Assembly: GCA_021372615.1 (NCBI GenBank) | Contig: JAJFUB010000056.1 | Coordinates: 1 to 34,438, forward strand | Reading direction: 5' to 3' | DNA length: 34,438 nt | DNA from: a bacterium | GTDB taxonomy: Bacteria > Armatimonadota > Zipacnadia > Zipacnadales > UBA11051 | Program-made: the position numbers and the translations under genes | Notes under the pieces: model-generated | What the model saw: only the letters and a program-made list of their open reading frames with translations | Told to the model about the DNA's origin: nothing | The model's database searches: none | Shown here: positions 1 through 34,438 of the stretch, piece by piece | How the letters are laid out: each line of letters opens with the position of its first letter | How positions within the stretch are numbered: position 1 is the first letter of the stretch

Positions 1-2415
1 GAGCAGGAAGCGGAAGGGACAGCCGCCGTACAGGCCGAGGGCACTGGCGCTCCAGCGATGGTCAGGGCCGAAGGCATGGGCGAGTTGCGTGTGGACCGCC
101 GGGCTGCGCAACACGCCGTCATGCGCCTCGAACGGCTCCCACGAGTAACGCCGGTCCTCGACGGCGGCCATGGCGCGGGCGTGGGCGACCAGGGCGCGGT
201 CCGCGTCGGGCAGCCCTGGCGTCACCGCGTCGAGCAACTCCGCCGCGTCGTGCTGGGTGACGTGTTCGAGCAGCTCGCGCAGGCAGATGACCTCCTGCGG
301 GGGCGGGACGATCTCCGAGAGCTGCCGCTCGCGCGTCGGCAGCGCCCCGGGCGCGAACAGGCGCGTGACCTCATCCACGTAGTGGGAGCGCAGCAGCGGC
401 TCGCCGCCGCTGTCCATGGTCGGGTAGCTCAGGGTCAGGCGGCGCTCGGCGACCGCGCAGGCGAGGAGGAACAGGTAGGTCTCGTCGTCCTGCAGTGCGG
501 CTGAGAGGTCGAGGGGGACGCCCGCGCCACCGAGACGGCGGCGCTCGCGATCATCGAAGAAGGCAGGCTCGTGGCGGGTGGCGGGCCACTGGCCCTCGAC
601 GAGGCCGCCGATGAGAACGTGGGGCCGGCGGAGTTGGCGCGCCCGGTAGGCGTCCAGCACGAGCACCCGCCCGTCGCGCGCGGGGGGCAGGTCGAAGGTC
701 GTGTCGGCGCAGAGGGCGACCAGCTCGCGGCAGAAGGTGGGGAAGGGGATCGCCTCCGGCTCGCCGAGCAACTGGTCGGCATCGGCGACCTGCTGCAGCG
801 CCTGCAGGAACGCCCGGAAGGCAGCGAGGTTGGCGCTGGTCTCGGCGGCCTCGGCCGAGTCCGCCGCGGCGCTGAGGGTGACGCGGCGGCTGAGGCCGAA
901 GTCCTCGAAGGCGGCCAGCAGGCGCCGCACATGCTCGCCGCGCGGCCGCGGCCGGTTGAGCTGGTCGAGACGCTCGGCCAACGCGTTGAAGAGCGTCGCG
1001 GCATGTTCCAGGCGCTGGCGGTCGCGCGCGATGTGCCCGGGGCTGCGAGCTTCGGCGTCCTCGGTCAGCCCCTCGCCCTGGCGCGCCAGTTGCAGCTCCT
1101 GCTGGAGGCGGTCGCGGTAGAGCGCGAACTGCTCGGCCCATCGCCGGCGCCCGCCAATGACCCGCGCCTCGCAGGCCACGATCTCGAACTCTTCGGGCGA
1201 GAGGGGCGGCCGGCCGCCGGACAGCACCGTCAGGTCCACGAAGTTGGACTTCAGGAACTTGACCACATCGCCACGGGTGTAGTCGTCGCGCACGATCTGG
1301 ACGAGGTCGAGGACAGCCTGCACCGAGGGGCGCGCGGCGAGGGGCTCGGCATCCAGCAGCGCCAGCGGTACCCCAGCCTCGCGCGCGACTTCCTGCAGCG
1401 CCCGGCGGACCGGCGGCAGCGCGCGGAAGATCACGCAGATGTCGCCGGGGGCGGCCCCCTCCAGGAGCAGGCCCTTCACCTCACGGATGATCTCGCGCGC
1501 TTCGGCCAGCACGCCCGGGGCCGCCAGCACGGACAGGGCTCCGTCCGCGCTCTCGCGCACCGGCGGACGCAGGCGGAACAGATGGTCCAGCACATGCCGC
1601 AGGGGCGCGGGGCGCTCGTCACAGTGCGACAGCCATTGCACCTGGCTGGCGGGCAACTGCTCCTGCAGGCGCTCCAGGAGCCGCCAGGCCGCCGCGTAGC
1701 CTGCCCGCTGCTCGGGCTCGGGCGACAGGGCCAGCGTGACGACGACCTCGCGGTCGCCCTCCTGCGCGAGATGACACAGCACCTGCAGTTGGGTGGTGGT
1801 GAAGTCGGTGAAGCCGTCCACGAGCACAAGGCGCGCGGCGCCGAAGGGCTGGTCGTGGCCCCGGCTGAGCAGGTGCGTCGCCTGCCAGAACAGGCCGGGC
1901 TCGTCGTAGAGGTTGCGCCGGGTCAGCTCCTGCTGGTAGCGGGCGTAGAAGCGCGCGAGGCCCTGGGCGCGGTCGTCGTCGGGGAAGACGCGGCGCACGG
2001 CGCGGGTAAAGACCTCGGGAGCGACGGCGGCGCGCTTGAGTTCATCCACGAAGGAGCACAGGGCCGGGACGAAGCCCGCGTGGCGGAGGAGATCGGCCGG
2101 CAGAGCCACGTCGGGAGCGGCGGCCAGCCGCTGGGCCAGCAGCAGGCGCTGACGAGGCTCCAGCGGGGAGAGCGGGTCGCGGTTGCTGCGCAGCAGCGCG
2201 TGCGCCAGATCATTGAAGGACATGATCCGGGCGTCGTAGAGGCCGCCCGTCTCGCGGGCGACCGCCTCACGCGCGTCCGCCAGCGCGGGCGCGTCGGGCA
2301 GCAGCAGGATGACGCTGTCGCTGCCGCCCTCGCGCACGGCTGTCAGGTGACGCGCGCGCACCGCGCGCGTCTTGCCGCAGCCGGGCGGACCGCACAGGAT
2401 GGTGATCGCAGCCAT
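1..2415 (-). CDS. AddB-like helicase/PD-(D/E)XK nuclease family protein, 3' end cut by window
   Basis: The frame is open from an ATG at 2415 to base 1 without a stop, giving 805 residues with the C-terminus outside the window. Residues 9-16 form a Walker A loop (GPPGCGKT). A Walker-B-like strand with VDGFTDFTTTQ follows near residue 180, as in AddB (VDGF..FTP.Q). Later come the GLVEGQWP motif, the strand LTLSYP and finally SASALGLYGGCPFRF. In AddB/RecB-type nucleases this last motif opens the C-terminal nuclease domain, and its Cys is an Fe-S ligand. The catalytic PD-(D/E)XK residues would lie beyond the edge. The expected role is double-strand break end processing for recombination. It begins 15 bp after the stop of the upstream secreted hydrolase gene on the same strand, so co-transcription is possible although the functions are unrelated. 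No AddA partner is visible. A different RecB-like exonuclease subfamily is the main alternative. Confidence 0.85.
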   Translation of the reverse strand, partial: MAAITILCGPPGCGKTRAVRARHLTAVREGGSDSVILLLPDAPALADAREAVARETGGLYDARIMSFNDLAHALLRSNRDPLSPLEPRQRLLLAQRLAAAPDVALPADLLRHAGFVPALCSFVDELKRAAVAPEVFTRAVRRVFPDDDRAQGLARFYARYQQELTRRNLYDEPGLFWQATHLLSRGHDQPFGAARLVLVDGFTDFTTTQLQVLCHLAQEGDREVVVTLALSPEPEQRAGYAAAWRLLERLQEQLPASQVQWLSHCDERPAPLRHVLDHLFRLRPPVRESADGALSVLAAPGVLAEAREIIREVKGLLLEGAAPGDICVIFRALPPVRRALQEVAREAGVPLALLDAEPLAARPSVQAVLDLVQIVRDDYTRGDVVKFLKSNFVDLTVLSGGRPPLSPEEFEIVACEARVIGGRRRWAEQFALYRDRLQQELQLARQGEGLTEDAEARSPGHIARDRQRLEHAATLFNALAERLDQLNRPRPRGEHVRRLLAAFEDFGLSRRVTLSAAADSAEAAETSANLAAFRAFLQALQQVADADQLLGEPEAIPFPTFCRELVALCADTTFDLPPARDGRVLVLDAYRARQLRRPHVLIGGLVEGQWPATRHEPAFFDDRERRRLGGAGVPLDLSAALQDDETYLFLLACAVAERRLTLSYPTMDSGGEPLLRSHYVDEVTRLFAPGALPTRERQLSEIVPPPQEVICLRELLEHVTQHDAAELLDAVTPGLPDADRALVAHARAMAAVEDRRYSWEPFEAHDGVLRSPAVHTQLAHAFGPDHRWSASALGLYGGCPFRFLL

Positions 2416-2430
2416 CGGCCAGCCCCCCGG

Positions 2431-5400
2431 CTACTTCGCCGGTATGATGATCGCTTCGCCGGGCCAGTGCAGCGCGGCGCGGAAGAGCATCTGGTTGGCG
2501 ACCGTCTGCTCATCCACCGTCACGCTGATCTCCTGCGCCCCGACCGGCGGGTTGCCCTGCGGTGTGATGCGCACCTTCTCCTTGCCCGCCGGGTACAGCC
2601 AGCAGTCCGTGGGGCTGCGCATGACGAGGCGGTCGCCGCCACTCATCTGCACCGGGAAGGTGACGCGCTCGCCGTTGACGATCAGCGTCGGGTTGGCCGT
2701 CGCCGTCGCAGCCGACAGGACCTTCAGGCCGTCGAGGAGGCAATGCGAGGTCGTGTTCGCGGGCATGCTGTTGTAGTAGAAGTTGAGGCTGACGATCTTC
2801 GTGTAGTCAAGTTTGGCCGGGTCGGGTCGCCGCAGCTCGATGAAGCGCCAGCCGGTCCAGCTGATCGCGATGTACTGATCCTGCGGCGTGCCGGCGGCGT
2901 CCCAGAGCTGCACCTTGAGCGCCTCGCCCTTGCCATCGCCCTTCACCCACAGGCCGAGATACTCGTAGTTCTTCAACTCCAGGGGCGGGTCGAAGCGGCG
3001 GCCGAAGGTGGCCCAGCCGCTGGCGCTGGGCAGCGTCGAGGTGGCCTTGAAGCTGCAGGCGGTCCGGCCCTCCTTGACGTCATCGGTGATGAGCTTGACC
3101 TCCTGCGTGACGCCCTGGCTGGTGGCGCGGCTGCCGTCGGTGGCCGGGTTGTACAGGTGGGTGTCCAGCGCCTTGCTGTCGCCGGGCAGGGCCTGCTCGA
3201 ACAGCTCCAGCGGCTGCCCCTGGGCATACTGCGGGCCCGGCTTCACAACCGGCCCGGCCTCCAGTTGCAGCTCGATCTGCGCCGGGGTCTTGCGCTCGTT
3301 CTTGACCTGCAACACCGCCGGCATGTCCACCTCGGTGGTGTTCTCGCGGTCATCGTGCACCAGGCGCTTTTGCGCGGGCATGCTGCCGAAGTCCGTGTAG
3401 CGCACCGGGACGAGGGCGTCCTGGCCCTGCACCTTGCTCAGGCGCCACTCCTGGTCGGGCGACTGCATCTGCCGGCGCACCTCGACCGGCACGCGACCCG
3501 AGAGCCGCAGATCCTCCCAGCGGGCGATCGTGTCAATCATCTCCAGGGCCTGCGGCACGGTGCGCAGCGCCTGGGTGGTCGTCTCCACCGAAACCGAGCT
3601 ATCGAAGGCCACCGACCGCGAGCAGACATACTCGATGTCGTCGGGGCGGATGTTGGGGTTGATGCCATACCAGCCGATGTCCAGCGGCATGAAGTTGCTG
3701 AAGAGCCACTGGAAGCCCGGGGTGCGCTTGGCCAGGTAGAGCTTGATGTCGCGGAAGCCGTCGGCCGAGGCGCTGCGGGACAGCAGGTGCCACGAATAGG
3801 GGGAGAAGCTGGAGCCCTGGGCGATGATGTCCTTCTTCTTGAACCGCTCGTAGTAGGCCATCTGCAGGCGGGCGTTGTAGTAGGCGTGGTCGCCCTGCAG
3901 CCACTCGGAGCCGTCGAAGTAGATGCCGTCGCAGTTGCAGTAGTTCCATGTGCGGGCCACGTTGTCGGCCACGCGGTCAATGAGATCGGTGTGGGTGTCC
4001 ATCAGGAACAGGCCGTAGGCGCGATAGAGGTGCTTGACGGCGGCGCCGGCCTGGTGGGGCGCGGCCTGGCTCTTGTTCCAGCCGCGCTTGCACCCGCCAA
4101 AGCCATAGGGCGGGTCGAGCTTGATCGAGGAGTACTGCACCATCTCGTCGCCGATGCGCAGGATCGTGCCCGTGCCGCGGTAGCCGCCGTCCTCGGTGGG
4201 GAACTTGTCGGGAGGCTCCCTGGTGGGGATGAAGGTGGCCTGCTCGTCCACATCGCCGGCCAGCTCGGCCTGCATGTCTACGTAGATGCCGCTATCGGGC
4301 ACCGGCGTGACCAGCGGGTCGCCAGGGCTGATCCCGGCCGTGAGCATGTGCAATCCCACCGGGAAGCCGGCCTTCTGGATCTTGGCGATGGTGGCCTTCA
4401 GTCCCGCCGGACCGTGGGGGAAGTTCTTCTCATTGATGATGAAGCTGCCGCTGCCGTGCGACCAGTCATGCTCGACGATCAGCACATAGCCGAAGTGCCC
4501 GCGCTTGGCGTAGCCGATGACCTCGTCCACGTTGTCCTCGGTCAGGTCGCAGATGAACAGGTACGACTGCTTCATCACGCGCGAGAGCTTCCCGGGCTTG
4601 CCGCCCAGTTGCGGCGAGGGCAGGCCATAGGTCTTCTCGACCTGCTGCATGACCGAGGCGAACTGCGGGCGCGGGCAGGCGATGAGCGCACACCCGCGCA
4701 CGAGGCTGGGGCCATACAGCTTGCGGCTGAGGTCGGGATAGGTGCAGACAAAGTTCACATTGTCGGCGTCGGCCTGCCGCAGGACCTGCTGGCCGTCGAA
4801 GTTGAGCGTCTGCAGGCACTCGATGGCCGCGTCATCGTAGGTGGCGGCGATGGTGCCGGCGATGGTCGGCAGCTTGGGGACCTGCAGGTCAAACAGCGTG
4901 ATCGCCTGTAGATCGGCCGGCTCCACCGCCTTGAGGACAAAGCCCATGAAGAGGGGCTGAGCCTGCCACTGCACGCGGGCCTGGGCCTGCTTGTCCCCGA
5001 AGGTCACGGTCAGGAGGTCCCCGCTCTTGCTGACGCCGCTGGCGGGGAGGTTCCAGGCGCCGGTCTGGGCGCGCATGAAGGGCCGCGGCGCCCCGGCCAC
5101 GCGCTCGGCGTTGAGGGTCTTGTCGAAGAAGGACTTCACCGAGCCATCGGCCGACAGCGTCAGCCGGCAGCCCTGGTTCTCGAGCACCACATCGGGTCCG
5201 CTCATGCTCGTTCGCTCCACCTTTCGCAGGGCCACGTCGTCCACCGTGACCCCGGCCTGGCCTGTTGAGAGCACGACTGTGATCTGCGTCACCTGCGGGT
5301 CGGTCACCAGATGGAAGCCCCCGCCCTGCCGCCACTGCGCCCCGGCGCGCACCGTCGTGACCGCGGCCGTGGTCCGCAGCCACTTCTGACCGGCGCCGTA

Positions 5401-5742
5401 CTCATAGAACGTGAGGTCCACCGCGCCGCCCTTCGCCCACGCGGACAGCTCGTAGACGTCGCCTGCCTGCACCGGGAACGTCGCGCCCAGTAGATGCGCG
5501 GGGTTCTTCCCGCCGGCGGCGAAGCGCACGGCATACTTGCCCCCGTGGGCGTCCTCGACGAGGCCGACCGGCCCGCCACACTGGGCGTTGTAGCCCCACT
5601 TGTCGGGCAGGAGCTTGGTCTGAAGCTGCCACCCGGCGGGGGCCTTGTCCGTGGTGACGGCCTGTTCGAAGTCCCCGTTGACGAGCTGAGCATGGGCGGC
5701 GACCGCGGCGACGAGGGCGGCGAGGATGAGCAGCATGCGCAT
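2431..5742 (-). CDS. Large secreted TIM-barrel glycoside-hydrolase-like protein with N-terminal carbohydrate-binding-like domain
   Basis: It has 1103 residues. The ATG at 5742 is chosen because GGAGG lies 8 bases upstream and a signal peptide follows at once (MRMLLILAALVAAVAAHA). Upstream in-frame codons are repeat DNA shared with an unrelated gene. Residues about 20-165 begin LVNGDFEQ and end VTVDDVAL, the pattern of CBM4/9-like jelly rolls. The centre looks like a (beta/alpha)8 barrel, with a DGIYFDGSE strand at residues 605-613 resembling alpha-galactosidase/clan-D-like proteins. A preceding segment (LRIGDEMVQYSSI, then GCKRGW) recurs, as I recall, in uncharacterised glycan-degradation proteins. 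The C-terminal third looks beta-rich and includes a WDAAGTPQDQY..WTGWRFIELRRPD stretch typical of carbohydrate-binding domains. I cannot assign a numbered GH family or substrate. It is likely exported to the periplasm or cell surface. Confidence 0.8.
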   Translation of the reverse strand: MRMLLILAALVAAVAAHAQLVNGDFEQAVTTDKAPAGWQLQTKLLPDKWGYNAQCGGPVGLVEDAHGGKYAVRFAAGGKNPAHLLGATFPVQAGDVYELSAWAKGGAVDLTFYEYGAGQKWLRTTAAVTTVRAGAQWRQGGGFHLVTDPQVTQITVVLSTGQAGVTVDDVALRKVERTSMSGPDVVLENQGCRLTLSADGSVKSFFDKTLNAERVAGAPRPFMRAQTGAWNLPASGVSKSGDLLTVTFGDKQAQARVQWQAQPLFMGFVLKAVEPADLQAITLFDLQVPKLPTIAGTIAATYDDAAIECLQTLNFDGQQVLRQADADNVNFVCTYPDLSRKLYGPSLVRGCALIACPRPQFASVMQQVEKTYGLPSPQLGGKPGKLSRVMKQSYLFICDLTEDNVDEVIGYAKRGHFGYVLIVEHDWSHGSGSFIINEKNFPHGPAGLKATIAKIQKAGFPVGLHMLTAGISPGDPLVTPVPDSGIYVDMQAELAGDVDEQATFIPTREPPDKFPTEDGGYRGTGTILRIGDEMVQYSSIKLDPPYGFGGCKRGWNKSQAAPHQAGAAVKHLYRAYGLFLMDTHTDLIDRVADNVARTWNYCNCDGIYFDGSEWLQGDHAYYNARLQMAYYERFKKKDIIAQGSSFSPYSWHLLSRSASADGFRDIKLYLAKRTPGFQWLFSNFMPLDIGWYGINPNIRPDDIEYVCSRSVAFDSSVSVETTTQALRTVPQALEMIDTIARWEDLRLSGRVPVEVRRQMQSPDQEWRLSKVQGQDALVPVRYTDFGSMPAQKRLVHDDRENTTEVDMPAVLQVKNERKTPAQIELQLEAGPVVKPGPQYAQGQPLELFEQALPGDSKALDTHLYNPATDGSRATSQGVTQEVKLITDDVKEGRTACSFKATSTLPSASGWATFGRRFDPPLELKNYEYLGLWVKGDGKGEALKVQLWDAAGTPQDQYIAISWTGWRFIELRRPDPAKLDYTKIVSLNFYYNSMPANTTSHCLLDGLKVLSAATATANPTLIVNGERVTFPVQMSGGDRLVMRSPTDCWLYPAGKEKVRITPQGNPPVGAQEISVTVDEQTVANQMLFRAALHWPGEAIIIPAK

Positions 5743-6052
5743 GAACGTGACCTCCGGCGGCCCCTTCGGGGCGCGCGTATGGGTGAGCGCGTCGCGTTCC
5801 GTGGGGTGCCGCCCACGGCTACGTACGATGGCCCGCTTCGCGGGCATGAACGGCACGGTTAGCACGGGCTGCTGACCGTGGGCTGCCGCCCACGGCTACA
5901 TACGGTGGCCCGCTTCGCAGGCATGGACAGCGCGGCCGTCGGCGCCGAAGGCGCCCGCGTGCGTAGCCACGGGCGTGAGCCCGTGGGTGCGAGCGTCCCT
6001 CCTCCATCGTCCGTCGGCTAACGTTGCCGGCGCCCCAAAGGGGCCGCCGGGC
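5743..6052. repeat. Intergenic cluster of RAYT-type palindromes (REP/BIME-like)
   Basis: This 310-bp stretch has no convincing gene. It holds three hairpins of one family. Those at 5799-5822 and 5876-5899 point one way and that at 5963-5986 points the other. Each is an 8-bp stem with a 4-nt loop and a GTAG foot on the strand read toward the hairpin. The 5799 copy has one stem mismatch. Two accessory hairpins accompany them: GGCCCCTTCGGGGC-type (about 5759-5772, variants at 5943-5956 and 6031-6044) and GCCCGCTTCGCGGGC-type (5830-5844 and, with one change, 5907-5921). The block 5759-5850 recurs as a diverged direct repeat at 6520-6609 on the other side of the transposase gene. The ribosome-binding site of the secreted hydrolase gene lies at its left end. 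Confidence 0.85.
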
Positions 6053-6505
6053 TCACTGCCAGATGTACCGCGGATCGTAGGCCACGCCGTGCTGTTCCAG
6101 GAACGCCACAAACTCCTCCTCGAAGGTGCGTTCCCGGTGGTGAGCCTCCTGGCCGGCGAGATAGCGTGTGAGTCCGTCAACCTCACTGCGCCCGACGGTG
6201 AAGGCGCCATAGCCATCCTGCCAGCCGAAGCCCACAGCCAACGCGACGGTCTCGCTGAGCCAGCGCGAGGAGTTCGACTTGATGTCGCGCATCATGTCCG
6301 AGATGGTGCGGTCCTTGGGCATGACGGCGAGCAGGTGCAGATGGTTGTCGGTGCCGCCGGCCGCGAGCAGTTGGCCCTTGCGGTTGCGCAGGATGCCGCC
6401 GATGTATTCGAACAGCCGCGGCCGGGCCGCGGCGGCAAGCAGAGGCCGCCGCTCCTTGGTGCTGAAGATGAGATGATAGCGCAGACACGTGAACGATCCT
6501 GCCAT
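6053..6505 (-). CDS. REP-associated tyrosine transposase (RAYT, IS200-like Y1 family)
   Basis: It has 150 residues, the usual length for this family, and appears intact. The first strand carries YHLIFSTKERRP. The HUH metal/DNA-binding motif is HLH at residues 55-57 (in DNHLHLLA). The region WQDGYGAFTVGRSEVDGL leads to the presumed catalytic tyrosine, Tyr115, in RYLAGQEAHH. The tail LEQHGVAYDPRYIW is the standard C-terminal signature of RAYTs. RAYTs are domesticated relatives of IS200/IS605 transposases that nick or join single-stranded REP hairpins carrying a GTAG or GGAG foot. Exactly such hairpins flank this gene on both sides. The ATG at 6505 is chosen over upstream codons because those lie in the repeat. 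The stop sits next to a GGCCCC-type hairpin. It probably acts only on REPs rather than mobilising itself. Confidence 0.93.
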   Translation of the reverse strand: MAGSFTCLRYHLIFSTKERRPLLAAAARPRLFEYIGGILRNRKGQLLAAGGTDNHLHLLAVMPKDRTISDMMRDIKSNSSRWLSETVALAVGFGWQDGYGAFTVGRSEVDGLTRYLAGQEAHHRERTFEEEFVAFLEQHGVAYDPRYIWQ

Positions 6506-6604
6506 GGTTCCCCCTCGGACGGCCCCTTCGGGGCGCACGTGGTATGACGGGTCGCGATCCGTGGGCTGCCGCCCACGGCTACGCACGATGGCCCGCTTCG
6601 CGGG
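6506..6604. repeat. Upstream REP/BIME-like copy flanking the RAYT gene
   Basis: This is the second copy of the roughly 90-bp block seen left of the transposase. It has a GGCCCC/GGGGC hairpin near 6520-6533, a 25-base spacer, the REP hairpin at 6559-6582 (stem CCGTGGGC/GCCCACGG, loop TGCC, followed by CTAC, which is GTAG on the other strand), and a GCCCGCTTCGCGGGC hairpin at 6591-6605. It is in direct orientation relative to 5759-5850. Confidence 0.85.
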
Positions 6605-6786
6605 CACGGACATCACAGCATGGACATCACAGCACGGACATCACAGCATGGACATCACAGCATGGACATCACAGCATGGACATCACAGCATGGACATCAC
6701 AGCATGGACGGCACAGCATGGACGGCGCGGCACGTACGTCACGGCGCGTACATCACGGCGCGTACGCCACGGCGCGTACGCCACGG
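6605..6786. repeat. 14-bp tandem repeat array, 13 units
   Basis: There are thirteen consecutive units of exactly 14 bp. Units 1-7 are nearly identical (consensus CATGGACATCACAG, with CACGG in units 1 and 3). Units 8-9 change to GACGGC. Units 10-13 are diverged (for example CGCGTACGCCACGG, twice), so the array decays left to right while keeping length register. Because 14 is not a multiple of three, all plus-strand frames stay open and give spurious peptides. The first unit starts at the end of the flanking GCCCGC hairpin; a similar CATGGAC follows the sister hairpin at 5921. The array therefore probably expanded from the tail of the REP-like block. Confidence 0.93.
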
Positions 6787-6873
6787 TGGTCCTCATACGA
6801 CAACGATCCGCGTTGCAGGAATATTGCCTGCGTTCGCGGCAGAGTCCTGCAACTCTGTTGCGGGGTGAACGTC
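6787..6873 (+). promoter_or_regulatory. Leader of the oxidoreductase gene with a 9-bp inverted repeat
   Basis: Between the tandem array and the start codon at 6874 lies a perfect inverted repeat, GTTGCAGGA at 6812-6820 and TCCTGCAAC at 6845-6853, with 24 bases between. It could be an operator, a leader hairpin or another dispersed palindrome. No clear sigma-70 promoter was seen. The GGGGTG at 6862-6867 is the likely ribosome-binding site. Confidence 0.35.
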
Positions 6874-7923
6874 ATGGGTTCTGTCCGGGTCGCCTTCGTC
6901 GGTACCGGCAACATGGGCCAGTGCGCCCATCTGCGGCACTACGCCGCTTCGCCTGACTGTGAGGTCATCGCCCTCGCCGAGCTGCGGCCTGGACTGGCCG
7001 CGCGGGTCGCGGCGCGCTATGGCGTGCCACGGGTGTATGCCGACCATCGCGACCTGCTGGCTCACGAGCAGCCCGAGGCCCTCGTCTGTGTCCAGCCCTT
7101 CACGCGCTATGGCACGCTCCTGCCCGAGCTACTCCAGTCCGGGCTGCCTGTGCTCATCGAGAAGCCCCTGGCCTCGTCGGTGGAGCAGGCCGAGAAGATT
7201 GTGGCCGCCGCCGAGGCCCGGGGCACGTGGATCATGGTCGGCTACCACAAGCGCAGCGATCCGGCAACCATGCGCGCCCGCGAGGAGATCGAGCGGCTGC
7301 GGCAGACCGGCGAGCTGGGGCGGATGACCTATGTGCGCGTCTCCATGCCGCCGGGCGACTGGATCGCCGGGGGCTTCGTGGATCTGTTGCACAGCGATGA
7401 GAGCCTCCCGCCGCTGCAGACCGATCCGCCGCCGACGGACATGACCCCCGAGCAGTTCCAGGACTACCTGCGCTTCGTCAACTACTACATTCACCAGGTG
7501 AACCTGCTGCGGCATCTGGTCGGGGAGGACTACGAGGTGACGCACGCCGACCCGGCCGGGGTGCTGCTGGTGGCGCGCAGCGCCAGCGGGGTGCCGGCGA
7601 TCATCGAGATGCAGGCCTACCAGACCAGCCGCGACTGGCAGGAGGCGGCGCTGGTGTGCTTCGAGCGGGGGTGGGTGCGGGTGGAGCTGCCGGCGCCGGT
7701 GTCGCTGAACCGCGCCGGGCGGGTCACGTTCCTCCGCGATCCGGGCCAGGGCGCCGAGCCGCAGATGATCGAGCCCGTGTTGCCCACGGTCAGCGCCATG
7801 CAGCAGCAGGCGGCGAACTTCCTGAAGGCCGTGCGCGGGGAAGCCCCGGCCCCGTGCCTGGCGCCCGAGGCCCTGCGCGACCTCGTGGTCGCCCGGGACT
7901 ATGTGAGGCTGTTCTGGGGCTAG
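6874..7923 (+). CDS. Gfo/Idh/MocA family oxidoreductase
   Basis: It has 349 residues, normal for the family. The N-terminal Rossmann fold begins VRVAFVGTGNMG, with the GxGxxG dinucleotide loop at residues 10-15. The family signature EKP is at 96-98 (LIEKPLAS). A second conserved basic stretch, MVGYHKRSDP, leads into the C-terminal alpha/beta substrate domain. These enzymes use NAD(P) to oxidise or reduce sugars, inositols or their derivatives in the cytoplasm; the substrate cannot be named here. The ATG at 6874 is preferred over an in-frame GTG at 6865 because GGGGTG then sits 6 bases upstream. Longer in-frame extensions run into the tandem repeat and are not real. The TAG stop lies in the left arm of a palindrome shared with the convergent copper ATPase gene. 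Confidence 0.92.
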   Translation: MGSVRVAFVGTGNMGQCAHLRHYAASPDCEVIALAELRPGLAARVAARYGVPRVYADHRDLLAHEQPEALVCVQPFTRYGTLLPELLQSGLPVLIEKPLASSVEQAEKIVAAAEARGTWIMVGYHKRSDPATMRAREEIERLRQTGELGRMTYVRVSMPPGDWIAGGFVDLLHSDESLPPLQTDPPPTDMTPEQFQDYLRFVNYYIHQVNLLRHLVGEDYEVTHADPAGVLLVARSASGVPAIIEMQAYQTSRDWQEAALVCFERGWVRVELPAPVSLNRAGRVTFLRDPGQGAEPQMIEPVLPTVSAMQQQAANFLKAVRGEAPAPCLAPEALRDLVVARDYVRLFWG

Positions 7924-7948
7924 GGCGGGGTACAAGCCCCCGCCCTAC
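7921..7948. repeat. GTAG-footed palindrome between convergent genes, containing both stop codons
   Basis: The arms TAGGGCGGGG and CCCCCGCCCTA enclose a short loop. The left arm starts with the TAG stop of the plus-strand oxidoreductase (7921-7923). The right arm supplies the TAG stop of the minus-strand ATPase (7947-7945), where it reads GTAG then GGCGGGG. The GC-rich stem could also act as a bidirectional transcription barrier, but there is no clear U tract. Related copies lie at 8640-8666, 21867-21893 and 21918-21942. Confidence 0.85.
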
Positions 7949-10179
7949 AGGCGGGCGCGGCGGAGGCGGAGTGAGTTGCTGACGACGGAGACGCTGCTCA
8001 TGGCCATCGCCGCGGCAGCGATCATCGGGTTGAGGACGCCTACGACGGCCAGCGGGATGGCTGCCACGTTGTAGCCGAAGGCAAAGCCCAGGTTCTGCTT
8101 GATATGGCGTAGCGTCAGGCGGCTGAGGCGGATCGCCCGCACGACCGCCAGCGGGTCGCCGCTGACCAGCGTGATATCCCCGGCCTCGATGGCGATGTCG
8201 GTGCCTGTCCCCAGCGCGATCCCCACCTCGGCCTGCGCCAGCGCCGGCGCATCGTTGATCCCGTCGCCCACCATCGCCACCCGCTGGCCCTGCGCCTGCA
8301 ACTCGCGGACGCGCGCGGCCTTCTGATCGGGCAGGACCTCGGCGAGCACCTGCGTGAGGCGCAGTTGGTCGGCGATGGCCTGCGCCGTGCGCGCGTTGTC
8401 GCCGGTGAGCAGCGCCACCGACAGCCCCATCTCCTGCAGGCTCCGGACCGCGGCCGCGGCGTTCTCCTTGAGCGTGTCGGCGACCGCGAGGAGGCCGAGC
8501 AGGTTGCCGCCGGCCGCGACGTGCAGGACCGTCTTGCCCTCGCCCTGCAGGCGCTGCGCCTCGGCAGCGGCCGGCGCGGCGTCCACGCCGCGCGCGGCCA
8601 TCAGCGCCGCCGTCCCCACCAGCACCTCGGCGCCGTCCTGTAGGGTGGGGGCTTGTTCCCCGCCCCGCAGCGTCCCGCGGACGCCCTGGCCGATGAGGGC
8701 CTCGAAGTCTGTGACCTCGGGGAGGTCGAGGCCGCGCTCTTCCGCGGCGCGGACGACGGCCTGGCCGAGGGGGTGCTCGGAGGCGTACTCGACGGCGGCG
8801 GCGAGGGCGAGGAGCTGCGCCTCGGCGGGGTCCCCGTCGGCTGCGCCGACACCCCGCCCTCGCAGCGTGACTAGCTCCGTCAGCGCCGGCTCGCCCTTCG
8901 TCAGCGTGCCCGTCTTGTCGAAGACGACCGTGTGCAGCGCACCGACGGCTTCCAGTGCGGCGGCCTCGCGGATCAGGATGCCGTGCTCAGCGCCCAGGCC
9001 CGTGCCCACCATGACGGCTGTCGGCGTCGCCAGGCCCAGGGCGCACGGGCAGGCGATGACGAGGACGGAGACGGCGTTGATGAGGGCGCGGACGTAGTCG
9101 GCCCGACCAACGAGGAGCCAGCCCAGGAACGTGAGCAGCGCGATGGCGATGATCGTCGGCACGAAGACGGCGGCGATGCGGTCGGCGAGGCGCTGGATGG
9201 GCGGCTTGGTCGCCTGGGCCTGCTGCACGAGGCGGACGATCTCCTGCAGCACGGTGTCCTGGCCCACGCGCGTGGCGCGGAAGCGGAGGCTGCCGCTCTG
9301 GTTGATCGTCCCGCCGATGACCTCGTCGCCGGGGTGCTTGTCGACCGGGAGGCTCTCGCCGGTGAGCATGGACTCGTCCACCGTCGAGTCGCCGCTCTCG
9401 ACCACGCCGTCCACGGGGAGCTTCTCGCCGGGGCGGATGAGGATGAGGTCGCCCACGACGATCTGCTCGATGGGCAGGCGCGCCTCCTCACCGTCGCGGA
9501 GGACGGCGGCCTCGCGCGGGGCGAGCTGCAGCAGCTTGCGGACCGCGTCGGAGGCGCGGCCCCGGGCCCGGGCCTCCAGGAAGCGCCCGAGCGTGATGAG
9601 CGTGAGGATCATCGCGGCGGAGTCGTAGTAGAGGGCGTGCTCGTGCTCGTCGAGACCGAACCGGAAGCTGTTGTAGGCACTCAGCAGGTAGGCCGCCGTC
9701 GAGCCCAGGGCGATGAGCACATCCATGTTGGCCGCCCCATGCGCGAGCGCCCGCCACGAGTTGCGGTAGAATTGCCAGCCCAGTAGCACCTGCACCGGCG
9801 TCGCCAAAAGGAAGAGGAGGGGGAGGGTGAGCGAACCGGCGACGGGCCACATCGTGAGGACCATCAGGGGCACGGAGCACACCGCGCCGAAGAGGAACAG
9901 GCGCCACTGGCGGCGGCTCTCCTGCTCGCGCTCGGCCAGGCGCTCGTCGTCGGTCGTCGTCTCGGGCAGACTGGCCTCGTAGCCGGCGTCCTGCACGGCG
10001 GCGATGAGGCGCTCGGTCGGCACAGCCCCGGCCGCAAAGCGCACGGTCGCGGTCTCGTCGCCGAGGTTGACGACCGCCTCAGCCACGCCCTCGACGTGCG
10101 CCAGGGCCTGCTCCGCGCGGGCCGCGCAGGCCGCACAGTGCATGCCCTTGATGTTCAGCCGCACCTGGTCGTCTGCCAT
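7945..10179 (-). CDS. copA: Copper-translocating P-type ATPase (CopA-type, P1B-1)
   Basis: It has 744 residues and is an inner-membrane Cu(I) exporter. An N-terminal heavy-metal domain carries GMHCAAC (Cys15, Cys18). The membrane Cu-binding motif CPC is at 377-379. The phosphorylated Asp421 is in DKTGTLT, the HP motif is near residue 469 (SEHPLG), the TGES actuator loop is present, and GDGIND is at 638-643. The C-terminal SNSLRLRR is typical. The ATG at 10179 is chosen because AGGTGA lies 5 bases upstream; ATG 10185 and GTG 10188 are alternatives. Two loops of the cytoplasmic ATP-binding region are unusual: residues about 441-452 and 504-515 are encoded by perfect or near-perfect DNA palindromes, the second being a copy of a dispersed repeat. 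No copper chaperone or CueR/CsoR regulator is adjacent. Confidence 0.97.
8640..8666. repeat. Dispersed GTAG palindrome embedded in the copA coding sequence
   Basis: Read on the plus strand this is GTAG, then GGTGGGG, a short loop, then CCCCGCC. Together with the flanking bases it differs at two positions in 32 from the intergenic copy starting at 21866. In copA it is read from the opposite strand, where the foot becomes CTA CAG and gives no stop. It encodes residues of the segment [12 protein letters not shown], in the loop after the conserved GQGVRG of the nucleotide-binding domain. Confidence 0.85.
8824..8858. repeat. Strong hairpin inside copA coding sequence
   Basis: The arms GGCGGGGT and ACCCCGCC enclose an inner stem, GTCGGC/GCCGAC, with a TGC loop. 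It encodes [13 protein letters not shown], in the loop between the KTGTLT region and the next helix of copA. No second copy was found in this window, so its status as a dispersed element is uncertain. Confidence 0.6.
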
Positions 10180-10315
10180 GGCCATCACCTGAGCCTACGT
10201 TCGTGGCCTGCGGGCACGCGAAGCGCTGTCCGCGGCCTGTTGTCTGTGTGGGAGGGATACAGCGGCATGTGGACCCCGCAAGTGCGAGCCGACCGAGGGG
10301 AAGGGAGATCAGAAG

Positions 10316-10353
10316 ACGAACAAAGCCCCCGACCGCCGCAGCCGCCGGGGGCT
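10316..10353 (-). terminator. Intrinsic terminator of the first cold-shock gene
   Basis: On the minus strand an 8-bp perfect stem (AGCCCCCG with CGGGGGCT, partly extended inside) is followed by TTTGTT, starting 17 bases after the stop codon at 10371. On the plus strand the same stem is followed by TCTGTTGTTT, so it may work in both directions. It separates the cold-shock gene from copA downstream. Confidence 0.8.
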
Positions 10354-10370
10354 CTGTTGTTTGCGAGGGG

Positions 10371-10577
10371 TTAGTCGCTGACGACAGTGACGCGGTCCGC
10401 GCGCGGACCCTTAGCGTCCTGCACGACCTCGAACTCGACCTTCGCGCCCTCCTGGAGGGTGCGGTAGCCGTCGCCCTGAATGGCCGAGAAGTGCACGAAG
10501 ACGTCCTTGCCACCCTCGTACTCGATGAACCCGTAACCCTTGCTCTCGTTGAACCACTTGACCTTGCCGATAGGCAT
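10371..10577 (-). CDS. Cold-shock domain protein (CspA family)
   Basis: It has 68 residues, a single five-strand OB-fold cold-shock domain. RNP1 is present as KGYGFIE and RNP2 as VFVHFS, preceded by [11 protein letters not shown]. Such proteins bind single-stranded RNA/DNA and act as RNA chaperones in the cytoplasm. The gene is monocistronic: it has its own sigma-70-type promoter at 10713-10741, a leader of about 130 nt, and an intrinsic terminator just downstream. The leader contains an 11-nt perfect complement of codons 2-5, which suggests structure-based translational control. Confidence 0.97.
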
Positions 10578-10654
10578 CTGACGCTCTCCCTCGGTACTGC
10601 TCGCTGGTCTCTCACATGCAGCGAGTCGTAGGGAGCAAGCTCCCCTATCGGCAA
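10564..10654 (-). promoter_or_regulatory. Candidate RNA switch: leader segment complementary to the csp start region
   Basis: The bases 10564-10574 (TTGCCGATAGG on the plus strand; codons 2-5 of the cold-shock gene on the minus strand) are perfectly inverted at 10644-10654 (CCTATCGGCAA), 69 bases apart within the leader. Pairing would sequester the beginning of the reading frame. Next to the upstream arm is a compact hairpin, GGGAGC AA GCTCCC at 10631-10644, which shares one base with it. A second leader hairpin, GTGGCT/AGCCAC, lies at 10686-10699 near the 5' end of the transcript. Confidence 0.55.
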
Positions 10655-10712
10655 CTCGTGCGTACGTGCAAGTACACAGCTCGTAGTGGCTAAAGCCACC
10701 AATGCATTATGG

Positions 10713-10741
10713 ACTATAGCATTTGGGATTAGATTCGTCAA
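10713..10741 (-). promoter_or_regulatory. Sigma-70-type promoter of the first cold-shock gene
   Basis: Reading the minus strand: TTGACG (10741-10736), a 17-base spacer, then TATAGT (10718-10713), in a locally AT-rich island unlike the surrounding DNA. Transcription would start near 10706, giving a leader of about 130 nt before the ATG at 10577. Confidence 0.85.
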
Positions 10742-10795
10742 AGAGAAAAACAAGTCGCCCCACGGGAACACAGACAGGCCGTCATCCCCCTGAGC

Positions 10796-11086
10796 CTACC
10801 CCGCGTCTGCTGCCTGCCGCTCGCACTCGGCCCGGACGTCGGGCGGCACGGCCCGCAGCGCCAGCCAGACCAGCAGCGGCAGGATCAGGACATCATCCAC
10901 CAGCCCCAGCACCGGGATCCAGTCCGGGATCAGGTCGAAGGGCAGGCACGCATAGCCCACCGCCGCCACGAGCAGCCATCGCGCCACCCGCGGGGTGCGG
11001 GGGTGAGACGCCATGAGGCGGTAGGCGACCACCTGGCGCCTGAAGCGCCGCCCGTACTCGCGCAGGCGGGAGGACAGCGCCGACAT
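10796..11086 (-). CDS. YkvA-family DUF1232 small membrane protein
   Basis: It has 96 residues. The DUF1232 core is clear: hydrophobic segment WLLVAAVGYACLPFDLIPDWIP, then VLGLVDDVLILPLLVWLA, matching the family pattern Y..P.DLIPD..P.lG..DD. The basic N-terminus (RLREYGRRFRRQ) precedes it. The family is membrane-associated and its molecular function is unknown. The start at 11086 lies 2 bases beyond the stop codon of the upstream secreted hydrolase gene, so translational coupling is likely even though no functional link is obvious. Confidence 0.9.
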   Translation of the reverse strand: MSALSSRLREYGRRFRRQVVAYRLMASHPRTPRVARWLLVAAVGYACLPFDLIPDWIPVLGLVDDVLILPLLVWLALRAVPPDVRAECERQAADAG

Positions 11087-11088
11087 GC

Positions 11089-14000
11089 CTACGGCACCGT
11101 CACAAGCTGCAGCGCGTCGAACCACGCGCTGCCGGCGCTGATCAGACTGAGGTGAGCACTGATGCGCTTGGCGGCGGCCTCGGTGGCCGTGAACTCCACG
11201 CGGTACTCCTGCCAGTCCGTGGTCAACTCATGCGTGCACTGGGCGCCCTTGGCCGCGTCCAGCGTGAAGCTGAACTTCTGCCCCGCGCGCTCGCCCTTCG
11301 CCCAGATCGAGAGCGCATACTTCGTCCCCGGAGCCAGGCGCACCGGGAAGGGCGACACGCCCATGCCCTGACCCTCGACCGGCGTGCGCAGCCGCAGCGA
11401 CTGCCGTCCGTGGATTGCCACCCGCGGGTCCACGTACCAGCTCGCGCCCCTGTCGGGGCCGTAGCCGGTATAGCAGCCGTCCGGGGTGCCGACGTTGGCG
11501 GCCTCCTCCCAGCTCGCGTTGACGATCAGGTTCTTGGGGTCAAGCTGCACGCGGTCGGCCGGCGGAGCCTCCACCTGCAGGCGGTACACGCGCGTGCTCA
11601 TGGCGTCAACCATGTCGGTGAGGCGGCCCTGCTCCACCGGCACCTGGCGGTTCTCGAAGAGGACGTCGGCGGAGCCAGACCAGGTCGTGGGAAGGGCCAG
11701 TTGGAGGGTGGCGGGTTCGTTCTTGGTGTTGGCGCACAGGACGGTGAGGGCGCCGCGCTCCTTGAAGACGGCGGCCTGGACGGAGGCGGGGCTGACCGGG
11801 GCCGGCGGGACGCCGGCACTGGACGAGGGAGTGGCCCTGGGCGAGGGAGTGGCCCTGGGCGAGGGAGGGGCGGCGGGCGCGGGAGGGGCCTGGGCCGGCG
11901 GGACGCCGGCACTGGACGAGGGAGGGGCGGCGGACGCGGGAGGGGCCTGGGACGGCGAGACGCCGGCACTGGGCGAGGGAGTGGCACTGGGGGAGGGAAG
12001 GGCGTTGGAAGAGGCAGGCGTGGCGGGCCATGGCAGGCGCTCGCCGGCCAGGGCGGGCGTGAGTTGCGACAGCTCGAGCATCAGACGGCGGCATTCGCTC
12101 CACAGGTCGGGCGAGGTGGGGTTGGTGGCCGGGGGGCGGCGGATGAAGTACTGGATGCCGGTGGCGCCGTGGATCAGCGCCAGGTAGGTCATCACCCGCT
12201 CCTCCTGGCGCGACGGCTCGCGCTTCCAGCCCTCGCCGCCGCCGAAGGCCTGTGGCACCACCCACAGCGGCATGGACTCACCAAGTTCGCGGTTGATCTG
12301 GTCGCAGAACTCCGTCACCCTGGTGACCGGCCCGTTGGGGATGGGGTATGGGTCGGTCATGCACACGTCCATGCCCCGGGCGTAGCGGGCCGCGGCGCTG
12401 GCGACGCAGAACACCATCGTGACCGGGTGCCAGGGGTCGAGCTCCTTGATCCTGTTGTAGGCCAGCTCGCAGTCCTCGGGCTTGGCCCAGCCCAGTTCGG
12501 GCTCATCGGCGAGGTAGTAGCTCAACAGCGCCGGGTGGTCGCGGAAGGCCTCGATCTCCTCCTTGAGCCACTGCCACTTCTCCTCGGTGTGCGGGGGGCG
12601 GGACACGCCGTGGATGGCCAGTTGAACCCGCAGGCCCACCTGCGCGCAGCGGTCCAGCATCTGCTTGACGCGGGTACGGTCGCGGCGCTGCTCCAGGTTC
12701 GTGCTCAGGTACGGGGCGATGGTGTTGAAGCCCCAGACCGGCTCGGCCTCGATCACGTCATCCACCGTGCGCATGTCGGCATAGCATGACTGCGGACAAT
12801 AGGGCAGGCCGGCCACGAGCAGCGTGCGGCTGCGGTTGTCAATGGCGACCCCGTTGGGGTTGGGCGCGGCCAGGAGCAGGTTGTAGACGAGCGACGAGAG
12901 CGACTGGCCGCCACGTGACAGCGTGGCTTTCAGCGGCACGCGCCCCAGGGGCAGCTTCGCCAGCGAGATCGGCACTTCCGTCTGCACCCCTGCCTGGAGC
13001 GGGCCGCGGTAGAGGCTTGCCCCCCCGCCCTCGACAGCCAGCGTCAGGCCCTCACCGGCCAGCGGGTCGGCCCGGACCAGCAGCGCCCCGGTGTCGGTGG
13101 GGGTGAAGGGGACGCGCGTCGCCTTCACCGCCAGCAGGCGCGGCAGCGTCACCGTCAGTGCCGGGGAGGTGTAGAGCGCCTTGTCGCCCTGCAGCACGTC
13201 GAAGCCCATCGCGTACGTGCCGGGCTCGGGCAGCTTCACCGCCAGGCGCACCGTCTGTGGCTTGTCCGTGAGCTTGACGGCCTGTCGCACGGGTGTCGCG
13301 CCCTCCTTGCGCTCGCCCCAGGCCAGCGCCACCTCGTCAGGGCCGCCGGCGGCCCGGCGCAGGCTGAGGCTGACCTCGGAGGTCTCCCCGAGCGGCTGCA
13401 GGGGGATGCGCACGTTCGTGATCTCCACCCCGCCGATGACAAAGGGCTGCGGGGCGAAGCGGAAGTCCACCGCCCAGGTCTGCTCCTGGCCCTTCGGCAT
13501 CGGGCCATCGCGACCGAGCCACAGGTGCTGCCGCTGCTTGTAGTCGTACAGGGTCAGGGGGGCGGTGGACGTGAAGCCGAACTGGCCGGGCAGGATCGCG
13601 AACTCGCCGGAGATCGCCTCGCCGAAAGGATTGCTCTGGCCGGCGAACTGCAGGGGGATGACACCGCTCTTCTCGCCCCACTGGCCCCTGGCCTTCCAGG
13701 CCCCGCCCACGAACAGCGGCGTCGGCTGCGCGGCGCAGACCTCGTACTCCATCGGCTCATCCCAGGCGAGCTGGCGGAACTTGTAGGTCAGCGTGTAGCG
13801 GTCGCCGGGGCCGGCCACGATCGTCTGCGTCCAGGGGAGCTTGGGGTCGGCGCAGGTGACGGTCAGCGTCTGCTGCTGCCCCTGGCGTTGCAGGTCGGCC
13901 CTGAGGCCCTCGCGGCCCGTGTAGCTCCAGGCCCAGCCTGGCGGGTGCGCCACGACCGGGGCGACGGCCAGGTTCAGCAGTTGCTGCCCGTCGGCCAGCA

Positions 14001-14124
14001 CCAGCAGGCCGCTGGCGGCCGTCCAGCGCAGCGTGAGATGCTGCAGGACGATCTCGACGGAATCGTCGGCAGGCAGGGCAACAGGCAGGAGCAGGAGTAG
14101 CGGCAGGAGCAGCAGGCGTCTCAT
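11089..14124 (-). CDS. Secreted glycoside-hydrolase-like protein with DEP active-site motif and low-complexity insert
   Basis: It has 1011 residues. The start ATG at 14124 has AGGAG upstream and is followed by the signal peptide MRRLLLLPLLLLLPVALPA. Residues about 20-440 are beta-rich. A TIM barrel follows, with YYLADEPELGW placing Asp540-Glu541-Pro542 at the position of a clan-A-like acid/base. Around residues 704-775 is a Pro/Ser/Ala tract made of imperfect 18-bp units and SAGVPPA palindromes. The C-terminal part has a beta domain (NASWEEA..; WYVDPRVAIHGRQSLRLRTP) resembling a CBM4/9-type binding module. Extracellular or periplasmic glycan hydrolysis is inferred; no GH family number can be given. 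The DUF1232 gene is coupled at its 3' end. Confidence 0.85.
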   Translation of the reverse strand: MRRLLLLPLLLLLPVALPADDSVEIVLQHLTLRWTAASGLLVLADGQQLLNLAVAPVVAHPPGWAWSYTGREGLRADLQRQGQQQTLTVTCADPKLPWTQTIVAGPGDRYTLTYKFRQLAWDEPMEYEVCAAQPTPLFVGGAWKARGQWGEKSGVIPLQFAGQSNPFGEAISGEFAILPGQFGFTSTAPLTLYDYKQRQHLWLGRDGPMPKGQEQTWAVDFRFAPQPFVIGGVEITNVRIPLQPLGETSEVSLSLRRAAGGPDEVALAWGERKEGATPVRQAVKLTDKPQTVRLAVKLPEPGTYAMGFDVLQGDKALYTSPALTVTLPRLLAVKATRVPFTPTDTGALLVRADPLAGEGLTLAVEGGGASLYRGPLQAGVQTEVPISLAKLPLGRVPLKATLSRGGQSLSSLVYNLLLAAPNPNGVAIDNRSRTLLVAGLPYCPQSCYADMRTVDDVIEAEPVWGFNTIAPYLSTNLEQRRDRTRVKQMLDRCAQVGLRVQLAIHGVSRPPHTEEKWQWLKEEIEAFRDHPALLSYYLADEPELGWAKPEDCELAYNRIKELDPWHPVTMVFCVASAAARYARGMDVCMTDPYPIPNGPVTRVTEFCDQINRELGESMPLWVVPQAFGGGEGWKREPSRQEERVMTYLALIHGATGIQYFIRRPPATNPTSPDLWSECRRLMLELSQLTPALAGERLPWPATPASSNALPSPSATPSPSAGVSPSQAPPASAAPPSSSAGVPPAQAPPAPAAPPSPRATPSPRATPSSSAGVPPAPVSPASVQAAVFKERGALTVLCANTKNEPATLQLALPTTWSGSADVLFENRQVPVEQGRLTDMVDAMSTRVYRLQVEAPPADRVQLDPKNLIVNASWEEAANVGTPDGCYTGYGPDRGASWYVDPRVAIHGRQSLRLRTPVEGQGMGVSPFPVRLAPGTKYALSIWAKGERAGQKFSFTLDAAKGAQCTHELTTDWQEYRVEFTATEAAAKRISAHLSLISAGSAWFDALQLVTVP
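11801..12010. repeat. Coding low-complexity repeat with embedded GCCGGCG palindromes
   Basis: Imperfect 18-bp and 36-bp units rich in GGCGAGGGAG are interleaved with three copies of a 17-bp palindrome (GCCGGCG GGA CGCCGGC) at 11801-11817, 11894-11910 and, imperfect, 11951-11967. All are read in frame as PSPSAT and SAGVPPA peptides inside the 1011-residue secreted protein. Strong period and lack of conserved residues point to repeat expansion rather than a folded domain. Confidence 0.85.
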
Positions 14125-14162
14125 GGCAGGCTCCTTGTGGAGGTGGGGTCTGTCCGCCCCGT

Positions 14163-14289
14163 GGGGTCTGTCCCCGGACGGACCGGAGGTCCGGGAGGGG
14201 GCTGACCCCGTTACTGCTGACCCATCTTGAGCCGAACGGGGTCAGCCCCCTGCGGACCGGCTGTCGCCGGTCCTTCGGGGACAGACCCC
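14163..14289. repeat. Nested inverted repeat overlapping the 3' end of an isomerase gene
   Basis: The outer arms GGGGTCTGTCCCC (14163-14175) and GGGGACAGACCCC (14277-14289) enclose perfect 16-bp inner arms at 14197-14212 and 14235-14250. Local hairpins built on GGACC/GGTCC lie between. A partial extra copy of the outer arm is at about 14146. The right half is read as the last residues of the isomerase gene, whose stop codon (14244-14242) falls in the inner arm. Confidence 0.85.
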
Positions 14290-15174
14290 GCCCGAGGTGA
14301 CTCCTGCCGCCTCGGCGGCGCGGAGGAGGCAGTCGCGGCTCTCGGCCAGGGCCTCGACCCGGTCGGTCTCTTCCAGCTCGAAGACGAAGACGCCGGCGTA
14401 GTCCAACTCGTCGGCGACGCGGAGCAGGCGGGCGTAGTCAATGATCCCCCGCCCGCAGGCGCGGTGATCGCGCAGGTCCCCTGCCCGCACGTCATGGAGG
14501 TGGAAGTGGTACAGCTTCGGCCCCAGCGAACGGAGGTGCTGTTCGAGCAGGTCGTTGTAGAAGGGACCCTCCTGCGGTGTGCCGCGGACCTCGGCCGGGA
14601 CGTTGGGCGTCAGGTGCCCCACGTCCACGTTGGCCCCCACGGCCGGGTGGTCAATGTCGTGGATCAGGCGCGCGAAGTCGTCCACACGCGGGGGAAAGCA
14701 GGTCTCGATCGTGACCCGCACGCCCTGCGCAGCGGCCTGGTCGCCGAGCCGCCGGTAGAGCGCCACGAGCTCGTTCCAGCTCTGCTCGAGCGTGTACGTC
14801 GCCTTCGGCGCGGCATGGGTGACGGTCAGACCCCCGCCCAGGAATGCCACCGCTTCCAGCGCGATCTCCAACTGGCGCACGGCGGTCTCGCGCAGCGCGG
14901 GGTTAGGCGACAGCATCGGCATCTCGAAGAACTGGGCGTGGGTCGAGACATGGGGGAACTGCGCGGCGAGGTCGCGCAGTTCGTCGCGCTCGGACGGTGT
15001 CAGGCGCTCGAAGTAGAAGCCGTCGAGGGTGCCCAGGCTGTGGGCGTAGCCGTCGAAGCCCAGGAACTCGACAGCCCCGAAGCCCAGGTTCAGACCGACG
15101 CGGCACGCCTCGGCGAGGGAGTAGCCGGCGAGGCTGGCGTTGCTGAAGCCGAGGCGACGCGAGAGGTCAATCAT
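14242..15174 (-). CDS. Sugar phosphate isomerase/epimerase-type TIM barrel
   Basis: It has 310 residues. The AP-endonuclease-2-like fold is recognised by VEFLGFDGYAHS, HVSTHAQFFEMP, VTIETCFPP, VGANVDVGHL and YHFHLHDVRAGD, the strands that carry metal ligands (His, Glu, Asp) in xylose-isomerase-like proteins. It probably interconverts keto-sugars or sugar phosphates in the cytoplasm; the substrate is unknown. The start ATG at 15174 overlaps the TGA of the upstream HAD phosphatase (ATGA, 4-nt overlap), so the two are translationally coupled. The last 16 or so residues (GGVCPRRTGDSRSAGG) are encoded by a large inverted repeat and look like a repeat-derived tail after the natural end near LLRAAEAAG. 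Confidence 0.9.
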   Translation of the reverse strand: MIDLSRRLGFSNASLAGYSLAEACRVGLNLGFGAVEFLGFDGYAHSLGTLDGFYFERLTPSERDELRDLAAQFPHVSTHAQFFEMPMLSPNPALRETAVRQLEIALEAVAFLGGGLTVTHAAPKATYTLEQSWNELVALYRRLGDQAAAQGVRVTIETCFPPRVDDFARLIHDIDHPAVGANVDVGHLTPNVPAEVRGTPQEGPFYNDLLEQHLRSLGPKLYHFHLHDVRAGDLRDHRACGRGIIDYARLLRVADELDYAGVFVFELEETDRVEALAESRDCLLRAAEAAGVTSGGVCPRRTGDSRSAGG

Positions 15175-15971
15175 GCAAAGAACTTCTCCAGCGTCTCGGC
15201 GACCCCCTCCTCCTCGTGTTCGGGGACAAAGTCGGCCGCCGCGCGCACGGCCTCGGCCGCCCGTGGCATCGCCACCCCCGTGCCGGCCCACTCGATCATC
15301 GGCAGGTCGTTGAGCATGTCGCCCATGGCCATGACCTGCTCGCGCACCAGCCCCAGGTGCCCGGCCAGCCACGCCACCGCCGCGCCCTTGGAGACCTCGG
15401 GGTTGAGGAACTCGATGTACTCGGGCATGGAGCGGGTGACATACAGCCGGTCGCCAAAGAGGGCCTGCTCGCGGGCCAACAGGTCGGCCACGAGCGGCGC
15501 GTCGGCGGCGATCAGCAGCTTCGTGGGCGACTGGCCGTCGAAGCGCCGCAGGTCCCCGGCGATCGTCGGGTTGTTATCCGTGCGCCGCTGGTACAGCCAC
15601 GCCCAGTGGTCCATGTGCGTGACATAGAGCACGTCATCGAGGAAGTAGTTCAGATGGAGGCGCTCCTCCACACTGTGCTGCACGACCTGCGCGGCCAACT
15701 CGGGCGGGACAGTCACGTGGAGCATCGGCTCGGCAGCGTCCGGCAGCCGCACCATCGCGCCGTTGTACGAGACGATCGGGGTGGTATGGGGGATGCCCAG
15801 GCGCCCCACGAAGTCGCGGGCGCTGGAGTGCATGCGGCCGGTGGCGATGGCCACGGTCACGCCCTGGTCCATGACCATCTGCAGAGCGCGCAGGTTGCGC
15901 TCGGGGATGCGCCGGGCGTCGTGAACGAGAGTGCCATCGAGATCAATGGCGATGAGCTTGATGTCGGGCAT
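15171..15971 (-). CDS. Cof-type HAD-superfamily phosphatase
   Basis: It has 266 residues, the usual size for the Cof/YidA subfamily (HAD class IIB cap). Motif I is DLDGT at residues 10-14 (nucleophile Asp10, general acid Asp12). Motif II is in AIATGRMHSS, a lysine lies in SKGAAV, and motif IV is GDMLND at 217-222. It is a cytosolic Mg-dependent phosphatase of sugar phosphates or flavin-type substrates. The ATG at 15971 is chosen over an in-frame TTG at 15983 because GAGGAA is then correctly spaced. Its stop overlaps the start of the downstream isomerase, which supports sugar-phosphate metabolism as the shared job. Confidence 0.95.
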   Translation of the reverse strand: MPDIKLIAIDLDGTLVHDARRIPERNLRALQMVMDQGVTVAIATGRMHSSARDFVGRLGIPHTTPIVSYNGAMVRLPDAAEPMLHVTVPPELAAQVVQHSVEERLHLNYFLDDVLYVTHMDHWAWLYQRRTDNNPTIAGDLRRFDGQSPTKLLIAADAPLVADLLAREQALFGDRLYVTRSMPEYIEFLNPEVSKGAAVAWLAGHLGLVREQVMAMGDMLNDLPMIEWAGTGVAMPRAAEAVRAAADFVPEHEEEGVAETLEKFFA

Positions 15972-16001
15972 GGTGTTCCTCAATCGAAGGTGCCAAAGAG
16001 C

Positions 16002-16056
16002 GTGGGAGCGGTCACCGTCCGCGACCCATCCGGTCGCGGTCGGTGACCGCTCCCAC
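16002..16056. repeat. GGAG-type dispersed palindrome
   Basis: This is a long imperfect palindrome whose arms start GTGGGAGCGGTCACC and end GGTGACCGCTCCCAC, each containing a local GCGGTC/GACCGC-like hairpin next to GGAG. It fills the gap between the HAD gene and the upstream isomerase gene. Other members of the family are at 17587-17759 and 34398 to the window end. Confidence 0.85.
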
Positions 16057-16067
16057 GCCAGACGAGT

Positions 16068-16943
16068 CTACCTCAGGTTCGCGATCATGGCCTGGATCTT
16101 CTCCAGGCAGATGCGGCTGCTGGCTTCGCCGCCGGCGCTGAAGGCCGCGCCGCCGGGGCGGTTCATGGCTTCCTCGGACAGCGCTGAGCTGACCCGCCAG
16201 TGGGTCTCGAGCGAGCACGCACCCTCGTAGCCCATGTCCTTGAGCGCCTGGAACTGGGCGGGGTAGTCAATGTAGCCGCCGTCGCCGACCGGCACGCAGC
16301 GGGCGCCGCCCTCGGCGTCGGGGTCCTTGACGGCGTCCTTGAGGTGCATGTGGATCAGCCAGGGCTGCATGCGCTGCCAGGCATCGGGGAAGGGCAGCTC
16401 CCCGCCCTCGGCATAGACCTCGTTGGCCGGGTCCCAGATGGCGCGGACGCGCGGGTGGTTGAGGTCGCAGTACATCTTCTCCGCCTGCGCGGCCGTGGCG
16501 ATGTGGGTGCTGGCCTCGTTCTCGATGCCGATGTAGATGTCTTCCGCTTCGCAGATGCGGATGGGCTCGGCGTAGGCGTCCAGCAGTTGCTGCCAAACGT
16601 TCTCGGCCGGGCCGGTCTTCCAGAACGTGAAGCCGCGCACGATGTTGCAGCCAAAGAAGTGGCACATCTCGGCGCAGCGCCGCAGGATGCCCAGATGCTC
16701 CTCATAGGCGGCCGCGTCGCCCAGATCGCACTTCAGGAACGGGGCGGCAATGGCCGCCACGCTCATGCCCGCCTCATCCAGGATGAAGCGCATCTCCTCG
16801 AGCTGGTTGTCGGTCAGCTTGTGCGGCGGGGTGTCCCAGACCGAGCGCGGCTCGACCTGCGGAACACCGTACTCGCGGCACACGTCAACTACGCGCTGGA
16901 AATCCTGGGAGATCTCGTCGCTGATCACACTGAGCTTGAACAT
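16068..16943 (-). CDS. Sugar phosphate isomerase/epimerase-type TIM barrel
   Basis: It has 291 residues and is a second xylose-isomerase-like barrel, not closely similar to the one at 14242-15174. The N-terminus, MFKLSVISDEISQDF, is characteristic of a widespread subgroup. Metal-ligand strands are IGIENEAST, RAIWDPANEV and LIHMHLKDA, and near the C-terminus GACSLETHW supplies the last Glu. The presumed role is cytosolic isomerisation or epimerisation of a sugar or keto-inositol intermediate. AGGGTGA precedes the ATG at suitable spacing. A palindromic repeat separates it from the HAD gene downstream on the same strand. It is divergent from the GNAT gene, with about 140 bp of intergenic DNA between them. 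Confidence 0.93.
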   Translation of the reverse strand: MFKLSVISDEISQDFQRVVDVCREYGVPQVEPRSVWDTPPHKLTDNQLEEMRFILDEAGMSVAAIAAPFLKCDLGDAAAYEEHLGILRRCAEMCHFFGCNIVRGFTFWKTGPAENVWQQLLDAYAEPIRICEAEDIYIGIENEASTHIATAAQAEKMYCDLNHPRVRAIWDPANEVYAEGGELPFPDAWQRMQPWLIHMHLKDAVKDPDAEGGARCVPVGDGGYIDYPAQFQALKDMGYEGACSLETHWRVSSALSEEAMNRPGGAAFSAGGEASSRICLEKIQAMIANLR

Positions 16944-17084
16944 GGATCGTCACCCTTCACATTAGTAGAGCGTAGACATTCGGCGCGCAGGGCGCCCTGA
17001 CCTGCCTGCCCCGGAGCGGCGCCGGCGGGAAGGACCCGCCCGACGCCGTCACGAAACAGTCCTCCCGACAGGAGGTGGGCCCAC

Positions 17085-17561
17085 ATGCCCTTGCAGATGC
17101 GGCAAGCCACACTGGACGACATGGCGCGGATTCAGGAGATCGTGCGCGAGATCTGGTACATCGGCACCGACTTCGCGCTCGAAGAGAAGTACGGGTCCGT
17201 AGGAGACGAGCCCTGGGACCGCTGGCTGGTGCCCAAGGTCATGAGCCGGCTGTACGAGGAGATGGACCACGTGTGGGTCACAGAGGAGGACGGCGCCATC
17301 GTCGGTTTCTTTAGCTACACGATGAGCAGCGCGCGCCAGGTGGGCACGGTCCACTACAACGGCGTGGCCCTCGCCGGCCGGGGCAAAGGCATCGGGACCA
17401 TGCAGATCCAGAAGATCTTGGAGATCTTCCGCGCGGCAGGCATGAAGGTCGCCTGCGTCGGCACCGGGCTGAACGACGGCCACGCGCCCGCCCGGCGGGT
17501 GTATGAGAAGTGCGGTTTTGAGCCGGTCATCGAGTACCGGATGTACGCGCAGAAGTTGTAG
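17085..17561 (+). CDS. GNAT-family N-acetyltransferase
   Basis: It has 158 residues. It shows the GNAT fold pattern: N-terminal MRQATLDDMARIQEIVREIW, central strand WVTEEDGAIVGFFSY, acetyl-CoA loop VALAGRGKGIGTMQIQ (Q/RxxGxG/A-like RGKGIG), and the terminal ARRVYEKCGFEPV. It transfers an acetyl group from acetyl-CoA to an amine; the target is unknown. A strong AGGAGGTG ribosome-binding site sits 9 bases before the ATG. It is followed by an array of palindromic and tandem repeats. Confidence 0.92.
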   Translation: MPLQMRQATLDDMARIQEIVREIWYIGTDFALEEKYGSVGDEPWDRWLVPKVMSRLYEEMDHVWVTEEDGAIVGFFSYTMSSARQVGTVHYNGVALAGRGKGIGTMQIQKILEIFRAAGMKVACVGTGLNDGHAPARRVYEKCGFEPVIEYRMYAQKL

Positions 17562-17586
17562 ACATGGTGTGAGAGGCGTGGGGTGT

Positions 17587-17759
17587 GTGGGAGCGGTCAC
17601 CGACCGCGACCGTCGAGGATCGTGGGCATGTGGGAGCGGTCCCCGACCTCGACGGTCGGTGACATACAGTCGCGGTCGGTGACCGCTCCCACGCCTGTGT
17701 CGTCAGTGACCGCTCCCACGCCTGTGTCGTCAGTGACCGCTCCCACGCCTGTGTCGTCA
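17587..17759. repeat. Cluster of GGAG-type palindromes ending in a 27-bp triplicate
   Basis: Several partial and inverted copies of the GTGGGAGCGGTC family occupy 17587-17692. The last arm is amplified as three exact 27-bp direct repeats at 17679-17705, 17706-17732 and 17733-17759. Each contains GTGACCGCTCCCACG followed by CCTGTGTCGTCA. A fourth unit is cut after GTGA. There is no gene here; frames open on both strands only reflect the repeat length being divisible by three. Confidence 0.92.
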
Positions 17760-17814
17760 GTGAATAGGACGTTGTGCCAACCATCGAGGCTGAGCCCATC
17801 ATCAGGTGATACCC

Positions 17815-19416
17815 ATGAAGACCGAGTGCTGGCTTTCCACATCCCTGAGGCGCTGGTTCCCGCGTAGCGAGCCGGTCGTCCTCAACCGCCTGAAGCTGCA
17901 GGCGCTGCGGGGCGAGCAGGTGTCCTTCCAGGCCTGCGTCCGCGTCAGCGATACCGACCGGGCCACGGCCGTCAGCGTCGGCCTGGCCGGCGGGGAGGAT
18001 CTCGCGGTGCGGCTGCGGCGGGTGGGCTGCGTGCCCGTGCCGCACCATAACACCGCCACGCCACTGGCTGAGCTGGATGGCCTCGGCCACATCCCCGGCT
18101 ACGTGCCGGACGTGCTGTTCGACGAGCAGGAGGCGCAGGTCGCGCCCCACGAGGTGCAGGCCTTCTGGGTGACGGTCCGCGTGCCGGAGAAGGCGGAGCC
18201 GGGGAAGCGCGAGCTGGCGCTGACGCTGCAGGTCGGCGAGGAGACGCGCCGGCTCACGGCCGTCCTGGAGGTCGTGCCCGCCGTGCTGCAGCCCCGCCAG
18301 GGCTTCCCGGTCACGCAGTGGTTCTATGCCGATGCCCTGTGCGACTGGTACAAAGTCGAGCCGTGGTCGCTCAACTTCTGGCCGCTGCTGAAGCGCTACC
18401 TGGAGAGCTTCAGCGCCCACGGCTTCAACACGCTGTTGACGCCGCTACTCACGCCGCCGCTCGATGGCGTCAAGCGCCCGACGCAACTGCTGCGGGTGCG
18501 CAAGCAGGGGCGGAGCTACGACTTCAACTGGGCCGATGTCGAGCGGTGGGTGAAGCTGGCGAAGTCGTGCGGCATCGAGTACTTCGAGTGGTCGCATCTT
18601 TTCACGCAGTGGGGCGTGAAGTACGCCCCGCGCGTGTACCACGACCAGGGCCTGGACGAGAAGCTGCTGTGGCCGGCCGACAAGGGCGCCACCTCGCCGA
18701 CGTATCGCGCCTTCCTGGGTCAGCTCCTGCCGGAGCTGCACACCTTCCTGCGGCGCCGGCAGTTGCTGGACAAGTCGTTCTTCCACGTCTCGGACGAACC
18801 GCATGGCGAGGAGCACAAGGCCAACTACGTGGCGGCGCGCGCGCTGCTCAAAGAACTCGCGCCGTGGATGAAGACGATGGACGCGCTGAGCGAGGTGGAC
18901 TACGGGCGCGAGGGCCTCACCGACATGCCCATCCCGTCCATCGCGGTGACGAAGAAGTATTGGGAAGAGGGCATCCCGAGCTGGACGTACTTCTGCTGCG
19001 GGCCACGCGGGCGCTATCTGAACCGACTGCTGGACACGCCGCTGCCGAAGCTGCGGATGGCCGGGTGGCTCTTCCACCGCTTCGAGCGTCTGGGCTTCCT
19101 GCACTGGGGCTTCAACTACTGGTACAAGAGCCAGACCCGCCAGCTCATTGACCCCTTCACCGTAACCGACGGCCTCGCCTGGCCGGGCTGGGCGTATGGC
19201 GACACGTTCCTGGTCTACCCGGGGGGCCACGAACCCATCGAGTCCATCCGGGGGCAGGTGTTTGCCGAGTCGCTGCAGGACATGGCCCTGCTGCAGACGG
19301 CGGGCATCGCGCCGGACAGCAAGCTGCTGGCGCCGCTGGCGGACTTCAACGACTACCCGAAGGACGAGGCGTGGCACTGGCAGGCGCGGGCGAAGGTGCT
19401 CGCCACGCTCAAGTAG
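17815..19416 (+). CDS. GH123/DUF4091-type glycoside hydrolase-like protein
   Basis: It has 533 residues and no obvious signal peptide (starts MKTECWLSTSLRRWF). An N-terminal beta-sandwich of about 160 residues precedes the barrel. The barrel has HVSDEPH with Asp327-Glu328, equivalent to the Asp-Glu pair that GH123 N-acetyl-beta-galactosaminidases use in substrate-assisted catalysis. The end, AYGDTFLVYPGGHEPIESIRG, is the DUF4091 signature. GH123 removes N-acetylgalactosamine from glycans, but many DUF4091 proteins are uncharacterised, so the substrate is inference. ATG 17815 is preferred over GTG 17806 because AGGTGA then has normal spacing. The next secreted protein gene starts 24 bp after its stop, suggesting an operon. 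Lack of an export signal is odd for this type. Confidence 0.88.
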   Translation: MKTECWLSTSLRRWFPRSEPVVLNRLKLQALRGEQVSFQACVRVSDTDRATAVSVGLAGGEDLAVRLRRVGCVPVPHHNTATPLAELDGLGHIPGYVPDVLFDEQEAQVAPHEVQAFWVTVRVPEKAEPGKRELALTLQVGEETRRLTAVLEVVPAVLQPRQGFPVTQWFYADALCDWYKVEPWSLNFWPLLKRYLESFSAHGFNTLLTPLLTPPLDGVKRPTQLLRVRKQGRSYDFNWADVERWVKLAKSCGIEYFEWSHLFTQWGVKYAPRVYHDQGLDEKLLWPADKGATSPTYRAFLGQLLPELHTFLRRRQLLDKSFFHVSDEPHGEEHKANYVAARALLKELAPWMKTMDALSEVDYGREGLTDMPIPSIAVTKKYWEEGIPSWTYFCCGPRGRYLNRLLDTPLPKLRMAGWLFHRFERLGFLHWGFNYWYKSQTRQLIDPFTVTDGLAWPGWAYGDTFLVYPGGHEPIESIRGQVFAESLQDMALLQTAGIAPDSKLLAPLADFNDYPKDEAWHWQARAKVLATLK

Positions 19417-19440
19417 CCACGACGGCAGGTGACACGGAAC

Positions 19441-21864
19441 ATGAAAGCAGCCTCTCTGGCAACACTGGCGCTGTTGGCCTGGACAACGGGCCTGGCCGCG
19501 CAGACCGTGCAGTTGGCCCCGCCGGGCACCGTCATCCCCTACGGCAAGAGCGCCGACTACGCGATCAAGGCGCCGCTGGGGTACAAGTCCGTGCTGCTGA
19601 CGATAGCGGTGCGGATGGACTCCCCGAAGTGCTCGGGCTCGACGCATAGCCTGCGGCTGAAGCTCAACGGCAAGGCGGTCTATGCCGCGCTGGACCGCAG
19701 CCACGTGCGCCTGCTGAACAAGCCGCTCACGGCGAAGATGGCCAGCGGCCTGGAAGTGCCGTGGGCGCGCGAGGGAGACTGGCGCGTCGTGTACGCACCG
19801 GACTTCGAGGTGGTGGGCACCGAGCGCGCCGGTGCGACGCGCATCCTGGACGTCTCACCCTACGAACTCGTGCTCGATGTCACCGACCTCGTCACCCCCG
19901 GGGCGGACAACACGCTCTCCGTGCAGCACCTGGGGGAGGCGATGCGGCTGCGGACGTACTTCCCGGACCTGAACCCGAGCCTGGACTTCGTGCTGGGCAA
20001 GCTGCAGGTCGAGTTCTCCGCCGAGCCGCCCGTCGGCGGCGCGCCGGCGGACAGGGAGGTCTTCAGCGCCGACCGGCTGATGGTGCAGCCGCCGGCGACG
20101 GTCAAGGCCCGTGACGTCGTACGTGTGAGCCCCGGCGGCGGGATGACGGTGGCCCTGGCCGGACTGCCGGTGCAAGTGCAGTCGCGGTTCTCATACCAGG
20201 GCGGGGGCTTCAACACGCTGGCGGCGACGGGACGGCCCCAGGGGCAGCCGGAATGGCGCGTGCAGGTCAAGGCGGGGAAGGACCAGACGGTCATTCTCGG
20301 GGCGGCGAAGGAGTATAGCCTGGAGCGCACGGTGCGCTTCGTCGGCGACCACGTGGAAGTGGCCGACAGGCTGACGAACCTGACTGATGCCGCCATCGGC
20401 CTGGCGTTCGACAACCGCCTCACGACCCCGGGCGGGGAGATCACGACGGCGTGGCTGGGCGGCAATCCCGACCCGGCGAGCAATATGGGTGCGGGCCTGG
20501 AGAACACGACGGTGTTCGTCAATGGCACGGGAGCGAGCGGCTGCGGGCTGCTGGCCCTGGACGATGTCTACCGCATCCAGGCCGCGATCTACTGGGACCA
20601 GGGCGCCGGCCTCCGCAGCGACAGCTTCGCCCTGGCGCCGCGTGACAGCTACACCGTGCGCTGGAGCCTGTACCCGGTGGCGCGGCCGGACTACTACGAC
20701 TTCATCAACCTGGCCCGGCGTGACCTGGACGTGAACTTCACCGTGCCGGGCGGGTTCCAGTTCGGCGTCGCCGCGGCGAGCGACGAGGCGTACCGCGAGA
20801 TGGCCGCGCAGCGCGGGCTGAAGTTCATCAGCTCCAGCGTGTGGTTCGACCACACCGGCGCCGTGAAGTGCTACCACGGCGAGCACATGCTGCAGGCCAC
20901 GGCGCTGCGACAGAAGCTGCGCGAGCAGTGTGCGGCGATCCGCCGCGTGCTGCCCGACGCGAAGAGTCTGATCTACATCCACGCCTTCCTCAACACCGAC
21001 CCGGAGGGCCCCGCGAAGCACCCGGCCGCGCAGATCACACAGGCCGATGGGACGCAGTTCGTGAACTCAGGCTATACGGCGTCATACGGCATCGCGTTCC
21101 GGTACAACTACCCGGCGGTGAACCCGGAGAACTCCTACTTCGGCGCCATGAAGCGCATCATTGACATGTGCCTGGATCGCGACCAGATCGGGGCCGACGG
21201 CGTATACTGGGATGAGCTGGACTGGATCTCCACCAAGTACACCTACGACCGCTGGGACGGCCACTCGGCGGAGCTGGACGACCAGCACCGCCTCAAGGCC
21301 AAGCGCTCGTACGTGCATCTGCTCTCCCTGGAGGCGAAGGTCAAGCTGATTGAGTATGTCCGCAGCAAGGGCGGACTGCTGATCGGCAACACGGTGCCGA
21401 CGAGCGATACGCTGACGAAGCTGCATTTCCCGCGCTTCGTCGAGACCTCCGCCGGGTGGTTCCCGGCCCGCGCGCACCTGTATACCCCCCTCTCCCTGGG
21501 CGACCACCTGACGGTCAAGGACTTCCCGACGCTCATCAACGACATCCGCCAGAAGCTCATGTGGGCGTCGCTGTACTACTACTATGCTACGCCCAAGCAG
21601 CCGTACCCGACGATCACGCAGCACATGTTCCCCTTCACACCGGTGGAGTTGCACCGGGGCTGGCTGCTGGGCAAAGAGCGCATCCTGACCGCTGTGCCGG
21701 GCACCTTCACCTTCGAGGACGCACAGCCCGTGCACGTGTACTGGTACGACGCGGCCGGGAAGCTGACAGACCAGCAGGGCCAGCAGCGGGTGGAGCAGGG
21801 GCGACGGCTGGTGCGGCTGGCATTGGGCGAGGGCGAGATGGCGGCGATCGTGCGGGGGGAGTGA
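19441..21864 (+). CDS. Large secreted TIM-barrel protein, glycoside-hydrolase-like, unknown family
   Basis: It has 807 residues. It has a signal peptide (MKAASLATLALLAWTTGLAA). The N-terminal half is beta-rich, with SLRLKLNGKAVY and DLVTPGADNTLSVQH resembling galactose-binding-like domains. The C-terminal half looks like a barrel, with IGADGVYWDELDW placing Asp591-Glu592 at the end of a strand, and neighbouring strands LIYIHAFLN and GGLLIGNTVP. Its catalytic role is inferred from fold and neighbours only. The ATG at 19441 gives the signal peptide; an in-frame GTG at 19429 lacks a ribosome-binding site. The TGA stop is followed in the same frame by CTG TAG, the TAG belonging to a GTAG-footed palindrome. 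Confidence 0.85.
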   Translation: MKAASLATLALLAWTTGLAAQTVQLAPPGTVIPYGKSADYAIKAPLGYKSVLLTIAVRMDSPKCSGSTHSLRLKLNGKAVYAALDRSHVRLLNKPLTAKMASGLEVPWAREGDWRVVYAPDFEVVGTERAGATRILDVSPYELVLDVTDLVTPGADNTLSVQHLGEAMRLRTYFPDLNPSLDFVLGKLQVEFSAEPPVGGAPADREVFSADRLMVQPPATVKARDVVRVSPGGGMTVALAGLPVQVQSRFSYQGGGFNTLAATGRPQGQPEWRVQVKAGKDQTVILGAAKEYSLERTVRFVGDHVEVADRLTNLTDAAIGLAFDNRLTTPGGEITTAWLGGNPDPASNMGAGLENTTVFVNGTGASGCGLLALDDVYRIQAAIYWDQGAGLRSDSFALAPRDSYTVRWSLYPVARPDYYDFINLARRDLDVNFTVPGGFQFGVAAASDEAYREMAAQRGLKFISSSVWFDHTGAVKCYHGEHMLQATALRQKLREQCAAIRRVLPDAKSLIYIHAFLNTDPEGPAKHPAAQITQADGTQFVNSGYTASYGIAFRYNYPAVNPENSYFGAMKRIIDMCLDRDQIGADGVYWDELDWISTKYTYDRWDGHSAELDDQHRLKAKRSYVHLLSLEAKVKLIEYVRSKGGLLIGNTVPTSDTLTKLHFPRFVETSAGWFPARAHLYTPLSLGDHLTVKDFPTLINDIRQKLMWASLYYYYATPKQPYPTITQHMFPFTPVELHRGWLLGKERILTAVPGTFTFEDAQPVHVYWYDAAGKLTDQQGQQRVEQGRRLVRLALGEGEMAAIVRGE

Positions 21865-21866
21865 CT

Positions 21867-21942
21867 GTAGGGCGGGGGCTTGTACCCCGCCCCGCATGGC
21901 ACAAACTGAACGGATTGGGCGGGGTACGAGCCCCCGCCCTAC
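21867..21942. repeat. Inverted pair of GTAG-footed palindromes (BIME-like)
   Basis: Two copies of the GTAG-GGCGGGG...CCCCGCC hairpin face each other at 21867-21893 and 21918-21942, separated by 24 bases, between two convergent genes. The right copy supplies the TAG stop of the minus-strand SIS-like gene (21941-21939, read TTG TAG). The left copy starts 2 bases after the TGA of the plus-strand gene. Confidence 0.88.
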
Positions 21943-23108
21943 AATGCCTCTGCCGTCTCCGCCACCAGCATCCAGTACGCCGCCGCCTGGATGACGCCCG
22001 ACGGGGGCAGGACCCGGATGTCGTAGCCCGGTATGTCCAGCAGCGCATCCCCGAAGGGCCAGCAGCCACAGAGGTTCAGGTCCGCCCCCATGCTCTCGGC
22101 CGCGCGCTCAGGCGTACCGGAGACCACCGTGACGATCTTCGCCCCCAGCGCGTGCGCCTGCTCCACCCATGGACCGTAGGGCTCGTAGTAGCCGACGTAC
22201 AGAATGACATCCCCCGGCTTGACGAAGTCGCCGAGCTTGTCCGGGCTGTTCATCTTCAGGGGCTTGAGCACCCCGGGGTCGCCGGTCTGGCCGGGCAGTT
22301 CGGGCGGGAGATGCCCCAGTGACCCGTACCAGGCCGTGTGCCCGGCCCGGACGGCCGCGGCGGCCATCTGCCCCGCCGCCGCGAAGCCGTCCAGTTGCGT
22401 CGCCTGCAGCGTGCGCCAGCAGTTGGCCAGCCGCGCCAGGTAGGTGCGCCCCAGCAGCCCCGGGCGGAGCGGCGGTGGGGCCTGCGGCTCCCACTTGAGC
22501 TTCAGGTGCTCGGCGTTGCGCTCCCGGCCGCCGGGCACGAGGACGCTCTGGTACATCGGGGGCAGCTTGCCCTGTCGCGTCAGGGCGGCGATGAGTTCGG
22601 CGGTGAAGGTCCACGTGGCCGCGGCGAGAATGGGGGAGACCGTCGGCAGGCGCCGGGGGTCATCGGCCGGCGGGGCGGGCACCGGCACGAACCGGCCCGC
22701 GGTCACCGGCCCCGGCGTCGGGCCGAAGACAAGACAGAACACCCCGGCTCGGGCCGCGGCAGACAGCAACTCCTTGTCTTCGGGCTGGGCCGCTCGCACC
22801 AGGCCGTAGAGCATCATGTCGCCCAACTTGAGGTCCGCCGGCTTCCTCAGCCACTTGCAGGCCATCAGGCCCCCGGCCCGGTTGAGGCCCTCGAGCACGA
22901 AGCCCCGGTCGCCGGCCAGCCACACGGTGCCGCCCTCAGCCATCCGCGCGGCGAACACCTCCGCCGCGCCCGTGTACTGCGGCAGCAGCCTGACCAGCGC
23001 CTTCAGGCTGCCCTCGATCTCCCGTGCGTAGGTCTGTGCAGTGGCGCCGAAGGATGGTGCGGTGAGCACCAGCAGCAGCGGGCAAAGCGGCAGGAACACG
23101 CGCTTCAT
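21939..23108 (-). CDS. Secreted SIS-like (sugar isomerase fold) protein
   Basis: It has 389 residues. The N-terminal MKRVFLPLCPLLLVLTAPSFGATA is a convincing signal peptide. The remainder looks like two SIS-type halves. The first is TVWLAGDRGFVLEGLNRAGG followed by GDMMLYGLV. The second is GDVILYVGYYEPYGPWVEQAHALGAKIVTVVSG, then DIPGYDIRVLPPSGVIQAAAYWMLVAE, resembling SIS proteins such as UPF0309 that handle phosphosugars. SIS proteins are normally cytosolic, so export is unusual and a binding rather than isomerase role is possible. AGGAGAA lies upstream of the ATG. The stop TAG is the foot of a GTAG palindrome. It is divergent from the secreted TIM-barrel gene at 23217. Confidence 0.75.
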   Translation of the reverse strand: MKRVFLPLCPLLLVLTAPSFGATAQTYAREIEGSLKALVRLLPQYTGAAEVFAARMAEGGTVWLAGDRGFVLEGLNRAGGLMACKWLRKPADLKLGDMMLYGLVRAAQPEDKELLSAAARAGVFCLVFGPTPGPVTAGRFVPVPAPPADDPRRLPTVSPILAAATWTFTAELIAALTRQGKLPPMYQSVLVPGGRERNAEHLKLKWEPQAPPPLRPGLLGRTYLARLANCWRTLQATQLDGFAAAGQMAAAAVRAGHTAWYGSLGHLPPELPGQTGDPGVLKPLKMNSPDKLGDFVKPGDVILYVGYYEPYGPWVEQAHALGAKIVTVVSGTPERAAESMGADLNLCGCWPFGDALLDIPGYDIRVLPPSGVIQAAAYWMLVAETAEAL

Positions 23109-23216
23109 GGCAAATCTGGTTCTCCTATCAGGGCAGTACAGCCGCGGACAGGCAGTGATTCCCCCGTCGGCGGCGAAACCCTCTGCGGACGATCACTCAC
23201 ACAGGAGCGTGACCCC

Positions 23217-24407
23217 ATGCGACGCGGCGGGCTGATGGCGTCATGTGTGCTGTTGCTGCCGCTGATGGTCCTGGCGCAGGGCGAGGCGCCGTACCCCCAG
23301 GGGAAGGCCTTCCCGTTGGGGCTGTACTCGATCGGCACGCTGGAAGAGATGAAGCAGGAACAGCCGGCGGGCTGGAACATCGCGCACACCTACAGCATGA
23401 AGCCGGAGTACCTCGGGATTGTCAAGGAGGCCGGATGGTTCACCCTGGCCCACCTGAGCAAGGCCGGTGAGCCCGAGACGAAGGCGACCATCGAGGACCT
23501 GGTGGCCCGCGGACCGGTGGGCTGGTGGGACCTGCCCGAGGAGCAGCGCTACTGGCGGGAGGATGAGTACCAGACCGTCAAGGACCTGTCCGCCTGGGCC
23601 CGCAAGTACGACCCGCAGCGCCGCCCGGTCTTCATGTACAACGCCGGGCACTACCAGGCCGAGGCCCTCGCCAGGTATGTGCCCTACCTGGACATCATCG
23701 GCGCGGGGACGTACACCGAGTACGCCCACATGCCGCGGGGCTGGGTGCGCTGGCGGACCGAAGAGACCATCCGCGGGATCCAACTGGCGGGGGCGAAGAT
23801 CGGCCCGGACTACCTGCACGGCGAGAAGACCCCCATCGGCATCCCGATGCTCTTTTACAAGGATGGAGCCTTCGACATCATCTCCCCGGTCGAGGCGTAC
23901 CACGACTTCTATAGCTGCCTGGCCGCAGGCGCCCGGGGCATTCTCATCTTCTCGTACTGGCACAAGCGCGACGCGGATGTGCTGCAGAAGTCGTACGAGG
24001 CCTACGCGAAGGCCGCGGCGGAGGTCTCGGGGCCGGAGGGGCTGGGGCAGGCGCTGCTGTTTGGCGAGGAGGTGCCGCTGACGTGCCAGATCACCGAGGG
24101 CCCCGAGCGCACCTACGCCTTCCGCCCGACGGGCGCGCAGGAAGACGTCTCCTTCCCCTCGGTCAACGTGCTGGGCAAGCGCTACCAGGGGAAGCTGTTC
24201 GTCATCGCCGTCAACTCCAGCGAACGGGCGGTCAAGGCCAGGATCGCCGGCCTGCCGGAGGGGGTCGCGCAACTGCGTCTGCCCTTTGAGCAGGCCCTGG
24301 GCACGGACGGCAAGCCCACCGACCAGAAGCGCACTGTGCCGGTCGAGGCAGGAGCCTGCGAGGACGGCTTCGGCTGGCTGGGTGTGCATGTCTATGTCGC
24401 CCCCTAG
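23217..24407 (+). CDS. Secreted TIM-barrel glycoside-hydrolase-like protein
   Basis: It has 396 residues. The signal peptide (MRRGGLMASCVLLLPLMVLAQG) is followed by a compact barrel starting FPLGLYSIGTLEEM. Strands include GWWDLPEEQRYW, RPVFMYNAGHY, LDIIGAGTY, IGIPMLFYKDG and ARGILIFSYWH. A small C-terminal beta domain ends the protein (KLFVIAVNSSERAVKARIAGLPEG). It resembles uncharacterised glycosidase-like proteins; the catalytic pair is not certain, with the D in GWWDLPEE and later acidic residues as candidates. ATG 23217 has AGGAG 9-10 bases upstream. Longer in-frame upstream extension is antisense to the SIS-like gene and rejected. Its stop overlaps the ribosome-binding site of the amidohydrolase gene 14 bases on, so the two form an operon. 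Confidence 0.85.
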   Translation: MRRGGLMASCVLLLPLMVLAQGEAPYPQGKAFPLGLYSIGTLEEMKQEQPAGWNIAHTYSMKPEYLGIVKEAGWFTLAHLSKAGEPETKATIEDLVARGPVGWWDLPEEQRYWREDEYQTVKDLSAWARKYDPQRRPVFMYNAGHYQAEALARYVPYLDIIGAGTYTEYAHMPRGWVRWRTEETIRGIQLAGAKIGPDYLHGEKTPIGIPMLFYKDGAFDIISPVEAYHDFYSCLAAGARGILIFSYWHKRDADVLQKSYEAYAKAAAEVSGPEGLGQALLFGEEVPLTCQITEGPERTYAFRPTGAQEDVSFPSVNVLGKRYQGKLFVIAVNSSERAVKARIAGLPEGVAQLRLPFEQALGTDGKPTDQKRTVPVEAGACEDGFGWLGVHVYVAP

Positions 24408-24421
24408 GAGGCTGAGCTGCC

Positions 24422-25249
24422 GTGGCCTACATTGATTGCCATGTTCATGTCTGGACTGACGAGTTCGCCCGGTTCCCGCTGGCGCCGGGCTTCTCCCCCG
24501 AGGAGATGGAGCCGCCCGTGTTCACGCCGGAGGACCTCATCGCCGTGGCCGAGCCCTGCGACGTGGACCGCATTGTGCTCGTGCAGATGAGCTACTACGG
24601 GACCGACAACTCGTACATGCTCGACGCCATACGCACCTACCCCGGCGTCTTCGGCGGCATCGCGGTCATTGACCCGAACGCAGCGGACGTCGAGGAGCAC
24701 ATGACGCGCCTGGCGGAGGAGGGCGTGCGCGGCTTTCGCATCCAGCCGGGGCGGTCACCGGCCGGAGACTGGCTGGACACGCCGGGCTATCACCGCATGT
24801 TCGCCCGGGCCGCCTCGACCGGACAGTCCCTGTGCTGCCTCATCAACCCCGACTCCCTGCCCGCGCTGGACCGCATGTGCACGGCCTATCCGCAGACACC
24901 TGTGGTCATTGACCACCTCTGCCGCCTCGGGATCGAGGGCGACGTCCGGGAAGAGGATGTCACGGCCCTGTGCGCTCTGGCGCGGCATGGCGGCGTGAAG
25001 GTGAAGGTCTCGGCGTTCTACGCGCTGGGGCGCAAGCGGCCGCCGCATGAGGACCTGCTGCCGCTCATCGAGCGCGTGGTGGCGGCCTTCGGGGCGCGGC
25101 GCCTGATGTGGGGCAGCGACTGCCCGTACCAGGTGCAGAACGAGACGTATGAGGACGGGCTGGCGCTGGTGCGCGACCGGCTGACGCTCCCGTCAGCGGA
25201 CGACCGGGACTGGCTGCTGTGGCGCACAGCGGAGGAAACGTTCTTCTAG
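24422..25249 (+). CDS. Amidohydrolase-family TIM barrel (Amidohydro_2, COG2159-like)
   Basis: It has 275 residues. The metal-binding pattern is complete: HVH at residues 7-9 (DCHVHVW), His165 (VIDHLCRLG) and Asp233 (MWGSDCPYQ). Members hydrolyse lactones or amides, or decarboxylate, and several act in sugar-lactone or aromatic-acid catabolism in the cytoplasm. In this setting a sugar-lactone role next to Gfo/Idh/MocA dehydrogenases is plausible but not proven. Translation starts at GTG 24422, supported by GGAGG overlapping the upstream TAG stop and a methionine-initiated MAYIDCHVH start typical of the family. Confidence 0.92.
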   Translation: MAYIDCHVHVWTDEFARFPLAPGFSPEEMEPPVFTPEDLIAVAEPCDVDRIVLVQMSYYGTDNSYMLDAIRTYPGVFGGIAVIDPNAADVEEHMTRLAEEGVRGFRIQPGRSPAGDWLDTPGYHRMFARAASTGQSLCCLINPDSLPALDRMCTAYPQTPVVIDHLCRLGIEGDVREEDVTALCALARHGGVKVKVSAFYALGRKRPPHEDLLPLIERVVAAFGARRLMWGSDCPYQVQNETYEDGLALVRDRLTLPSADDRDWLLWRTAEETFF

Positions 25250-25280
25250 AGCAGGCGCGCAGGCGTCTGTCCCCGGCGCC

Positions 25281-26042
25281 CTAAGGCTTGAAGTACTTCC
25301 CGCTCCAGCCCTGCTTGCGGAAGTAGGCTTTGAGGCTGTCCTCGCGCGTGGTGTTGCCCGGGTGGCTGGCGAAGAAGATCTCCAGGTCGCTCGGCTCCCG
25401 CCCCTGAATCCGCTTGAAGGTCTCCAGGACCGCCAATGAGACCGTGGGGTCATAGCCCGCGCCGCGGGCGAAGAGCGCCCCGACGCGGTCCGCCTGCAGT
25501 TCCTGGTCGCGGCCATAGGCCTGCAGCGTCAAGCCGGAGACCGCCGCCGCGATCTCCCCCGCGTCACTCTTGCCCAGGATCAGGTGGCTGATGAGGCTGA
25601 GACCGAGCTGGCCCTCGATGCGCTGGGTGGCGTGCCGCTCGGCCACGTGCGCCGCCTCATGGCCGGCCACCCACGCCAGTTGCGCCTCATCGTAGCCCAC
25701 GGTCTCGAAGAGCCCGCGCCACAGGTAGATGATCCCACCGGGGAAGGCGTTGGCGTTGACGGAGCGGTTGTCGAGCACCCGGAACTCATACGGGTAGGCG
25801 TAGTACTTGCCGGTCGTCGCCACACCCGTGATGCGGTGGCCGATCTTGTCCGTCAGGCCCACCAGCCGCGGGTCCTTGGAGCGTCCCCCGTTCTTCTTCT
25901 CGAAGTCTGTGGCCGCCTCGCGGCCCATGCGGATCTCGTCGTCGCGGCTGAGGATGTGCTCGCGGCAGCCGACGAGGCTGAAGGTCATGGCCACGACGGC
26001 CACAGCCAGCAGTCCGCGCTCTCGCAACAATCGTCCGTACAT
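25281..26042 (-). CDS. M48-family metalloprotease, lipoprotein
   Basis: It has 253 residues. An N-terminal hydrophobic segment ends in a lipobox, LVGC (Cys26), so it is probably membrane-anchored on the periplasmic side. The zinc motif HEAAH is at residues 128-132 (AGHEAAHVAERH), and the third ligand Glu181 lies in QELQADRVG, the ExxxD pattern of M48. It is close to BepA/YfgC-LoiP-type envelope quality-control proteases but without the TPR half. ATG 26042 is chosen over GTG 26051 because GGAGG sits 8 bases upstream. It is convergent with the amidohydrolase gene, with 31 bp between. Confidence 0.95.
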   Translation of the reverse strand: MYGRLLRERGLLAVAVVAMTFSLVGCREHILSRDDEIRMGREAATDFEKKNGGRSKDPRLVGLTDKIGHRITGVATTGKYYAYPYEFRVLDNRSVNANAFPGGIIYLWRGLFETVGYDEAQLAWVAGHEAAHVAERHATQRIEGQLGLSLISHLILGKSDAGEIAAAVSGLTLQAYGRDQELQADRVGALFARGAGYDPTVSLAVLETFKRIQGREPSDLEIFFASHPGNTTREDSLKAYFRKQGWSGKYFKP

Positions 26043-26092
26043 CACGCTCACCTCCGGTGGGCCTGCGCCCGGGAAGGCCGACGCCGGCTACC

Positions 26093-27145
26093 CTATGCCA
26101 GCCGGAAGACGCTCCCGTCCGCCGCTCGGTCCGCCCCTTCGTGGATCTGGATGACGACCTTCAGCGCTTCCTTGGCCGGCATCCCCTGTCCCTGCGGGTC
26201 CCCTTCAGGATACAGTATCGGCGAAACAGATAGCAACTCAATGGCTCGCGGCAGTTCCTCCATGCGGAAGACATGGGTGATGTACGGGCGGGTGTCAATC
26301 AGTCGGTTGGCCAGCAGGCGCTCGCTGATGCGCATCACCTCGCGGCGCGTGTGGGCGCTGCCCTCGTTGGCCATGTGCAGCGTGATCGCCTTGCCCTCGA
26401 ACTGCACGAGGTTGAACGTGACCTGCTCCTCGACGTGGTGGGTGCCGAAGATGCAGACCATGCCCTCGCTGCGCACGCAGTCCACGCACTGCCGCGCCAC
26501 CGAAGGGATGCCGACGGCGTCGTAGACGACATCTGGGCCGCCAGGGAAGAGACGGGCGATCTCGGCGAGGACGTCCACCTCGTCGGCCTTCAGGCACACG
26601 TCGGCTCCGAGCTGCCGGGCGATCTGCAGGCGCGGCTCATACAGGTCGGTGACGACGACCCGGGCCGCTCCGCGCAGCCGCACGGCCTGCAGGATCTGCA
26701 GCCCGGCCGACCCCGCGCCGAAGATGACGACATGGTCTCCGAGCTGCAGCGTGCGAGTCGCGTTGACGGCGATCGGGACCTGCTGGGCCGGCGCGCCCTC
26801 GATGAAGCTCATGTGGTCGGGCAGACGGCCGATGGACAGCGGCACCGCCAGACAGTACTCCGCGAGCCCGCCGGGCTTGCCAGGGCCGCGCAGGAACACT
26901 CGCTGACCGACCTCCCAGCCGGTCACCTGGGGCCCGACCTGCTCGATGAGGCCACTGACCTCATGGCCGAAGTGACCGGGACGGCAGTGGGGCTTGAGGC
27001 CGCAGTAGGTGTAGTAGACGAGATCGGTGCGGCTGCAGATCGAGCACGCCATGACCTTCACGAGCACTTCGCCGGGGCCGGGCTCCGGGCGCGGTAGGTC
27101 CTGCAGCTCGACTCGCTGCTTGTCCATCAGTTGCCAGGCACGCAT
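26093..27145 (-). CDS. Zinc-type medium-chain dehydrogenase (sorbitol/threonine dehydrogenase-like)
   Basis: It has 350 residues. The GroES-like domain holds the catalytic zinc ligands Cys37 (CSICSRTD) and His61-Glu62 (GHFGHEVSG). The Rossmann domain starts VVIFGAGSAGLQILQ. The cluster of four cysteines that binds the structural zinc in classic enzymes is not evident, as in some bacterial sub-families. It probably oxidises a polyol or sugar alcohol with NAD(P) in the cytoplasm; the neighbourhood supports sugar metabolism. The ATG at 27145 has GGGAG at good spacing and MRAWQ is the typical start. Upstream in-frame codons are intergenic. Confidence 0.93.
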   Translation of the reverse strand: MRAWQLMDKQRVELQDLPRPEPGPGEVLVKVMACSICSRTDLVYYTYCGLKPHCRPGHFGHEVSGLIEQVGPQVTGWEVGQRVFLRGPGKPGGLAEYCLAVPLSIGRLPDHMSFIEGAPAQQVPIAVNATRTLQLGDHVVIFGAGSAGLQILQAVRLRGAARVVVTDLYEPRLQIARQLGADVCLKADEVDVLAEIARLFPGGPDVVYDAVGIPSVARQCVDCVRSEGMVCIFGTHHVEEQVTFNLVQFEGKAITLHMANEGSAHTRREVMRISERLLANRLIDTRPYITHVFRMEELPRAIELLSVSPILYPEGDPQGQGMPAKEALKVVIQIHEGADRAADGSVFRLA

Positions 27146-27221
27146 GGGGCGACTCCCTTCGCAGAGGCGGCAAAGCGAGACAATTGCATGTGGCGGGGGG
27201 AGTGACCTTCCGGGAGGAGGC

Positions 27222-27257
27222 AACAAGAAAGCGGACGCCGCAGTGCGGTCGTCCGCT
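27222..27257 (-). terminator. Intrinsic terminator of the second cold-shock gene
   Basis: On the minus strand, AGCGGACG pairs with CGTCCGCT around an inner CCGC/GCGG stem (27257-27230) and is followed by TTCTTGTT. It lies about 70 bases beyond the stop codon at 27329 and before the dehydrogenase gene. Confidence 0.8.
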
Positions 27258-27328
27258 GAGAGATGTCGTGGCGACACAAGACAGCGATCCGATGGACCGC
27301 TACGCGATTGGGAACAGCGGGACCGGCC

Positions 27329-27565
27329 CTACCAGGATTCCTTGCGCGGCGCCGGCGCAGCCTTGGTGACTACGACGTTGGCCGCCCGCAGGCCCTTGGT
27401 ATCCTTCTCGACATCAAACTCCACTTCCGAGCCCTGTGTCAGACTGCGGTAACCCTCGCCTGTGATTGCCGAGTAATGCACGAACACGTCTTCCTTGGTG
27501 TCCGACCGCTCGATGAACCCATAACCTTTCGCGTCGTTGAACCACTTGACGGTTCCCGTCGCCAT
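27329..27565 (-). CDS. Cold-shock domain protein (CspA family), second copy
   Basis: It has 78 residues. RNP1 is KGYGFIE and RNP2 VFVHYS, after [10 protein letters not shown]. Compared with the gene at 10371-10577 it has a two-residue longer loop (SDTKED) and a C-terminal extension, [13 protein letters not shown], that is basic and disordered-looking. It is an RNA chaperone by family. It has a strong GGAGGA site 6 bases before the ATG, its own promoter at 27696-27723 and its own terminator at 27222-27257, so it is monocistronic with a leader of about 125 nt. Confidence 0.97.
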
Positions 27566-27695
27566 ACGACGTCCTCCGGCCCATTGGTTCGAGGCTACTG
27601 CGCCATCCGCACAGGGCGTGCCGTGCCGCTGACAGCCAATCCACCGAACAGTGCCCGAGCGTCTCCCCCACTAAGCAGGTAGTCGCTATCATAAA

Positions 27696-27723
27696 AGTAT
27701 AGGCAAATCGAGCCGGAATGCAA
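27696..27723 (-). promoter_or_regulatory. Sigma-70-type promoter of the second cold-shock gene
   Basis: On the minus strand, TTGCAT (27723-27718), a 16-base spacer, then TATACT (27701-27696). A nearby TATGAT offers an alternative -10. The region is locally AT-rich. The implied leader is about 125 nt, similar to that of the other cold-shock gene. Confidence 0.65.
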
Positions 27724-27838
27724 GCCTCGACTTCGCTCTCCCAGCCTGCGAGCGGCGCGCAGACGGTCTCTGCCGGCGGGAAGGGCATTGCGTCCGCGCG
27801 GCGAAACCTCCGCGCATTCCGACATTGCAGGTGGGCAG

Positions 27839-28978
27839 ATGGAACTCGGTATCGGCATGGCAGGCTTCGGCTTCATCGGCAAGGTGCACGCCTATGCGCA
27901 CCGCACGCAGGGGCTGTTCTACGACCCCGCCCCGGTGCGGCCGAAGCTCATCGGTGTCTGCACCAGTCGCCCGGAGACGGCGGCCAAGGCGGCAGAGGTG
28001 GGCGAATTCGTGTACGGTACGACAGACTTCGGCGCGCTGCTCGACGATGAGCGCATCCGGGTCATTGACATCGCCTCCCCCAACCACGTGCACCACGAGC
28101 AGATCATCCGGGCGGTGGCGGCGGGCAAGCATGTGTACTGCGACAAGCCCCTGACCACGAGCCTGGCTTCGGCGCGCGAGATTGGGGCGGCGCTACGCGC
28201 CCGGCCGCAGGTGAAGCACGGCATGACCTTCCACATGCGCTTCATCCCCGCCACGCTGCGCGCGCGCGAGTTGGTCCAGGAGGGCTTCCTGGGGCGGGTC
28301 TACCACTTCCGCGCCGCCTACTACCACGCCGGCTACACTGACCCGGGCCGCCCGCTCTCATGGCGGCTGACGGCCGAGGCCGGCGGCGGGGCGCTGTCGG
28401 ACCTGGGCAGCCACATCATTGACCTGATGGCCTATCTGCTGGGCGACTACGCGGCCGTGCGGGCCAGCACCGAGACCTTCATCAAGGAGCGCCCCGCCGC
28501 GAAGGGCTCGGCCGAGATGAAGCCGGTGCAGGTGGATGACTACGTGGCCCTGCAGGCCCGCATGGAGAGTGGCGCCCTGGGCTACATCGAGGCCTCGCGC
28601 TTCGCCACCGGTACCCAGGACGGCATGGAGTTCATCATCTTCGGTGAGAAGGGCGCGCTGAAGTTCAGCATGATGGACCCGAACTTCCTGTACGCCTACG
28701 ACGCCACCGAGCCCGAGGCCGACCTGGGCGGGCGGCGCGGCTGGACGCAGATTGAGTGCGTGCAGCGCTACCCCAAGCCCAGCGCCCTGCCCTCGCCCAA
28801 GCTGCCCGTCGGCTGGATGCGCTTCCACGCGCACTGCCTGTTCGACTTCTTCTCCGCGCTGGCCGAGGACCGGCTGGGCGGGGCGACGATCTTCGACGGC
28901 GTGAAGACCCAGGCCGTGGACGAGGCCGTGCGCCAAAGCGCAGCGGGTGGGGACTGGGTTGACGTGGCAAGTGGTTAG
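27839..28978 (+). CDS. Gfo/Idh/MocA family oxidoreductase
   Basis: It has 379 residues. The Rossmann loop is GFGFIG (residues 9-14), followed by the family signature CDKP at 101-104 in HVYCDKPLTTS. The substrate-domain stretch GGGALSDLGSHIIDLMAYLLGD carries the D..xHxxD motif (Asp and His) typical of the catalytic centre. It is closest in style to inositol or glucoside 3-dehydrogenases, but the substrate is unassigned. ATG 27839 follows AGGTGG at 5-base spacing; the longer in-frame start at 27788 has no ribosome-binding site. It is divergent from the cold-shock gene. A REP-like palindrome follows its stop. Confidence 0.94.
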   Translation: MELGIGMAGFGFIGKVHAYAHRTQGLFYDPAPVRPKLIGVCTSRPETAAKAAEVGEFVYGTTDFGALLDDERIRVIDIASPNHVHHEQIIRAVAAGKHVYCDKPLTTSLASAREIGAALRARPQVKHGMTFHMRFIPATLRARELVQEGFLGRVYHFRAAYYHAGYTDPGRPLSWRLTAEAGGGALSDLGSHIIDLMAYLLGDYAAVRASTETFIKERPAAKGSAEMKPVQVDDYVALQARMESGALGYIEASRFATGTQDGMEFIIFGEKGALKFSMMDPNFLYAYDATEPEADLGGRRGWTQIECVQRYPKPSALPSPKLPVGWMRFHAHCLFDFFSALAEDRLGGATIFDGVKTQAVDEAVRQSAAGGDWVDVASG

Positions 28979-29044
28979 TGGGTAGTGCTTCCGGATTCGG
29001 GACTCGGCGGTCGGGACTCGCGCACCGAGGAGCGAGGGTGTGTC

Positions 29045-29094
29045 GTGCGCCCCGAAGGGGCCGAACGATAGTAGCCACGGGCGTGAGCCCGTGG
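29045..29094. repeat. Isolated copy of the RAYT-type palindrome
   Basis: A GCCCCGAAGGGGC hairpin (about 29049-29061) is followed after about 10 bases by GTAG and the stem CCACGGGC/GCCCGTGG with loop GTGA (29071-29094). The hairpin is identical to that at 5963-5986, about 23 kb away, beside the transposase gene. It lies between the oxidoreductase and the secreted binding protein gene. Confidence 0.85.
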
Positions 29095-29191
29095 ACTCGG
29101 GCCGCCCTCCCCTCCTCCTCTCGGCGGGCGTCCGCAGGACGCTCCGCCGCCGGCTCGACTCATTGACATGCTGACAGGGAGGCTTATGGAC

Positions 29192-30196
29192 ATGCGCCGC
29201 CTCATGGTTCCTCTTCTGTTTCTCTCATGCTCACTGGGCTTCGCCCAGGGCAGCTTCTACCGCGCCGCCGATGGCGCCTGGAAGCCTCTGAAGGCCACCA
29301 CCGCCGGGGCGATCACCAAGTTCTCCCTCGCCCCCGAAGACATCGGCGGCGGCTCGACGCTCATTGTCGTCAACAAGCCCAAGTGGATGGTGCTGGACGA
29401 CATCGAGGCGCCGGCCGTGGTGAAGGTCCTGCTGGACGGGCAGGAGCGCAAGCCCGAGGAGCTGGATCTGGGAGCCGTGACCAAGGCGCCCAGCGAACTG
29501 GCGCTGGCGGTGAAGGACGACAAGAACCCCCTCGACCAGGCCGGTGTGCAGGTCACGCTCGACAGCCAGCCAGTGCCTGCGGCGCAAGTGACTCTCGCGA
29601 AGCTGACGCCGGACGGGAAGTCGCTGCGGGTGGCGGTCAAGCTGGGGACGGTGGCCGAGGCGCGGCACACGCTGACGGTCCTGGTCAGTGACATGGCCCC
29701 CGCCCGCAACAACGCGTCGCTGACACTGAAGTTCTCGACCGCGCCGCTGCTGGCCAATGGCAGCTTCGAGCAGGCGGACAGCCAGGGCAGCCCCGTCGGC
29801 TGGGCGCCGGGAGCGTGGTCGGCCGACGCCGCCACCAAGTACGAGGCTGGGGTGGCAGACGGCGGTGTGGCGGGCAAGAAGGCCTTCCGCTTCAAGGGGA
29901 TCGGCGGGTCGCTGAACCTGGTGCTCAGCCAGCAACTCGAGCCGCTGAAGGTGGGGGCACCGTACGTGCTGACCGGCCAGTACAAGACGGAGGGCAGCGC
30001 GGGCATCTCGGTCATCACGACCGCCGGCGGCCAGGACAAGGCCGAGTACCTCACCCACCCGCTGCCGGCGGCGAAGGACTGGACCCCGTTCACCTACGAG
30101 TTCCAACTCAAGCCCCACCAGAGCCTGATGATCGTCCCCCGCACCGGCAGCAAGGGGGAGACGTGGTTTGACGACCTGAAGCTGGACCTGAAGTAA
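29192..30196 (+). CDS. Secreted protein with C-terminal carbohydrate-binding-like domain
   Basis: It has 334 residues. The signal peptide (MRRLMVPLLFLSCSLGFAQG) is followed by a beta-rich half without recognisable catalytic residues. From about residue 190 it has LLANGSFEQADSQGSPVGW, then LKVGAPYVLTGQYKTEG and GETWFDDLKLDL, the outline of a CBM4/9-like jelly roll. No hydrolase domain is present, so it is probably a glycan-binding or accessory protein. The ATG at 29192 sits 9 bases after GGGAGG; an ATG at 29186 is a possible alternative. It is followed by a strong hairpin at 30244-30271. Confidence 0.8.
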   Translation: MRRLMVPLLFLSCSLGFAQGSFYRAADGAWKPLKATTAGAITKFSLAPEDIGGGSTLIVVNKPKWMVLDDIEAPAVVKVLLDGQERKPEELDLGAVTKAPSELALAVKDDKNPLDQAGVQVTLDSQPVPAAQVTLAKLTPDGKSLRVAVKLGTVAEARHTLTVLVSDMAPARNNASLTLKFSTAPLLANGSFEQADSQGSPVGWAPGAWSADAATKYEAGVADGGVAGKKAFRFKGIGGSLNLVLSQQLEPLKVGAPYVLTGQYKTEGSAGISVITTAGGQDKAEYLTHPLPAAKDWTPFTYEFQLKPHQSLMIVPRTGSKGETWFDDLKLDLK

Positions 30197-30243
30197 CGGT
30201 CTCGCGCGTGGCGGAGCGTCAACGGTGCTGCCCCAGAACCCGA

Positions 30244-30271
30244 ACGAGCTGCAGGTCTCCCTGCAGCTCGT
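30244..30271. terminator. Perfect 12-bp hairpin after the secreted binding protein gene
   Basis: ACGAGCTGCAGG and CCTGCAGCTCGT enclose a TCTC loop, 47 bases downstream of the stop at 30196 and between convergent genes. There is no U tract, so it is not a canonical intrinsic terminator; it may block transcription or stabilise the mRNA 3' end. Confidence 0.5.
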
Positions 30272-30330
30272 GACTGGGTCTGTCTATCAGGAATGTGTCC
30301 GTGTTTCCATACCTGAGACGGCAGAACGAG

Positions 30331-30528
30331 TCACACGGGTACGGCCTCGCGGCTGATGTCTCTGAACGCCAGTTTGCGCCGGGCCTTGCCGTGCTCACAT
30401 GAGCGGCGGTGGCACTTGCTGAGCAGACTATCGGCGTCTTCTACGAGTCTTAGGTACTCGTCCTTCGTCTCCCGGTCAATCTTGTCCCACTCTGCCTCTG
30501 GGATATCCGTGCTGCGGGTTATTGGCAA
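30331..30528 (-). CDS. Small hypothetical protein, second gene of a two-gene cassette
   Basis: It has 65 residues and is not recognised. It is highly charged: an acidic N-terminal half (IPEAEWDKIDRETKDEYLRLVEDAD) and a basic C-terminal half with two cysteines (KCHRRSCEHGKARRK). It starts with TTG at 30528. This is well supported because AAAGGAGGAC lies 8 bases upstream and no ATG or GTG is available near it. It follows the 169-residue gene by 45 bp on the same strand. Base composition is visibly less GC-rich than the flanking genes. A regulator or antitoxin-like partner is conceivable but unproven. Confidence 0.6.
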   Translation of the reverse strand: MPITRSTDIPEAEWDKIDRETKDEYLRLVEDADSLLSKCHRRSCEHGKARRKLAFRDISREAVPV

Positions 30529-30573
30529 GCCTGTGTCCTCCTTTCCGGCCTCTGCCCGTGGTGTCGTCGGCGT

Positions 30574-31083
30574 CTACAGCAGGTACCGCCCGAGCAATGC
30601 CCCCCGTTCCATGTTGCCAGTGGAGTCAAGTGCCTCGGCCTGGTCGGCAGCTGCTTCGTGGAACTGCCGCAGCCCCCGCGGTAGTTCACGGAAGAACTCC
30701 ACCCCACGCTCGTCTACCTCGCGTCTGAGAACCCGGTAGTGCTGTTCGCACTCCCGACACACAAGGATATCAAGGTCTGCAAAAAAGCTCTCGACGTCCT
30801 CATCTAGGAGTGTGCGCTCAGACGCTCTCTTCCTTACTGTCTCTGACAGCCAAGCGTACAGGTTGTTCCTGACCCGACAGCAGATGCTACCCCATCGGTG
30901 GACGTCAAACCGGCCGTAGGCGGCCTCCAAGCCGCGGCGATAGAGCATGAGGGCTCGGGCACGTTCCCAGATGCGGATCCGCCAGCAGATGAACCAGTCG
31001 AGATCATCCTCAGCTCTGGGAATGCGGTGCATGGCCTCAATGGCGATCTGGAGCAGATCGCGACGGACTGGCGTCTCAGGCAT
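30574..31083 (-). CDS. Hypothetical protein, first gene of a two-gene cassette
   Basis: It has 169 residues, is not recognised, has no signal peptide and looks mostly helical. It has an aromatic- and arginine-rich segment, DWFICWRIRIWERARALMLYRRG, and a CRECEQHYRVL motif (Cys-x-x-Cys...His) near residue 112 that could bind metal. Its own promoter lies at 31137-31166, and GGGGGA precedes the ATG at 31083. Codon and base composition differ from the GC-rich neighbours, which suggests recent acquisition. Confidence 0.65.
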   Translation of the reverse strand: MPETPVRRDLLQIAIEAMHRIPRAEDDLDWFICWRIRIWERARALMLYRRGLEAAYGRFDVHRWGSICCRVRNNLYAWLSETVRKRASERTLLDEDVESFFADLDILVCRECEQHYRVLRREVDERGVEFFRELPRGLRQFHEAAADQAEALDSTGNMERGALLGRYLL

Positions 31084-31136
31084 GGAGTCCCCCGTTTCGT
31101 GGGCGCGTGAATCGCGGCGAGCACTACAGCGTCAGC

Positions 31137-31166
31137 AGTATATTCCCCGTCGCCAGATCGAGTCAA
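31137..31166 (-). promoter_or_regulatory. Sigma-70-type promoter of the hypothetical two-gene cassette
   Basis: On the minus strand, TTGACT (31166-31161), an 18-base spacer, then TATACT (31142-31137). The transcript would begin about 45 bases before the ATG at 31083. Confidence 0.75.
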
Positions 31167-31261
31167 GCGCGTCGGGAGCACCTCGTGAGCACCTCGATCT
31201 TGGGCGTCCCTGCGCCATCGCCTGTGCATTCGTAGAGCATGAGGGATGGCCTCTCCTACCG

Positions 31262-33844
31262 TTACTGCACCTCCACCAAGTACCACAGCGTCGGCGCCTG
31301 CAGCGTAAGCTGCTTGCCCTGCTGGGGCGTGACACCCGCCAGCGGCATCCCCGCACCGTCGAGGGGCGTGATCTTCAGCGCCCGTCCGGCCGTGCAGTTC
31401 AGCGTGACCTGCTCAGCGATCGTCGGGCCGGTGCCCCACTTGTTACTCACCGTCCGGCGCCGCTCGTCCCACTGCATGTTCTGGTTCTCGACCCGCGAGG
31501 CCGCCACCAGCAGCATGCGCTTCGACTGCGCGAGGGGGAGATTGCCCAGGCTGGTCAGCGCCACGACGCAGTGGCCCGTCTGGCCGGGCGTGGGCTTGAT
31601 CGTCAGCGCGCCCCACTGCAGCGTCTGGTCGGCCAGCCGCCCCGCTGCCAGCTTCGTCTTCGGCGCGTCCACGAGGAACGCCTTGTGCTCCGGCGCTACC
31701 TCGCCCCACCGCACCTCCCGCGTATCTGAGACGGACTGCTGGTCCTCGGCGACGTCGAGCTTGTCCCCACGCAGCTCCCCGCTCTTCGTCCATTCCAGGG
31801 CGATGCGCTGGCGCACCGACGCCCAGCGCGGGAGGCCGGCCTTCTCCCACAGGCCGTGGAAGTCGCCGCGCGCCTCGGCTACGAGGGCCTCGACCTGGCT
31901 TTCGGGCACCCGAAGCTTCGCCAGGCCCGTGGCGGCGTGCACGTCGCCCCGGCGGAAGAGGTTCGCCGCCACCGGCGCGAAGGCCACGACCGCCGGATCG
32001 CTGACCATGGTGAAGTAGCCCTGCAGGCGCGCCTGCGACCAGTCCGTGGGCGTGGAACCGTAGTCGAACTGGAACAGGCCGTCCCAGTCCTGCAGCCCGG
32101 CGAAGGCCGCCAGCATCGGCAGGCCCTCGGCGCGGTAGTCGCTGGGGGCCGGGTGGTCGTACTCGCTGATGGTGTAGGGCTTGCCGGCCTGCCGTCCGCG
32201 GGCCAGGGCGGTGAGGGTATCGTTGCCGGGCGCGTCGCTCATCGGCGAGTTGCCGATGAACCAGTTGGCGCCATCCCACGGCCGCCCGGGGAAGGACGGG
32301 TGCTGCCAGTACGAGTGGTTGTCCACGTAGTCGAGCTTGCTCTCGCGCCACGCGCCGCCGAGGCCGCCGTAGGAAGCCTGGGTGTCAATGACGTTGGCCT
32401 GCAGCCCCAAGTCCTGCTTGAGGTACTGGTACAGGCCCTGGGTGTACTGGCGCTCCAGGCCCATGATGCAGGCGGCCCAGTCGCGCTGCGCCGCCTGGGT
32501 GGCGTTGGCGGAGGCGAAGGGGATGTTGCCGGCTTCGAGCGTCTGGCCCTCCCCCAGCCCCACGATACCGCCGATGCGGAGGCTCACCCCGCCGATCCAC
32601 ATGTCGCCCAGCGTATTGCCGCCGTTGAAGCTGATGCGGACGTGATTGGGGTTGACGTTGCGCGCGCGGAAGGCGAAAGTGAACTCGCGCCACTGCGTGT
32701 CGGCCTTGACCGAGGTATCCAGACCGCTGTTGCGCCAGTCGGCGACATCCCAGCGCACGGACACGTTCACATCGCGCTTGGGTTCGGCCTTGATCTGGAA
32801 GCGGAGGGTGTAGACCTGGCCGTCGGTGAGGTTGTGGCCCACCTGGTGCACCTGGAAGTCCCAGGGGTTCACGCCCAACTGCACGAGCTTGGCGTGCAGC
32901 GCTTTGCCCACTGCGGCATCGTCCACGACCTCGAAGACATCCTCGCCCGGGTGCTTGCTCTCCAGCACCCACTCCTTGGTGCCCTGGGCCAGGTCCCGGT
33001 TGCGCAGCAGCTCCTCGCCCAGCGGCTGGCTGCCCTCATCCCACGCTTTGCGCAGGGCCTCGGTGGTCTGGTACTTGCCCTTCAGGAAGCCGTGCCAGTA
33101 GCCGGTCAGCTCCGCCTTGTAGGGCTCGGCGATGTCATTGAGCTTGCTGCTGAAGGCGGAGCCCAGCAGGCTGTTCTCGTTGTTCATCTCGACCAGGAGC
33201 ACGCACGGCTCGTTGATGTACCTGGTCTTGGTGTAGGGGTTCTCGTGGGTGAGCAGGTCGCGGGCATACTCGCGCTGCTTCTGGATCATGCCGGCCACGA
33301 AGTTGTCGAGGCCCTTGTCGTAGTTGCCCAGCGTGTTGTCCTCGACGAAGCCGTCGTCCTTGCCGAGCGTGCGCGAGACGTGCAGGTTCAGGTTCACGTA
33401 GATGCCGTTCTGCTTGAGCTGGTAGATGAACCAGTCGAGCCGGTCGAGCTGCTCGGCATCCATGTGCTGCTTGTCCTTGTAGGCCTTGTCCCAGATGCCG
33501 CTGGGCTTGTAGTGGCAGTCCATGTGGTGGAAGCGCACGACGTTGAAGCCGATGGCGGCCATGCGTTTGGCGATCAGCGGGGCCAGGGCCTTGTCGGGGA
33601 AGGCGGTGGCGAAGGTGACATTGGTGCCGAGGAAGCGCAGACGCTGGCCGCGTCCATCCACGAAGTGGCCGTCCTTCACGCGGACGAAGCCGTTCTGCCC
33701 GGCCGGCACGGCGTTGGCCTCGGCCATGTTCAGCGGGCTGGCGGGGTTGATCTCACCGATGACGAAGGGGAACCAACCGGCCGGGACGTCGGCGCGAACG
33801 GACGAGAGGACTACGAGGCAGACGAGCAGAATCAGGGCGCGCAT
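31262..33844 (-). CDS. Secreted clan-A glycoside hydrolase (GH5-like cellulase fold) with inserted binding domain
   Basis: It has 860 residues. The start ATG at 33844 has GGAGGA 5 bases upstream and leads into MRALILLVCLVVLSSVRA. The barrel begins with LRFLGTNVTFA and FNVVRFHHMD, typical of GH5-like enzymes. The Asn-Glu pair at 222-223 (VEMNNENS) fits the acid/base, and Glu561 in TISEYDHP fits the nucleophile. Between them a beta domain is inserted at about residues 290-430, containing VNVSVRWDVADW and MWIGGVSLRI, like a CBM4/9-type module. A further C-terminal beta region follows. It is likely an extracellular endo-acting beta-glycanase; the substrate is unknown. Confidence 0.88.
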   Translation of the reverse strand: MRALILLVCLVVLSSVRADVPAGWFPFVIGEINPASPLNMAEANAVPAGQNGFVRVKDGHFVDGRGQRLRFLGTNVTFATAFPDKALAPLIAKRMAAIGFNVVRFHHMDCHYKPSGIWDKAYKDKQHMDAEQLDRLDWFIYQLKQNGIYVNLNLHVSRTLGKDDGFVEDNTLGNYDKGLDNFVAGMIQKQREYARDLLTHENPYTKTRYINEPCVLLVEMNNENSLLGSAFSSKLNDIAEPYKAELTGYWHGFLKGKYQTTEALRKAWDEGSQPLGEELLRNRDLAQGTKEWVLESKHPGEDVFEVVDDAAVGKALHAKLVQLGVNPWDFQVHQVGHNLTDGQVYTLRFQIKAEPKRDVNVSVRWDVADWRNSGLDTSVKADTQWREFTFAFRARNVNPNHVRISFNGGNTLGDMWIGGVSLRIGGIVGLGEGQTLEAGNIPFASANATQAAQRDWAACIMGLERQYTQGLYQYLKQDLGLQANVIDTQASYGGLGGAWRESKLDYVDNHSYWQHPSFPGRPWDGANWFIGNSPMSDAPGNDTLTALARGRQAGKPYTISEYDHPAPSDYRAEGLPMLAAFAGLQDWDGLFQFDYGSTPTDWSQARLQGYFTMVSDPAVVAFAPVAANLFRRGDVHAATGLAKLRVPESQVEALVAEARGDFHGLWEKAGLPRWASVRQRIALEWTKSGELRGDKLDVAEDQQSVSDTREVRWGEVAPEHKAFLVDAPKTKLAAGRLADQTLQWGALTIKPTPGQTGHCVVALTSLGNLPLAQSKRMLLVAASRVENQNMQWDERRRTVSNKWGTGPTIAEQVTLNCTAGRALKITPLDGAGMPLAGVTPQQGKQLTLQAPTLWYLVEVQ

Positions 33845-33854
33845 GGCATCCTCC

Positions 33855-33911
33855 GTAGGGGCGCAGTTCATTGCGCCCGATGGCCCCTGGCGCGATGAAT
33901 CGCGCCGCTAC
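33855..33911. repeat. Pair of GTAG-footed palindromes between two hydrolase genes
   Basis: The left hairpin has GTAG then GGGCGCA/TGCGCCC (33855-33878). The right hairpin has GGCGCGA/TCGCGCC followed by CTAC at 33908-33911, which is GTAG on the minus strand (33889-33911). The right foot supplies the stop codon of the GH3-like gene (GTG TAG). Confidence 0.88.
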
Positions 33912-34438
33912 ACCGTCACCGGCAGCTTCCCCCGGCATGGCAGCTCCCCGAGCAGCGCGCGGACCGAGGCGTCGAGGCTGAAGTCGTCCGCGCCGTAGCC
34001 GAGGATGACCGGCAAGCCACCCGGCAGGTCCGACAGGGCATAGGGTGACTCAAACAGCAGCATCGTGCGCAGCTTCCCGGTCTGGGCCAGCCGCTGCCAC
34101 AGGTCCTGCTGCGGCGCCGGCAGGCGCACGCCCTCGCCCTTGTAGCACACGATGTGGGCGAAGGTCGCGCCCACGACGGCGGAGGCCCGGCCAGCCGCCT
34201 GTAGCGCCTGCTGTGTCTCCTCGGCGGTGGGCGTCTCGTTGAAGACGAGGGCCTCGCCGCCCAGCCGCTCCTGCAGCGCCGCCGCCAGAGGGTGCCGGCC
34301 CTGCAGGCCAGTGGCCTTCTGCTCGTCGGCCATGCCCACGCCCCGGCGGGCGAGGTCGTCGCAGACGATGAAGAGGGGGTGGGCACCAAGCTCCGCTGTG
34401 GGAGCGGTCACCGACCGCGACCGATCGCGGTCGGTGAG
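33908..34438 (-). CDS. GH3-type C-terminal domain protein, 5' end cut by window
   Basis: There are 176 codons plus stop, open to the window edge. The sequence FESPYALSDLPGGLPVILGYGADDFSLDASVRALLGELPCRGKLPVTV is the end of the GH3 C-terminal alpha/beta sandwich (beta-N-acetylhexosaminidase/NagZ-like multidomain enzymes). The catalytic N-terminal barrel would lie outside the window. The first visible codons, from 34438 to about 34398, are read from a GGAG-type palindrome repeat and stay open. Either the repeat sits inside the coding sequence as a linker, or a short C-domain protein starts at GTG 34411. The TAG stop is the foot of the palindrome at 33889-33911. Confidence 0.75.
   Translation of the reverse strand, partial: LTDRDRSRSVTAPTAELGAHPLFIVCDDLARRGVGMADEQKATGLQGRHPLAAALQERLGGEALVFNETPTAEETQQALQAAGRASAVVGATFAHIVCYKGEGVRLPAPQQDLWQRLAQTGKLRTMLLFESPYALSDLPGGLPVILGYGADDFSLDASVRALLGELPCRGKLPVTV
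34398..34438. repeat. GGAG-type palindrome at the window edge, read through by the GH3-like frame
   Basis: GTGGGAGCGGTCACCGACC is followed by its inverted counterpart; the second arm is cut by the window end. It belongs to the same family as 16002-16056 and 17587-17692. The minus-strand frame of the GH3-like protein passes through it without a stop. Confidence 0.8.

Follow-up and report, generated by a model that had tools for sequence, protein, structure and literature searches.

The transposase gene at positions 6053 to 6505 of the window (the whole 34,438-nt stretch of DNA that was analyzed) and the GTAG-footed hairpins around it very probably form a REP-type element, in which a TnpAY1 enzyme of subclass 1.2, from the IS200 branch, is paired with Acido-Lenti-1 (RF01687) as its REP unit. 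More generally, we consider it likely that REP systems occur on the IS200 branch apart from those of class-2 RAYTs, that subclass 1.2 is tied to Acido-Lenti-1 in at least six named phyla, and that the classification of RF01687 should change from small RNA to DNA repeat linked to a transposase. To the extent that the literature could be checked, the link between the gene and Acido-Lenti-1 is new within a known kind of system: among open PMC papers, four mention Acido-Lenti-1 or RF01687, none of which concerns RAYTs or REPs judging by title or abstract, and no paper tying either name to REPs was found. What is already described (PMC3733652) includes REPtrons, REP dimers in tail-tail arrangement, and GTAG REPs from Planctomycetes and Verrucomicrobia. 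The features concerned are listed below in the numbering of the window.

6053-6505 (-): gene for a Y1/HUH transposase of 150 aa, of the TnpAY1 subclass-1.2 type; start codon ATG at 6505, stop codon at 6053-6055.
6559-6582 (-): REP hairpin on the upstream side, GTAG-CCGTGGGC-GGCA-GCCCACGG; foot 5' on the gene's strand.
6590-6605: short G+C hairpin, partner in the 6559 unit, GCCCGC-TTC-GCGGGC, from the sequence; repeat family D2.
5963-5986 (+): REP hairpin on the downstream side, in the AC version and opposite in orientation to 6559, GTAG-CCACGGGC-GTGA-GCCCGTGG.
5941-5956: short G+C hairpin, partner in the 5963 unit, GGCGCC-GAA-GGCGCC; the second helix of RF01687 in the alignment.
5876-5899 (-): further REP hairpin, GT version, in a tail-tail dimer with 5963; RF01687 22.0 bits.
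5907-5922: short partner hairpin of the 5876 unit, with one mismatch; repeat family D2.
5799-5822 (-): degenerate REP hairpin, 7-bp stem with one pair broken; from sequence, repeats and ssDNA fold.
5831-5845: short partner hairpin of the 5799 unit; repeat family D2.
29048-29094 (-): complete RF01687 unit, Rfam 37.5 bits; its GTAG-footed 8-bp hairpin is 29071-29094 on the + strand.
6520-6536: GGCCCC-TTC-GGGGC hairpin in the interval from the upstream REP to the start of the gene; inverted repeat I3, direct repeat D3.
6030-6046: matching GCCCC-AAA-GGGGC hairpin just 3' of the stop codon; inverted repeats I2/I3.

The five hairpins of the preliminary description (5799, 5876, 5963, 6559 and 29071) are all present at those positions. 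Four of them, 5876-5899(-), 6559-6582(-), 5963-5986(+) and 29071-29094(+), carry a perfect 8-bp stem and a 4-nt, GNNA-type loop directly 3' of GTAG, and their folding as ssDNA gives -11.0 to -12.2 kcal/mol with z from -3.2 to -5.0, the value of -3.2 belonging to the hairpin at 6559. The degenerate copy at 5799 reaches a z of -1.8. Each of the five is part of a two-hairpin unit composed of the 8-bp hairpin, the TAG foot, a spacer of ~12 nt and a short G+C hairpin. The GT version of the stem lies upstream of the transposase gene, and the nearest downstream copy is the AC version in inverted orientation. A terminator reading of the hairpins was dropped, as no T-tract terminators were found at the locus, where a consensus scan also returned no promoter- or terminator-like site. 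Positions 6604-6785 are taken up by a tandem array of a 14-bp repeat (GCATGGACATCACA, ~10-13 copies), which decays towards 6785 and directly adjoins the short G+C hairpin at 6590-6605.

Inspection of the 6.4-Mb source genome reveals 34 copies of the pattern GTAGCCNNGGGC-loop-GCCCNNGG against 0 for a reversed-pattern control, and the pattern is therefore not due to chance. The swap of GT and AC between the two sides of the stem proved genuine and compensated, with 30 of the 34 copies paired at both free positions (18 GT/AC, 10 AC/GT, 1 AT/AT and 1 CA/TG) and 4 unpaired. Loops follow the stem version, GT copies preferring GGAA, GGCA or GGGA and AC copies GTGA. With 150 of 2039 candidates scored, the genome holds at least 85 RF01687 matches, and joining these to the exact pattern gives 109 units, again a lower bound. 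Neighboring units almost always have their feet inward (19 tail-tail, 2 head-head and 6 in the same direction), and solo units far outnumber transposase genes. There are two subclass-1.2 genes, each with one REP family of its own: GTAG-CC(GT|AC)GGGC for the gene on contig C56 and CTAG-GCGGG(G|C)GC for that on C40. One GTAG hairpin belonging to the window's family, standing alone without an inverted partner, was seen ~0.5 kb from one of the five class-2 Y1 genes in this genome (L024, G000:C146:73901-74056 and 74521-74544).

The open reading frame at 6053-6505 is complete and matches Pfam Y1_Tnp at 81 bits. The protein carries NHLH, W95-Q96 and Y115 within YLAGQEAHH, that is to say Y---Q--HH, which is common to nearly all of the closer homologs aligned. 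Y---Q--HH is the signature of TnpAY1 subclass 1.2, a group reported to have no REP association and a range of mostly Cyanobacteria and Bacteroidetes (Quentin et al. 2018, PMC6006769); the RAYT tyrosine motif is Y---NP. The five other Y1 genes of the source genome are Y---NP. In a 61-row tree, Y---NP rows including E. coli RayT split from the subclass-1.2 and IS200 rows at 100/100, with a topology that leaves a single origin of subclass 1.2 relative to the IS200 rows unsettled. A profile search of PDB sequences matched only IS200/IS605 TnpA, and the protein scored 23.6 against a cut-off of 80 for NCBIfam REP_Tyr_transpos and 57.2, just above the cut-off of 55, for transpos_IS200. The AlphaFold2 model (pLDDT 92.5) finds its best PDB matches in IS608 and ISDra2 TnpA (E about 1e-8), with E. 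coli RayT (4er8) a lower-ranked match at 2.7e-6. Two homologs occur in the source genome, at 100% (self) and 37% identity, with no identical copies; the multiple near-identical whole copies of the IS200/IS605 type were not seen there. Of the marks of a class-2 RAYT, the dispersed, inverted GT[AG]G-footed flanking hairpins are present, and the Y---NP motif and class-2 placement are not. The enzyme is thus a TnpAY1 of subclass 1.2 on the IS200 side and not a class-2 RAYT, and its earlier labeling as a RAYT is not supported by tree placement, PDB profile search, REP_Tyr_transpos score or motif.

Acido-Lenti-1 was judged to be probably RNA by Weinberg et al. (2010, Table 1; PMC2864571), is typed 'Gene; sRNA' in Rfam as RF01687, and has gone unexplained since 2010. 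The unit at 29048-29094 lies above the RF01687 gathering threshold (37.5 against 37 bits). Copies beside the gene fall below it at 21.5-27.8 bits, the hairpin at 6559 giving 21.5 bits and that at 5963 with its partner (5941-5986) 27.8 bits (E 7e-4), and many copies in relatives are well above it. These hairpins are most likely mobile DNA repeats of this transposase type rather than RNA.

We examined 80 loci with similar genes, obtained from a scan of named genomes, and ran all of them through Rfam. Above the gathering threshold there are 72 RF01687 matches in 34 of the 80 loci, with 58 at most 250 nt from the gene, 12 at 250-500 nt and 2 at 500-1000 nt, and none beyond 1 kb in the 265 kb searched. 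Density within 250 nt of the gene is 1.47/kb. Orientation follows the gene, 25 of 32 upstream matches being '-' and 33 of 40 downstream matches '+' relative to it. Independently of Rfam, the same hairpin occurs inverted on both sides of the gene in 40 of 79 loci, compared with 1.6% of cross-locus pairs. A scan of relatives' flanks for GTAG alone gave few matches because most lineages use ATAG, TTAG or CTAG, and nTAG was used instead; the foot described as constant is constant in the window's hairpins, and GTAG is the local form of what is nTAG across other lineages. Within 400 nt of the gene, 70 of 102 loci have an 8-bp hairpin with an nTAG foot, oriented as expected, compared with 7 among 131 distal windows. 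Judged by their record titles, the loci where matches adjoin the gene belong to Planctomycetota, Verrucomicrobiota, Acidobacteriota, Bacteroidota, Deltaproteobacteria and Zixibacteria. The paired hairpin is also present at a Lentisphaerae locus, whose genome has at least 34 matches.

The TAG hairpin is missing at 32 of the 102 subclass-1.2 loci, and some genes of the subclass have other hairpins. The more distant subclass-1.2 genes of L104, L106 and L109, which have a shorter C-terminus, are flanked by GTCC-type hairpins such as GTGTCCGC-CTGC-GCGGACAC and CCGTCCGC-CTGC-GCGGACGG rather than TAG-CC, possibly a second REP type of the subclass. As a single case, Flavo-1 RNA (RF01705) lies at L182:3609-3668, ~160 nt downstream of a subclass-1.2 gene of Flavobacterium sp. 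J49 that is flanked by a different hairpin (AATCCCGTTAGGGATT).

Cross-genome comparison extends the link between gene and hairpin, sought in relatives, across genomes and phyla. Among genomes with the gene, RF01687 is found in 36 of 39, above threshold in 33 of 39, and the unit is dispersed at tens to >100 copies per genome; these per-genome copy numbers are lower bounds, as a limited number of candidates was scored in each. Co-occurrence of the gene and RF01687 over 151 relatives gives Fisher p values of 3e-8 to 7e-12 depending on the cut-off, with shared ancestry ignored and with many of the compared genomes being MAGs. When 61 relatives were sorted by Y1 content, RF01687 was present in 9 of 15 genomes with subclass 1.2, 1 of 31 with other Y1 genes only and 1 of 15 with no Y1 gene (p 4e-5 for subclass 1.2 versus other Y1 only, shared ancestry ignored).

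Three exceptions bear on the proposal that hairpins should be lacking where the enzyme is lacking, which holds insofar as the hairpins strongly track the gene and fails for G046, G116 and G082. These genomes are 96-99% complete and have at least 21, 33 and 7 RF01687 matches, respectively, and no Y1 gene was found in any of them; hairpins can therefore exist without the enzyme. They may be REPs that have outlived their enzyme, a situation described for E. coli REPtrons (PMC3733652). In G116 (L202-L217), >30 RF01687 units are alike over ~100 nt and sit among several other interspersed repeats; the close likeness of these copies means that any loss of the enzyme would be recent.

Comparison of individual loci adds the following. 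Between sister species, G137:C49 and G132:C24 agree in their flanks but only the former has the REP dimer, and no clean empty site was found in sister genomes, the G137/G132 intergenic stretch differing throughout. G108 and G133 both have the unit at the locus compared. L227 (G020:C848) contains tandem units of ~390 nt, each with TATAG-footed REP hairpins, which suggests local amplification of REP dimers.

Stem variation was analyzed in 43 units from many genomes. Pairing is retained in 98.5% of stem cells, both sides change in 11 of 13 stem pairs, and 131 double changes occur. The covariation score is 0.68 compared with <=0.09 for slid controls. Only 1 G.T and 4 A.C are found among 545 stem cells, and this near-absence of one-sided wobble steps suits a DNA hairpin more than RNA. 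Stem difference also rises with protein distance (Mantel r 0.20, reached in 1 of 2000 permutations, shared ancestry ignored). What the preliminary description took for a co-evolving RAYT/REP pair is upheld as a transposase with its own REP-like hairpins and compensatory stem change, and not as a RAYT; the identity of the hairpins with Acido-Lenti-1 goes beyond that description.

Mobility of the unit, and the mechanism behind it, we infer from the biochemistry of IS608, ISDra2 and E. coli RayT (PMC8266576). By this analogy, the unit would become single-stranded on the lagging strand, where the enzyme may recognize the folded ssDNA hairpin together with its nTAG foot. The foot would serve as a guide that chooses a nearby cut, with cutting and joining presumably carried out through the enzyme's tyrosine. 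REP units would be copied or moved in trans while the enzyme's own gene stays single-copy, and each divergent enzyme would retain hairpin stems of its own, with stem changes taking place in compensated steps.

Other explanations were weighed against this element. One holds that the hairpins are kept for another host function, as transcription ends or as nucleoid or polymerase sites, and that the transposase inserts beside them. Genomes with many units and no Y1 gene favor such a function, and known REPs acquire host roles. It would not, however, yield matched inverted flanks, gene-specific stem families or a density that drops to 0 by a distance of 1 kb, and the locus has no T-tract terminators; we regard it as unlikely. 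An ordinary IS200-like insertion sequence (class 1.1) that still moves as one unit, is bounded by the hairpins and has left the solo hairpins as remnants seems to us quite improbable. Although the protein lies on the IS200 side and passes the transpos_IS200 cut-off (57.2 versus 55), each genome has one gene copy, here with a 37%-identical paralogue and no identical copies, solo units greatly exceed genes in number, and the signature is Y---Q--HH, not YxENQ. The hairpins are moreover inverted at the two ends, unlike IS608-type ends, in which a guide lies 5' of each palindrome on one strand.

A very improbable alternative is that Acido-Lenti-1 is a genuine structured small RNA beside which the transposase merely tends to sit. 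The judgment of Weinberg et al. (2010) and the Rfam typing argue for an RNA, and REPs elsewhere are often transcribed (PMC3733652). Against this stand tens to >100 copies per genome in both orientations, the inverted flanking of one gene type, the 1 G.U-type versus 4 A.C in 545 cells with no RNA-wobble preference on the modeled strand, and the consensus scan, which detected neither promoter-like nor terminator-like sites at the locus. A class-2 RAYT/REP pair of the Pseudomonas or E. coli kind is scarcely credible, since the protein lies outside class 2 by its tree position, its motif, the PDB profile search and its NCBIfam score, even though the GTAG foot, 8-bp hairpins and inverted flanking match classical REPtrons.

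The pairing of a subclass-1.2 enzyme with Acido-Lenti-1 shares features with several known systems and coincides with none of them. The enzyme resembles published subclass 1.2 (PMC6006769) in its Y---Q--HH and WQ motifs, length of ~150 aa, low copy number and IS200-like core. In contrast to the published group, the window copy has NHLH in place of DH[IV]H, the genes are common in Planctomycetota, Verrucomicrobiota and Acidobacteriota, and they are REP-flanked (70/102 loci), which contradicts the published description, the absence of REPs not being a defining sequence feature of the subclass. The unit shares with Acido-Lenti-1 (PMC2864571) an 8-bp stem, CUA (the TAG foot on the other strand), a spacer and a short G+C stem; unlike an element filed as sRNA, it has the behavior of a DNA repeat that is dispersed and linked with a transposase. 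Inverted GTAG-footed flanks, dispersed dimers, gene-specific REP families and a low-copy enzyme are shared with the RAYT REPtrons of E. coli and Pseudomonas (PMC2817692, PMC8266576), from which this element differs in its Y---Q--HH enzyme of the IS200 side as opposed to Y---NP, its two-hairpin unit, its nTAG rather than GT[AG]G foot, and dimers with feet almost all inward. IS200/IS605 elements (IS608, ISDra2) provide the closest solved structures and the nearest outgroup and share the HUH motif and single tyrosine, but here there are no IS-like identical copies, the ends are inverted, and hairpins are dispersed alone. TnpAY1 class 3 (Solibacter, PMC6006769) likewise combines a non-class-2 Y1 enzyme with high-copy hairpins in partly the same phyla, yet has a Y----Q motif and a CnGA foot, not TAG.

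These results suggest what a structured-RNA family left without explanation since 2010 may be, and they carry a warning that DNA repeats are counted as sRNAs when these genomes are annotated with Rfam. They also provide a candidate substrate for subclass 1.2, an orphan group of HUH enzymes. Domestication of transposases into REP systems is suggested to have taken place on the IS200 side too, and the rules of enzyme-hairpin pairing therefore become comparable between two lineages, with natural pairs of enzyme and stem sequence making those rules directly testable in vitro.
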